Below the pieces are notes generated by a model. It made no database searches. It was not told where the DNA came from and saw only the letters and a list, made by a program, of their open reading frames with translations. A stretch of 49,640 nt of DNA from Oscillatoria sp. HE19RPO (GTDB lineage: Bacteria; Cyanobacteriota; Cyanobacteriia; Cyanobacteriales; Laspinemataceae). Of this stretch, positions 1 to 49,640 are shown piece by piece. The translations under genes and the position numbers were made by a program. Numbering within the stretch: the stretch's first letter is position 1; each line of letters begins with the position of its first letter. Location of the stretch: positions 1-49,640 of the forward strand of contig NZ_JAMXOT010000103.1 in NCBI RefSeq assembly GCF_024220515.1, written 5' to 3'.

Positions 1-186
1 CAACAAATAAATCATCCTTGCTTTGATGCGATCGCACCTAACAAGGCTCTTTTAGCCCGCGCAGGCACCGCTTTGTCCGTGTAGCCCCAGGCTTGAGCCT
101 GCGGGTTTTTTGAAGGTTTTATTTTTTGGAGTTCCCTAAATAGGTCATCTGAATTTCATTGCTAAAATACCTAAGTTTTCCTGAAA
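1..186. repeat. Intergenic start of window with repeat remnants
   Basis: No gene is seen here. Positions about 54-110 hold a hairpin-rich repeat (GCCCGCGCAGGC, then CTTTGTCCGTGTAGCCCC, then GCGGGTTTTTT) that recurs near 9.57, 45.45 and 46.28 kb. Positions 117-137 carry, in reverse orientation, the motif AGGGAACTCCAAAAAATAAA that is also found at 45262 and 49567. The remaining bases before the ATG at 187 would hold the sbpA promoter; I see no convincing -35/-10 pair. Confidence 0.5.
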
Positions 187-1233
187 ATGAGTCGCTTTTT
201 GTCCGGCAATTTCTTCATCCGGTGGGTGGTTGTTTTTCTATCGGGAATTAGTTTGAGTGTGGCGATCGCCGCTTGCACAGGTAATCTGGGTAATGGCAAT
301 CCCCTGGAACTGACCCTCGTCTCCTACATGGTCACCCCTTCCGCTTATCAAGAAATCATTCCCCAATTCTTAGACACCTGGAATCAGCAGCACGATCGCA
401 AGGCAGTGATTCGCCAAAGTTATGGCCCTTCCGGGACCCAAACCCGCACAGTTCTGCATGGACTGGATGCGGATGTCGTGGCCCTAGCTTTAGCCTTGGA
501 TATCCAACAACTGCAAAAAGAGGGACTGATTGAACCCGGTTGGGAACAAGAAGCTCCCAATAATTCCATTGTGACCCGTTCAGTCGCTACAATTGCTACT
601 AGATCCAATAATCCCAAAGGCATTCAAACCTGGGCGGATTTAGCCAAGGATGATGTTCAGATTGTCCTAGCGAATCCGAAAACCTCTGGGGGTGCAAGGT
701 GGAGTTTTCTCGCCCTTTGGGGTTCCGTCATCCAAACTGGAGGAACGCCAGAAGCGGCGCGGGCTTTTACCCAGAAAGTCTATGAGAATGCAGTGGTTTT
801 GTCGAAAGACTCGCGGGAAGCAACCGATGCTTTTGTAGAGCAACGTCAGGGCGATGTGTTGGTGAACTATGAAAATGAAATGATTTTAGCGGGACTGAAC
901 GATCGCCCCTTGTCGTACTTTGTCCCAGAGGTGAATATTGCGATCGAAAATGCAGTGGCGGTGATTGATGAAAATGTGGATAAACATGGGAATCGGGAAC
1001 TGGCTGAAGCATTTGTCCAATATTTATTTACCCCAGAAGCCCAAACTGTATTTGCGCGCTACGGGTTCCGCCCGGTAGATTCCACAGTGGAGAGTAATCT
1101 AGGCGATCGCTTTCCCATCGTTAACACCCCCTTTACCATCGAGGATTTAGGCGGATGGGATGCCGTACAACAACAATTTTTTGCCGAAGGGGCAGTTTTT
1201 GATGAGATTCAAGCGAGTCTCTACCGTCCCTAA
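187..1233 (+). CDS. sbpA: Sulfate ABC transporter substrate-binding lipoprotein
   Basis: Binds sulfate outside the cytoplasmic membrane and delivers it to the CysT/CysW channel. The 348-residue protein begins with a hydrophobic signal ending in a lipobox-like AIAAC (Cys30), so it is probably a lipid-anchored periplasmic protein. The mature part has the family pattern LTLVSYMVTPSAYQEIIPQF and the later GGARWSFLALWG and NYENEM segments typical of sulfate- and thiosulfate-binding proteins. Length is normal for the family. It is first in a four-gene operon with cysA, cysT and cysW, 86 bases ahead of cysA. Thiosulfate as an additional substrate cannot be excluded. Expression is expected to rise under sulfur limitation, but no operator was recognised. 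Confidence 0.93.
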   Translation: MSRFLSGNFFIRWVVVFLSGISLSVAIAACTGNLGNGNPLELTLVSYMVTPSAYQEIIPQFLDTWNQQHDRKAVIRQSYGPSGTQTRTVLHGLDADVVALALALDIQQLQKEGLIEPGWEQEAPNNSIVTRSVATIATRSNNPKGIQTWADLAKDDVQIVLANPKTSGGARWSFLALWGSVIQTGGTPEAARAFTQKVYENAVVLSKDSREATDAFVEQRQGDVLVNYENEMILAGLNDRPLSYFVPEVNIAIENAVAVIDENVDKHGNRELAEAFVQYLFTPEAQTVFARYGFRPVDSTVESNLGDRFPIVNTPFTIEDLGGWDAVQQQFFAEGAVFDEIQASLYRP

Positions 1234-1319
1234 CATCGCCTCAATGGGAACTTATCCGTTGAATCCGATGAGGCTTTCCAAGAGAGCCTTTTATTGACTT
1301 CACCCCGCCAGTTGTAATC

Positions 1320-2330
1320 ATGGGAATCTTAATTCAGGACGTTTGTAAAAATTTTGGTTCATTTTTAGCCCTTGATCGGGTCAACCTCGACATTAAGAGT
1401 GGCTCTCTAGTTGCCCTTTTAGGACCTTCCGGTTCGGGTAAATCGACCTTGCTGCGACTGATTGCTGGCCTAGAAGCACCGGATCAAGGTGAAATCTATT
1501 TAACTGGAGAAAATGCCACAAAAGTTCGGGTTCAGGAGCGAAATATTGGCTTTGTGTTTCAGCATTATGCGCTGTTTAAACACATGACCATTCGGAAAAA
1601 TATTGCCTTTCCCTTAGAAATTAGGAAAGTTCCTAAGCCCCAAGTTCGTGAACGGGTGGAACAGTTGTTGGAGTTGGTTCAACTGCAAGGATTAGGCGAT
1701 CGCTATCCGGCGCAACTCTCTGGGGGTCAACGCCAGCGGATTGCCTTAGCCAGAGCTTTAGCCGTCCAACCGAAAGTGTTGTTACTCGATGAACCCTTTG
1801 GTGCATTAGATGCCAAAGTCCGTAAAGAACTGCGGGCTTGGTTGCGACATTTGCATGATGAAGTTCATGTCACCACGGTTTTTGTCACCCACGATCAAGA
1901 AGAAGCAATGGAAGTTGCCGATGAAATTGTGGTGATGAACAATGGTCGAGTGGAACAAGTGGGGAGCGCCAGCGAAATCTATGATCAACCCGCCAGTTCG
2001 TTTGTCATGAGTTTTATTGGTCCGGTGAATGTTCTTCCTATTAATTCAGGACTTTGTACAACTCAGCCTCATGTTTCTACATCGGACCAAATATTTTTGC
2101 GTCCTCATGATTTATTAATTAGAACCAATCCAGAACCTGAATTTGTTTCTGCAAAAGTAACGAGATTAGTTCATTTAGGATGGGAAATTCAACTAGAGTT
2201 ATTGTTGAATTCTGGGGCAATATTGACAGCTCAATTAAGTCGGGAGCGGTATGATGAACTGCAACTCAAAGCCAATCAAGAGGTTTACGTCAAGCCCAAA
2301 GAAACCAGAATATTTTCTGCTCTTTGTTAG
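1320..2330 (+). CDS. cysA: Sulfate ABC transporter ATP-binding protein
   Basis: ATPase that powers sulfate/thiosulfate import on the cytoplasmic face of the CysT/CysW channel. Visible motifs are Walker A GPSGSGKS (residues 35-42), Q-loop region [11 protein letters not shown] signature LSGGQ (133-137), Walker B LLLDEP with Asp157-Glu158, and the switch His191 in [10 protein letters not shown]. The C-terminal 100 residues (from about FIGPVNVLP) are the TOBE-like regulatory domain expected for CysA, with the [10 protein letters not shown] segment. At 336 residues it is full length. It follows sbpA in the same direction and precedes cysT by 138 bases. Confidence 0.95.
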
Positions 2331-2468
2331 CTAAATCGCAAGAGTTGGTTAATCTAATGGTTTGGTATTTTCAATTATTAAAACAGGCCAAAACAATTGA
2401 TTATCCAAAGATTTAGTTTTTGTCTTGTTTAAGCTCGTCAATAAGTAGTAGCAATAATTCTAAGTTTT

Positions 2469-3320
2469 ATGGCAACTTCCTTCAATTATCCTCGAAAAAG
2501 ATTCCTAAATTCCCTCAGTGGCCTCCTTCATCTATCTTGGCCTTGGCGGATTACGATTGGCTATCTGAGCATCATGCTGTTACTGCCGATGGCCGCTTTG
2601 TTGTGGATGTCGGCGACCAAAGACCCTAGTGAATTTTGGCGAATTGCCACCAGTCCGGTGGCGATGTCTGCTTATGATGTCACCTTTGTTACTGCTTTTG
2701 TTACTGCACTGATTAATGGTGTATTTGGGACTTTAATTGCTTGGGTTTTAGTGCGCTATGACTTTCCTTTTAAGCGAATTGTTGATGCAGCAATTGATTT
2801 GCCCTTTGCCTTGCCAACAGCGGTGGCGGGGTTGACGATCGCCACAGTTTATAGTCGAACGGGTTGGATCGGTTCCCTGCTGGCACCGTTTGGGATTCAA
2901 ATTGCTTTTACCCGGTTTGGAGTCGGCATTGCCATGCTCTTTATCTCCCTTCCCTTTGTGGTGCGAACGGTGCAACCTGTGTTAAGGGAAATAGAGCCAG
3001 AAGTGGAAGAGGTTGCCTGGAGTTTGGGCGCTTCTAATTCTCAAACCTTTTGGCGAATTATTATTCCCCAGTTGATTTCACCGATTTTAATTGGCGTGGC
3101 TTTGGGGTTTTCCCGGGCGGTGGGAGAGTATGGGTCAATTGTGATTGTGGCGTCCAATATTCCGTTTAAGGATTTAATCGCCCCGGTCTTAATTTTTCAA
3201 CGTTTGGAACAATATGACTACTATGGCGCAACGGTGATTGGGGTTGTCCTATTAGCAGTTTCTTTGGGTATTTTATTCGCAATTAATCTCGTACAAGCGT
3301 GGGGAAGACGGTATGCTTAA
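2469..3320 (+). CDS. cysT: Sulfate ABC transporter permease CysT
   Basis: One of two membrane subunits of the sulfate importer. The 283-residue protein has about six hydrophobic segments and a BPD-transporter EAA loop around residues 177-200 (EPEVEEVAWSLGAS, then FWRIIIPQL), which contacts the CysA ATPase. The motif DLPFALPTAVAGL is characteristic of CysT/CysW. The start at 2469 gives the normal length. A different-frame ORF beginning at 2420 is a shadow. The gene overlaps cysW by 8 bases, consistent with translational coupling and 1:1 subunit production. Confidence 0.94.
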   Translation: MATSFNYPRKRFLNSLSGLLHLSWPWRITIGYLSIMLLLPMAALLWMSATKDPSEFWRIATSPVAMSAYDVTFVTAFVTALINGVFGTLIAWVLVRYDFPFKRIVDAAIDLPFALPTAVAGLTIATVYSRTGWIGSLLAPFGIQIAFTRFGVGIAMLFISLPFVVRTVQPVLREIEPEVEEVAWSLGASNSQTFWRIIIPQLISPILIGVALGFSRAVGEYGSIVIVASNIPFKDLIAPVLIFQRLEQYDYYGATVIGVVLLAVSLGILFAINLVQAWGRRYA

Positions 3321-4191
3321 ACGAATCCGTGAACAATCGGGACAGAAGAGTAGCAATTCCAAGCAGCAAGACAAATGGGTGCAGCGGATTGCCATTGGGG
3401 TGGCGATCGCCTACTTAGCATTGGTCCTGTTCATTCCAGCATTGAATGTCTTTTATCAAGCCTTTAGAACCGGCTTCGGCCCCTTTTTCACCAACTTTCG
3501 GGACCCGCACTTTTTATCCGCGATTCAGCTAACCCTTATTGTTGCTGCAATTGTCCTGCCAATTAATACCCTATTTGGACTCTGCGCGGCATGGGCGATC
3601 GCCCGCCATAAAATTCCTGGTCGAGCATTTATTGTCAGCATCATTGACTTGCCATTTTCCATCTCCCCCGTTGTCGCTGGATTGATGATTGTTCTACTTT
3701 ATGGCAGAAATGGCTGGTTTGGTCCCCTAATTCAATCGGCGAATATTCAGATTATTTTTGCCTTACCGGGAATCATCATTGCCAGTTTATTTGTAACCCT
3801 CCCCTTTGTCGCGCGTTCCGTGATTCCCGTCTTAGAGGAAACCGGACCGGAACAGGAAGAAGCAGCAAAAACCCTGGGAGCAAATGATTGGCAAATCTTC
3901 TGGCGGATTACTTTACCGAATATCCGCTGGGGACTGATGTATGGCGTTATTTTAACCAATGCCCGAGCAATGGGTGAGTTTGGTGCCGTTGCCGTCGTCT
4001 CTGGCAACTTGATTGGAAAAACCCAAACGTTACCCTTATTTGTGGAGGAAGCGTATAAGCAGTATCAAACCCAGTCGGCATTTTCCGCAGCGGCATTGTT
4101 AGCCTGTTTGGGATTGATTAGTTTAGTGGCGAAAGAAATTTTAGAGCGACAACAGGGAAGTACGAGGCGAATTGGGACTGGCAAAGGTTGA
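3313..4191 (+). CDS. cysW: Sulfate ABC transporter permease CysW
   Basis: Second membrane subunit of the sulfate importer, pairing with CysT. The 292-residue protein has a charged, Lys/Gln-rich N-terminus of about 25 residues and then about six transmembrane segments. The EAA loop is at about 180-203 (EQEEAAKTLGANDWQIFWRI). The conserved IDLPFSISPVVAGLM and ARAMGEFGAVAVVSG segments match the CysW family. The start codon lies inside the end of cysT. It is the last gene of the operon; repeat-rich DNA with several hairpins follows. Confidence 0.94.
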   Translation: MLKRIREQSGQKSSNSKQQDKWVQRIAIGVAIAYLALVLFIPALNVFYQAFRTGFGPFFTNFRDPHFLSAIQLTLIVAAIVLPINTLFGLCAAWAIARHKIPGRAFIVSIIDLPFSISPVVAGLMIVLLYGRNGWFGPLIQSANIQIIFALPGIIIASLFVTLPFVARSVIPVLEETGPEQEEAAKTLGANDWQIFWRITLPNIRWGLMYGVILTNARAMGEFGAVAVVSGNLIGKTQTLPLFVEEAYKQYQTQSAFSAAALLACLGLISLVAKEILERQQGSTRRIGTGKG

Positions 4192-4480
4192 GTTTGTGAA
4201 AACCCGCACCCTGTTCGCGAAGCGTTCCGTTAGGAAAGGGTGGGGCGTTTGCGGACAAAGCCCGCCTGCGCGGGTTCAAACAAAAACCCGCACCCGTCAA
4301 CGGTGGGGCTATACGGACTAGCCCTGTCAAGGTGGTAAATTTAATGACGAAAAATCGTTATTTCTTGTAGGGGCGCTTCGAGAAGCGCCTGTCCAAGAGG
4401 TAAATTTGATCACGAAAAATCATTGTTTCTTGTCGGAGTAAATGCTTGCGCCCCTACAAATCAATACACCTTGACAGGGC
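4192..4480. repeat. Composite of degraded short repeats after cysW
   Basis: No gene is supported. From about 4198 to 4290 the sequence is a reverse-orientation relative of the hairpin repeat found at 9.57, 45.45 and 46.28 kb (AACCCGCACC, GGACAAAGCCCGCC). A direct repeat of about 38 bases, with several mismatches, starts with GGTAAATTTAATGACG near 4331 and GGTAAATTTGATCACG near 4399. It surrounds a GTAGGGGCGCTTCGAGAAGC hairpin. The region looks like nested insertion of small palindromic elements. Confidence 0.55.
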
Positions 4481-4517
4481 TAGGCTATACGGACAAAGCC
4501 CGTGGTTCGACCCCCCC

Positions 4518-4580
4518 TTCGACTGGCTCAGGACAGGCTTCGACTAGCTCAGGGCAGGCTTCGACTAGCTCAAGGCAGGC
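4518..4580 (+). repeat. Three tandem copies of a 21-bp repeat
   Basis: Three back-to-back 21-base units at 4518-4538, 4539-4559 and 4560-4580, each of the form TTCGACTRGCTCARGRCAGG plus C, differing at three positions. The repeat is 7 codons long and so keeps an ORF open by chance, but no protein is credible here. Just downstream, 4631-4645 reads TACCGGATTTGGTAT, the reverse complement of the terminal motif of the MITE-like element described at 45415. Confidence 0.8.
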
Positions 4581-4711
4581 TTTGCTCACCAGAGCCCTGC
4601 ACGGGCTCAAGAGTAAAAATGATTTTTTATTACCGGATTTGGTATCAATTTCAACGCTCAAATCTTTACCTTTGAAACTGGCTTACAGGAGTTTACTTTG
4701 GCTTGTCATCC

Positions 4712-4822
4712 GGGAGCATCTCAATTTGGCCTCAAAGGGGAATTTATACGTCTTGCTCCCCCTGACCTCTGAGGTCAGGGGGCACCGGCGGTTAGGTCTA
4801 TGAGCCAAATTGAGATGCTCCC
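4712..4822. repeat. MITE-like inverted-repeat element
   Basis: An exact 18-base inverted repeat bounds this 111-bp unit: GGGAGCATCTCAATTTGG at 4712-4729 and its reverse complement at 4805-4822. A second, inner perfect hairpin (CCCTGACCTCTGAGGTCAGG) lies near 4759-4780. No coding capacity is evident. The structure resembles a small non-autonomous palindromic element. A third hairpin (CGCCCCTATAAAGGGGCG) lies at about 4918-4935, outside it. The rest of 4823-5054 shows nothing else apart from an imperfect hairpin near 5006-5045. Confidence 0.65.
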
Positions 4823-5054
4823 TTTCATCCCTTCTAAACTGTTAAAAAAACCAGGTTTGGGAATGGTTTTATTTGCGGTTAAATGCTCAAGTTTTATCAG
4901 TAACTCCCCAATATTTCGCCCCTATAAAGGGGCGTTAGAGGAGATTTATAGATTTTAGACTAGATTGATGGGAAACACACTGATTGACGCTGGAAGCAGA
5001 GGGCATTCCTTCCCCATTCAGTAAGGATTGAATGAGGGGATGCCCGATGCCATT

Positions 5055-6592
<1,538 letters not shown>

Positions 6593-8464
6593 TTAAGGCG
6601 TTAGTTCTTCCACGATGATCCAATTTCCCGAGGAATTCTGACGCCCCCAAATTGTTAAGACTTGCTCATCTGGGCAGGTTTTGAGTTGACCGTCTATTTC
6701 TGCACGCCAGGTGACCAGACTCCAACTTTGACCCGCCATTTCTACCGGATGGGTCAGGGCGATCGCATAGTCCTGGAATCCCTTCTTCTGAAACACCCCG
6801 ATAAATTGTTGGCAATGATTAATGGCGTGATTGGGAATGGAGGATGGGATAGCGGTTGAAGATGTCTGGTGAATTTTAGAAAATTCTCCCGGGTTTGGCC
6901 GATCGCCACTGAGGGGATACTCCTCTGGATTTTCTAAATAAAATATCTGACAATCCAACCAGTCGCCATGTTCAGGAGTCCGATTAAACAGAGGGACCAA
7001 AGCTGCTGGGGCGATCGCATCCTGGAGTAACGCTTCTTGCAACATCCGCACCGGCAAATCCCTCGGTTGACAATGTTGTTCCACACAAAGGGCCGCTGCC
7101 ATTCCTGCCGCTTGTCCAATTCCCATCACCACAGGTTGTAGACGAGTCGCCCCATTGGCAATATGGGATACAGAAATATTTTTTTCACACACTAACAGTC
7201 CATCGGTTTCCCCAGGCACCAAACAACCATAAGGAATCGTAAAAGGCGTCCCCGTCCAACGCCCACCCCAGGGAATAGATTTCGGGGCCAGCTTAAAAGC
7301 GGGGTCGAGATGTTCTAAATCGGGGTAATGATGATCGTTGGCATAATTCCCCAAGGCGATCGCGTCGCAAACTCCTGACTCATCCACAGATAATTTAGCG
7401 ACTCGCCCCCCAAGTGCAGGCAAAATATCCGTTTCTGTCACAGTTTTCACCCCCACCAACCGCCTGCTTTCTCGATAGTACGGATGCAAAGCGTAGGCCC
7501 CACCCCCTAAAACCGAGGTTTTAGAAAAATTGCTGTTCCCTTCGACTCCTTTTATAGAGGAGGGAAAAATATCCTCGGCTAAACCATAGCGAGGCCCCAA
7601 TTCAGATTGGATAAAACGGGCAAAACTTTGGGAATGCGATCGCGCCTCTTGGAGAAACCCTAAACGTGATGCGTCCGTTTCCACCAGTCGCCCTACCCCT
7701 TCCCCATAATCATTGCCCTGAATTGGCCAATTAATCATGAAGCGATTTCCAGGCAATCTACCGTAATTGAGAAAAGACTCAGGGCCATAGTTGTCCCAAG
7801 CGCCCAAAAAGCGACTGCAATCCTCAATAGGAGGTGCAGGAATTTCCGGAGCCCTCGCCCCTTCCCCATAATCCTGCATCACCACCACCCAGGTAGGCGC
7901 TTGTACTGGATATCGTTCCGTTAACAGATTAGAGGCAACAGGGGCGCTGGGTTCCTGCCACTCCCCTTGAAATTCCCACCCCCAACGATAGGGAATTTCT
8001 GCCAATGCCAGTAAATCGCCCAATTCCGTCCCATCCAGGGTAATTTGCGCTTTGACAATAAAATCTTGAAAACAAACCCCTGCGATCGCATTGCCATCGC
8101 GCAGCACTTCCACAGGAACTTGCCCAGAAATCCAGTGCAGATTCGGCAGTTCTTTCACCCAATCTGCAAAAATTTGAGCCGCAGTGCGTGGATCAAAGGT
8201 AAAAAAACTGACCCACCCTTGATCTAATCCTGCCCCTTCACGACATTGCAGAGATTGCAGAAACTCACCCCATAAGCCTGTTTGAAAAGCAGCCAACTCA
8301 TTCCCATCGGGGGCCGAAACCCCTGCCGTGGTCAGCATTCCTCCCAACCAGGGAAATTCACTCACCAGAAGGGTTTTAGCACCGCGACGTGCGGATTGAA
8401 TTGCTGCGGCAGTCCCTCCTGTACTGCCACCGACTACTAAAACATCAGCTTGGAGTTCGTTCAT
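6593..8464 (-). CDS. FAD-dependent oxidoreductase (FAD_oxidored family)
   Basis: A flavoprotein of unknown substrate. The N-terminus MNELQADVLVVGGSTGGTAA is a dinucleotide-binding fold with a GGSTGG glycine motif, followed by a basic-acidic strand end, as in the FAD_oxidored group (flavoprotein dehydrogenases and proteins loosely annotated as xanthan lyase-like). A second conserved stretch, LLVCEKNISVSHIANGATRL with QPVVMGIGQAAGMAAALCVE following, is the C-terminal FAD-contact region of that family. A small domain of about 100 residues follows it. I chose the ATG at 8464 (623 residues); a TTG at 8479 would add five residues. No operon partner is seen. The name xanthan lyase should not be taken as functional evidence. 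Confidence 0.75.
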   Translation of the reverse strand: MNELQADVLVVGGSTGGTAAAIQSARRGAKTLLVSEFPWLGGMLTTAGVSAPDGNELAAFQTGLWGEFLQSLQCREGAGLDQGWVSFFTFDPRTAAQIFADWVKELPNLHWISGQVPVEVLRDGNAIAGVCFQDFIVKAQITLDGTELGDLLALAEIPYRWGWEFQGEWQEPSAPVASNLLTERYPVQAPTWVVVMQDYGEGARAPEIPAPPIEDCSRFLGAWDNYGPESFLNYGRLPGNRFMINWPIQGNDYGEGVGRLVETDASRLGFLQEARSHSQSFARFIQSELGPRYGLAEDIFPSSIKGVEGNSNFSKTSVLGGGAYALHPYYRESRRLVGVKTVTETDILPALGGRVAKLSVDESGVCDAIALGNYANDHHYPDLEHLDPAFKLAPKSIPWGGRWTGTPFTIPYGCLVPGETDGLLVCEKNISVSHIANGATRLQPVVMGIGQAAGMAAALCVEQHCQPRDLPVRMLQEALLQDAIAPAALVPLFNRTPEHGDWLDCQIFYLENPEEYPLSGDRPNPGEFSKIHQTSSTAIPSSIPNHAINHCQQFIGVFQKKGFQDYAIALTHPVEMAGQSWSLVTWRAEIDGQLKTCPDEQVLTIWGRQNSSGNWIIVEELTP

Positions 8465-8671
8465 AGAGATAAAGATCAAGATAGAAAGAGATTTTAGAGG
8501 GCGATCGCGTCCCAGTTATAGCATTCTGATAGGGATGCGATCGGCCAGAGAAGATCCAAATATTGCTGTCGGGGACCTTCAGGGCGATCATCGTACCTGC
8601 GGGAGTCTGAAGCCTCGTGTTAGGCTAAATTCATCTCAACTGCCCACCCCACAACCTTTCCGGAGGTCAAA

Positions 8672-8896
8672 ATGTCCACTTCAACCACCCAGAATTTAAT
8701 TGAATCTGCGATCGCCCAACTGCAACAGCTACCCCCTCAACAGCAGCAACAAGTCCTAGACTACATTGAATTTCTGGCTCAAAAATACATCGAACCTCAA
8801 ACTCCGCAACCTCGCATCCCTGGGTTACATCGAGGTAAAGTTTGGATGAGTGAAGATTTCAACGATCCGATTCCCCCCGAATATTGGAGTGAGTAA
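8672..8896 (+). CDS. DUF2281 / VapB-type antitoxin
   Basis: 74-residue antitoxin of a type II toxin-antitoxin pair, expected to bind and neutralise the PIN nuclease encoded two bases downstream and to repress the operon. The N-terminal half has the DUF2281-like pattern IAQLQQLPPQQQQQVLDYIE. The C-terminal tail (RIPGLHRGKVWMSEDFNDPI, then PPEYW) is the part that normally wraps the toxin. A GGAGGTC ribosome site precedes the ATG. A near-identical second copy lies at 9324. Confidence 0.85.
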   Translation: MSTSTTQNLIESAIAQLQQLPPQQQQQVLDYIEFLAQKYIEPQTPQPRIPGLHRGKVWMSEDFNDPIPPEYWSE

Positions 8897-8898
8897 TC

Positions 8899-9285
8899 AT
8901 GAAATTGCTGCTGGATACCCACACCTTCCTGTGGTGGACAGGTGACAGTGAAAGGCTTTCAGAACGGGTTGACAGTTTATTGGCCGACCCTAGCAACGAA
9001 TTGATTCTCAGTGTCGCCAGCGTTTGGGAGATGCAAATCAAATTGCAATTGGGGAAATTAAACGTAGAGTTGCCCTTACGGGAGTTAATCGAAACCCAAC
9101 AACAAACAAATAATCTGCAACTTCTCCCTATCCAAGTCACCCACGTTTGGGCACTGGAGAATTTGCCGATCGCCCACAAAGACCCTTTTGATAGGATTTT
9201 AATCGCTCAAGCCACGGTAGAACAGCACCCACTTCTCAGTATTGATGCTATCTTTGATGCTTATCCTGTCAATCGAGTCTGGTAG
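8899..9285 (+). CDS. PIN-domain ribonuclease toxin, VapC family
   Basis: 128-residue PIN-domain RNase, the toxin of the pair with the DUF2281 antitoxin. The acidic metal-binding residues are visible: Asp6 in LLLDTHTFLWW, Glu44 in SVWEMQIK, Asp95/Asp98 in KDPFDRIL and Asp116 in LLSIDAIFDAYPV. The DTHTFLWW start and the DPFDR motif are typical of the VapC subgroup paired with DUF2281 antitoxins in cyanobacteria. It starts two bases after the antitoxin stop. The module looks intact and functional. Confidence 0.88.
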   Translation: MKLLLDTHTFLWWTGDSERLSERVDSLLADPSNELILSVASVWEMQIKLQLGKLNVELPLRELIETQQQTNNLQLLPIQVTHVWALENLPIAHKDPFDRILIAQATVEQHPLLSIDAIFDAYPVNRVW

Positions 9286-9323
9286 GGCGGCAGTAGTCCC
9301 TCACAACCTTTCCAGAGGTCAAC

Positions 9324-9560
9324 ATGTCTACTTCAACCACCCAAAATTTAATTGAATCGGCTATCGCCCAACTTGAAAAGCTACCCCCTCAACAGCAGCA
9401 ACAAGTCTTAGATTACATTGAATTTCTGGCTCACAAATACGTCCAACCTCAACCCCCTCAACCTCGCATCCCTGGGTTACATCGAGGGATGGGGTGGATT
9501 AGCGATGATTTTAACGACCCCATTCCCCCTGAATATTGGAGTGATACCAAATCCAGGTAA
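9324..9560 (+). CDS. Second DUF2281 antitoxin copy without its toxin
   Basis: 78-residue paralogue of the antitoxin at 8672, including an almost identical ribosome-binding leader (CACAACCTTTCCAGAGGTCA). The protein matches the first copy up to PPEYWS and then diverges: the first ends in E and stop, this one in DTKSR. The changed end is encoded by ATACCAAATCC, the terminal motif of the MITE-like element at 45415, so the 3' end was replaced by an insertion. No vapC follows; only its last codons survive at 9646-9663. It may still neutralise the first toxin. Confidence 0.8.
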   Translation: MSTSTTQNLIESAIAQLEKLPPQQQQQVLDYIEFLAHKYVQPQPPQPRIPGLHRGMGWISDDFNDPIPPEYWSDTKSR

Positions 9561-9645
9561 AAGTTTTTATAGAGTAGCCTGCGTAGGCAGGCTTTGTCCG
9601 CAAGTGCCCCACCCTTTAGGGTGCGGGTTTTTATTGCAAGTAGGC
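9544..9645 (+). repeat. Truncated MITE-like element at the end of the second antitoxin
   Basis: Begins with ATACCAAATCCAGGT, matching the left end of the elements at 45415 and 46255, and contains the same internal hairpins (GCCTGCGTAGGCAGGC; CACCCTTTAGGGTGCGGG). The right terminal repeat is missing, and the sequence runs straight into the tail of a vapC gene. Confidence 0.65.
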
Positions 9646-9663
9646 GTGAATCGAGTCTGGTAG
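9646..9663 (+). pseudogene. Last codons of a deleted vapC copy
   Basis: The bases AATCGAGTCTGGTAGGG at about 9648-9664 repeat exactly the end of the vapC gene at 9271-9287 (codons for N-R-V-W and stop). Since the antitoxin upstream is also duplicated, this is best read as the scar of a second vapC whose body was lost. Confidence 0.7.
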
Positions 9664-9695
9664 GGTAAGTTAGAGTTTTTTAACAATCACCAACG

Positions 9696-10742
9696 ATGAA
9701 AGCACAGGTTTTTAGAGGCGTCAATCAACTCAGTTATGAAGACATCCCCCTGCCAGAACTCGCTTCTGATGAGGTTTTGGTACAAGTACGGGTGGTGGGG
9801 CTATGTCAATCGGATATTAAAAAAATTCGGTATCCACTCTATGAACCCCCGCGAATTTTTGGACATGAAACGGCGGGGGTCATTTCTGCGGTGGGAGAGG
9901 CGGTAACAGGATGGCAAGTTGGACAGCGGGTGGTGGTGATGCATCATATCCCCTGTATGCACTGCACTTATTGCTTGAATGAAAACTTTTCTATGTGTGA
10001 GGTTTATAAAAATATCACCACTACGGCGGGATTTGCCCCTAGTGGCGGTGGATTTGCCGAATATGTGAAGGTCCCTGGACACATTGTCCGGAATGGGGGG
10101 CTGATTCCCATTCCTGATTCTGTTACCTTTGAGCAAGCGAGTTTTGTGGAACCGACAAACTGCTGCTTAAAAGCGGTGAAAAAGGCCCGAGTGGAGCCAG
10201 GACAGACCGTGTTAATTACGGGTGCGGGTCCCATCGGACTGATGTTTGTGATGCTGGTAAAATATTTTGGTGCGAGGGCGATCGCCACGGATTTGCTCCC
10301 CTCTCGCTTAGAAAAAGCCTTGGAATTAGGGGCAGAAGCAGCGTTTGATGCTCGTAACCCAGACTTAGCCAGTCAGGTGAAAGAACAAACGGGGGGAATG
10401 GGAGTGGATACGAGTATCTTGGCAGTTCCAAGCGAAAAAGCCTTTTTCCAAGCCCTAGACTGTACCCGCAAAGGGGGGAAAATTCTATTTTTTGCCGAAT
10501 TTCCCGATGAGGTGGAAATTCCAATTAATCCCAATATTTTATATCGCCGTGAAATTGACTTGATGGGAAGCTACAGTTCCAGCTATCGAGTTCAAGGGTT
10601 AGCGACAGATATTGTCTTTAATAAAAGGATTGATGTGGATAAATTGGTGAGTGATAAATATCCACTCAAGGAATTAGCCTCTGCGGTGGAAAGAGCAGTT
10701 CAGCCGACATCGGAGACTTACAAAATTTTGCTCTATCCGTAA
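9696..10742 (+). CDS. Zinc-dependent alcohol/polyol dehydrogenase (MDR superfamily)
   Basis: Medium-chain dehydrogenase of 348 residues that oxidises an alcohol or polyol with NAD(P). Catalytic zinc ligands are Cys37 (GLCQSD), His57-Glu58 (FGHETAG) and Glu152 (VEPTNC). The structural zinc site is Cys87, Cys90, Cys93 and Cys101. The Rossmann motif GAGPIG is at 176-181, and an Asp at the end of the second strand (ATDLLPSR) favours NAD. It resembles sorbitol and threonine dehydrogenase-like proteins, but the substrate cannot be named. It appears monocistronic and is followed by a strong hairpin at 10771. Confidence 0.85.
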   Translation: MKAQVFRGVNQLSYEDIPLPELASDEVLVQVRVVGLCQSDIKKIRYPLYEPPRIFGHETAGVISAVGEAVTGWQVGQRVVVMHHIPCMHCTYCLNENFSMCEVYKNITTTAGFAPSGGGFAEYVKVPGHIVRNGGLIPIPDSVTFEQASFVEPTNCCLKAVKKARVEPGQTVLITGAGPIGLMFVMLVKYFGARAIATDLLPSRLEKALELGAEAAFDARNPDLASQVKEQTGGMGVDTSILAVPSEKAFFQALDCTRKGGKILFFAEFPDEVEIPINPNILYRREIDLMGSYSSSYRVQGLATDIVFNKRIDVDKLVSDKYPLKELASAVERAVQPTSETYKILLYP

Positions 10743-10770
10743 GGGTTATCTGAAGGAAATCAGTCTCTCA

Positions 10771-10802
10771 ATGTAGGGGCGATTCGCGAATCGCCCCTAC
10801 AT
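10771..10802 (+). terminator. Perfect hairpin of the GTAGGGGCG repeat family, terminator-like
   Basis: A perfect 32-base palindrome (arms ATGTAGGGGCGATTCG and its complement) followed by TTTTT. It may terminate the dehydrogenase transcript. The same core, GTAGGGGCG, recurs at 4367, 45334 and at the right edge of the window, so it is also a dispersed repeat. Confidence 0.6.
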
Positions 10803-10884
10803 TTTTATGGCGATATTTCCCGGGGGATATGAAGCGGCCAATTATCATAGGAATTAAAACTGTAGTCGCGATCGGTGAGGTATC

Positions 10885-11688
10885 ATGTCTGCTTCTCAAA
10901 TTGCATTGACAGAACCGACGGAGATTCCCCTTCCACCCACCCAAGATGAACTGCCCTGTGATGACGGTGTACCAATGGAAACCCTGCGGCATAAACTGCA
11001 AATGGATTTATTGGTTGACCCCCTGTGGACTTGGTTGAAAGACCGGGATGCCTTTGTGGGGGGCAATATGTTTGTTTACTATAGTCTCGCCCAAGTGCGC
11101 GATCGCGATTTCAAAGGTCCTGATGTTTTCGCAGTCCTAGACGTACCTCGCGGCGAACGTAAAAGCTGGGTCCTTTGGGAAGAAGGAAAAGGGCCCGATG
11201 TGGTCATTGAGCTATTGTCCACCAGTACCGCCAAACAGGACAAAACCCAGAAAAAGCAGATTTACCAAAATCAGATGCGGGTCACCGAGTATTTTTGGTA
11301 CGACCCCTACAATCCCGAAGATTGGGCCGGGTTTGTCTTAACAAAAGGAGTCTATGAACCCTTGGCAGCAGACGAACAAGGACGGTTACTCAGCCAAAAA
11401 CTTGGATTGGCCCTTGTCCGGTGGTCCGGACAGTACCGGGATGTAGAGACTGTTTGGCTACGCTGGGCCACTTTAGACGGAGAATTACTGCCTTCTAAAG
11501 ATGAACTGGCTGAAACCGAACACCAACGGGCCGAAACCGAGCGCCAACGGGCTGAAACTGAGCGTGAACGGGCTGAAACTGAGCGTGAACGGGCTGAAAC
11601 TGAGCGTGAACGGGCTGAACGAGCCGAACAACGAGCGCAGGAGTTAGCAGAACAGTTACGGGCGATCGGTATAGAACCGAATCCATAA
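10885..11688 (+). CDS. Uma2-family (DUF820) putative endonuclease with repeat tail
   Basis: 267-residue protein of the Uma2/DUF820 family, a PD-(D/E)XK-fold group greatly expanded in cyanobacteria and often found near mobile elements; its cellular role is unknown. The core motif is GPDVVIELLSTSTAKQDKTQ with KKQIYQ after it, preceded by GPDVFAVLDVP, giving the acidic and lysine residues of the nuclease site. The C-terminal 50 residues are a charged helix of AETERQR/AETERER repeats encoded by 21-base near-tandem units at about 11508-11613, likely a coiled coil. A terminator hairpin follows. Confidence 0.85.
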   Translation: MSASQIALTEPTEIPLPPTQDELPCDDGVPMETLRHKLQMDLLVDPLWTWLKDRDAFVGGNMFVYYSLAQVRDRDFKGPDVFAVLDVPRGERKSWVLWEEGKGPDVVIELLSTSTAKQDKTQKKQIYQNQMRVTEYFWYDPYNPEDWAGFVLTKGVYEPLAADEQGRLLSQKLGLALVRWSGQYRDVETVWLRWATLDGELLPSKDELAETEHQRAETERQRAETERERAETERERAETERERAERAEQRAQELAEQLRAIGIEPNP

Positions 11689-11703
11689 CCCCGTCATCCA
11701 AAG

Positions 11704-11723
11704 AAGCCCGCTTAGGCGGGCTT
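11704..11723 (+). terminator. Hairpin terminator after the Uma2-family gene
   Basis: Arms AAGCCCGC and GCGGGCTT with a four-base loop, starting 15 bases after the stop codon. Only a weak T-run follows (CTTTAGC), so it is a probable rather than certain terminator. Confidence 0.6.
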
Positions 11724-11755
11724 TAGCATTCAAAAGTTCTGGGATTTTTTTGTGG

Positions 11756-11921
11756 CCCATTACCGCCGACAATTGCTCAGATTTGTGTAGAATTACCAGA
11801 GCATTACCGCGATCCACAAGTTCGACTGATAATTGCCACGGCGATCGCATATCATGCCTCTTTGATGTGCTCAGACAGCAAGTTCAAACAATCTGCAGAA
11901 CTCGACGGTAAGTTATTTTGA
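11756..11921 (+). pseudogene. Remnant of a PIN-domain toxin (VapC C-terminal half)
   Basis: Reading from 11772 gives IAQICVELPEHYRDP, then LIIATAIAYHASLMCSDSKF, ending in LDGKLF and a stop at 11919-11921. This is the C-terminal third of a PIN/VapC protein, with the RDP, IATAIAY and SDSKF motifs. The preceding bases 11756-11770 encode PITAD in a frame shifted by one base, which fits the family sequence just before IAQIC. No start and no N-terminal half are present, so it is a decayed fragment. No antitoxin partner is visible. Confidence 0.7.
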
Positions 11922-12245
11922 CGGGACATTTGTTTGGACGTCGATTCTTAATCTTTTTTATGATAGGCTTTGAAAAATTGCCCCTGAGTGCCAAAAAAAT
12001 CTGAGCGATCGCCTAGAGTGAACAAAGGCGATCGCCTGCGAAGCCCTCTGTGTCCTTCTAGCAACTAGCGGAGGGGGTTTTAACCCCCGTCAGGTGTTGC
12101 ATTCACCCCAGGCGATCGCCCCAGGATCGAGACAATCTCGGCCCGATCGCCTGCTCCAGAAGAGGAACCTTTCCAAGTAACCTCTGTCTGGAACAACGCA
12201 ACGTAAATTTACTCCTTTAAGAAAATCATTATCACTGCAAATCCC
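11922..12245. promoter_or_regulatory. Intergenic leader of the polysaccharide locus
   Basis: About 320 bases with several GCGATCGC sites and one perfect 16-base hairpin GGGGGTTTTAACCCCC at 12073-12088. The promoter of wbpA should lie here, but I see no confident box. No ORF of substance is present. Confidence 0.4.
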
Positions 12246-15011
12246 ATGAGTCAAACGCCTCCAGTCTTACTGACCCTGCAAGAAAAAATTAAGGATCGCA
12301 CTGCTATGGTGGGGGTGGTGGGTCTGGGATATGTGGGCTTGCCTTTTGCCGTGGAAAAAGCCAAAGTGGGCTTTCGAGTGCTGGGCATTGAGCAGAACCC
12401 CAGGCGCGCTCAACAAGTCAATCAAGGGGATAATTATATTGGCGATGTCCAAGATGAAGAATTAAAACAGGTGGTCTCTAGCGGTCATTTGCAAGCCGTC
12501 TCAAGTTTTGACCGCGTGGCAGAAATGGATGTGATTGTCATCTGCGTCCCCACCCCCCTGACTAAGAATCTCACCCCGAATTTAAGTTATATCGAAAGCG
12601 TTACGGAACAAATTTCTGAGCGGCTCAGACCAGGGCAGCTTGTGACGTTGGAATCAACCACTTATCCAGGAACCACTGATGAGGTGATGCGACCTCTGCT
12701 GGAGAAAACCAGCGGTTTGCAACAGGGACAAGATTTCTTTTTGGCCCATTCTCCGGAACGGGTGGACCCTGGGAATCAGCGCTATACCACGAAGAATACG
12801 AATAAAGTGGTTGGGGCTTCTGACCCCCATTCTTTGGCGGTGGCAACCCTGTTTTATGAACAGACCATAGAAACCGTCGTGCCCGTGAGTAGTGCTAAGG
12901 CAGCAGAACTGGTGAAGGTGTTTGAGAATACCTTTCGGGCGGTGAATATTGCCTTGGTGAATGAGTTGGCGCTGTTGTGCGATCGCCTGGAGTTAAATGT
13001 TTGGGAAGTCTTAGATGCGGCGAATACTAAACCTTTTGGGATTATGCCGTTTTATCCGGGGCCTGGGGTAGGGGGACACTGTCTCGTGGGAACAGAACAG
13101 GTCCGCTATCGCTGGTATCAAGATAATGGGGTGATTGCACTAGAAGCCCTCTATCAACGAGTACAAGAACGCAGCGAGCGCGTATTTTATCATCTCGGAG
13201 GCGCTTTTCTGCGACCCGAAGGACTCGAAGTGCTCTCCATTGATTTAGAAACGGGGGAACAAGGATGGAAACCCGTTAGCTATTTATTTGCTAGAGAATA
13301 TGAGGGGACATTGGTTAAAGTCGAAACGAGCGATCGCCGTCAACTGACGGTAACCGATCGCCACCCAATGCTTGTTCATGAAGCGGATCGCTTGCAAGTT
13401 CGAGAGGCGATCGCGTTAACCCCGGGAGACATGGTTCCCCTGGTGCATCAAGCGACAGCAGATGATTTAGAGGAACCAGAGTCCATTGAAGTCATTCCCC
13501 TCTTACCCGAACAATTGGCTCAAAAAGTACGAGTCAAACATCCCCAAGGGTGGGAGGAACTCAAGGATTATCTCAAACCACTGCTTCATGAAAAAACCCG
13601 TGATGTTCTGCGCGACAACAGTCTCCCTTCAAGTACATGGAAAAAACTGCCTGACCATCTGCGCGGAAACCCTGAGCAATTCAGTCTTGTCACTGGCCGG
13701 GGTCCTTCTTTTTCTAGTTTTCCTGCGGTGATTCCAGTCAACGAAAGTCTGGCTCGATTGCTGGGGTATTATTTGAGTGAAGGCTGTATTACTGAAGAGA
13801 AAACCGGGAATTTACGGATGCGCTTTACCTTCAATCGGGATGAGCGAGAATACTTGCAAGATGTCCGCGATTTGCTGTCCGAACTGGGTTTAAGTTGTAG
13901 CGAGTACAACGACCCTCAGTGGCATTCTACAACCCTGAAAGTTAAAGGTTGGCTTCTGGCTTGGTTTTTCCGGGATATTCTCCGAACAGGAACTGATGCT
14001 TACACCATGAGAATTCCCGATCCAATTATGGCGGGGGGTGAAGCGATTCGCACGGAAGTCTTAAAAGGATTATTTCGCGGAGATGGTGATGTTCATGTCC
14101 GGTGTGGCCAGCAGACTTATCGGACAAATGGCGTAGTTCAGACCTATGAAAACAATAGCGGCACAGTAGGTTTCTTTAGTAGCAGTCCCGAATTATTTGA
14201 ACAAGTTATTTTGCTCCTGCAAGAATTAGGACTCACGCCCTATCGAAAAAAAGATAAACCTCAATTACGGTTTAAATCCCACAGGGATTTAGACCGTTTA
14301 GAAAGCTGGTTTTTAGGAGAGAAGGCGCAGAAATTGGCTCGTTTACGATTAAGTCGAAAACGTCACCTTGCGAGTAAACGGCCACAGGTGAATCAACTGT
14401 ATGCTGTCGCTCAAATTCACTCCGTGACGCCTTTTGCTGCCAAAACTCCTGTTTATAGTGTGGAAGTCGCAGAAACACATACTTTTGCCGCGACTACTGG
14501 GGTGTATGTCCATAACTGCATCCCCTTGGACCCTCATTACCTGGAATGGAAGGCCAAAGAGCATAATTTTGAGACCCATTTTATTGCTCTGGCAGGGGAA
14601 GTGAACCGGAAAATGCCGGAGTTTGTGCGCGAGAAGGTGGGGCGGGTGTTGAATCGGATTGGAAAAGCACCCTCGCGATCGCAGGTTTTGGTGATTGGGG
14701 CTGCCTATAAAAAGGATATCAGCGATTGGCGTGAGTCTCCCGCCATTGCCATTATGGAGTTGCTGTTAAAAGATGGCGTCAATCTGACTTATCATGACCC
14801 CTACGTTCCTGAGATTCAAGTCAGTGGGCATCATTTAGAATCGGTGGAACTGACTCAAGGGGCGATCGGTGATGTGGATTTAGTGATTATTGCCACCGAC
14901 CATAGCAAAATAGATTATCTTGATGTGGTGGAAAAGGCTCAGGCGGTACTCGATACCAGAGGAGTGACGCGCCATTTACGTTGCAATCAAGAAAAGGTGA
15001 CATTACTGTGA
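12246..15011 (+). CDS. wbpA: UDP-N-acetylglucosamine 6-dehydrogenase (WbpA-like) interrupted by an intein
   Basis: Nucleotide-sugar dehydrogenase expected to oxidise UDP-GlcNAc to UDP-GlcNAcA, the first step towards ManNAc3NAcA-type sugars. Residues 1-278 are the N-terminal half with the NAD motif GLGYVGLPFA and the VPTPLT segment. Residues 279-757 are an intein (annotated separately). Residues 758-921 are the C-terminal half, starting CIPLDPHYLEW and containing GAAYKKDISDWRESPA. Removing the intein leaves 442 residues, the normal length, and joins GPGVGGH to CIPLDP, restoring the catalytic cysteine motif. The enzyme should be inactive until splicing. It overlaps the wbpB start by 4 bases (GTGA). 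Confidence 0.92.
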   Translation: MSQTPPVLLTLQEKIKDRTAMVGVVGLGYVGLPFAVEKAKVGFRVLGIEQNPRRAQQVNQGDNYIGDVQDEELKQVVSSGHLQAVSSFDRVAEMDVIVICVPTPLTKNLTPNLSYIESVTEQISERLRPGQLVTLESTTYPGTTDEVMRPLLEKTSGLQQGQDFFLAHSPERVDPGNQRYTTKNTNKVVGASDPHSLAVATLFYEQTIETVVPVSSAKAAELVKVFENTFRAVNIALVNELALLCDRLELNVWEVLDAANTKPFGIMPFYPGPGVGGHCLVGTEQVRYRWYQDNGVIALEALYQRVQERSERVFYHLGGAFLRPEGLEVLSIDLETGEQGWKPVSYLFAREYEGTLVKVETSDRRQLTVTDRHPMLVHEADRLQVREAIALTPGDMVPLVHQATADDLEEPESIEVIPLLPEQLAQKVRVKHPQGWEELKDYLKPLLHEKTRDVLRDNSLPSSTWKKLPDHLRGNPEQFSLVTGRGPSFSSFPAVIPVNESLARLLGYYLSEGCITEEKTGNLRMRFTFNRDEREYLQDVRDLLSELGLSCSEYNDPQWHSTTLKVKGWLLAWFFRDILRTGTDAYTMRIPDPIMAGGEAIRTEVLKGLFRGDGDVHVRCGQQTYRTNGVVQTYENNSGTVGFFSSSPELFEQVILLLQELGLTPYRKKDKPQLRFKSHRDLDRLESWFLGEKAQKLARLRLSRKRHLASKRPQVNQLYAVAQIHSVTPFAAKTPVYSVEVAETHTFAATTGVYVHNCIPLDPHYLEWKAKEHNFETHFIALAGEVNRKMPEFVREKVGRVLNRIGKAPSRSQVLVIGAAYKKDISDWRESPAIAIMELLLKDGVNLTYHDPYVPEIQVSGHHLESVELTQGAIGDVDLVIIATDHSKIDYLDVVEKAQAVLDTRGVTRHLRCNQEKVTLL
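13080..14516 (+). other. Intein with LAGLIDADG-type homing endonuclease domain, inside wbpA
   Basis: 479-residue protein intron. It starts with Cys1 (CLVGTEQVRYRW) and ends VYVHN, with penultimate His478 and Asn479; the first extein residue after it is Cys, as required for class 1 splicing. Block B is TVTDRHPML (TxxH at intein residues 92-95), and block F is YSVEVAETHTFA. Between them lies a dodecapeptide endonuclease domain with LLGYYLSEG (227-235) and LKGLFRGDG (328-336), both keeping the acidic residue, so homing activity may be intact. The insertion point is the catalytic Cys of the host enzyme, a highly conserved site and so a favourable homing target. Confidence 0.94.
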
Positions 15012-16033
15012 GTGCAGGGAAAACAACTATTCAATTGGCGGTGGTGGGTTGCGGTTATTGGGGCAAAAATTTGGTTCGCAATTTTGCTCAGTTAAAAGCG
15101 TTACGTTGGCTTTGCGATAAGAATGAGATGGCACTTCAGGCTCAGGCTCAGTTATATCCAGAAATTAGCGTAACTCAGGATTTTGACGAAATCTTGAAAA
15201 ATCCGGAGATTCAAGCGGTAGTTCTGGCGACTCCCGCCGCGATGCATTATGCCCAAGTGAAGCAGGCGATTTTGTCAGGGAAGGATGTATTTGTGGAAAA
15301 GCCCTTGGCCCTCCGCTACAAAGAGGGACAGGAGTTGGTAGAACTGGCTCAGAGTCGCGGTTCTATTCTGATGGTGGGGCATATTCTGGAATATCACCCT
15401 GCTGTGACTTTGTTGAAGGATTTGGTGCAGCGGCAGGAGTTGGGCAAGCTGTTGTACATTTATTCCAATCGTCTCAATTTGGGAAAAGTTCGCCAGGAAG
15501 AAAATATTCTCTGGAGTTTTGCTCCCCATGATATTGCGGTTATTTCTAGTTTAATTGGAGCCGAACCCACGGTGGTGACGGCATCGGGGGGGACGTATCT
15601 GCAATCGGGTATTGCTGATGTGACGGTGACGAATTTGGTGTTTGAGCAGGAAGTGAGGGCCCATATTTTTGTGAGTTGGCTGCATCCTTATAAGGAGCAA
15701 AAACTGGTGGTGATTGGCGATCGCAAAATGGCGGTTTTTGATGATACGGCCAAGGAAGGTAAGCTAAAAATTTATGATAAGGGTATTGAGTGGGAAGGGG
15801 GGTTGCCTATTCCGCGTCAAACCGCAGAAACTACTTTATTTTTGGCAGAGAAAGAACCCTTGCGTCTGGAATGTCAGCATTTTCTGGATTGTGTTGCTAC
15901 TCGTCAACAACCCCTGACTGATGGTCATAGTGCTTTGAAAGTGCTGAAAATTCTGGAGGCCAGCGAGCGATCGTTGCAGAACGGGGGTGTGCCAGTGTCT
16001 TTAGATGAAGTAGAGAAGAGTGTGCTGGTATGA
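15008..16033 (+). CDS. wbpB: Gfo/Idh/MocA oxidoreductase, UDP-GlcNAcA 3-dehydrogenase (WbpB-like)
   Basis: NAD-dependent sugar oxidoreductase expected to oxidise C3 of UDP-GlcNAcA, giving the 3-keto sugar used by the WbpE aminotransferase. With the GTG start at 15008 it has 341 residues and begins with VVGCGYWGKN, the NAD-binding motif. The catalytic EKPLALR motif is at about residue 97. The C-terminal half has the GHILEYHPA and SFAPHDIAV segments typical of WbpB/WlbA. A TTG at 14981 would extend it by nine residues, but the GTGA overlap with wbpA is more convincing. It is followed by wbpD with an ATGA overlap. Confidence 0.88.
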   Translation: MSAGKTTIQLAVVGCGYWGKNLVRNFAQLKALRWLCDKNEMALQAQAQLYPEISVTQDFDEILKNPEIQAVVLATPAAMHYAQVKQAILSGKDVFVEKPLALRYKEGQELVELAQSRGSILMVGHILEYHPAVTLLKDLVQRQELGKLLYIYSNRLNLGKVRQEENILWSFAPHDIAVISSLIGAEPTVVTASGGTYLQSGIADVTVTNLVFEQEVRAHIFVSWLHPYKEQKLVVIGDRKMAVFDDTAKEGKLKIYDKGIEWEGGLPIPRQTAETTLFLAEKEPLRLECQHFLDCVATRQQPLTDGHSALKVLKILEASERSLQNGGVPVSLDEVEKSVLV

Positions 16034-16611
16034 GCAATTATTTTGTTCATCAATCTGCTTATGTGGATGAAGGGGCTGAGATTGGTGAAGGCAGCAAAAT
16101 TTGGCATTTTTCCCATGTCATGGGCAAGTCTAAGATTGGAGAACATTGCATTTTGGGGCAGAATGTCTTTGTCGCCAATCAGGTAACCGTTGGGAATTAT
16201 TGCAAAATTCAGAATAATGTTTCCCTTTATGAGGGGGTGATTCTGGAGGATTATGTGTTTTGTGGTCCCAGCATGGTCTTTACCAATGTTAAAACCCCCC
16301 GTTGCGAGTTCCCTCGGAATACCAGCAGCGATTATGCTACGACTTGGGTGAAGCGGGGGGCCAGTATTGGTGCAAATGCCACGATTGTTTGTGGGGTGAC
16401 CCTCCATGAATGTGCTTTTGTGGCGGCGGGTGCAGTGGTGACTAAGGATGTCCCTGCTTATGCGATGGTGGCTGGGGTTCCCGCGAAAATTATGGGCTGG
16501 ATGAGTGCCTATGGGGATGTGTTGGAATTTGATGCAGAGGGTTTGGCTGTTGATTCCCAAGGGGTGAAGTATCAGAGAATTTCTGGACTCGAAGTGAAAA
16601 GGATAGATTAG
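16030..16611 (+). CDS. wbpD: Sugar N-acetyltransferase (WbpD/WlbB-like), left-handed beta-helix
   Basis: Acetylates the 3-amino group of the UDP-GlcNAc3NA intermediate using acetyl-CoA. The 193-residue protein is made of hexapeptide repeats (for example IGEGSKIWHFSHVMG, IGEHCILGQNVFVAN, IGANATIVCGVTL) that form a left-handed beta-helix trimer. The end of the helix, VPAYAMVAGVPAKIMGWM, is typical of this family. It overlaps wbpB by ATGA, so wbpA-wbpB-wbpD are a coupled unit. The next pathway gene, wbpE, is displaced 2.5 kb downstream by a TnpB element and a toxin-antitoxin pair. Confidence 0.9.
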   Translation: MSNYFVHQSAYVDEGAEIGEGSKIWHFSHVMGKSKIGEHCILGQNVFVANQVTVGNYCKIQNNVSLYEGVILEDYVFCGPSMVFTNVKTPRCEFPRNTSSDYATTWVKRGASIGANATIVCGVTLHECAFVAAGAVVTKDVPAYAMVAGVPAKIMGWMSAYGDVLEFDAEGLAVDSQGVKYQRISGLEVKRID

Positions 16612-16899
16612 AAACATTTAGCCAGAGAGCAATGATTTAGTCGGAGATTTGCTGGACATCTTAGGACAATAAAGCATAATACTCAAGAAGATTTGCCACT
16701 CAATAATGGATATATAGAGGTTCGGTGGACTCATGAGGTACGTTGCAAAGCCCTCGGATGTTCTGGGCCGCCGACGGTTTGGGGCTGCCATCGCGGTACC
16801 ATAGAAAGATGAGAAACGCTATACAATTAAACCCCAAACCATGCCAAATTTCGTACTCCCACAAACTCAAGAAAGTCGGATTTATGGTATGATGAAATC
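16612..16899. other. Intergenic, left part of the TnpB element
   Basis: 288 bases with no recognised gene. The boundary of the IS element is not defined by eye; a change of character around 16800 (AAACGCTATACAATTAAACC) may mark the left end. No TnpA gene is present. Confidence 0.3.
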
Positions 16900-18081
16900 A
16901 TGCCTTACAAAGCCTTCCGTACCAAACTAAAACTCAATGACCGTCAAGCTACCTTGATGGCCAAACACGCGGGATATGCTCGGTTCGTGTTTAATTGGGG
17001 ATTACACTTATGGAGGTCAGCCTATGAAGAGGGACTCAAGCCTAACGTTAACTCTATCAAAAAGGTTTTTACGAATTATGTAAAACCTCAATATCCTTGG
17101 ATGTCTGAATTGTCTTCTAGAGTTTATCAATATGCCTTTATTAATCTAGGCGATGCCTTTAAGCGCTTCTTTAAGGGAATAAGCAGTTATCCTAAATTTA
17201 AGAAAAAAGGCCACCATGATAGCTTTACGCTGGACAATTGCGGCAAACCATTTAAGCTGTCAGGAACTCGCCATAAGCTGCCTTTTGTGGGCTGGGTTTC
17301 TACATTTGAGGCTCTACCCGAAAGTTGGGTTAAGAAAGTTACTATAACGCGCCACGCTGGGGACTGGTATATTAGCTTTTTCGTAGAAATTCCCCAAGAA
17401 ATTACACCTAAATGTCGAGAAAGAATCGGAGTTGACCTAGGAATTAATACTTTAGCGACGGCTAGCGATGGGACAAAATTCTCTAATCCCAAGGCATATA
17501 AAGCAGCCCGCAAAAAACTAGCTCGATTACAACGTCATTTAAGTCGCAAGGTCAAAGGGTCGAAAAATCGGGCAAAATGCCTCTTAAAAGTCCAAAAGCT
17601 ACATCAAAGGGTAGCAAATATTCGGCGGGACACCATTCATAAAATCACTACTTTTTTGGCTAAGAACCACAGCCAAGTAGTCATTGAAGATTTGAATGTG
17701 TCAGGGATGTTGAAAAATCATTGTTTGGCCGGTTCTATCGCTGATGCCTCATTTTATGAGTTCCGTCGGCAACTAGCTTACAAGGTAGAACGCTATGGTT
17801 CAAATTTGATTATTGCCGATAGATTTTATCCATCAAGTCAACTCTGTTCTAATTGCCACCATCGACAAAAAATGCCCGTAGTCCGTCGGACTTTTGAATG
17901 TCAGAACTGTGGTCTGAAGATTGATAGAGATTTGAATGCGAGCATAACGTTAGAAAAATCGCCGGGTTCCGACGATTACACTTGTGGACGGGGTGCTGCC
18001 GACAGTCCCGGACGAAGCAAGAAATCAACATCAATATCCGGCTATGTCCGGGTTTGTGTAAGTTTTATAGAGCAGACATAA
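16900..18081 (+). mobile_element. tnpB: Stand-alone TnpB (IS200/IS605-type, IS1341-like) RNA-guided nuclease gene
   Basis: 393-residue TnpB, an RNA-guided DNA nuclease of IS200/IS605-type transposons and ancestor of Cas12. The RuvC catalytic residues are present: Asp179 (IGVDLGINTLA), Glu263 (VVIEDLNVSGM) and Asp344 (IDRDLNASITL). A zinc finger sits between the last two: Cys316, Cys319, Cys334, Cys337. The N-terminal helix-turn-helix-like part is MPYKAFRTKLKLNDRQATLM. No TnpA transposase is adjacent, so movement would need one in trans. The guide RNA normally covers the 3' end of tnpB and the element's right end, here about 17950-18110. The element sits between wbpD and wbpE. Confidence 0.88.
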
Positions 18082-18231
18082 GATGAGCAATAGCTGACTA
18101 GATGATTAATATAGCCACCCTAAATTATTTTTCAGTGGGCCCTCACCCGTCATCCCTCTCCCAGAAGGGAAAAGGGGAGCCGAGCTTTATGTAAAATTGA
18201 TTTAGACTGGCTATATATGGGAGGAATACAA
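18082..18231. repeat. Intergenic with a cyanobacterial filler repeat
   Basis: Contains CCCTCACCCGTCATCCCTCT and AAGGGAAAAGGGGAGCC, a common dispersed cyanobacterial repeat forming an imperfect hairpin. GGAGGAA at 18219-18225 is the ribosome site of the next gene. Confidence 0.45.
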
Positions 18232-18465
18232 ATGAATCAGCGAACTTTACAATTAAGTTTTCCCAACACAATTGAACAAAGTGATGAAGAGTTACGATTA
18301 TTGATTGCCGCAAAATTATATGAAAATGGGACATTAACATCAGGTCAAGCAGCGGAGTTAGCAGGGTTAAGTAAAAGAGCATTTATTGAAGCGATCGGCA
18401 ATTACAATGTCTCAATTTTTAGTGGATTAGTTGCCGATTTAGAAGCGGACATTCAAAATGCCTAA
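18232..18465 (+). CDS. UPF0175-family antitoxin
   Basis: 77-residue protein of the UPF0175 family, usually the antitoxin next to a DUF3368 PIN-like toxin. The sequence has LRLLIAAKLYENGTLTSGQA, then AELAGLSKRAFIEAIG, a helix-turn-helix typical of this family, so it probably also autoregulates the operon. The ATG at 18232 is chosen because GGAGGAA lies seven bases upstream; an in-frame ATG at 18217 lacks one. The stop overlaps the toxin start by 8 bases. Confidence 0.85.
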   Translation: MNQRTLQLSFPNTIEQSDEELRLLIAAKLYENGTLTSGQAAELAGLSKRAFIEAIGNYNVSIFSGLVADLEADIQNA

Positions 18466-19093
18466 AGTTGTTATTGCTGATTCAAGTTGTTTGATTATTT
18501 TAAGTAAAATTGGAGAGCTAGAACTATTACATTTGCTTTATAGTCGCATTTATATTACTTCTGAAATTGAAATAGAATTTGGAGAAAGTTTGCCTGAATG
18601 GATTATTGTTGAGACAGTTCAAAATAAACAATACCAAAAATTCCTGGAAACCAAAGTGGATATTGGTGAAGCATCGGCAATGGCGTTAGCTAAGGAAAAC
18701 ACTGATTCGTTACTCATTGTGGATGATTTGAAAGGGCGTAAAATCGCTCAGGAGTTAAACCTGGTTTTTACAGGAACTCTGGGAATTATTAGTAAAGCAA
18801 AAGAGGCTGGTCATTGCAATCGTATTAAGCCAATTATTGAAAAAATATTGCAGACAAATTTTAGAATTTCTCAGGCAGTGGTAAATGCTTTGCTATTACG
18901 TTATGGAGAAAATAAAGGAGGTCCGAGGGATGAGTCAAAGGATATCTCAAGTATTTACCCCTTGGCGGAGCGCCAACGAGATCGCTTTGATTACACCCAA
19001 TGGCGGCAAGAGGGTTTGCCGAAAAGTAGTCTGAAGGAATTAGCGAAAGCAGCAAATACTCTGACTAATTACTTGGGTAATCCCCATGTTTAG
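18458..19093 (+). CDS. DUF3368 PIN-like toxin with extra C-terminal tail
   Basis: Putative PIN-fold nuclease toxin paired with the UPF0175 protein. The N-terminal 160 residues fit DUF3368: VVIADSSCLIILSKIG with the first Asp, then VDIGEASAMALA with the Glu/Ala motif, LLIVDDLKGRKIAQEL with two Asp, and FTGTLGIISKAKEAG. The family normally ends near FRISQAVVNALLLRYGE. Here about 55 more residues follow, with no recognised domain. Within this tail a strong AAGGAGGT at about 18916 precedes an ATG in another frame (18930) that opens a 34-codon frame, so the tail may be the product of a frameshift or a fusion. Confidence 0.8.
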   Translation: MPKVVIADSSCLIILSKIGELELLHLLYSRIYITSEIEIEFGESLPEWIIVETVQNKQYQKFLETKVDIGEASAMALAKENTDSLLIVDDLKGRKIAQELNLVFTGTLGIISKAKEAGHCNRIKPIIEKILQTNFRISQAVVNALLLRYGENKGGPRDESKDISSIYPLAERQRDRFDYTQWRQEGLPKSSLKELAKAANTLTNYLGNPHV

Positions 19094-19166
19094 CAGGCGA
19101 TCGCATGGGGAACACCCATTTTCTCTTTAATATCAGATAATTGACATCAAAACTAAGTCCAGCAAT

Positions 19167-20336
19167 ATGAGCCCAATTAAAATTCCCGTTTTAGACCTCA
19201 AGCCCCAGTACGAGCAAATCAAAGACGAAGTTCAAGCGGCGATTAACCGCGTTTTAGAATCAGGCCAGTTTATTATGGGGCCTGATGTTAAGCTGTTTGA
19301 GCAGGAAGTGGCTGAGTATTTAGGGGTGAAGCACGCGATCGCAGTAAATTCCGGTACAGATGCCCTGGTGATTGGCTTGCGGGCTTTAGGAATTGGCGAA
19401 GGGGATGAGGTGATTACCACGCCTTTTTCTTTTTTTGCGACAGCAGAATCCATTAGCAATGTAGGGGCAAAGCCTGTTTTTGCGGATATTGACCCCAGAA
19501 GTTTCAATGTTGACCCCAAAGAGATTAAAGGGAAAATTACCCCTCGGACTAAGGCGATTATGCCTGTTCACCTCTATGGGCAACCCGCAGCGATGGGGCA
19601 GATTATGGAGATTGCCCAAGAGCATGGTTTAAAAGTGATTGAAGACTGCGCTCAATCTTTTGGGGCCAGATATTGGGGAACTTGTTCCTCTTGTGATGGT
19701 CATTGCCAGGAACCCACGCGGGAATCACTTCGCGGGAAATTCACGGGGGCGATCGGCGATGTGGGCGCTTATTCCTTTTTCCCTTCCAAAAATTTGGGAG
19801 CTTATGGGGATGGGGGTATGATTGTCACTAATGATGACCAGGTGGCGGAAGTAGCGCGGATGTTGCGGGTGCATGGGGCGAAAAAGAAGTATCATAATGA
19901 AGTTTTGGGATATAATTCCCGTCTGGATACGTTGCAAGCGGCGATTTTGCGGGTGAAGTTGCCTTATCTGGAGCAGTGGAATGAGGGCAGACGCAGAGTG
20001 GCTAAAACTTACAATGAGTTATTGGCGGATGTTGCGGGTATTATTACTCCGGAGTTTGCTGATGGTCATGTGTTTCACCAGTACACGGTTCGGGTTTTGG
20101 ATGGGGAACGGGATAAGGTAAAGGAGTATTTGGGTGAACAGGGAATTGGGTCGATGATTTATTATCCTGTGCCACAAGACCAGTTACCTGTTTATCAGGG
20201 GCAGTATCCGAAAATGCCAGTGAGCGATTTGTTGGGGACTGAGGTGTTGAGTTTATCAATTTGGCCGGAGTTAGAGAAATATATCATTGATTCAATTGTC
20301 AAAGTTATTAAACAATTATTGGTTGTAGATAAATAA
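19167..20336 (+). CDS. wbpE: DegT/DnrJ/EryC1 aminotransferase, WbpE-like
   Basis: PLP-dependent sugar aminotransferase expected to transfer an amino group from glutamate to the 3-keto-UDP-GlcNAcA made by WbpB. The 389-residue protein has the family start PVLDLKPQYEQIKDEVQAAI, the cofactor Asp160 (VIEDCAQSFGA) and the Schiff-base Lys208 in FFPSKNLGAYGDGG. Between ARYWGT and GKFTGAIGDVG there is an unusual insert of about 17 residues (173-189) containing CSSCDGHC, absent from the WbpE sequences I remember. Gene order elsewhere places wbpE next to wbpD; here a TnpB element and a toxin-antitoxin pair separate them. Confidence 0.86.
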   Translation: MSPIKIPVLDLKPQYEQIKDEVQAAINRVLESGQFIMGPDVKLFEQEVAEYLGVKHAIAVNSGTDALVIGLRALGIGEGDEVITTPFSFFATAESISNVGAKPVFADIDPRSFNVDPKEIKGKITPRTKAIMPVHLYGQPAAMGQIMEIAQEHGLKVIEDCAQSFGARYWGTCSSCDGHCQEPTRESLRGKFTGAIGDVGAYSFFPSKNLGAYGDGGMIVTNDDQVAEVARMLRVHGAKKKYHNEVLGYNSRLDTLQAAILRVKLPYLEQWNEGRRRVAKTYNELLADVAGIITPEFADGHVFHQYTVRVLDGERDKVKEYLGEQGIGSMIYYPVPQDQLPVYQGQYPKMPVSDLLGTEVLSLSIWPELEKYIIDSIVKVIKQLLVVDK

Positions 20337-20381
20337 TTCAACTAATTAAGAAATTGATGAAAAGATAATATTAAAGACTTT

Positions 20382-21152
20382 ATGAAAGCAGTTATTTTAG
20401 CAGGAGGATATGGGACTCGACTGAGTGAAGAAACTCATCTTAAGCCTAAACCGATGGTAGAGATTGGAGAACGTCCAATTCTTTGGCATATTATGAAGTC
20501 TTACTCAGCTCATGGAGTGAATGATTTTATTATTTGCTGTGGCTATAAAGGCTATGTAATCAAAGAATATTTTGCTAACTATTTTTTACATATGTCTGAT
20601 GTCACCTTTGATATGCAATCTAATCAAATGGAAGTACATCATAAACACACTGAACCCTGGCGAGTAACCTTGGTAGATACAGGGGAAAATACCCTGACGG
20701 GTGGGCGGCTGAGACGAGTCAAGGACTATGTTGGCAATGAAACTTTTTGCTTTACTTATGGGGATGGAGTCAGTGACGTTGATATTAGTAAATTAATTAA
20801 CTATCATCAGAAAAATGGCTTATGGGCAACGATTACAGCCGTACAACCACCGGGTCGGTATGGGGCATTAAATATTGATTCAGAAGGGCGAGTATTGAAT
20901 TTCCAGGAAAAACCGCAAGGGGACGGGGGATGGATCAATGGTGGCTATTTTGTGTTGGAACCCCATGTATTGGACTTGATTGAAGGGGATAGGACCAGTT
21001 GGGAAAGTGGTCCATTGCAAGAAATAGCCAGTAAAAATCAATTAGCTGCGTTTAATCACTATGGATTTTGGCAGCCGATGGACACCCTCAGAGACAGGAA
21101 TCTGTTAGAAGAATTGTGGCGTTCTGGACAAGCTCCCTGGAAGGTATGGTAA
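20382..21152 (+). CDS. rfbF: Glucose-1-phosphate cytidylyltransferase
   Basis: Makes CDP-glucose from CTP and glucose-1-phosphate, the first step to CDP-linked 6-deoxy and 3,6-dideoxy sugars. The 256-residue protein starts [20 protein letters not shown] with the nucleotidyltransferase signature and the [19 protein letters not shown] motif specific to this enzyme. GDGVSDVDI holds a metal-binding Asp. The stop overlaps the next gene, rfbG, which shows the two are coupled. Confidence 0.94.
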
Positions 21153-22249
21153 TGGCGCCTAGTTTTTGGCAGGGAAAACGAGTTTTTCTCACGGGTCATA
21201 CGGGTTTCAAGGGCAGTTGGTTGGCTTTGTGGCTTCAATCCTTGGGGGCTACCGTTGTGGGTTATGCCTTTGAACCTGCTACCCAACCGAATTTGTTTCA
21301 ACTGGCTAGAGTGGCAGAGGGCATGACTTCTGTTATGGGAGATATCCGAGAACTCCCTAGATTAAAGCAAGTCATGGCTGAGTTTAGCCCAGAGATTGTT
21401 TTTCATTTGGCAGCACAGGCATTAGTCCGAGAGTCCTACCAAAACCCTGTAGACACCTATGCCACAAATGTCATGGGTACGGTTAATCTCCTAGAAGCAG
21501 TGCGCCAAACCAAGGGAGTGCGGGCCGTTGTCAATGTTACTTCTGATAAATGTTATGAAAATCGCGAGTGGGTTTGGGGTTATCGAGAAACTGAACCCCT
21601 CGGCGGGTACGACCCCTACAGTAGTAGTAAGGCTTGTGCTGAACTGGTAACAGGGGCTTACCGTAATTCCTTTTTTAATTCTGATAATTATTTAAAGCAT
21701 AGGGTTGCAGTTGCTACAGCTAGAGCAGGTAATGTGATTGGGGGTGGTGATTGGGCTATTGATCGCCTAGTGCCTGATTGCTTACGAGCTTTTGAAAAGG
21801 GACAATTTGTGAAATTACGGTCTCCCCATGCGATTCGTCCTTGGCAATATGTCATTGAACCTATCTCCGGTTATTTGCTTCTGGCTGAAAAGCTGATGAG
21901 TTCAGATGCCTGTCGTTATGCTAGTGCTTGGAATTTTGGACCCGATGCCAAAGGAGATGCCACTGTGGGTAAAGTAGCAACGACTCTAGCTCATCTTTGG
22001 GGTAAAAATGCAGGGGTTGAAATAGACGCTTCTGAAAATCATCCCCATGAAGCTGGGCTATTGAGGTTGGATATTACTCGTGTGAGAACTGAGCTAGGAT
22101 GGCAACCCTGCTGGTCTGTAAAACAGGCACTCCAAGCTACTGTTGATTGGCATCAGGCTTGGTTGCGAGGGCAAGATATGCGCGAATATTCTTTATCCCA
22201 AATTGCTGCCTATCAAGAAACTCAATCGACTTTGGTCAATGCCCTATGA
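21152..22249 (+). CDS. rfbG: CDP-glucose 4,6-dehydratase
   Basis: Converts CDP-glucose to CDP-4-keto-6-deoxyglucose with bound NAD. The ATG at 21152 overlaps the last base of the rfbF stop and has GGAAGG upstream, giving 365 residues; an ATG at 21146 is the alternative. The NAD motif is FLTGHTGFKGSWLALWL, the catalytic YxxxK is in YDPYSSSKACAEL, and the ARAGNVIGGGDWAIDRLVPD motif is characteristic of RfbG. No rfbH (dehydrase for 3-deoxy sugars) follows. Instead there is a 3,5-epimerase and a C-methyltransferase, pointing to a branched 6-deoxyhexose. Confidence 0.94.
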   Translation: MAPSFWQGKRVFLTGHTGFKGSWLALWLQSLGATVVGYAFEPATQPNLFQLARVAEGMTSVMGDIRELPRLKQVMAEFSPEIVFHLAAQALVRESYQNPVDTYATNVMGTVNLLEAVRQTKGVRAVVNVTSDKCYENREWVWGYRETEPLGGYDPYSSSKACAELVTGAYRNSFFNSDNYLKHRVAVATARAGNVIGGGDWAIDRLVPDCLRAFEKGQFVKLRSPHAIRPWQYVIEPISGYLLLAEKLMSSDACRYASAWNFGPDAKGDATVGKVATTLAHLWGKNAGVEIDASENHPHEAGLLRLDITRVRTELGWQPCWSVKQALQATVDWHQAWLRGQDMREYSLSQIAAYQETQSTLVNAL

Positions 22250-22797
22250 AAATTGTTTCTACGCCAATTCAAGGGGTTTATCTTGTTGAAACGGCATCCT
22301 TTCAGGATGAACGGGGAATTTTCTATCGCGCATTTTGCGATCGCGAACTTGATGCCCTATTGCAAGGGGCAACAATTCGTCAAGTCAATGTGTCTCGCAC
22401 GGAAGCAATTGGTGCAATTCGAGGGCTGCACTTTCAATATCCACCTCATGCTGAAATGAAACTGCTCCGTTGCCTCAAGGGTCGAGTTTGGGATGTGGCA
22501 GTGGATTTACGAGAAGGTTCAGCGACGTTTTTGCAGTGGTATCAAGCGGAATTATCGGCGGACAATGCCTATATGATGGTGATTCCTCAAGGCTGCGCTC
22601 ATGGTTTTCAAGTGTTGGAAGCAGGGAGTGAGTTGCTTTATTTACACACAGAATATTATCAGCCGAAATCTGAGGGAGGAATTCGCTATAGTGACCCTAA
22701 GATTAATATTCCCTGGCCCTTGAAAGCAACGGATGTTTCCCCCCGCGATGCGTCTCATCCATTATTGTCTGAAGATTTCCGGGGGATTGTGATATGA
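22246..22797 (+). CDS. dTDP-4-dehydrorhamnose 3,5-epimerase-like (RmlC family)
   Basis: Cupin-fold sugar epimerase, here probably acting on the CDP-4-keto-6-deoxyhexose made by RfbFG. With the ATG at 22246 (ATGA overlap with rfbG) the protein has 183 residues, normal for RmlC. The active-site His is in AIRGLHFQYPPHAEMKLLRC, and GCAHGFQVLE with LLYLHTEYYQP are the other family signatures. Whether it epimerises C3, C5 or both cannot be read from the sequence. It overlaps the next gene by 4 bases. Confidence 0.88.
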   Translation: MKIVSTPIQGVYLVETASFQDERGIFYRAFCDRELDALLQGATIRQVNVSRTEAIGAIRGLHFQYPPHAEMKLLRCLKGRVWDVAVDLREGSATFLQWYQAELSADNAYMMVIPQGCAHGFQVLEAGSELLYLHTEYYQPKSEGGIRYSDPKINIPWPLKATDVSPRDASHPLLSEDFRGIVI

Positions 22798-24020
22798 AAT
22801 GTCGTCATTGTGGTTCAGAACTGAAATTACCTTTGGTAGATTTAGGTAGTGCGCCTCCTTCCAATGCTTATCTGACTGAGCAGACTCTCCATGCTCCCGA
22901 ACGATGGTTTCCTTTGCGGGTGTTAGTCTGTGAATCCTGCTGGTTAGTACAAACTGAAGATTTTGCCCAAGCGGATGAATTGTTTGATGCTGACTATGCC
23001 TATTTCAGTGGGTTTTCTAGCAGTTGGCTGGCTCATTGCGATCGCTATGTAGCTGAGATGGTTGAGCGTTTTGGACTCAATCCAGCCAGTTATGTAGTTG
23101 AGGTGGCAGCGAATGATGGTTATCTATTGCAATATGTTCAGGGTCGTGGTATTCCCTGTTTAGGGATTGAACCCACAGCCAGTACAGCGGAGGCGGCTCG
23201 TGGTAAGGGTCTCTCAATTGTAGAAGAGTTTTTTGGGACTGAGTTAGCGAAAAAGTTAGCGAGTCAAGGAAAGCAGGCTGATTTAACGGTTGCCAATAAT
23301 GTCTTAGCTCATGTACCCCATATCAATGATTTTGTTGCAGGCTTTGCCCTATTATTGAAACCCCAAGGAGTCGCAACCTTTGAGTTTCCCCATCTGTTGA
23401 GATTGATTGAAGCAACCCAGTTTGACACGATTTATCATGAGCATTTTTCCTATCTATCCCTAACAGCAGTCAAACAAATCTTTGCGGCTAATGGTCTGAG
23501 TGTTTTCGATGTGGAGGAACACCCGACTCATGGGGGGAGTCTCCGAGTCTTTGCTCAACGGCAGGATTTTGGGGTGCATCCGGTGAGCGATCGCGTGGAA
23601 ATCTTACTGAATAAAGAGTTAAAAATTGGCATTTCAAATGCTGACTACTATGCTGATTTTCAGACAAAAGTTAATCGCGTTAAAAATGATTTTTTGACCT
23701 TTTTGCTTGAGGCAAAACGCCAAGGTAAAGTAGTCGCAGGGTATGGCGCAGCGGCCAAAGGCAATACCCTCATGAATTATGCGGGTATTCGTCCTGATTT
23801 AATTTCTTTTGTCGTGGATCGTAATCCGGCGAAGCAAGGAAAATTTATGCCGGGTAGTCGTATTCCAATTGTGGAGGAAAGCTATCTTAAGAAGACTAAA
23901 CCTCATTATGTAATTATTTTACCTTGGAATCTCAAACCAGAAATCATGGTTCAGCTTGAATATATTCAGGATTGGGGGGGGGATTTTTTAACGCTCGTTC
24001 CTCAATTGGAGTTAATATGA
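22794..24020 (+). CDS. Sugar C-methyltransferase (TylC3/NovU-like)
   Basis: SAM-dependent methyltransferase that adds a methyl group to a carbon of a nucleotide keto-sugar, expected here at C3 of the CDP-4-keto-6-deoxy sugar. The 408-residue protein has the family architecture: an N-terminal zinc-binding domain (Cys3, Cys6, Cys46, Cys49), a central SAM domain (VVEVAANDGYLLQYV) with the YHEHFSYLSL catalytic motif, and a C-terminal nucleotide-binding half (VVAGYGAAAKGNTLMNYAGI). A run of nine G at 23974-23982 lies near the 3' end. Adding one G would fuse this frame to the following aminotransferase; losing one would stop translation at once. Confidence 0.9.
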   Translation: MKCRHCGSELKLPLVDLGSAPPSNAYLTEQTLHAPERWFPLRVLVCESCWLVQTEDFAQADELFDADYAYFSGFSSSWLAHCDRYVAEMVERFGLNPASYVVEVAANDGYLLQYVQGRGIPCLGIEPTASTAEAARGKGLSIVEEFFGTELAKKLASQGKQADLTVANNVLAHVPHINDFVAGFALLLKPQGVATFEFPHLLRLIEATQFDTIYHEHFSYLSLTAVKQIFAANGLSVFDVEEHPTHGGSLRVFAQRQDFGVHPVSDRVEILLNKELKIGISNADYYADFQTKVNRVKNDFLTFLLEAKRQGKVVAGYGAAAKGNTLMNYAGIRPDLISFVVDRNPAKQGKFMPGSRIPIVEESYLKKTKPHYVIILPWNLKPEIMVQLEYIQDWGGDFLTLVPQLELI

Positions 24021-25138
24021 AACCTCGGATTTATTACACAAAGCCTTCTATTACTGAATTAGAAGTTGAGTATGCTACAGATGCTGCTCGCAATGGCTGG
24101 GGCGAGCGTTGTTATGAATATATTACTCGATTTGAGGAAGCATTCAAAGCTTATCTTGGCGTCCAGTATGCGATCGCAACATCAAGTTGTACGGGTGCGT
24201 TGCACATGGGTATGGCCGCGTTAGGAATTGGGCCAGGTGATGAAGTAATTCTCGCAGATACTAATTGGATTGCTACTGCTGCTCCCATTGTACATCTAGG
24301 TGCAAAACCTGTCTTTGTGGATATTTTGCCGGATAGCTGGTGTATTGACCCTGAGTTAGCAGAAGCAGCCATTACACCCAGAACAAAAGCAATCATTGCC
24401 GTTCATTTGTATGGAAATCTATGCGAAATGGAGCGCTTGCTGGCGATTGGGGAAAAATATGGAATTCCAGTTATTGAAGATGCGGCGGAGGCGATCGGCT
24501 CCATCTATCATGGTAAACGGGCTGGCAGTATGGGTGCTTTTGGCAGTTTTTCGTTTCACGGGACCAAGACACTAACCACGGGTGAGGGTGGGATATTTGT
24601 CACCAATGATGCGGAACTTTATGAAACTGTACTCACGCTTTCTAATCATGGACGTGCCCGAGGACAAACCAAGCAATTTTGGCCGGATATGGTGGGGTTT
24701 AAATATAAAATGTCCAATATCCAGGCAGCGATCGGTTGTGCTCAAATGGAACGAATTGATGAGTTAGTTAATCGCAAGCGGGATATCTTGCAATATTATC
24801 GAGAAAACGTGGAAGGGCTGCTTGGTGTATCGATGAATCCTGAGCCAGAAGGAACCATTAATGGCTCTTGGATGCCTACAGTTGTGTTAGAGCAGGAGTT
24901 AGGTGTTACTCGTGAGAGATTACAAGCTGCTTTTACAGAAGCCAATATTGATGCAAGAGTATTCTTTTGTCCTCTCTCTAGCCTACCTATGTTTGAAGAT
25001 CGAAAAAATAACATTAATTCTTGGAGTATTCCCTTAAGATCTATAAATCTTCCTAGCTATCATGATTTAACGTTTGCAGATATTAAGCTAGTTACGAATA
25101 TTTTAAGCGCTCAAATTCTTTCAGATGTTAACTCATGA
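24017..25138 (+). CDS. DegT/DnrJ/EryC1 sugar aminotransferase
   Basis: Second PLP aminotransferase of the locus, 373 residues from the ATG that overlaps the preceding stop (ATGA). Cofactor Asp155 (VIEDAAEAIGS) and Schiff-base Lys184 (SFHGTKTLTTGEGG) are present. The HGTKT form of the lysine motif differs from the PSKN form of the WbpE-like enzyme and resembles perosamine/C4-type aminotransferases, so it more likely aminates C4 of a keto-6-deoxy sugar. An in-frame extension back to 23972 passes through the G9 tract and is probably not used. It overlaps the ATP-grasp gene by 4 bases. Confidence 0.88.
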   Translation: MKPRIYYTKPSITELEVEYATDAARNGWGERCYEYITRFEEAFKAYLGVQYAIATSSCTGALHMGMAALGIGPGDEVILADTNWIATAAPIVHLGAKPVFVDILPDSWCIDPELAEAAITPRTKAIIAVHLYGNLCEMERLLAIGEKYGIPVIEDAAEAIGSIYHGKRAGSMGAFGSFSFHGTKTLTTGEGGIFVTNDAELYETVLTLSNHGRARGQTKQFWPDMVGFKYKMSNIQAAIGCAQMERIDELVNRKRDILQYYRENVEGLLGVSMNPEPEGTINGSWMPTVVLEQELGVTRERLQAAFTEANIDARVFFCPLSSLPMFEDRKNNINSWSIPLRSINLPSYHDLTFADIKLVTNILSAQILSDVNS

Positions 25139-26172
25139 AATCTATGGATCAAAAAATCAAGGTAATGATTGCGGGGGTAGGCGGTGCATCACTGGGAACT
25201 GAAATTTATAAAGCACTTCAGCTAACTAAATCCTATGAAATTTACGGTTGTGATATATCATCAACAGCTTATGGACTCTATGAAGTGGGATTTGCAAAAA
25301 CTTACTTGGTAAATCGCCATGACTATGTAGCAAGTGTCATCAATGCCTGTATGGACACAGGGGTAAAATGGTTAATACCTGGAGGTGAGCAACCAATGCT
25401 CCTTCTAGGAGCAGCGAGTGATAGTTTGACCAATTCAGGAATTTACTTGCTTGCCAACTCGCCCGAAATAATTTCCTGCTTTTCAAACAAACAAGAAACA
25501 TTTAGCAAACTAGCGCAACATGGGGTTGCAATACCTCAAACAGTAGCAATAAATCAAATATCTGACTTAAATATTGTCGGTTTGCCTTGTATTATTAAGC
25601 CTTCTACCGGAACTGGTGGAAGTCACTCAGTGTTTTTTGCTGTCACTGAGGATGAGGCCATGATCTATGCTGAATTTATCCGCCGTAACGGGAGCCAACC
25701 AATTGCTCAGGAGTATATTGATATTGAGGAGGGGGAATTCACTATAGGGGTGCTATCACTGCCCGATCAGCAAATTGCTGGATCGATTGCGTTACGTCGC
25801 GATCTTAATGCTAAATTATCGATTGGTTATCGCGGTAGAGGAGGAATTATATCAAGTGGATATTCTCAAGGATATATTGATGAATATCAAGAGATTTGCC
25901 AGCAAGCTGAGTTGATAGCTCAATCAATTGGTAGTTGTGGCCCCATTAATATACAAGCCAGGGTAAGAGATAATAAGATACTGCCTTTTGAGATTAATCC
26001 AAGGTTTTCTGCTTCTACCTACCTTCGTGCTATGGCTGGATTCAATGAAGTAGATATGATGCTAAAATATTTTGAATTGGGAATTAAGCCACAAAAGCCT
26101 GTAATTCAGGCTGGCTGGTATTTGCGTAGCTTGTCCGAACAATATATTATGAACTCTCGCCTAAAAAAATGA
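25135..26172 (+). CDS. ATP-grasp family ligase in a sugar cassette
   Basis: 345-residue protein with an N-terminal Rossmann-like domain (VMIAGVGGASLGTEIYKALQ) and an ATP-grasp fold as in carbamoyl-phosphate synthase-like or PylC-like proteins. The ATP-binding segment LPCIIKPSTGTGGSHSVFF and the metal-binding EINPRFSAS are clear. Such enzymes join a carboxylate to an amine or similar through an acyl phosphate. Lying between an aminotransferase and an epimerase fusion, a reasonable guess is acylation of the new amino sugar, but the substrate is unknown. It is coupled at both ends by overlaps of four bases. Confidence 0.8.
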   Translation: MKSMDQKIKVMIAGVGGASLGTEIYKALQLTKSYEIYGCDISSTAYGLYEVGFAKTYLVNRHDYVASVINACMDTGVKWLIPGGEQPMLLLGAASDSLTNSGIYLLANSPEIISCFSNKQETFSKLAQHGVAIPQTVAINQISDLNIVGLPCIIKPSTGTGGSHSVFFAVTEDEAMIYAEFIRRNGSQPIAQEYIDIEEGEFTIGVLSLPDQQIAGSIALRRDLNAKLSIGYRGRGGIISSGYSQGYIDEYQEICQQAELIAQSIGSCGPINIQARVRDNKILPFEINPRFSASTYLRAMAGFNEVDMMLKYFELGIKPQKPVIQAGWYLRSLSEQYIMNSRLKK

Positions 26173-27425
26173 CTATACGCTGGATTACACCGATGCTTGG
26201 TACTGCCGCTGCCAGTGCGGTTGGTGATCTATCAGGTATTAATATCGTTGACGTTCGTGATTTGGTTGACAAATCTGGAAACACAGTTGAGGTGATTAGC
26301 GAAAAAATACAGCAGGGAATTCAGGCGATCACTGAAGGTAAGCCTACTGTTATCTGCTGCGATTATGGGATGTCTCGGAGTAATGCGATCGCTACAGGGA
26401 TCCTTACAAGGCTAGAGCAAATATCTTTTGATAATGCTTTACACAGAGTTCAGGAAGCCACAGGTGAAGCACAAATTAAACTAGATCCTCTCAATGCAGT
26501 ACGTGAGGCTTTAGGGTTGTTGCGGCATAAAATAGATAATGACAATAGTGAGTATCAATCAATTCTCATAACTGGTGGTCATGGATTTATAGGGACTGCC
26601 TTACGAACATCTCTATCTAATAACAATGAATTTAGAGTTATTGCACCTAATCGTGAGCAGATTGATATCAGCACTGGGAGTACAAAGCTAGATTTAATTG
26701 TAAATGAAGAAAATATTGATTGCATAGTTCATCTAGCTAATCCCAGGATATACACATCAAATGTAGCGATGGGGCAATCAATAACAATGCTTCGGAATGT
26801 AATTGATGTTTGCCTGTCTAAAAATATCAACCTTATATATTTATCTAGCTGGGAGATTTACTCGGGTTATGCAGGTGTGATTTTGGCGAATGAATCTACA
26901 CCTGCTCACCCTAAAGGTCCCTATGGAGAGACAAAGTATCTTGCAGAAGTCTTAATCGATCATTTTCGACTTAATGGAGGATTAAAATGTACAATTCTTC
27001 GATCTAGTCCAGTTTATGGTATTGGCAGTGATAAACCTAAATTTATCTATAATTTTTTGGACAAGGCAAGAAAAAATCAATTGATAAAAACTCACCGTTA
27101 TAAAAATGGTAATCCAGCTTTAGACTTGCTTCATATTGATGATTTGGTTTCAGCCATAATTGCTACACTGAATAGTAACTTTATTGGTAATTTGAATTTG
27201 GGTACTGGCATCATCACTTCCACATTTCAAATTGCAGAAATGATCAGAGATTGGATTGATAGCTCTAGTCCTCTTGAACAGATTTTAATTAATTCTTATA
27301 CAGCATCAATTTCAATGAATTTTAATTTGGCTCAATCACATCTCGATTGGCAGCCAGTCATATCCTTTGAAAAAGGTCTTAGTCAATTGTTATCCGATAG
27401 TGATGGGGGTGAAAATGAATATTGA
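26169..27425 (+). CDS. Fusion of a CX5R phosphatase-like domain and an NAD-dependent epimerase
   Basis: 418 residues in two parts. Residues 1-125 contain VICCDYGMSRSNAIATGIL, in which Cys64-x5-Arg70 followed by Ser fits the catalytic loop of dual-specificity/tyrosine phosphatases; the preceding NIVDVRDLVD could supply the general acid. Residues 130-418 are an extended short-chain dehydrogenase/epimerase with TGGHGFIG (135-142), YLSSWEIY and the catalytic Tyr252-x3-Lys256 (GPYGETKYLAE). The fusion suggests that a phosphorylated sugar or intermediate is dephosphorylated and epimerised or reduced in one protein, or that the domain regulates the locus. It is coupled to the ATP-grasp gene (ATGA) and overlaps the next gene. 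Confidence 0.82.
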   Translation: MTIRWITPMLGTAAASAVGDLSGINIVDVRDLVDKSGNTVEVISEKIQQGIQAITEGKPTVICCDYGMSRSNAIATGILTRLEQISFDNALHRVQEATGEAQIKLDPLNAVREALGLLRHKIDNDNSEYQSILITGGHGFIGTALRTSLSNNNEFRVIAPNREQIDISTGSTKLDLIVNEENIDCIVHLANPRIYTSNVAMGQSITMLRNVIDVCLSKNINLIYLSSWEIYSGYAGVILANESTPAHPKGPYGETKYLAEVLIDHFRLNGGLKCTILRSSPVYGIGSDKPKFIYNFLDKARKNQLIKTHRYKNGNPALDLLHIDDLVSAIIATLNSNFIGNLNLGTGIITSTFQIAEMIRDWIDSSSPLEQILINSYTASISMNFNLAQSHLDWQPVISFEKGLSQLLSDSDGGENEY

Positions 27426-28209
27426 GATTGAGAAGGAAAAAAAACTACAAGAAACTTTTACTTGGGCACGGTCTAAAATGTTTGCTGACTATAATGGTAT
27501 CCTTGGATACTATCAAGCCAAATCTTGCTTAGAATATGCTCGTGGTCGTAGTCTTTTAGATATGCCTTGTGGTGATGGTACATTGACATCACTTTTGTCC
27601 AATGCTTTTGAAACTGTAGTTGGAATTGATGCCTCAAGTCAGCATCTTGCCTTGGCTAAAATAAACTTGCCTAATGCCCATTTTCACGAAGCTTTAATCG
27701 AAGATTTTGACACAACACAGAAATTTGACACCATAACCATGCTGAACATTCTTGAGCATGTAGTTGATCCAATTACAATTCTTCGTAAAGCAGTCAGTTT
27801 ACTTAATGACGATGGAGTTTTGATTGTTCATGTTCCTAATGCCAACGCTATAAATCGTAGGCTTGCTGTCTTAATGGGGACCCTTACCCACTGTGAAGAA
27901 TTATCTCCTTTTGATATTCAAGTTGCTGGACATCGACGCTCATACACTTTGAAAACACTGCTGGCTGATATTAAAGAAGCCGAGGTAACTGTTGTTGCAA
28001 CTGGAGGAGTGTTTTATAAATCTTTATCTACCCCACAAATGAACTGGTTCTTAGAAAATGGACTATGGAAAGAAGGTGGATTTGGATGGGGAAGAGTTGG
28101 CTCTGAGGAGAAGGATTGGAAATCTGAGTTTTGTCGGGCATCATATGAGCTAGGCAAACAACATCCAGAAGATTGCAATATCATCTACGCTTGCATGACT
28201 AAGCAATAA
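27415..28209 (+). CDS. Class I SAM-dependent methyltransferase
   Basis: 264-residue methyltransferase with motif I in SLLDMPCGDGTLTSLL, motif II-like GIDASSQHLALAK, and the FDTITMLNILEHVVDP segment that marks the UbiG/Methyltransf_11-23 group. The acceptor is unknown; within this operon it is most likely a sugar hydroxyl or amino group. The ATG at 27415 lies 11 bases before the stop of the fusion gene. The tract GGGGGTG just upstream is the only ribosome-site candidate. Confidence 0.82.
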   Translation: MNIEIEKEKKLQETFTWARSKMFADYNGILGYYQAKSCLEYARGRSLLDMPCGDGTLTSLLSNAFETVVGIDASSQHLALAKINLPNAHFHEALIEDFDTTQKFDTITMLNILEHVVDPITILRKAVSLLNDDGVLIVHVPNANAINRRLAVLMGTLTHCEELSPFDIQVAGHRRSYTLKTLLADIKEAEVTVVATGGVFYKSLSTPQMNWFLENGLWKEGGFGWGRVGSEEKDWKSEFCRASYELGKQHPEDCNIIYACMTKQ

Positions 28210-28231
28210 TTTAATTTAAAAGGCAAATTGA

Positions 28232-28978
28232 GTGAATCCCTTAGAAGATTTTAAGCGTCAAGTTGAAAATAATATCGCAGGACTGAGTGCAGACAGAGAT
28301 ATTCAAGCTCTTTCTCGTATATGGTCGCGTGAGACTAATCAGAATCGCTACACCTATAATTTTTCTTGGCTCGGTCGTCCTATAATTCAGTACCCCCAAG
28401 ACATAGTAGCGATGCAAGAATTGATTTGGGGGGTGCAGCCAGATCTAATGATTGAAACTGGTATTGCTCATGGTGGTTCATTAATTTTTTTAGCTTCCAT
28501 GCTAGAGCTAAATGCGATCTGTGGCGGTCCTCAAGATGCTGAGGTATTGGGGATAGATATTGACATTCGTCAACATAATCGTGAGGCAATACAGGATCAC
28601 CCCATGTTTAAGCGCATCTCAATGATTCAAGGTTCTAGCATTGCTCCTGAAATTATTGAGCAAGTAAAAGCGAAAGCCGCAAGCAAGAAAAAAATTTTAG
28701 TCTCCCTGGATAGCAACCATACCCACGATCATGTTCTGGCTGAACTAGAAGCTTATGCACCATTAGTTTCAGTGGGAAGTTATTGTATTGTCTTCGACAC
28801 ACTAATCGAAGATTTGCCTGATGAGATGTTTGGCGATCGGCCTTGGGGCGTGGGCAATAATCCTAAAACTGCCGTCTGGGAATATCTCAAAACCCACCCC
28901 GAATTTGAAATTGATAAAAGCATTCAGCACAAACTGTTGATTACCGTAGCTCCAGATGGTTACTTAAAACGGGTCTAG
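28232..28978 (+). CDS. CmcI-like (cephalosporin hydroxylase family) methyltransferase
   Basis: 248 residues from a GTG start. It belongs to the family named after cephalosporin hydroxylase CmcI, whose members include rhamnosyl O-methyltransferases of glycolipids. The SAM site is PDLMIETGIAHGGSLIF with LGIDIDIR, and LVSLDSNHTHDHVLAELEAY supplies the metal-binding acidic and histidine residues. The likely role is O-methylation of a deoxysugar of the polymer. A 22-base gap separates it from the previous gene, and it closes the overlapping gene run. Confidence 0.83.
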   Translation: MNPLEDFKRQVENNIAGLSADRDIQALSRIWSRETNQNRYTYNFSWLGRPIIQYPQDIVAMQELIWGVQPDLMIETGIAHGGSLIFLASMLELNAICGGPQDAEVLGIDIDIRQHNREAIQDHPMFKRISMIQGSSIAPEIIEQVKAKAASKKKILVSLDSNHTHDHVLAELEAYAPLVSVGSYCIVFDTLIEDLPDEMFGDRPWGVGNNPKTAVWEYLKTHPEFEIDKSIQHKLLITVAPDGYLKRV

Positions 28979-29073
28979 TAATGTGAAATCCATTCCTCTC
29001 AAAAAGCTGAATCAATTATGCGGAATCTTCGGGGTGATAATTTTCAATATATTTCAGAGTTTATCTGAATTAA

Positions 29074-30588
29074 ATGCTTAAACGTAATTTAATTGCCAAT
29101 TACCTGGGTCAAGTTTGGAATGCCTTGATGGGACTGGCTTTCCTCCCCCTATATATTCATTACATTGGTATTGAGTCCTATGGGTTAATTGGTTTATTTG
29201 GAGTGATAACTGCTTCGTTGAGTCTCTTGGATATGGGTATGACCCCAACCCTCAGCCGAGAAATGGCCCGTTTTACTGGGGGTGAACATACTCCTGAGTC
29301 GATCAGAGACCTTCTTCGCAGTATTGAAATCATTACCTTTTCCATTGCTGCTGTAATTGCCGTTACCCTTACCCTGAGTTCCCATTGGTTGGCGAGTTCT
29401 TGGCTTCAGGCTAAGGACCTACCTGTAGCAATAGTGTCTCAATCTTTTAGTATTATGGGATTAGTTGCAGCCCTGCGCTTTGTGGAAACGATTTACCGCA
29501 GTAGTTTAGTGGGTCTACAACGGCAAGTTTTGTTCAATGCAATCAACAGTTTCCTGGCTACCCTGAGAGGTTTGGGGTCAGTGGCAATTTTAGCCTGGTT
29601 TTCTACCACTATTCAAGCCTTTTTTCTGTGGCAAGGCTTAGTTTCCATAGTGACTCTGGCTACTTTGTCCTGTACAATATACAGCATTTTACCCAAAGCC
29701 AAGCGCCCAGGACGGTTTTCTTGGCAAGTCTTACGCCAGATTTGGGGTTATGCGGGAGGCATCATGGGCATTACTTTTCTGTCTATGTTGCTCACTCAGG
29801 TGGATAAAGTTTTGCTATCTAAGCTCTTAACACTGACTGAATATGGCTATTATACTTTAGCAGCAACCGTGGCAGGGGCTTTGTATATGCTAATCAGTCC
29901 GATCTCGCAAGCTTGGTTCCCTCGTCTAACTCAACTCTTTGCCGCTGAAGACTTCCCTAAGTTGACTCGGACTTATCATCAAGGAGCCCAGTTAGTGACA
30001 GTGGTGTTGGGAACCTCCGCCCTAGTCTTGATATTTTTTTCGGAAACCTTTCTACAACTTTGGACTCAAAATTCTGAACTGGCCCAGCATACTGCTCCTT
30101 TGCTCAGACTTTTGGTACTAGGGAATATGCTCAACGGCCTAATGTGGATTCCCTATCAAACCCAACTTGCCTATGGTTGGACTAGACTAGGGTTACAAAC
30201 TAATATTGTGGCAGTCTCCTTCATTGTTCCCGCTATTTTGTGGATGACTCCCCGTTATGGTGCAGTGGGAGCAGCCTGGGCATGGGTTAGTCTTAATGCA
30301 GGTTATGTTTTGATCGGGGTACATTTCATGTATCGTCGAATCCTCAAAACTGAGAAATGGCTATGGTATCGAGAAGATGTGGGTTATCCCCTTATCTCTG
30401 CTCTGAGCGTCGTTTGGATAATCCGTTGGTCATTACCTGTTCCAGATGTTTGGTTATTTCAACTGGGAATATTATTTTTAACTTTTTTCTGTACATTTTG
30501 TGCAACCTTTTTGTCCGCGAACAGGGTAAGGGAAAAAGCAAAGGCGATTTTTGTGAATTCGTTAAATGCTTTAACAGCTAGAATCTAA
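29074..30588 (+). CDS. Polysaccharide flippase, Wzx-like
   Basis: 504-residue integral membrane protein with about 14 hydrophobic segments, of the MOP/MATE-like polysaccharide transporter family. It starts MLKRNLIANYLGQVWNALMG, typical of Wzx/RfbX proteins. It should flip undecaprenyl-pyrophosphate-linked repeat units to the periplasmic face for polymerisation by the Wzy-like protein at 34052. It starts 95 bases after the CmcI-like gene. Confidence 0.88.
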   Translation: MLKRNLIANYLGQVWNALMGLAFLPLYIHYIGIESYGLIGLFGVITASLSLLDMGMTPTLSREMARFTGGEHTPESIRDLLRSIEIITFSIAAVIAVTLTLSSHWLASSWLQAKDLPVAIVSQSFSIMGLVAALRFVETIYRSSLVGLQRQVLFNAINSFLATLRGLGSVAILAWFSTTIQAFFLWQGLVSIVTLATLSCTIYSILPKAKRPGRFSWQVLRQIWGYAGGIMGITFLSMLLTQVDKVLLSKLLTLTEYGYYTLAATVAGALYMLISPISQAWFPRLTQLFAAEDFPKLTRTYHQGAQLVTVVLGTSALVLIFFSETFLQLWTQNSELAQHTAPLLRLLVLGNMLNGLMWIPYQTQLAYGWTRLGLQTNIVAVSFIVPAILWMTPRYGAVGAAWAWVSLNAGYVLIGVHFMYRRILKTEKWLWYREDVGYPLISALSVVWIIRWSLPVPDVWLFQLGILFLTFFCTFCATFLSANRVREKAKAIFVNSLNALTARI

Positions 30589-30598
30589 GATGATGATT

Positions 30599-30718
30599 AT
30601 GAGTAAGACCAAAGATAAAATCAAAGCTAACACACAAAAAACTCTAGTTACTACTTGAATATCTACTTACAATCGGGTGAAATATATACATATCGCGCTA
30701 AAAAGCATTTTAAATTAA
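30599..30718 (+). pseudogene. Remnant of a family 2 glycosyltransferase N-terminus
   Basis: A 40-codon frame read from the ATG at 30599, with an in-frame TGA at 30656, encodes KTLVTT-stop-ISTYNRVKYIHIALKSILN and ends in TAA at 30718. The TYNR, YI and ALKSIL pattern is the classical start of a GT2 enzyme (PTYNRxxYIxxALxSIL). The rest of the gene is missing. The remaining bases up to 30856 show nothing else apart from AT-rich sequence. Confidence 0.65.
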
Positions 30719-30856
30719 TCATGTAAAAGCACATATGCGGTAGCCTTCAAATATTGACCCCAATTAAATGTGGTTTTAAAAAATTAAATGTTTTGTTGGC
30801 GATAAACATGATCAGCTTGAATTTCTTAAACTAATTAAAGGGGAAATAGATTCATT

Positions 30857-32122
30857 ATGTCAAATCCACGTTTTAGTATAATAATCCCTACTAAAGAAAG
30901 GCATGAAACTCTGTTTTATACATTAAGAACTTGTCTTAATCAATATAGTTTTGACAACTACGAAATCATTGTATCTGATAATTTTAGCTCTCCATCTACT
31001 AGAGAAGTAGTTAATTCCTTAAACTCACCAAATATAAAATATATTCGTTCAGATGAACCTTTGGCAATGAGCAAAAATTGGGAATTAGGTGTTTCTCAGG
31101 CATCAGGTGAATATTTAATTGTAATTGGTGATGATGATGGATTATTGTTTCATGCTCTTTATCAATTAGATCGGCTATTAAAAGCTCTAAATCTTAAAGC
31201 TATTAGATGGAACCGAGTTTATTATAGATGGCCTAATTCCCCGGATAAGCCTAACAACTTGAGAATTCCAATTGAACAAATTAATCATATTTTGCCAGGG
31301 AAAAAAATCATCCAGAAAGTAGGTAATTATAAATTAAAGTATGATTTTTTACCTATGCTATATAATTCAGCGATCCATAGAGATTTAGTTCAATTGTTAA
31401 TAGAAAAAAGTGGTCGAATCTTCAGTTCTCAAACCCCTGATATTTACTCTGGTTTTGCCTTTGCATATTTGAGTGATAAGTATGCTTCTCTAGGCATTCC
31501 CATGAGTATCAATGGAGGTTCCGCTAAAAGCAATGGATTATCTTTTAAGATTTTTGGGGAAGGTAATGCAATAACGGAAGATTTTAAAATGCTTAATGAA
31601 AAGTTTGGTTATAAGTGGCATCCTGAAATCCCTAATCTTAAATTGATTCCTGCTGCTATCGCAGAATCTTTTCAACAATGCAAAGAGTTTTTATTTAAAT
31701 CATCAAGTAGTTTAAATGTGAATAAACAAATGCTATTAAAGAATTGCATAACATCTATGCCGGCATCCACTGAAGAAGAGTGGGTAAATAACCTAAACAC
31801 CATTAAAAAATCATTAGATTATGATTTAAAGTTACAAAAATGGTTTGAATTCAATTTATTCAATTCCCCTTATCCTAATTTCAACAAAAACCAAGAAAAT
31901 TTTAGCGTTAATCATTCAGAATATCCTCAAGGTTTTATTGATGGATGGCTGCATTTAGATGCATCTCATTTTGGAGTTTATAATGTATTTGAAGCGGCAA
32001 AGCTATGTGAAAATCTTATGGGATATCAAATGATGAATTATCAGTGGGATAATAAAACAAAAGTTTATAAATCTTTATTAAAAATGGGGGCACGCAATAT
32101 AAAGCGAGAACTTTTTATTTAA
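30857..32122 (+). CDS. Glycosyltransferase family 2
   Basis: 421-residue GT-A fold glycosyltransferase. The N-terminus FSIIIPTKERHETLFYTLRT is the nucleotide-binding start, NYEIIVSDNFSS follows, and GEYLIVIGDDDG carries the metal-binding DxD. The C-terminal 180 residues are less conserved and presumably determine the acceptor. AAGGGGAAA about 20 bases upstream may be the ribosome site. The gene is AT-rich compared with the upstream operon. Donor and linkage are unknown. Confidence 0.85.
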   Translation: MSNPRFSIIIPTKERHETLFYTLRTCLNQYSFDNYEIIVSDNFSSPSTREVVNSLNSPNIKYIRSDEPLAMSKNWELGVSQASGEYLIVIGDDDGLLFHALYQLDRLLKALNLKAIRWNRVYYRWPNSPDKPNNLRIPIEQINHILPGKKIIQKVGNYKLKYDFLPMLYNSAIHRDLVQLLIEKSGRIFSSQTPDIYSGFAFAYLSDKYASLGIPMSINGGSAKSNGLSFKIFGEGNAITEDFKMLNEKFGYKWHPEIPNLKLIPAAIAESFQQCKEFLFKSSSSLNVNKQMLLKNCITSMPASTEEEWVNNLNTIKKSLDYDLKLQKWFEFNLFNSPYPNFNKNQENFSVNHSEYPQGFIDGWLHLDASHFGVYNVFEAAKLCENLMGYQMMNYQWDNKTKVYKSLLKMGARNIKRELFI

Positions 32123-32311
32123 AATAAAAATAGCAGTCTTAAATCCATTAACCATTGCTACATTTTTACAATGTTGAAATCTTGTCGTTGAAAACACCTT
32201 CCTCGGTTTCGTCGGTAAAGTCGTTCGATACTTATATATAACTTTTTATGTTATCAATTTAAACTATTTATACCTTTAATATAAAATATTCAATTACAGG
32301 AGATTAATTCA
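32123..32311. other. AT-rich intergenic gap
   Basis: No gene or clear repeat is seen in these 189 bases. AGGAGAT at about 32299-32305 is a good ribosome site for the FkbM gene. Confidence 0.4.
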
Positions 32312-33049
32312 ATGATAAAGAAAAAAATAAGAAATTTTTTAAGAAATAAAATCCGTGTTGAAATCAAAAAATTTAATCTGGTCAACTCTGAGTTTGCTAG
32401 GCTACAGTATTTTTTTCACCAGAATAACATCGATCTGGTACTTGATGTGGGGGCTAGTACAGGCGGATATGGTTGTTTGCTTAGAGAACTAGGTTTTACT
32501 GGACGAATAGTTTCTTTTGAACCTTTATCTGATTCCTATTCAAAACTAAAGAAATTGAGTGAGTTAGACTCTTTATGGGAAGTAGCACCACGAACTGCAA
32601 TAGGTAATATGAATGGAGACATAAAAATTAATATTGCTTCTAATTCATCCAGCTCTTCAGTCTTAAATATGTTAGATTCTCATGTTAATGCCGCTCCAGG
32701 CTCGAAATATTATGAATCTGAAATCGTTCAAGTGACTAAACTCGATACAATTGCCCCTGATTATTTCCAAAGCAGTCAGTCAATTCTTTTGAAAATAGAT
32801 GTGCAAGGGTATGAAAAGCCAGTTCTTGAAGGAGCTGAGAAAATCTTAGAAAAAATTAAAGCGATTCAAGTTGAGTTGTCATTGCTACCTCTATACCAAG
32901 ATCAAATTTTATGGATAGAAATGATTCAATACTTAGAAAATTTGGGCTATCAGCTCTATAACTTTCGCCCTGTCTTGATCGATAGCTCAGGGAAGCTTTT
33001 ACAAGTTGATGGCTTGTTTATAAAAGAATTTCAAGAGCTTAACGAATAG
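32312..33049 (+). CDS. FkbM-family methyltransferase
   Basis: 245-residue SAM-dependent O-methyltransferase of the FkbM family, common in surface glycan loci. Motif I is LVLDVGASTGGYGCLLRELG, followed by RIVSFEPLSDSY. The family-specific VTKLDTIAPDY, LLKIDVQGYEKPVLEGAEKI and IQVELSLLPLY blocks are in order. The basic N-terminus (MIKKKIRNFLRNKIRVEIKK) may help it dock to membrane or glycolipid. Length is normal. The acceptor is not deducible. Confidence 0.9.
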   Translation: MIKKKIRNFLRNKIRVEIKKFNLVNSEFARLQYFFHQNNIDLVLDVGASTGGYGCLLRELGFTGRIVSFEPLSDSYSKLKKLSELDSLWEVAPRTAIGNMNGDIKINIASNSSSSSVLNMLDSHVNAAPGSKYYESEIVQVTKLDTIAPDYFQSSQSILLKIDVQGYEKPVLEGAEKILEKIKAIQVELSLLPLYQDQILWIEMIQYLENLGYQLYNFRPVLIDSSGKLLQVDGLFIKEFQELNE

Positions 33050-33126
33050 AAAAAATCATCAACATATCTTAAAAAAGATTTTGATAATTTAATCAGCAAA
33101 GATAGACACAAACTAATAAAATTTTT

Positions 33127-34032
33127 ATGAGTAAAAATTCAAAAATTCAATTGGCAATAATTATACCCCTTTATAATAGATTTACTCATATTTATGACTT
33201 ACTTCAATCCTTAAACTTTCAAAAATTTACCGATTTTCAAGTAGTTGTGGTAGATCATGGTACAGAAGATTTTAGGGTTGATTATAACAATTATAAATTT
33301 AATATCAGTATCATTAAAGCTAGTTCTAACCTTTGGTTTACAGGGGCAACTAATACTGGAATTAGATATGTACTAAATTCTGAACCACAAGTAAATTTTA
33401 TTATGATTATGAATGATGATATTCATGTCAAAAATGAAAATTTTCTACAAACCTTTGTAAATGAATCAAAAGACGATGCCATAATTTCTTGTATGGCGAT
33501 CAATTCTGAGACTAAAAAAATTGTTTATGCTGGTCTGAAACTCAGACGTTTCCAATGTTTTTATGACACCTCTTATAAAGGTTTAAATTTAGAACAAATA
33601 GAAGATAAAATTTACTGTGACGTTTTACCTACTCGGGCAACTTTAGTTCCTATTGCCGTTATAAAAAAAATTGGGTTTCTCAACGAGGAAAAATTGCCTC
33701 AGTATGGATCTGATTATGAATGGACAAGCCGAGCTAAAAAACAACAGATTGATTTAATAATGCTTACTTCTACTTATATAAAAACTCAAATATCTAGTAA
33801 TAGAGTTAGTGGAAGAAACCTTTACTCAGCTAAAAATAAGTTTAAATGTTTTTTAAATGACTTGTTTGATCGGCATCAGTCAGGCAATGTTTATGATATA
33901 ACTAATTATTCATTTTTGGTGTTTAATTGGCCCTATGCATTTTTTTTTGTTAGCTTTGGTTTGTTAAAAAAAATATTAGGTTTTGTAATTGTCAATTATT
34001 TCAATTACAATCCTAAACATTTTTCATCTTGA
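33127..34032 (+). CDS. Glycosyltransferase family 2 (rhamnosyltransferase-like)
   Basis: 301-residue glycosyltransferase with LAIIIPLYNRFTHIYDLLQS at the start, NLWFTGATNTGIRYVLN in the middle, and the DxD-type MIMNDDIHV. The WFTGATNTGI block resembles the GAxNxGI block of rhamnosyl- and galactofuranosyltransferase-like GT2 enzymes. The C-terminus has a hydrophobic stretch (YAFFFVSFGLLKKILGFVIV) that likely associates with the membrane. It is in the AT-rich part of the locus, 77 bases after the FkbM gene. Confidence 0.84.
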   Translation: MSKNSKIQLAIIIPLYNRFTHIYDLLQSLNFQKFTDFQVVVVDHGTEDFRVDYNNYKFNISIIKASSNLWFTGATNTGIRYVLNSEPQVNFIMIMNDDIHVKNENFLQTFVNESKDDAIISCMAINSETKKIVYAGLKLRRFQCFYDTSYKGLNLEQIEDKIYCDVLPTRATLVPIAVIKKIGFLNEEKLPQYGSDYEWTSRAKKQQIDLIMLTSTYIKTQISSNRVSGRNLYSAKNKFKCFLNDLFDRHQSGNVYDITNYSFLVFNWPYAFFFVSFGLLKKILGFVIVNYFNYNPKHFSS

Positions 34033-34051
34033 ATAAGACTGTATTAATTTT

Positions 34052-35368
34052 ATGCTTTTATTTACAATAATGAATAAATTTTCTGCACAAAATACCAATA
34101 AACTCTATGTAGTTTTAACCTCCTTAGTACCTCTTTTGTTAGTTTACCTCCCGAAAACTCCGATTTCTGGTTCTCAATTTATTATTTATCCTTTACTAGC
34201 TCTTCTTTTTTCATCTATTATTTTTTGGATTTCAATTAAAAAAAAACTGTTTATTGTTTTTAAGGTAAAATTTTTGATAGTTCTTTTTTTATTATATGAC
34301 CTAATTTTGGTAATATCTTTTCTGATTAATACCAATGAATTGCGTAGTACAGCCCCACTAGAATTATTTCGTCCTTTACTTTTAGTTATTTTTTTATTGT
34401 ATGGCTATTCCATAGCTCGTTTAGGGAATAAAAATTCTTTAGAAGAAGGTCTACTTATAGCTGCTTATACAATTATTCTGGGACAATTTATTCTGGGGGT
34501 TTTCCAGGCATTAGGACTTAATTATTTTAGTGTTTTATACTCGGCAGAAAAAAGTAGAGAGTTTGGCTTAATTTTTAGGGTTACAGGAAGTCTAGGAAAT
34601 CCTAATAATATGGCATGGGTTGTTTCCAATTCAGCCATGATAGTAAGTTTTTTAGGGCATAAAAATAAAAAGCTATATTGGTTGTTTTTAATGATTGCAT
34701 TCATAGTAGTAGTTATGTCTTCATCTCGGACTATAATTTTATTGTTTCCACTTATGATTATTTCTAGTATATTTTTAGCAAGTAAAAGTAATTATAAAAA
34801 TTTACGTGCTTTAATTATTATTGGTTTATTTATATCAATATCTATATTTTTAATTTTTGTATTAGGTTCACAATATTTTCCCTATCTTTCTCAGTTAAAA
34901 CTTGTTGTTAAATCAGGAAATCTTATGTCTATAAATTCGTTTTCACTTCGAGTAATCCACTGGGAAAATGTTTATCAAGAATTTTCTTCAGCCGGATTAT
35001 TAAGGGAGTTTTTCGGATTGGGTTCTAGACAAATTGTCAGAACTGTAGATAATGATTTCTTATATATTTTATATAGAGTTGGGTGGGTTGGTTTATCGAT
35101 TCATTTATTTATCAGTCTTTACTCTTTTATCATATTTCAAAAGTCCAAAGTTAAAAATATTGCAGCTATAGGTAGGCACTATTTATTTTTTGCATTAGTT
35201 TTTGGACTCGTTGCGGAGACCCTTGCTAGTTGGTATCAACCTCTCTTATTGTTTTTTATATTAGGTCTTAATATTGGTTGTTCAGAAAAATCAAAAAAAA
35301 TTCTAAAATTTTCTAATTTACATTCACAAATACAACCCAGCCAAATTTATTTTAAAAATATTTCATAG
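34052..35368 (+). CDS. O-antigen polymerase/ligase-like membrane protein (Wzy-type)
   Basis: 438-residue protein with about 10-12 transmembrane segments and a periplasmic-loop region around residues 280-330 (MSINSFSLRVIHWENVYQEF), typical of the O-antigen ligase/polymerase family (Wzy_C). In this setting, between flippase and glycosyltransferases, a polymerase that joins flipped repeat units is more likely than a lipid A-core ligase. The SSSRTIILLFPLMI segment is typical. An in-frame ATG at 34070 would shorten it by six residues. Very AT-rich. Confidence 0.8.
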   Translation: MLLFTIMNKFSAQNTNKLYVVLTSLVPLLLVYLPKTPISGSQFIIYPLLALLFSSIIFWISIKKKLFIVFKVKFLIVLFLLYDLILVISFLINTNELRSTAPLELFRPLLLVIFLLYGYSIARLGNKNSLEEGLLIAAYTIILGQFILGVFQALGLNYFSVLYSAEKSREFGLIFRVTGSLGNPNNMAWVVSNSAMIVSFLGHKNKKLYWLFLMIAFIVVVMSSSRTIILLFPLMIISSIFLASKSNYKNLRALIIIGLFISISIFLIFVLGSQYFPYLSQLKLVVKSGNLMSINSFSLRVIHWENVYQEFSSAGLLREFFGLGSRQIVRTVDNDFLYILYRVGWVGLSIHLFISLYSFIIFQKSKVKNIAAIGRHYLFFALVFGLVAETLASWYQPLLLFFILGLNIGCSEKSKKILKFSNLHSQIQPSQIYFKNIS

Positions 35369-35411
35369 CTAATAGACTTATTCCATAATTCTGTCAATCC
35401 ACCGATCCTCG

Positions 35412-36620
35412 ATGAGGGGGTTAATCCGGTATTTTGCCAAAAGATATAATATACTGGCTTCCATTAGCTCATATTTTAATTTATCAATCAATCTTGTAAA
35501 TTCTATGGTTTCAAAAAAAGTTGTTCATTTAACTTCTGTACATCCTCCTTTTGACACAAGAATTTTTCATAAAGAATGTAAAACTCTTGTAAAAAAAGGT
35601 TATGAAGTAGTTCTAATTGTACCGCATACTCAAGATGAAATCGTAGAGGGTGTCAAGATAATAGCCATAAAAAAAAATGAAACCCGTATAAATCGCATAA
35701 CCAATACAGCGTGGCAAGTATTTAAAACTGCTTTGAGAGAAAACGGGTGTATTTATCATATTCACGATCCTGAACTATTACCTTGGGCGCAAATTTTACG
35801 AATGACAGGTCGCTCTACAATTTATGATATGCATGAAAATGTTCCCAAATCTTTACTAACTAAGAGTTATATCTTTCCTTTTATCCGTCCGTTTGTTGCT
35901 AAAGCATATAGATTACTAGAAAAATTATTAATGTTTCATTTGCCTGTTGTATATGCTGAGACTTCATATCAAAAAGATTATTTATGGATAAACCAATATG
36001 AAACTGTATTAAATCTGCCGATTGTAGAACAGTTTTTAAATATTAATAACCCCAAAAATTTGCTTCCGACGGTTGCTTATTTAGGTGGAGTCACACCTGA
36101 ACGTGGTAGTTTGATTACATTAGACGCTTTACATAATTTAAAAGAGAAAGGATATAAGGTAGCTTGGCAGTGCTTAGGTCCTGTGAGTTCATCTCATAAG
36201 TTAGAACTAATACAATTATCTCAAAACTATGGTTTGGATGCTATATACATCGCTGGATATGTTCCAGCAATGGAAGGTTGGAGAACCATAGCTCAATGCT
36301 CCATTGGCTTGGCGGTTTTACAACCTATTCCTAATTATATTGAGTCCTACCCAACCAAGATGTTTGAATATATGGCACTCGGCTTACCTGTTGTTGTTTC
36401 TAATTTTCCACTCTATGCCGAGGTTGTACAGTCAGCCAACTGTGGCTTATGTGTGGATCCTACGAAACCGCAAGAGGTTGCTGAAGCTATACAGTGGCTA
36501 ATTGAACATCCTCAAGAAGCTGAAGCTATGGGTCAACGTGGAAAAAATGCTGTTTTGGAAAAATATAATTGGCAAACAGAAGCCCAAAAGCTGTTTGATT
36601 TTTATCAAAAACTCACTTAA
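35412..36620 (+). CDS. Glycosyltransferase family 4 (GT-B)
   Basis: 402 residues as drawn. The conserved fold begins at VVHLTSVHPPFDTRIFHKEC, so the ATG at 35505 (371 residues) is an equally good or better start; the first 31 residues have no family counterpart that I recognise. Asp-rich HIHDPELLPWA, YDMHENVP and the GT-B donor site (YPTKMFEYMALGLPVVVSNF) are clear. It would transfer a sugar from a nucleotide donor to a lipid-linked acceptor. It precedes the 2-epimerase gene by 15 bases, so the pair are probably co-transcribed. Confidence 0.86.
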   Translation: MRGLIRYFAKRYNILASISSYFNLSINLVNSMVSKKVVHLTSVHPPFDTRIFHKECKTLVKKGYEVVLIVPHTQDEIVEGVKIIAIKKNETRINRITNTAWQVFKTALRENGCIYHIHDPELLPWAQILRMTGRSTIYDMHENVPKSLLTKSYIFPFIRPFVAKAYRLLEKLLMFHLPVVYAETSYQKDYLWINQYETVLNLPIVEQFLNINNPKNLLPTVAYLGGVTPERGSLITLDALHNLKEKGYKVAWQCLGPVSSSHKLELIQLSQNYGLDAIYIAGYVPAMEGWRTIAQCSIGLAVLQPIPNYIESYPTKMFEYMALGLPVVVSNFPLYAEVVQSANCGLCVDPTKPQEVAEAIQWLIEHPQEAEAMGQRGKNAVLEKYNWQTEAQKLFDFYQKLT

Positions 36621-36635
36621 TCGGGATATCTTGCT

Positions 36636-37715
36636 GTGAAGATTGTAACTGTTGTGGGAGCTAGACCACAGTTTGTTAAAGCTGCCACTGTCTCCAGGGT
36701 TATTCGCTCTACCGAAGGATTAACAGAGATATTAGTTCACACGGGACAGCATTATGACGCCAATATGTCTCAAGTCTTCTTTACGCAGATGCAGATTCCT
36801 CAACCTAACTATCATTTAGGAATAGGTGGGAGTTCACATGGAGCCATGACTGGGCGAATGCTGGAAAAAATTGAAGAGGTGATTATCAAAGAAAAACCTG
36901 ATGTTCTTCTGGTGTATGGAGACACTAACTCAACTCTGGCAGGTGCTTTAGCTGGAGTTAAGGTGCATATTCCTGTTGCTCATGTGGAAGCAGGGCTGCG
37001 ATCTTTTAATATGAATATGCCAGAAGAAGTTAACCGAGTGTTAACTGACCAGATTTCTAAGTGGTTACTTTGCCCTACTGAAACGGCTGTTAAAAATTTA
37101 CAAAATGAAGGTATAGTTGCAAGAACTCAAGCACTAATCTCTAATGTCGGAGATGTGATGTATGATGCCGCACTGTTTTATAGTGAAATTGCCAAACCAA
37201 CAGATGCCATATCTTCACTTATTCAGCAACTGAGCGGCAACTTTTATTTGGCAACAGTGCATAGAGCAGAAAATACGGACGACTCAGTTCATTTTAGTAA
37301 CATCATGGATGCTCTAAACACTATTTCTGAAACTACTGCTGTAGTTTTGCCATTACATCCTCGAACCCGTAAGCTACTGAGAATTGATTATTGCTCTCAA
37401 GTTAGGCTAATAGAGCCAGTGGGTTATTTTGATATGATTACCCTACTCTCGAATTGCAAAGGAGTGTTTACAGATAGTGGCGGGTTGCAAAAAGAATCTT
37501 TTTTCTTTAAAAAACCTTGTGTTACGTTACGCAATGAGACTGAATGGTATGAGTTGATAGCGGGTGGATACAATATTTTAGCTGGAAATCAAGTTGATAA
37601 AATCCTAGCGGCGGAAACATTCATTCAAAAAACTATTATAAATGAAGTACCACCATTATATGGAGAGGGAAATGCCGCTGAAAAAATTGTTGAAGTAATT
37701 AATAAAATGATGTAA
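36636..37715 (+). CDS. wbpI: UDP-N-acetylglucosamine 2-epimerase family (WbpI/WecB-like)
   Basis: 359 residues from a GTG start. The motif GARPQFVKAA near the N-terminus is the form seen in WbpI-type enzymes that epimerise UDP-GlcNAc3NAcA to UDP-ManNAc3NAcA, though classical UDP-GlcNAc 2-epimerases are close relatives. Catalytic residues Asp96 (VYGDTNST), Glu118 (HVEAGLRSFN) and Glu131 (MPEEVNR) are present, as are TVHRAENTD and TDSGGLQKESFFF. With wbpA, B, D and E upstream it completes the pathway. WecB activity is the alternative. Confidence 0.85.
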   Translation: MKIVTVVGARPQFVKAATVSRVIRSTEGLTEILVHTGQHYDANMSQVFFTQMQIPQPNYHLGIGGSSHGAMTGRMLEKIEEVIIKEKPDVLLVYGDTNSTLAGALAGVKVHIPVAHVEAGLRSFNMNMPEEVNRVLTDQISKWLLCPTETAVKNLQNEGIVARTQALISNVGDVMYDAALFYSEIAKPTDAISSLIQQLSGNFYLATVHRAENTDDSVHFSNIMDALNTISETTAVVLPLHPRTRKLLRIDYCSQVRLIEPVGYFDMITLLSNCKGVFTDSGGLQKESFFFKKPCVTLRNETEWYELIAGGYNILAGNQVDKILAAETFIQKTIINEVPPLYGEGNAAEKIVEVINKMM

Positions 37716-37759
37716 ATTTTATTTCCACTAAGTAAGAATGAATTGAATATGTGGAGATT

Positions 37760-38956
37760 TTATCTAGAGTTTGTCAGGGTTCGGATTTCATAGATGTGGA
37801 CAGCATAATCACCAAAATTATCTTTAAAACTTCCGCCTAGTGCTATAAACGATCTGTTTTCTCCCCAAACTCTAACTAAAGCCATACTTGCAAGCTCTTT
37901 CATAGTAATGTTAACATCCACGTTCCCCAAAGCATGATGTATCCCGACTAGAACGTAGTTACCCGTCTGACGACTTTGATAAACACCAACTTCTACGTCG
38001 TCCCTGTCTGTTGGTGCTTTTTTTACTACTAAAGTTGAGTGAATAGCACCAATGTAATTGTTGAATTCTTGTATGATCGGAGTCAGTACAGAGTTAATCC
38101 AAGATTGATTAGAACGATAGTGAGAAAAAAATAAAAACCCTTGACTCCCCGCCAATCGAGCGGTATAAAGCATATATCTTTCTTCTGCTTTTGTGGGTAA
38201 ACGCCAATTCTTAGAACTTTCTTCTCGTTGTGGTTGTTTGCCCATGCCTTGTAAAACGAACCAAAATTCTTTGCCGTTATTGATAGCCAAAGGAGCATAC
38301 CTTTCTAAAATACTTTTGAAGTTAAGGTTGTTTAAATTGGTGAATTCTTCCGAATTGTAGAGGATAGGATATAAAGGATATAAAACAATATCCAATACCT
38401 CTTTGTAATCACCCGACACTCTTGCTGGCTGAGTAGTAGCTAAAACAACTGGATGAATTGGATCTTCGGTTTTGATTGTTTCGTAGATTGTTTTTAGTTT
38501 CTTAGCAGATACTCCATGAATTTCAGGTTCGTCATAGAGATACCAGCCAAATAGTGCTGGATGTTCCTTGAAAGTACGAATAAACTCTATTGCGGCATCA
38601 GTATCTTCATTCTGTACAATAGAACGATAAATATCTAAAACAACCTTTACACCTGCTTTTTCAGCGGCATCCAGATAATTGCTAATTCTTTCGTAATTAG
38701 TATTAATAATGTAAGGAAGCAGTATATTTACCCCCTCTCTTGAAACTTTTTCGGGTGTTCTAGTCGCCGTGATTGTGTCATACCAACCAACCGGAAACTC
38801 AGGGAGACGAGGACTTACTACATCTGGTGTGGCTACATCTGTTGTCATTCCTAAGACCCTCATTTTTTTGCTTGCGAAGCTAGAGACCAGAGAAAATACT
38901 ATTAATATAATAAACATTAGAACAATTATTTTACTTTTTGACTTGTTCATATTCAC
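37760..38956 (-). CDS. Exported glycoside-hydrolase-like protein
   Basis: 398 residues, on the opposite strand to the locus. The N-terminus is basic and then strongly hydrophobic (KIIVLMFIILIVFSLVSSFA), a signal peptide or membrane anchor. The rest looks like a (beta/alpha)8 barrel of the GH-A kind: FPVGWYDTI, GVKVVLDIYRS, ALFGWYLYDEPEIHGVSAKK (acid/base Glu candidate) and GFLFFSHYRSNQSW. A small beta domain ends the protein. It may trim or release the exopolysaccharide. The exact family is not identified, and enzymatic activity is inferred. Confidence 0.65.
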   Translation of the reverse strand: MNMNKSKSKIIVLMFIILIVFSLVSSFASKKMRVLGMTTDVATPDVVSPRLPEFPVGWYDTITATRTPEKVSREGVNILLPYIINTNYERISNYLDAAEKAGVKVVLDIYRSIVQNEDTDAAIEFIRTFKEHPALFGWYLYDEPEIHGVSAKKLKTIYETIKTEDPIHPVVLATTQPARVSGDYKEVLDIVLYPLYPILYNSEEFTNLNNLNFKSILERYAPLAINNGKEFWFVLQGMGKQPQREESSKNWRLPTKAEERYMLYTARLAGSQGFLFFSHYRSNQSWINSVLTPIIQEFNNYIGAIHSTLVVKKAPTDRDDVEVGVYQSRQTGNYVLVGIHHALGNVDVNITMKELASMALVRVWGENRSFIALGGSFKDNFGDYAVHIYEIRTLTNSR

Positions 38957-39010
38957 CTTAATTATTAAAAATCCTAAAGATTCAATTTGCTGATAATTTC
39001 ATCCATAAAA

Positions 39011-40145
39011 AGACATCTCCAAAAATTACAGGATATGCTATAATAAGAGCGACCTTTATTTTTTGTCCTGCCATGAGCGTAATTCTAAAACATATTGAAG
39101 ACCACCCGGATTTAACCCCGAGGCTTGTAGGAATAACTTATGAGCAGTTACAAGACTTGTGGAGGGCAGCGGACATTGTACACCTCCAGAAAAAAGCGTA
39201 CGCCGAGCGGTTAAAAACGACCAAGAATGTCAAAAGGGCAGGTCGGAAAATCACGTTACCAATTCAAGAACAAATTCTTATAACTTTGTTGTATCTTTAC
39301 CAACATCCTTCCTTTCTGTATGTCGGAGCTCAATTTGGAGTTTGTGAATCTACAGCTAACACCATCTTTTGGTATTGCCTGCCAATTTTAAATGAATTAT
39401 TACCTCCCAGCATTTTAGAACAGGTCAAAAAAAAAGTGGGAGACCTAGAAGTAGTTCAAGAAATACTCACGGTTCATGAGTTAACAGTAGATAGCACTGA
39501 ACAACCCATAGAACGCCCCACTGACAACGAAGAGCAAAAAGAACATTTTTCAGGAAAAAAGAAAACTCATACTCTTAAAAACCAGGTAATTGTTCTCCCA
39601 AAAGGTGAAGATATTGTGGATATAAAAATTGGAAAAAAAGGACCAGTTAGTGACATCAAAATATTTAAAGAGCAGCAAAAAAAATTTGACCCTAATCAAA
39701 AGTTTAAAGGGGACAAGGCTTATGTTGGAGGATTCCAAATCTCCACTCCTCATAAAAAACCTAAAAATCAAGAACTAAGCCTCGAACACAAAGAAGAAAA
39801 TAAAGTTTTTTCGTCTAACCGAATTTTTGTAGAACATCTAATTAGAAGACTAAAAAATTTCCGGATTGCTGCCGAAAGATTTAGACTAAGGCGCTCAAAT
39901 TATGAATCTGTTATTTCCAGCGTATGCGGCTTGGTAAGATTACGAATAGGAGCCTTAATTTTACCTACTTAAACCTTAAAAGTTGTCAACTGCATATACC
40001 GACTAATGAGCGAGAATGATTTGCGTATTTTTAACTCAAATCGCCTTAAACCCTTATGTTTTCGTAAAAATTAAATGCAAATGAAAAGTAACTCGTAATC
40101 CTAGAATTCTTGCCAGGTGAGGTTTCGTAATTTTTGGAGATGTCT
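39011..40145. mobile_element. Complete IS5-like insertion sequence
   Basis: 1135-bp element bounded by a perfect 19-base inverted repeat: AGACATCTCCAAAAATTAC at 39011-39029 and its reverse complement at 40127-40145. AAA lies on both outer sides and may be a 3-base target duplication. It carries one transposase gene (39073-39972) and looks intact. It lies between the exported glycosidase-like gene and a glycosyltransferase and does not break a recognised gene. Confidence 0.88.
39073..39972 (+). CDS. DDE transposase of the IS5-like element
   Basis: 299-residue transposase. The N-terminal 110 residues are a helix-turn-helix region of the DDE_Tnp_4 type (LPIQEQILITLLYLYQHPSF). The catalytic triad fits Asp140 (LTVDSTEQPIERP), Asp214 (FKGDKAYVG) and Glu254 (RIFVEHLIRRLKNF). 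KKKTHTLKNQVIV is the usual strand after the first Asp. The protein is encoded in one uninterrupted frame, so the element could be active. Confidence 0.88.
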   Translation: MSVILKHIEDHPDLTPRLVGITYEQLQDLWRAADIVHLQKKAYAERLKTTKNVKRAGRKITLPIQEQILITLLYLYQHPSFLYVGAQFGVCESTANTIFWYCLPILNELLPPSILEQVKKKVGDLEVVQEILTVHELTVDSTEQPIERPTDNEEQKEHFSGKKKTHTLKNQVIVLPKGEDIVDIKIGKKGPVSDIKIFKEQQKKFDPNQKFKGDKAYVGGFQISTPHKKPKNQELSLEHKEENKVFSSNRIFVEHLIRRLKNFRIAAERFRLRRSNYESVISSVCGLVRLRIGALILPT

Positions 40146-40248
40146 AAACAGCAAAATCCGCACAAACAGACCAAATATACCTTAGTATAAGGGTTCTCTT
40201 AACTAAGAAACTTGGATGAAACCCATCTGTAATTAATTATAAAATATA
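40146..40248. other. Short intergenic after the IS element
   Basis: 103 bases, AT-rich. No gene or confident promoter is seen; the flanking glycosyltransferase starts with GTG at 40249. Confidence 0.35.
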
Positions 40249-41475
40249 GTGACTCATCGTATTTGGATTATAAATCAATTTGCTAATACACCAGATGTAC
40301 CAGGCCATACTCGCCAGTATGAATTTGGTATATTTTTACTCAAACAAGGCTGCAAGGTCAAGATTTTTGCCTCAGACTACAACTTAGGCAAGAGAGAGTA
40401 TTTAAAACTAAAGTTTCCGCAACTATGGCAAAAAGATGATATTCAAGGTTTAGACTGGAATTGGTTATATGCAACTCCATATAAAAGCAATAACTGGCAA
40501 CGGATAGTTAATATGTTGTCATTTTGTCTGAACTTGTTTTTCATAGGGTTGATCAAACCTAAACCCGATCTCATTATTGGTTCTTCTCCACAAATTCTAG
40601 CCGCTTTTACCGCTTGGATTTTAGCTAAACTGCGCGGAGCTAAATTTTATTTTGAAGTTCGTGATTTGTGGCCTCAAGCACTAATTGAACTAGGGGGAAA
40701 ATCGCCTGGTAGTTTACAAGTTCGCTTGTTAGCTTGGATAGAAAGTTGGCTGTATCGAAAAAGCGATCGCGTTATCGTGATTGTAGCTGGCTGGGTTAAC
40801 TATGTTCAAGAACGTGGGGCTTTACAAGTTTGTTGGCTACCCAATGGCCCCGATATCGATCAATTTAAAATTACTATCTCTCCAGAAGAAGCGAAAGCTC
40901 AATATCAAATAGAATCCGAACGATTTTGCTTAATGTATGCTGGCGCTCACGGGACTTGCAATGCCTTGGAAACTATTGTTGAAGCTGCACGTTTACTGGA
41001 ACAAAGCCACCCTGATAAGTTTGTAATTGTATTAGTAGGAGATGGACCCGAAAAAATAAAGTTAATGGAACAAGGCACAAATATCAAAAGTTTGGAATTT
41101 AGATCACCAATTCCAAAAACCGAAATTTCTAGCTTACTTCAAGCAGCTGACGGTTTGATTCTCACACTTAAAGCCTTGCCGATGTTTGAATATGGAGTTA
41201 GCCCAAACAAACTTTATGATTACTATGCTGCTGGTAAACCTGTATTGGTTTCGGTTGGTGGAGCAGTAAATGAAGAAATACAAAAACATCAGATCGGCCT
41301 TACTTGTATTCCTGAAAATGCCAAAAGTTTGGCGAATGCAATCATAACATTGGCAGATATGCCCCTGAATGAACGTAACGCAATGGGTAAGCGAGCGGAA
41401 GCTTTGGTAGCGTCAGCCTACTCACGTAAAATAGTGGCACAAAAACTTTGGAATCTAATTCAGGAAGATTTATGA
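40249..41475 (+). CDS. Glycosyltransferase family 4, WbuB/WcaI-like
   Basis: 408 residues from a GTG start. The N-terminus WIINQFANTPDVPGHTRQYE resembles WbuB-type enzymes that act on amino-sugar acceptors. KFYFEVRDLWPQALIELGGK and the GT-B donor site (FEYGVSPNKLYDYYAAGKPV) are clear family blocks. It would add a later sugar of the repeat unit. It overlaps the following SDR gene by 4 bases (ATGA), so the two are coupled. Confidence 0.87.
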   Translation: MTHRIWIINQFANTPDVPGHTRQYEFGIFLLKQGCKVKIFASDYNLGKREYLKLKFPQLWQKDDIQGLDWNWLYATPYKSNNWQRIVNMLSFCLNLFFIGLIKPKPDLIIGSSPQILAAFTAWILAKLRGAKFYFEVRDLWPQALIELGGKSPGSLQVRLLAWIESWLYRKSDRVIVIVAGWVNYVQERGALQVCWLPNGPDIDQFKITISPEEAKAQYQIESERFCLMYAGAHGTCNALETIVEAARLLEQSHPDKFVIVLVGDGPEKIKLMEQGTNIKSLEFRSPIPKTEISSLLQAADGLILTLKALPMFEYGVSPNKLYDYYAAGKPVLVSVGGAVNEEIQKHQIGLTCIPENAKSLANAIITLADMPLNERNAMGKRAEALVASAYSRKIVAQKLWNLIQEDL

Positions 41476-42356
41476 GTGTTAAAATTCTGTTGACTGGGGC
41501 AACTGGATTCACAGGTGGTTTTGTATGTGAGGAACTATTGAAGCGAGGCATACAATTTGATTGTCTCGTCAGATATTCTTCTAACACTGAAACATTAAAA
41601 AATCTTGTAATTGAGTTAGTAGAGGGCGATCTAAATGATATTGAGTCGTTACGCCGAACTTTTTCAGGATATCAAACCTTAATTAACGTGGCTTCTCTTG
41701 GATTAGGAACCGGCCCTAGTATTGTAAGAGCCTGTCAAGAATCTGGAATTAAACGAGCAGTGTTTGTTAGCACCACAGCCATTTTCACCAAGCTGAATGC
41801 TCAGAGCAAAGTTGTTCGTCAAGCGGCTGAGGATGCTATTCGGCAAAGTGATTTAAACTACACGATTCTCCGTCCAACAATGGTTTACGGGACACCAGGC
41901 GATCGCAATATGATTCGATTGCTGCGTTTTATACAACGTTTCCCAATTATTCCTATTTTCGGTTCTGGGCAATCTTTACAACAACCTGTTCATGTAGAAG
42001 ATGTCGCTTGGGCAATTGGCGAAGTTCTTGATAAAGAAATAACTTTTCGACGAGATTACAATATTTCTGGAGGACAAGTTCTCAGCTACAATGAAGTGAT
42101 TCAACTTGCAAGTCAATCTTTGGGAAAATCCATTAATACTATACATTTACCTGTAAATCTCTCACTATCTTTGATTAAACTTGCAAATAGTATCGGGATA
42201 AAAACTCCTGTCACTACTGAGCAAATTTTAAGGTTAAATGAAGATAAAGTATTTGACCATAATCCGGCTAAAATAGACTTTAACTATTCACCTCGGTCTT
42301 TTGTAGAAGGGATTGCTCAAGAAGTGGCTTTGATGTCAGCAGTCGAAGTATCGTAA
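41472..42356 (+). CDS. Atypical NAD(P)-binding SDR (NmrA/epimerase-like)
   Basis: 294 residues from the ATG overlapping the previous stop. The dinucleotide motif is ILLTGATGFTGGFVCEELLK. The usual YxxxK pair is not visible: the place is taken by TKLNAQSKVVRQAAED. It therefore fits the atypical SDR group (complex I 39-kDa subunit-like, NmrA-like), some of which are sugar epimerases or reductases in glycan loci. ILRPTMVYGTPGDRNMIRLL is the substrate-side block. The role is not certain. Confidence 0.78.
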   Translation: MSVKILLTGATGFTGGFVCEELLKRGIQFDCLVRYSSNTETLKNLVIELVEGDLNDIESLRRTFSGYQTLINVASLGLGTGPSIVRACQESGIKRAVFVSTTAIFTKLNAQSKVVRQAAEDAIRQSDLNYTILRPTMVYGTPGDRNMIRLLRFIQRFPIIPIFGSGQSLQQPVHVEDVAWAIGEVLDKEITFRRDYNISGGQVLSYNEVIQLASQSLGKSINTIHLPVNLSLSLIKLANSIGIKTPVTTEQILRLNEDKVFDHNPAKIDFNYSPRSFVEGIAQEVALMSAVEVS

Positions 42357-42399
42357 CTGCCAAAATATGATGTTATGGCTAATTTAATTAAAAACTCCT

Positions 42400-42541
42400 A
42401 GGCCGATCGCTCCCCCTCAACACCCCCACCATCGATCGCCTTCTGGGTTCCCTCGTAGTCGATAGCAGCAAAATCCGCAACACCCTAAACTGGCAACCAC
42501 CATTTACGATAGATGAGGGTCTCCAGCAAACTTTGCGTCCA
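42400..42541 (+). pseudogene. 3' remnant of a UDP-sugar epimerase gene
   Basis: The frame ending in the TAA at 42539-42541 encodes LNTPTIDRLLGSLVVDSSKI, then [20 protein letters not shown] and RP. This is the C-terminal tail of an NAD-dependent nucleotide-sugar epimerase (the LVVDSSKIRxxLxWxPPFT pattern). The N-terminal 270 or so residues are missing. It ends two bases before the truncated WecA-like gene, an arrangement typical of intact epimerase-WecA pairs. Confidence 0.8.
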
Positions 42542-42543
42542 TA

Positions 42544-43299
42544 ATGCAACTCCCAATTCTATCTCTAATCACCTTCCTCCTCAGCCTCCTCACTACAGGC
42601 TGGCTCAAACAACGCTTCAGCCAAAACCTCCTAGACATCCCCAACGATCGCAGTTCCCACAGCCAACCCACCCCACGGGGCGGCGGCTTAGGCTTCATCA
42701 TCGCCTTTGTCGCCATCACCCTCTCAACCCCTATCTTCTCAACCTACTTCCCCAAGCTTTTCCCAGAAAACCTCTTCCCCCTCACCCCTCCCCAAACCTT
42801 CTTACTGCAACTTTGGGCCATCCTCACTCCCCTGGCCCTCATCGGCATCCTGGACGATAAGCACAACCTCCCCGCCAGTATCCGCTACCTAGTCCAACTC
42901 ACCTGCGCCAGTATCGCCATCTTCTGTTTCGGCCCTTTTTCCCAACCCTGGCTTACCCCCTGGGGAACAGCGGGCCACATCATCGCCATCCTCCTCACTC
43001 TGATTGCCATCACCGCCCTGATAAACTTCTACAATTTCATGGACGGCTTAGATGGCTTAGTCGCAGGAGTCACCACCGTGCAACTCGGCTTCCTCGCCCT
43101 CTACCTCAACCAACCCCTCTGGTGGCTCCTCGCCGCTGCCCTCCTCGGCTTCTTATGGTGGAACTGGTCCCCGGCCAAAATCTTCATGGGGGATGTGGGC
43201 AGTACGGTCTTAGGGGCCGCCGTCGCCAGAGTTAACCCGGTATCTTTTAATCGCGCTTACTCCATCACTCTCCACTGTTCCTTGGGCCGGGTAAAATAA
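42544..43299 (+). pseudogene. Truncated WecA/MraY-like glycosyl-1-phosphate transferase copy
   Basis: 251-codon frame nearly identical in DNA and protein to the full gene at 48092 for its first 228 residues, then diverging after GAAVA into an unrelated 23-residue end. It keeps the DD metal motif (LDDKHNLP), [11 protein letters not shown] and [11 protein letters not shown]. It has lost the last cytoplasmic loop with the AHRSHLYQ motif and the final membrane segments, so it is probably inactive. The homology break is at 43228. Confidence 0.88.
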
Positions 43300-43312
43300 A
43301 ATCAACAGATTA

Positions 43313-43370
43313 TTACCCTGATACGACACAGAAGAATCCCTATCCAACTTTGGTTAGAACAAGCGATCGC
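43313..43370 (+). pseudogene. Fragment of a DUF29 gene
   Basis: The sequence ATACGACACAGA and then CCAACTTTGGTTAGAACAA matches the start of the DUF29 gene at 46446 (ATACGACACAGACTACCAAC, then TTTGGTTAGAGCAA). An insertion of about ten bases breaks the frame, and the rest of the gene is absent. It adds to the evidence that 42.4-48.1 kb is a mosaic of duplicated pieces. Confidence 0.6.
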
Positions 43371-43388
43371 GCATCCGCGCCGCTTCGC

Positions 43389-43423
43389 GATCGCCTCCTA
43401 GGTTCCCTCGTCGTGGATAGCAG
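43389..43423 (+). pseudogene. Second epimerase tail fragment, left of the IS607-type element
   Basis: Encodes DRLLGSLVVDS, the same segment as in the remnant at 42400. It is cut by the IS607-type element, and its continuation (SKIRNSLGY) is found at 45226-45250 on the other side. Confidence 0.7.
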
Positions 43424-43444
43424 ATACATTTAACCCGGAAAAAT

Positions 43445-44641
43445 CTAGCAATAGCCGGAAGTTTCTGAGTATGGCACCATTTGGAATGAGGTAATCACGC
43501 CATTGGTGGAGGTATCTCTCAAAGCCTTCAACAAAATGTTAAAGGCGCCATTAATATCACGTCCTATCCTGTGACCACAATTAGGGCAAACAAATTGTTT
43601 GTTGCCTCCTAGCTTGGTGTGAATATGACCACATTTTGAACAGGTTTTGCTGGTGTACTCTTCCGTTACGTCTACTACAACACAGCCATACTTAGCTGCT
43701 TGATGCTTCAACAAAGTCTTAAAACGGTAATGAGCATAAGTCACCATTGCGCGTGCCGTTTTCGTCGCCAAGCGTCGTTTTCCTCGCTTGACCATATTTT
43801 TCACTTCAAACTTGGGCAAAAATACTACTTTATACTTAGTGCTAATGTAATTAGCTGCTTTTTTGTGGACTTCATCAACCAAGTTACGGATTTTGATTCT
43901 GATTTTTTGGGCAGCTTTACGCAACCGATACCGTAAGCGTTTAAATTGATGTCCTTTGGCTAGACCAATCCGAGACATTAACCTATCGAGGTGGTAAGCC
44001 AATCGGTAAATCCGCCCCATGTCCGACTTGCCAATTTCCCAAATTTCTTGCCCGTCAAACCCAGTTAGAAATGTCCTTACCCCTGGATCGAGGGCGATGG
44101 CTAGATCGCTGTTTAGTGGTTCTAGCGATAGCGCATCTATGGCATAACAGATAAACCAGCGTCCTCTATCTAGTACCAAGGTGGGTTCGTGGTGCATCTT
44201 GTCGATAATTGGCTCACTTGCTTTGAACCTTAATCCCTTGGTCTGCGTCGGATAAAATGTCCCATTTTTCCAATTATCTTTTTGAAATCGGATAGACTTA
44301 ACAGGTTCGCGTACAGACCGAAACTTAGCATCTCCCCCTGATTTTCTTGCTGCTTTGTGCGCATCATAAGCTTGGAATACCGCCAATTGGCGTGGGTTAT
44401 ATGGGGTTTGGCTAACCCAAGATGGAGCCATATCCATGACCATTTTCCGTAAGTCATATTTGCCAATCCTCTTAGTTTTAAGTATGAATAGGGCTTGATT
44501 GAAGCACCATCGGGCAGCGGATATCCATTGAAACCACGTCTTAGCCAAGGCTGTCTCTGGGTAAATCCGAATCTTCTTTGATAACAGACTTGTATTTCCT
44601 GAGTCCGTACAATCGACAACTGAAGACGTGGACAATGGCAA
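43445..44641 (-). CDS. tnpB: TnpB, RNA-guided nuclease of the IS607-type element
   Basis: About 398 residues if it starts at a TTG near 44641 (another at 44635); the frame is open further upstream, to 45121, but that part lies over tnpA and has no TnpB character. RuvC residues are Asp in IALDPGVRTFLTGF, Glu in VVFLPKFEVKNM and Asp in GHRIGRDINGAFN. The zinc finger is CSKCGHIHTKLGGN with CPNCGH. It overlaps the end of tnpA by about 100 bases, the usual layout in IS607 elements. Protein-level divergence from the TnpB at 16900 shows an independent element. Confidence 0.85.
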   Translation of the reverse strand: MPLSTSSVVDCTDSGNTSLLSKKIRIYPETALAKTWFQWISAARWCFNQALFILKTKRIGKYDLRKMVMDMAPSWVSQTPYNPRQLAVFQAYDAHKAARKSGGDAKFRSVREPVKSIRFQKDNWKNGTFYPTQTKGLRFKASEPIIDKMHHEPTLVLDRGRWFICYAIDALSLEPLNSDLAIALDPGVRTFLTGFDGQEIWEIGKSDMGRIYRLAYHLDRLMSRIGLAKGHQFKRLRYRLRKAAQKIRIKIRNLVDEVHKKAANYISTKYKVVFLPKFEVKNMVKRGKRRLATKTARAMVTYAHYRFKTLLKHQAAKYGCVVVDVTEEYTSKTCSKCGHIHTKLGGNKQFVCPNCGHRIGRDINGAFNILLKALRDTSTNGVITSFQMVPYSETSGYC

Positions 44642-45128
44642 GGATATCTTCAACCATTTCTCGTTCTGGAGATAAGTCACTTCGGTTGAGAACCACGAGT
44701 TGGCAATTTTGCTGTTGACAGAACCATTCGATGAGGTCAAAACCGAACCGAACGAGTCGATCTTTGTGGCAGACCACAACTTCTCTGACGTTTCCTGACA
44801 GAACTTGTCCCAAAAGGGAAAGTAATCCTTTGCGTTTGTAGTTGAGTCCGGAGCCGATGTCTTTGATAATGAGTCCGTCTGTGAACAGGGATTGCAGGTA
44901 ATCCGCTTGTCGTTCAAGGTCTGATTTTTGTTTGTACGAGCTAACTCTGGCGTAAAGGATTCTGATTCTGGTATCGCCTTCTGGATTGACAACGGAATCG
45001 ATATCGTACCGTCGATGACCTGTAGGAGTTCTAATTGTGCGTATTTTTCCGTCTCTATCCCAGTTTCGCAGTGTTCTTTCTGAGACTTGAAGGATTTGAG
45101 ACGCTTCCCTCGGTGTTGCATATTTCAT
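44541..45128 (-). CDS. tnpA: IS607-family serine recombinase TnpA
   Basis: 195 residues. The N-terminal 50 residues are a MerR-like helix-turn-helix (YATPREASQILQVSERTLRN, then TPTGHRRYD). The rest is a resolvase-type catalytic domain: the nucleophile serine in ILYARVSSYKQKSDLERQ, VVVCHKDRLVRFGFDLIEW with catalytic arginines, and the VHVFSCRLYGLRKYK end typical of IS607 TnpA. It catalyses excision and insertion of the element through a covalent serine-DNA intermediate. The frame is intact. Confidence 0.92.
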   Translation of the reverse strand: MKYATPREASQILQVSERTLRNWDRDGKIRTIRTPTGHRRYDIDSVVNPEGDTRIRILYARVSSYKQKSDLERQADYLQSLFTDGLIIKDIGSGLNYKRKGLLSLLGQVLSGNVREVVVCHKDRLVRFGFDLIEWFCQQQNCQLVVLNRSDLSPEREMVEDILAIVHVFSCRLYGLRKYKSVIKEDSDLPRDSLG

Positions 45129-45225
45129 GGTTGTTGTTTGACAATAGTCAATATACTACCATAACTGGACAAATATTTCCAGTAATTTCCGGAAATTACC
45201 TGTTAATCCCCCTCTAATCAGCAAC

Positions 45226-45250
45226 AGCAAAATCCGCAACAGCCTAGGCT
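45226..45250 (+). pseudogene. Second epimerase tail fragment, right of the IS607-type element
   Basis: AGCAAAATCCGCAACAGCCT and the next bases encode SKIRNSLGY, the continuation of the fragment ending at 43423. Beyond this the sequence passes into repeats. Confidence 0.65.
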
Positions 45251-45261
45251 ACATTAAACTT

Positions 45262-45382
45262 AGGGAACTCCAAAAAATAAAATCTCCAAAACGTTCGTCC
45301 GTAGTGACGGCTCAACGGAATAGCCCCGTCAGTGTAGGGGCGCAAGCATTGCGCCCCAGGGGCGCAAGCATTGCGCCCCTAC
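45262..45382. repeat. Dispersed repeat AGGGAACTCC plus GTAGGGGCGC hairpins
   Basis: From 45262, AGGGAACTCCAAAAAATAAA and the following 60 bases match the repeat at the right end of the window (49567-49640), and its first part appears reversed at 117-137. From 45334 to 45382 there is a doubled hairpin built on GTAGGGGCGCAAGCATTGCG. No gene. Confidence 0.65.
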
Positions 45383-45414
45383 AGATACCTTCCTTTCAGT
45401 TGAACGGTTGGATG

Positions 45415-45535
45415 ATACCAAATCCGGTTGTTAAAAGTCGGTTTACTCTTCAGCCCGCGCAGGCGGGCTTCGTCTGTGTAGCCCCACCCTTGAGGGTGTG
45501 GGTTTTTATAGACCTTTGACAACCGGATTCCGTAT
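45415..45535. repeat. MITE-like element, copy 1
   Basis: 121-bp unit with 16-base terminal inverted repeats, ATACCAAATCCGGTTG on the left and CAACCGGATTCCGTAT on the right (two mismatches). Inside are two hairpins: GCCCGCGCAGGCGGGC and CCACCCTTGAGGGTGTGG. It has no coding capacity. Copies: 46255-46362 (complete), 9544-9645 (right end missing), and terminal motif only at 4631-4645. Confidence 0.75.
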
Positions 45536-45628
45536 GATTTATATTTTGCAATCCCCTTATCGCGATATAATCATAGTAACCGTCATCCAAAACTTGCCTT
45601 TCTGCACCTTCCATGAATGAGGCTATAA

Positions 45629-45898
45629 ATGAATATTTCCGAAGTTCAAGCTCTAGTTAAATATATTTCCAATGCCCAAGGGGAAAAAACTGAAGTAATT
45701 ATTCCAATCGAAGTTTGGAACAGTTTGTTGCAAAAAATTACCTCAATCGAACGCTATTCAACCCTCAGTGGACTCAGCCCCGTTGATGAAAATGAGCCAA
45801 AAACTCAGATTCTAGCTGACTTACAAGAGTCTATTCGCGCAGCCAGAGCCGGAGAAACTTACCCGATTTCCCAATTATGGGAAGACTTGGATAGTTGA
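45629..45898 (+). CDS. Putative antitoxin of a RelE/ParE-type pair
   Basis: 89-residue protein preceding a RelE-like gene by two bases. The N-terminal part (VQALVKYISNAQGEKTEVII) and the helical C-terminus (ADLQESIRAARAGETYPISQ, then LWEDLDS) fit small cyanobacterial antitoxins paired with RelE/ParE toxins. No named family is certain. The frame is intact while the toxin is broken, so it may persist as an orphan or protect against related toxins. Confidence 0.65.
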   Translation: MNISEVQALVKYISNAQGEKTEVIIPIEVWNSLLQKITSIERYSTLSGLSPVDENEPKTQILADLQESIRAARAGETYPISQLWEDLDS

Positions 45899-45900
45899 TT

Positions 45901-46227
45901 ATGGCAGAAGTTCGTTTTACCGCACCTTTTCAACGTCGTTTCAAGGCTCTCTCTAAACGTTATCGTAAAATTCAGGAAGATATTCGACCCATAATTGAGA
46001 CTTGAGAAACCGGAGAAATTATCGGCCAACAAATTGCCGGTACTGATTTTACCCTGTTTAAAGTTAGGGCAAAAAATAGCGATATTCCCACGGGCAAAAG
46101 TGGTGGATACCGATTAATTTATCAATTATCTGCACCTGAATGTATTTTACTACTGTTAATATAGGCCAAATCCGACCAAGAAGATGTCACTCTAGCAGAA
46201 ATTGAAGAGGCGATTTTGAATGCTTAA
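45901..46227 (+). pseudogene. RelE/ParE-type toxin gene with two internal stops
   Basis: 109-codon frame starting MAEVRFTAPFQRRFKALSKR and ending TLAEIEEAILNA. It has in-frame TGA at 46003-46005 and TAG at 46162-46164. Between and after them the reading FKVRAKNSDIPTGKSGGYRL and IYQLSAPECILLLLI matches the RelE/ParE core (the RVGDYRxxY-like region). There is no frameshift, only the two stops, so decay is recent or the stops are read through. It pairs with the antitoxin at 45629. Confidence 0.8.
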
Positions 46228-46254
46228 TTTAGATACCGATTGATAATACTAATG

Positions 46255-46362
46255 ATACCAAATCCGGTTGGTCTTTTAGCCCGCGCAGGCGGGCTTTGTC
46301 CTGTGAGCCTCCACCCTTGAGGGTGTGGGTTTTTATAGACCTTTAACAACTGAATTCCGTAT
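46255..46362. repeat. MITE-like element, copy 2
   Basis: 108-bp copy of the element at 45415: left end ATACCAAATCCGGTTG (identical), right end CAACTGAATTCCGTAT (four mismatches against the left-end complement), with the same two internal hairpins. It lies between the toxin pseudogene and the DUF29 gene. Confidence 0.75.
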
Positions 46363-46445
46363 GAATTGATTCTATCCCTTGGGCAACCTAAAATAAAATC
46401 AGAACCTTATCCCGTAAAGCTTTCAAAATAACTTGGGGGATAAAA

Positions 46446-46892
46446 ATGAAACCAACATTACCCTTATACGACACAGACTACCAACTTTGGTTAGAGCAAA
46501 CCATCGCCCAGTTGCAAACCCAGGATTTCAGTGATATCGACCTAGAGAATTTAATTGAGGAGATAAAAAGTTTAGGGAAAAGAGACAAACGGGCGATTTG
46601 TAGCGACCTGATGCGACTGTGGGAACACTTGCTCAAAGTCAAATATTGGCAACAAGAACGAGAATCTTGTATCCGAGGTTGGACATTAGAGATTAGAAAT
46701 TTTCGCTTGCAGATTCAACTCATCCTCAAAGATAGTCCCAGTCTCAAAAACTATCTCCAGGAAAATTTTATTGAGGAATACCAGAATGGGCGAAAGCTAT
46801 TTCTGGATGCCACAGGTCTCAATGCAGACCTCATTCCCGCAGACCCTTGTTTCAGCCTAGAGCAAGTTCTGGATGAAAATTGGCTACCATAG
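46446..46892 (+). CDS. DUF29 family protein
   Basis: 148-residue protein of the DUF29 family, very common in cyanobacteria and of unknown function. The start LYDTDYQLWLEQTIAQLQTQ and the middle LENLIEEIKSLGKRDKRAIC are the family pattern, followed by LWEHLLKVKYW. All-helical appearance. GGGGGATAA upstream is the candidate ribosome site. A fragment of a related gene lies at 43313. The gene is flanked by a MITE-like element and a palindromic repeat. Confidence 0.85.
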   Translation: MKPTLPLYDTDYQLWLEQTIAQLQTQDFSDIDLENLIEEIKSLGKRDKRAICSDLMRLWEHLLKVKYWQQERESCIRGWTLEIRNFRLQIQLILKDSPSLKNYLQENFIEEYQNGRKLFLDATGLNADLIPADPCFSLEQVLDENWLP

Positions 46893-46911
46893 GGGGTTGT
46901 TTCAAGGGACA

Positions 46912-46978
46912 AGAAACCGGGTTTCTCATGGAAAATTTGGGGTGGGTGGCGACAATTCTGGCCAGAAACCCGGTTTCT
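46912..46978. repeat. Palindromic repeat AGAAACCGGGTTTCT, copy 1
   Basis: Exact 15-base arms: AGAAACCGGGTTTCT at 46912-46926 and its reverse complement at 46964-46978, around a 37-base centre containing GACAATTCTGGCC. The arms are themselves nearly palindromic. Copies at 47791-47857 and 49401-49465. Non-coding. Confidence 0.8.
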
Positions 46979-47015
46979 CAAGATTAAGCGCTATTCAGTA
47001 GAGGTTGTTGAGCTA

Positions 47016-47726
47016 ATGACAGTTGTGCGATTTCCTTGGGATGAATTTCCATCAGTATGGATTCACGCCCCAGAATTAGCGGTGAAAAAGCATTTTGCTT
47101 ACAGTGCAGCCAAATCAGGAGACCCTAATGCTGCATATCAGTTGGTCAATGAAATGCTTTCAGAAAAGGTAGTGGAACAGTTAGCATCTACATTTGCAGG
47201 CATCCCGATGACATTAGTTTCAGCCCACGCAATTGAGAATGTCGGTGTGAACGCAATTCCTGAAGCATTAGCAAATTCCCTAGCTCAGAACTTACAGTGG
47301 CGGGCGGACAGCGGCATCGTTCAAACCAATATTGTCGCCCATACAGGAGCCGATGGGTTTTCTCGGCTTGCCCGACAAGCTAAGTTTGAGGGAGCAGTTA
47401 TCCCAAACCAATGTTATCTTTTAGTTGACGACTTTGTAGGACAAGGTGGAACCCTCGCCAACCTCCGCTCTCATATTATTCAGGGCGCAGGAAAGGTCAT
47501 AGGCGCAACGGTCTTAACGGGCAAACCCTATTCAGCCAATCTTGCTTTAACAGAATCCACTCTTGATGCACTGAGGTTAAAACATGGATGCGAACTTGAA
47601 CAATGGTGGCAAAACCGATTCGGCTTCAACTTTGACTGCCTTACAGAGTCTGAAGCACGTTACTTGCTCAAAACCCCGATCGCTGACCGAATCCGAGATA
47701 AAATTACTCAGGCAGAGCAAAGTTGA
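47016..47726 (+). CDS. Phosphoribosyltransferase-fold protein
   Basis: 236 residues with the PRPP-binding loop YLLVDDFVGQGGTL at 134-147, in which two Asp precede the GQGGT loop, as in type I phosphoribosyltransferases. The N-terminal 60 residues (FPSVWIHAPELAVKKHFAYS) are not part of the core. The substrate base is unknown; such stand-alone proteins in accessory regions have uncertain roles. The first-hood residues are not conserved enough to name an enzyme. A second frame overlaps its 3' end. Confidence 0.7.
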   Translation: MTVVRFPWDEFPSVWIHAPELAVKKHFAYSAAKSGDPNAAYQLVNEMLSEKVVEQLASTFAGIPMTLVSAHAIENVGVNAIPEALANSLAQNLQWRADSGIVQTNIVAHTGADGFSRLARQAKFEGAVIPNQCYLLVDDFVGQGGTLANLRSHIIQGAGKVIGATVLTGKPYSANLALTESTLDALRLKHGCELEQWWQNRFGFNFDCLTESEARYLLKTPIADRIRDKITQAEQS

Positions 47727-47781
47727 AATCGCCATGCGGGTGAATGAGCTTTGGGAGTTAAATAAAGCGAAAAAAGATTAG
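47584..47781 (+). CDS. Possible small ORF overlapping the phosphoribosyltransferase 3' end
   Basis: 65-codon frame, the first two-thirds of which lies over the preceding gene. The final part, LTESEIKLLRQSKVEIAMRV and NELWELNKAKKD, looks like a genuine small helical protein rather than a shadow, so a short protein or the tail of a frameshifted longer protein is possible. No ribosome site is clear. I give it as uncertain. Confidence 0.3.
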   Translation: MDANLNNGGKTDSASTLTALQSLKHVTCSKPRSLTESEIKLLRQSKVEIAMRVNELWELNKAKKD

Positions 47782-47790
47782 TATCGGGTC

Positions 47791-47857
47791 AGAAACCGGG
47801 TTTCTCCTGGAAAATTTGGGGTTTTTGGCGACAATTCTGGCCAGAAACCCGGTTTTT
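47791..47857. repeat. Palindromic repeat AGAAACCGGGTTTCT, copy 2
   Basis: Left arm identical to copy 1; the right arm AGAAACCCGGTTTTT has one change. The centre again has GACAATTCTGGCC. The remaining bases up to 48091 hold no recognisable gene or repeat. Confidence 0.75.
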
Positions 47858-48091
47858 AAAAATCTGTTGGATAGGAAGCCGAAGGTGTAATCGAGCGATT
47901 CACCGTTCGGTAGTTCACACAATCCCTCCGCGACAGACTAACTTACTGAAAAGGAATTAATTTTTGCAAAGTAGCGATTCCTGTGAGGGCTCCGCTGCTC
48001 GGAATCGCACGATTTGTCACTGTAGAGGGTAGGAACATCATCTTCCCCTGTCCTCTCCCTAGAGGGCTTCTCAAACCAGCTAAAGTCCATA

Positions 48092-49096
48092 ATGCAACTG
48101 CCAATTCTATCTCTAATCACCACCCTCCTCAGCCTCCTCACCACAGGCTGGCTCAAACAACGCTTCAGCCAAAACCTCCTAGACATCCCCAACGATCGCA
48201 GTTCCCACAGCCAACCCACCCCAAGAGGCGGCGGCTTAGGCTTCATCATCGCCTTTGCCGCCATCACCCTATCAACCCCTCTCTTCTCAACCTATTTCCC
48301 CAAACTTTTCCCAGAAAACCTCTTCCCCCTCTCCCCTCCCCAACCCTTCTTACTGCAACTGTGGGCCATCCTCACTCCCCTCGCCCTCATCGGCTTCCTG
48401 GATGACAAACACAACCTCCCCGCCAGTATCCGCTACCTAGTCCAACTCACCTGCGCCAGTATCGCCATCTTCTGTTTCGGCCCTTTTCCCCAACCCGGGC
48501 TCACCCCCTGGGGAACAGGGGGCGGCATCATCGCCATCCTCCTCACCCTGATCGCCATCACCGCTCTGATTAACTTCTACAACTTCATGGACGGCTTAGA
48601 TGGCTTAGTTGCCGGAGTCACCACGGTGCAACTCGGCTTCCTCGCCCTCTACCTCAACCAACCCCTCTGGTGGCTGCTCGCCGCTGCCCTCCTCGGCTTC
48701 CTATGGTGGAACTGGTCCCCGGCCAAAATCTTCATGGGGGATGTGGGCAGTACGGTCTTAGGGGCCGCCGTCGCCATTGCCCTGCTCAACGCAGACCAGC
48801 CCCTCCCCGCCTGGACCGCCCTCGCCATCACCCTCCCCCTCACCGCAGACGCTATCACCACCCTAGTTCGCCGCCTCATCCGCCGGGAAAACATCTTCAA
48901 AGCCCACCGGAGTCACCTCTATCAACGATTGCAGCAAGCTGGGTGGAGTCATAGTCAGGTTGCCAGTACCTATATCGGCTGTACTCTGCTGATTGCCTTG
49001 AGTATTCTGCTTTGGGGTGGCGTGGGGGCCGGGATGGGGTTAGCCCTGGTGGGGGTGGGGATGGTAGGGGGAGAAGTGTATTTGGGGAAGGGGTAA
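48092..49096 (+). CDS. WecA/MraY-like undecaprenyl-phosphate glycosyl-1-phosphate transferase
   Basis: Membrane enzyme expected to start repeat-unit assembly by moving a (GlcNAc- or amino-sugar-)1-phosphate from a UDP sugar to undecaprenyl phosphate. 334 residues with about 10 transmembrane segments. Motifs in order: [20 protein letters not shown] (31-50), Asp104-Asp105 in [19 protein letters not shown] (161-171), GDVGS (216-220) and AHRSHLYQRL (271-280). All catalytic motifs are kept, unlike the truncated copy at 42544. It belongs to the WbpL-like group by gene context. The adjacent epimerase gene normally found with it is only a remnant elsewhere. Confidence 0.9.
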   Translation: MQLPILSLITTLLSLLTTGWLKQRFSQNLLDIPNDRSSHSQPTPRGGGLGFIIAFAAITLSTPLFSTYFPKLFPENLFPLSPPQPFLLQLWAILTPLALIGFLDDKHNLPASIRYLVQLTCASIAIFCFGPFPQPGLTPWGTGGGIIAILLTLIAITALINFYNFMDGLDGLVAGVTTVQLGFLALYLNQPLWWLLAAALLGFLWWNWSPAKIFMGDVGSTVLGAAVAIALLNADQPLPAWTALAITLPLTADAITTLVRRLIRRENIFKAHRSHLYQRLQQAGWSHSQVASTYIGCTLLIALSILLWGGVGAGMGLALVGVGMVGGEVYLGKG

Positions 49097-49109
49097 TTTC
49101 TTGACCTGC

Positions 49110-49346
49110 GATCGCTCCGGCAGAAGAACCCCACCCTAACCCGGACCGATGCCTTGGGGAGGGGACCGGAGGCGGAAAATAAGGGTCAGAAACAGGCGAT
49201 CGCTACGGCAGAAGAACCCCACCCTAACCCGGACCTTGCTAAGGGGAGGGGACCGGAGGCGGAAAATAAGGGTCAGAAACAGGCGATCGCTACGGCAGAA
49301 GAACCCCACCCTAACCCGGACCTTGCTAAGGGGAGGGGACCGGAGG
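49110..49346 (+). repeat. 87-bp tandem repeat, 2.7 copies
   Basis: Units at 49110-49197 (88 bases, with a variant in the middle), 49198-49284 (87 bases) and 49285 to about 49346 (partial). Each unit starts GATCGCTACGGCAGAAGAAC and includes CCCCACCCTAACCCGGACC and AAATAAGGGTCAGAAACAGG. Units 2 and 3 are identical over their shared length. The unit is a multiple of three, so ORFs run through it, but no protein is credible. Confidence 0.85.
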
Positions 49347-49400
49347 AGGTGCTCTTAAGGGTAACAAACCTACTGTTGTCAGAGGGATAATTTCGGTGCC

Positions 49401-49465
49401 AGAAACCGGGTTTCTCATGGAAATTTGGGTGGGTGACGAGAATTTGGGTCAGAAACCCGGTTTCT
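49401..49465. repeat. Palindromic repeat AGAAACCGGGTTTCT, copy 3
   Basis: Exact 15-base arms again (49401-49415 and 49451-49465) around a centre that differs from copies 1 and 2 by a few changes and a 2-base length difference. Confidence 0.8.
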
Positions 49466-49566
49466 CCACTTGAACTCTCTTCATTCTAGGATGGGGACCT
49501 TAGAAGAATTCAAGAAGGGGCGATCGCCTGTTCCCGGATGAGAATCCCTGACTGAAAGGAGCCTTA

Positions 49567-49640
49567 AGGGAACTCCAAAAAATAAAATCTCCAAAACGTT
49601 CGTTCGTAGTGAATGCTCAACGAAGTCAATGTAGGGGCGC
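49567..49640. repeat. Dispersed repeat AGGGAACTCC, second copy, cut by the window end
   Basis: Matches 45262-45343 closely (AGGGAACTCCAAAAAATAAA, ATCTCCAAAACGTTCG, GTAGGGGCGC) with a shorter middle. No gene is seen between 49466 and 49566. Confidence 0.7.

Follow-up and report, generated by a model that had tools for sequence, protein, structure and literature searches.

Adjoining genes for a DUF2281 (COG5559) protein and a PIN-domain protein have been described as VapBC-like pairs in Synechocystis 6803, where sll0205/ssl0385, sll1092/ssl2138 and slr8014/ssr8013 are among the pairs reported (PMC4963859). Another VapC/DUF2281 pair, with a gene order opposite to that of the locus described here, was toxic and was neutralised in E. 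coli (PMC12654330). The authors of that work find DUF2281 to be without significant homology to classical VapB and regard it as distinct; contrary to this view, NCBI gives the name TA_VapB to a family that matches DUF2281. Orphan toxin-antitoxin genes have likewise been catalogued in several bacteria. In Klebsiella, orphan antitoxins were counted 2253 times and come from 105 of the 233 antitoxin groups (PMC7192599), and in E. coli 176 of 290 groups were unpaired (PMC10790755); anti-addiction or remnant roles have been proposed for such orphans (PMC7192599, PMC10790755). Orphan toxins are also found, in 113 of the 169 toxin groups of E. coli (PMC10790755) and, in a marine set, as 4386 orphan toxins versus 3099 orphan antitoxins (PMC12654330). 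Finally, some MITEs have been found to change the ends of genes or to contain terminator-like sequences, the Rickettsia palindromic elements and SPRITE being reviewed examples (PMC10969869).

Orphan antitoxins have been counted in large numbers and their origin is usually guessed; the one locus examined here, in an Oscillatoria genome, displays intermediates. Specifically, five stages are found in a single genus: the pair may be intact, or present in tandem with the second toxin broken; the orphan may lie behind an intact pair and be closed by a MITE; and it may stand by itself or be followed by what is left of a toxin gene. The PF10047 and PF01850 genes adjoin in the order known from Synechocystis 6803, antitoxin first (PMC4963859), but here a third gene follows, a second antitoxin whose end comes from a transposon. 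As with the Klebsiella and E. coli orphans, this antitoxin has no neighbouring toxin and lies in what is often the context of a former pair; unlike in those surveys, the loss of the toxin can be followed through several stages and its mechanism can be seen, and the orphan stands directly behind an intact pair of the other type. Similarly, the MITE gives a gene a different C-terminus and brings with it a terminator-like hairpin, as is described in the review for the Rickettsia palindromic elements and SPRITE (PMC10969869), whereas the altered gene is in this case an antitoxin and the toxin downstream of it is gone. Orphan antitoxins, PIN/DUF2281 pairs and MITEs that alter gene ends are thus each already known, and the new elements are the visible steps of toxin loss and the existence of two coupled types; at the level of titles and abstract openings, we found no MITE-made orphan antitoxin in print.

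The vapB1-vapC1-vapB2 locus

The window, by which we mean the whole analysed stretch of 49,640 nucleotides, is contig C61 of a genome of 7.67 Mb in 511 contigs, and the features of the locus within it are given in Table 1. The intact pair (8672-9285) consists of a PIN toxin with conserved acidic residues and a VapB-family antitoxin directly upstream, the sequence hallmarks of type II VapBC, and vapB1-vapC1 is a predicted VapBC type II toxin-antitoxin pair. The acidic residues D6, E44, D95 and D98 of VapC are invariant in 8/8 aligned sequences. The AlphaFold2 model of VapC1 has a pLDDT of 94, and the nearest folds in the PDB are VapC toxins of Shigella, Salmonella, mycobacteria and Rickettsia (TM ~0.6-0.7), with 22 matches at E <= 0.001, a few of which are other PIN proteins. 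At the sequence level VapC1 matched nothing in NCBIfam at E 1 and nothing in the PDB at E 0.01. VapB1 scores 59.6 bits against the TA_VapB model NF050009, just below the cut-off of 60, while PF10047 is above its cut-off; the 78-aa VapB2 scores 54.8 bits against NF050009, again below 60. A defence-system label for the three proteins was rejected, PADLOC giving no match at E 0.01, and Rfam returned no structured RNA in 8480-9720 at gathering scores. Further along the window are two other ORFs: one at 10885-11688 has near its end an AETERERAE repeat run, which makes a coiled-coil-like tail, and one at 12246-15011, a 921-aa nucleotide-sugar dehydrogenase, appears by eye from its translation to contain an intein-like insertion (CLVGTEQV to VYVHNC).

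Table 1. Coordinates of the features of the locus in the window
Feature	Position	Strand	Basis
FAD-dependent oxidoreductase gene	6593-8479	minus	upstream neighbour
Leader before vapB1, Shine-Dalgarno-like GGAGG	8647-8670	+	24 nt at 91.7% to 9299-9322; second copy precedes vapB2
vapB1, predicted DUF2281-type VapB antitoxin, type A tail HRGKVWMSEDF	8672-8896	+	PF10047 E 8.4e-15
vapC1, predicted PIN-domain toxin, intact, type A N-terminus LWWTGDSERL	8899-9285	+	PF01850 E 1.1e-13
38-nt spacer and duplicated leader between vapC1 and vapB2	9286-9323	+	sequence
vapB2, predicted orphan antitoxin ORF, type B tail HRGMGWISDDF; end DTKSR plus stop from MITE	9324-9560	+	PF10047 E 5.9e-13
TGA, left target-site triplet of MITE, out of frame in vapB2	9542-9544	+	TNA on left in 21/21 full-length copies
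MITE copy: left terminal inverted repeat and core, without right terminal repeat	9545-9637	+	alignment with genomic copies
Terminator-like hairpin followed by five T, inside MITE core	9607-9632	+	terminator-like scan; -12.6 kcal/mol
vapC2 remnant, VNRVW plus stop	9646-9663	+	18 nt at 94% to vapC1
Native flank after lost vapC2, before adh	9664-9695	+	conserved after vapC tail in G005; with changes in G007
Zinc-type alcohol dehydrogenase (adh) gene	9696-10742		downstream neighbour; Pfam

A first-pass annotation of this DNA had proposed that the vapB leader and gene are repeated at 9324, and the alignment it called for, of the pair region with the second copy, bears this out: it recovers an ungapped vapB repeat (vapB1, 8672-8896, against vapB2, 9324-9544; 87.8% over 221 nt), the repeated leader (24 nt at 91.7%) and a vapC tail. 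The two genes part at AGTGA/TACCAAATCC; after AGTGA, vapB2 reads TACCAAATCCAGG instead of the vapB1 sequence, and its in-frame stop (DTKSR plus stop) is supplied by the first bases of the MITE. The tail of VapB2 is retained up to PPEYWS, and its predicted structure has two confident helices (2-18 and 22-40) and a low-confidence tail, with a mean pLDDT of 70. The gene is an orphan in that its antitoxin ORF is intact and the toxin gene directly downstream is absent, and it comes from a former pair in that a related genome, G005, still has the ends of vapC2 behind its second vapB.

The MITE at vapB2 and the loss of vapC2

It had also been suggested that the end of vapB2 was replaced by the terminal motif of a MITE-like element, and both the window and the genome agree with this. 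The terminal motif GATACCAAATCC occurs 4 times in the window with <=1 mismatch, the vapB2 site included, versus 0.21 expected, and a 15-base word from the left end has 22 exact copies in the genome versus 0 for a reversed control. Searching the genome with 9300-9900 gave at least 51 matches, namely the query, vapB1 and 49 on the element, and the family may exceed the matches listed because 40 of 547 first-look candidates were scored. Full-length copies were sought in 39 fetched stretches and the window as pairs of ends separated by 100-130 bp and with <=3 mismatches, each place being counted once; the 31 loose end pairs (20 with matching triplets) were reduced to 21 copies by removing overlapping and cross pairs. 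TNA stands on the left of all 21, and in 19 the right-hand triplet is identical to the left one (with TNA taken as given on either side, P about 4e-10). The element is thus short (~120 bp), has no transposase ORF, has terminal inverted repeats that begin TACCAAATCCGG, duplicates its target site and is present in many copies; the element at vapB2 is a copy of a real MITE family. This copy has the left end and the TGA, and lacks the right repeat and the right triplet. Elsewhere in the window lie two complete copies (45416-45534 and 46256-46361), each between two TGA triplets, and at 4635-4646 (minus strand) another left-end motif of this family.

The scan that gave the terminator-like hairpin found this 1 site versus 1.7 in shuffles, such sites being no rarer in shuffled sequence, and the hairpin has decayed in relatives (-3.8 in G001 and -7.2 in G002, versus -12.6 kcal/mol here). 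The fold of 9543-9670 has a z of -2.4, with 3 of 200 shuffles equally good, and folding of the whole element gives 19 predicted pairs, 3 of them with two-sided changes among 21 aligned sequences that include the vapB2 copy and the G002 copy and form a different set from the 21 full-length copies. A preference of the MITE for gene ends was considered and dropped, since the flank frames of the full-length copies have no clear pattern. From its size, its inverted repeats and the TNA on both sides, we presume a likeness to MITEs of the IS1031 group of IS5, whose 3-base TNA target duplications those found here would resemble. A search of the same genome for an autonomous partner gave no matches to PF13340 and 18 PF01609 loci, none with matching ends and triplets on both sides. 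A loose scan of the PF01609 loci and the other fetched loci, L043-L122 apart, gave 11 pairs of facing MITE ends 600-2500 bases apart, and in no pair did the two flanking TNA triplets agree. One locus among the candidates, L217, was inspected closely, and at ~829-2660 the core of a MITE of the vapB2 family is seemingly interrupted by another insertion sequence with ends GCATACGCATCAAGCTAA.

What lies beyond the MITE identifies the lost gene. The first-pass annotation had the sequence resume about 100 bases on with the last four codons of vapC; the tail is real, but it comprises about five codons and the stop (VNRVW plus stop). The tail AATCGAGTCTGGTAGGG at 9649-9665 is identical to 9271-9287, a 17-base exact match, and at <=3 mismatches it has these 2 sites only in the window, versus 0.05 expected, with no third. 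This 17-nt match is the longest between 8899-9300 and 9560-9695, and none of 2000 shuffles of 9560-9695 reached 17, the maximum being 14. A chance origin of the tail, which would have undone the reading, is rejected by both the site count and the shuffles; furthermore, native flank follows, as GGGTAAGTTAGAGTTTTTTAACAATCACC stands after the vapC2 tail of G005 as well, and a changed version of it after the single vapC of G007. Here vapC2 has lost about 370 bp.

We propose the following history. In an ancestor of this Laspinema-like genus, a chromosomal vapBC module, composed of a DUF2281-type antitoxin and a PIN-domain toxin, would have been duplicated in tandem; a MITE of ~120 bp would then have entered vapB2 at a TGA triplet right at the end of the gene, which thereby acquired its new ending (DTKSR plus stop) and a terminator-like hairpin; and a deletion, later or simultaneous, would have taken the right end of the MITE and all of vapC2 except ~18 nt. 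The duplication, the identity of the MITE, its use of the target site, its truncation on the right, the loss of vapC2 and the sharing of this state by four genomes are all borne out by sequence comparison, while the order, insertion and then deletion, is what we infer. It had been claimed that a MITE-like insertion removed the toxin; of this, the tandem duplication, the involvement of a MITE and the loss of the toxin stand, but a clean insertion as the whole cause is rejected because the vapB2 copy of the MITE has no right end and ~370 bp of vapC2 are gone, so that a deletion, and not insertion alone, removed vapC2. We consider this history of the locus very probable. VapB2 would still bind a PIN toxin through its intact tail and act as a spare antitoxin, either by increasing the dose of antitoxin relative to VapC1 or by neutralising toxins that belong to the other type, and the history and the spare antitoxin taken together are in our view a likely explanation of the whole.

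It is worth considering two other routes to the same arrangement. If vapC2 had first been lost by ordinary deletion, the MITE would be a bystander that entered the scar later, and vapC has indeed been lost without a MITE in G005, where ~4 kb of other DNA is present, and in G006, where ~17 nt of the vapC start are left. However, a late clean insertion should have produced a complete element with TGA on both sides, whereas the right terminal repeat and right triplet are missing and the core runs directly towards the vapC tail in four genomes, and we regard this route as improbable. The deletion might instead have arisen if a MITE copy at the end of vapB2 recombined with another within vapC2, for which the abundance of MITEs in the genome, already evident from the 15-base word, would provide material. 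Two complete copies would have left a MITE with a right end, and its absence here disfavours this version unless the second copy was itself truncated; recombination of this kind is very improbable. Insertion at vapB2 and deletion through the right end of the MITE remain our preferred reading.

States of the locus across the genus

It is informative to examine the locus in the genus, for which we compared 8 genomes including that of the window (G000). A contig covers the locus in 7 of these; in G004 the contig ends inside vapB, and this genome was excluded from the states. G007 has a single intact vapBC pair followed by the flank. G005 has an intact pair, then a vapB2 joined to the start of vapC2 through an intact junction without a MITE (first 51 nt, 100% identical to vapC1 of G000), then ~4 kb of other DNA, the end of vapC2 (last 67 nt, 94%) and the flank. 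The insert that replaces the middle of vapC2 in G005 (L029, 625-4606) contains ORFs that include a helix-turn-helix/NTPase-like protein, with no obvious transposase by eye. G000, G001 and G002 share the arrangement of intact pair, vapB2, right-truncated MITE and flank, with 12 more bases lost at the truncated right end in G001. In G003, a single vapB stands behind the outer leader, followed by pieces of the MITE around later-inserted transposase-like genes, the truncated right end and the flank; vapC is absent, and the arrangement fits a recombination between vapB1 and vapB2. In the same genome, adh lies in two pieces ~1.4 kb apart with a transposase-like ORF between them (C29, 38725-41174). 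Finally, G006 has a vapB, ~17 bases from the start of vapC in which ATA stands in place of ATG (at the vapB-vapC junction 24 of 28 bases agree, counted by eye), and then unrelated genes; adh was not found in the G006 genome. Beyond the genus, a Nostoc locus (L050) combines an intact vapB with a vapC whose match stops at codon 41, and a Phormidium locus (L047) that had been taken as a further loss of vapC was dropped, as it contains a run of N.

Toxin loss with the antitoxin kept has therefore taken at least three forms in the genus, and the converse, loss of the antitoxin with the toxin kept, was not seen at the vapBC locus in the 7 genomes whose contig covers it. This asymmetry is expected, because losing the antitoxin first should be lethal; in the E. 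coli and marine surveys, however, orphan toxins are numerous too (PMC10790755, PMC12654330). A strain with two full vapBC pairs, which the first-pass annotation had suggested looking for, did not turn up among the 8 genus genomes (G004 being cut by its contig end), nor did any of the 8 show a second intact copy of this vapC; in G000, the closest VapC paralogue at another place has 50% identity. The same annotation saw in the locus a snapshot of how an orphan antitoxin arises. Origin by loss of a second toxin holds good, but the event is not recent, as both the left vapB2/MITE junction and the truncated right end are common to G000, G001, G002 and G003; by this comparison, vapB2 is an old, shared orphan antitoxin.

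The distribution of these states does not follow the phylogeny of the genus in a simple way. In an rpoB tree of the 8 genomes (966 nt only for G005), G000, G001, G004 and G005 are split from the rest with a support of 0.99, G006 and G007 group at 0.96, and G000 and G005 at 0.45. Genomes that bear the MITE lie on both sides of the 0.99 split, as do the MITE-free G005 and G007; because of this conflict, recombination or replacement at the locus is needed, and vertical descent alone, judging from rpoB, is insufficient to account for the spread of the MITE state. In a population study of Laspinema, recombination is reported to be commoner within lineages than between them (PMC9500459). Within the MITE, the type of the core in G000 differs from that in G001 and G002, and the left part in G003 differs from all others; some exchange among MITE copies must therefore be assumed.

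Constraint on the orphan and two coupled types

No promoter-like site was found on the plus strand of 8480-9720. Together with the 38-nt spacer and the repeated ribosome-binding leader, this suggests an antitoxin-toxin-antitoxin operon, in which vapB2 is probably the third cistron of a vapB1-vapC1-vapB2 transcript. Across 219 nt, neither a stop nor an indel occurs in the four MITE-linked vapB2 ORFs, whereas the MITE and tail next to them have several indels; the chance of finding no stop in any of the four is 0.038 with the observed changes and 0.004 with 24 neutral changes per lineage. Pooled dN/dS is 0.39 in the four MITE-linked orphans, 0.18 in five paired vapB and 0.05 in adh of four genomes, and outside the tail (positions 1-150) it is 0.46 in the orphans and 0.27 in the paired copies. 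Selection on the orphan is weakly supported, because its non-synonymous changes, 39 observed versus 42.2 expected, are not significantly depleted (P 0.19). We read these values as relaxed but not absent constraint on vapB2, and that VapB2 is a working antitoxin under selection is a serious possibility that falls somewhat short of probable.

It is quite possible, though we would not favour it, that vapB2 is instead a functionless, decaying remnant, still open because little time has elapsed or because recombination with vapB1 repairs it. The higher dN/dS of the orphans than of the paired copies, the near-neutral number of non-synonymous changes and the exchange of a tail segment between copies are all as such a remnant would have them, and exchange with vapB1 could indeed keep vapB2 open. 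Against this stand the four copies free of stops and indels beside a MITE and tail with several, as well as the single vapB, which is open both in G003 (one of the four orphans) and in G006, neither of which has a second copy that could repair it.

The exchanged tail belongs to a wider pattern. Positions 1-150 of vapB show no grouping (0.099 within, 0.097 between), and positions 151-221 fall into two types (0.062 within, 0.168 between), a labelling that ranks first of 462, which is descriptive only because the labels were chosen after inspection of the tails. The first 60 nt of vapC also depend strongly on type (at 31-60, 0.067 within versus 0.406 between), with weaker differences at 91-120 and 271-300, and the differences between the types are mainly in vapB codons 51-65 and vapC codons 1-20. 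The pairs of G000, G001 and G007 are of type A, as is the second copy of G005 as far as it is preserved, and the pairs of G002 and G005 are of type B; in four aligned outgroups the antitoxin tails are closer to type B. The surplus antitoxin is of type B in G000 and G001, where the resident pair is A, whereas G002 and G005, the latter in its broken second copy, have a surplus antitoxin of type A and a resident pair of type B; the lone vapB of G003 and that of G006 are both of type B. Hence the surplus antitoxin is opposite in type to the resident pair in 4 of the 4 genomes that have both; as these genomes share ancestry and the probability of such a result by chance is about 1 in 8 to 1 in 16, the count is no more than suggestive.

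Recognition between VapB and VapC is described as specific in a review, which reports a link between cross-talk and the identity of the VapB C-terminus (PMC7354431). The first-pass annotation had suggested that the orphan may protect against toxin from the intact copy; given a VapB2 of type B and a resident VapC1 of type A, cross-neutralisation cannot be assumed. One can imagine two co-adapted types that are reshuffled between positions, in which an A-A-B operon, or the reverse, would provide standing immunity and allow swaps of toxin type, or survival of foreign toxins of the opposite type, without self-poisoning; we consider this unlikely. The two natural types make it directly testable whether orphans neutralise resident or foreign toxins. 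A minor observation touches on the same subject: in G006, the vapC remnant that follows a type B vapB (C8, L032 ~2064-2080) has AAATTG, the type A reading, at codons 2-3, and G006 may therefore have held a mismatched pair before its toxin was lost, a suggestion that depends on one or two bases.
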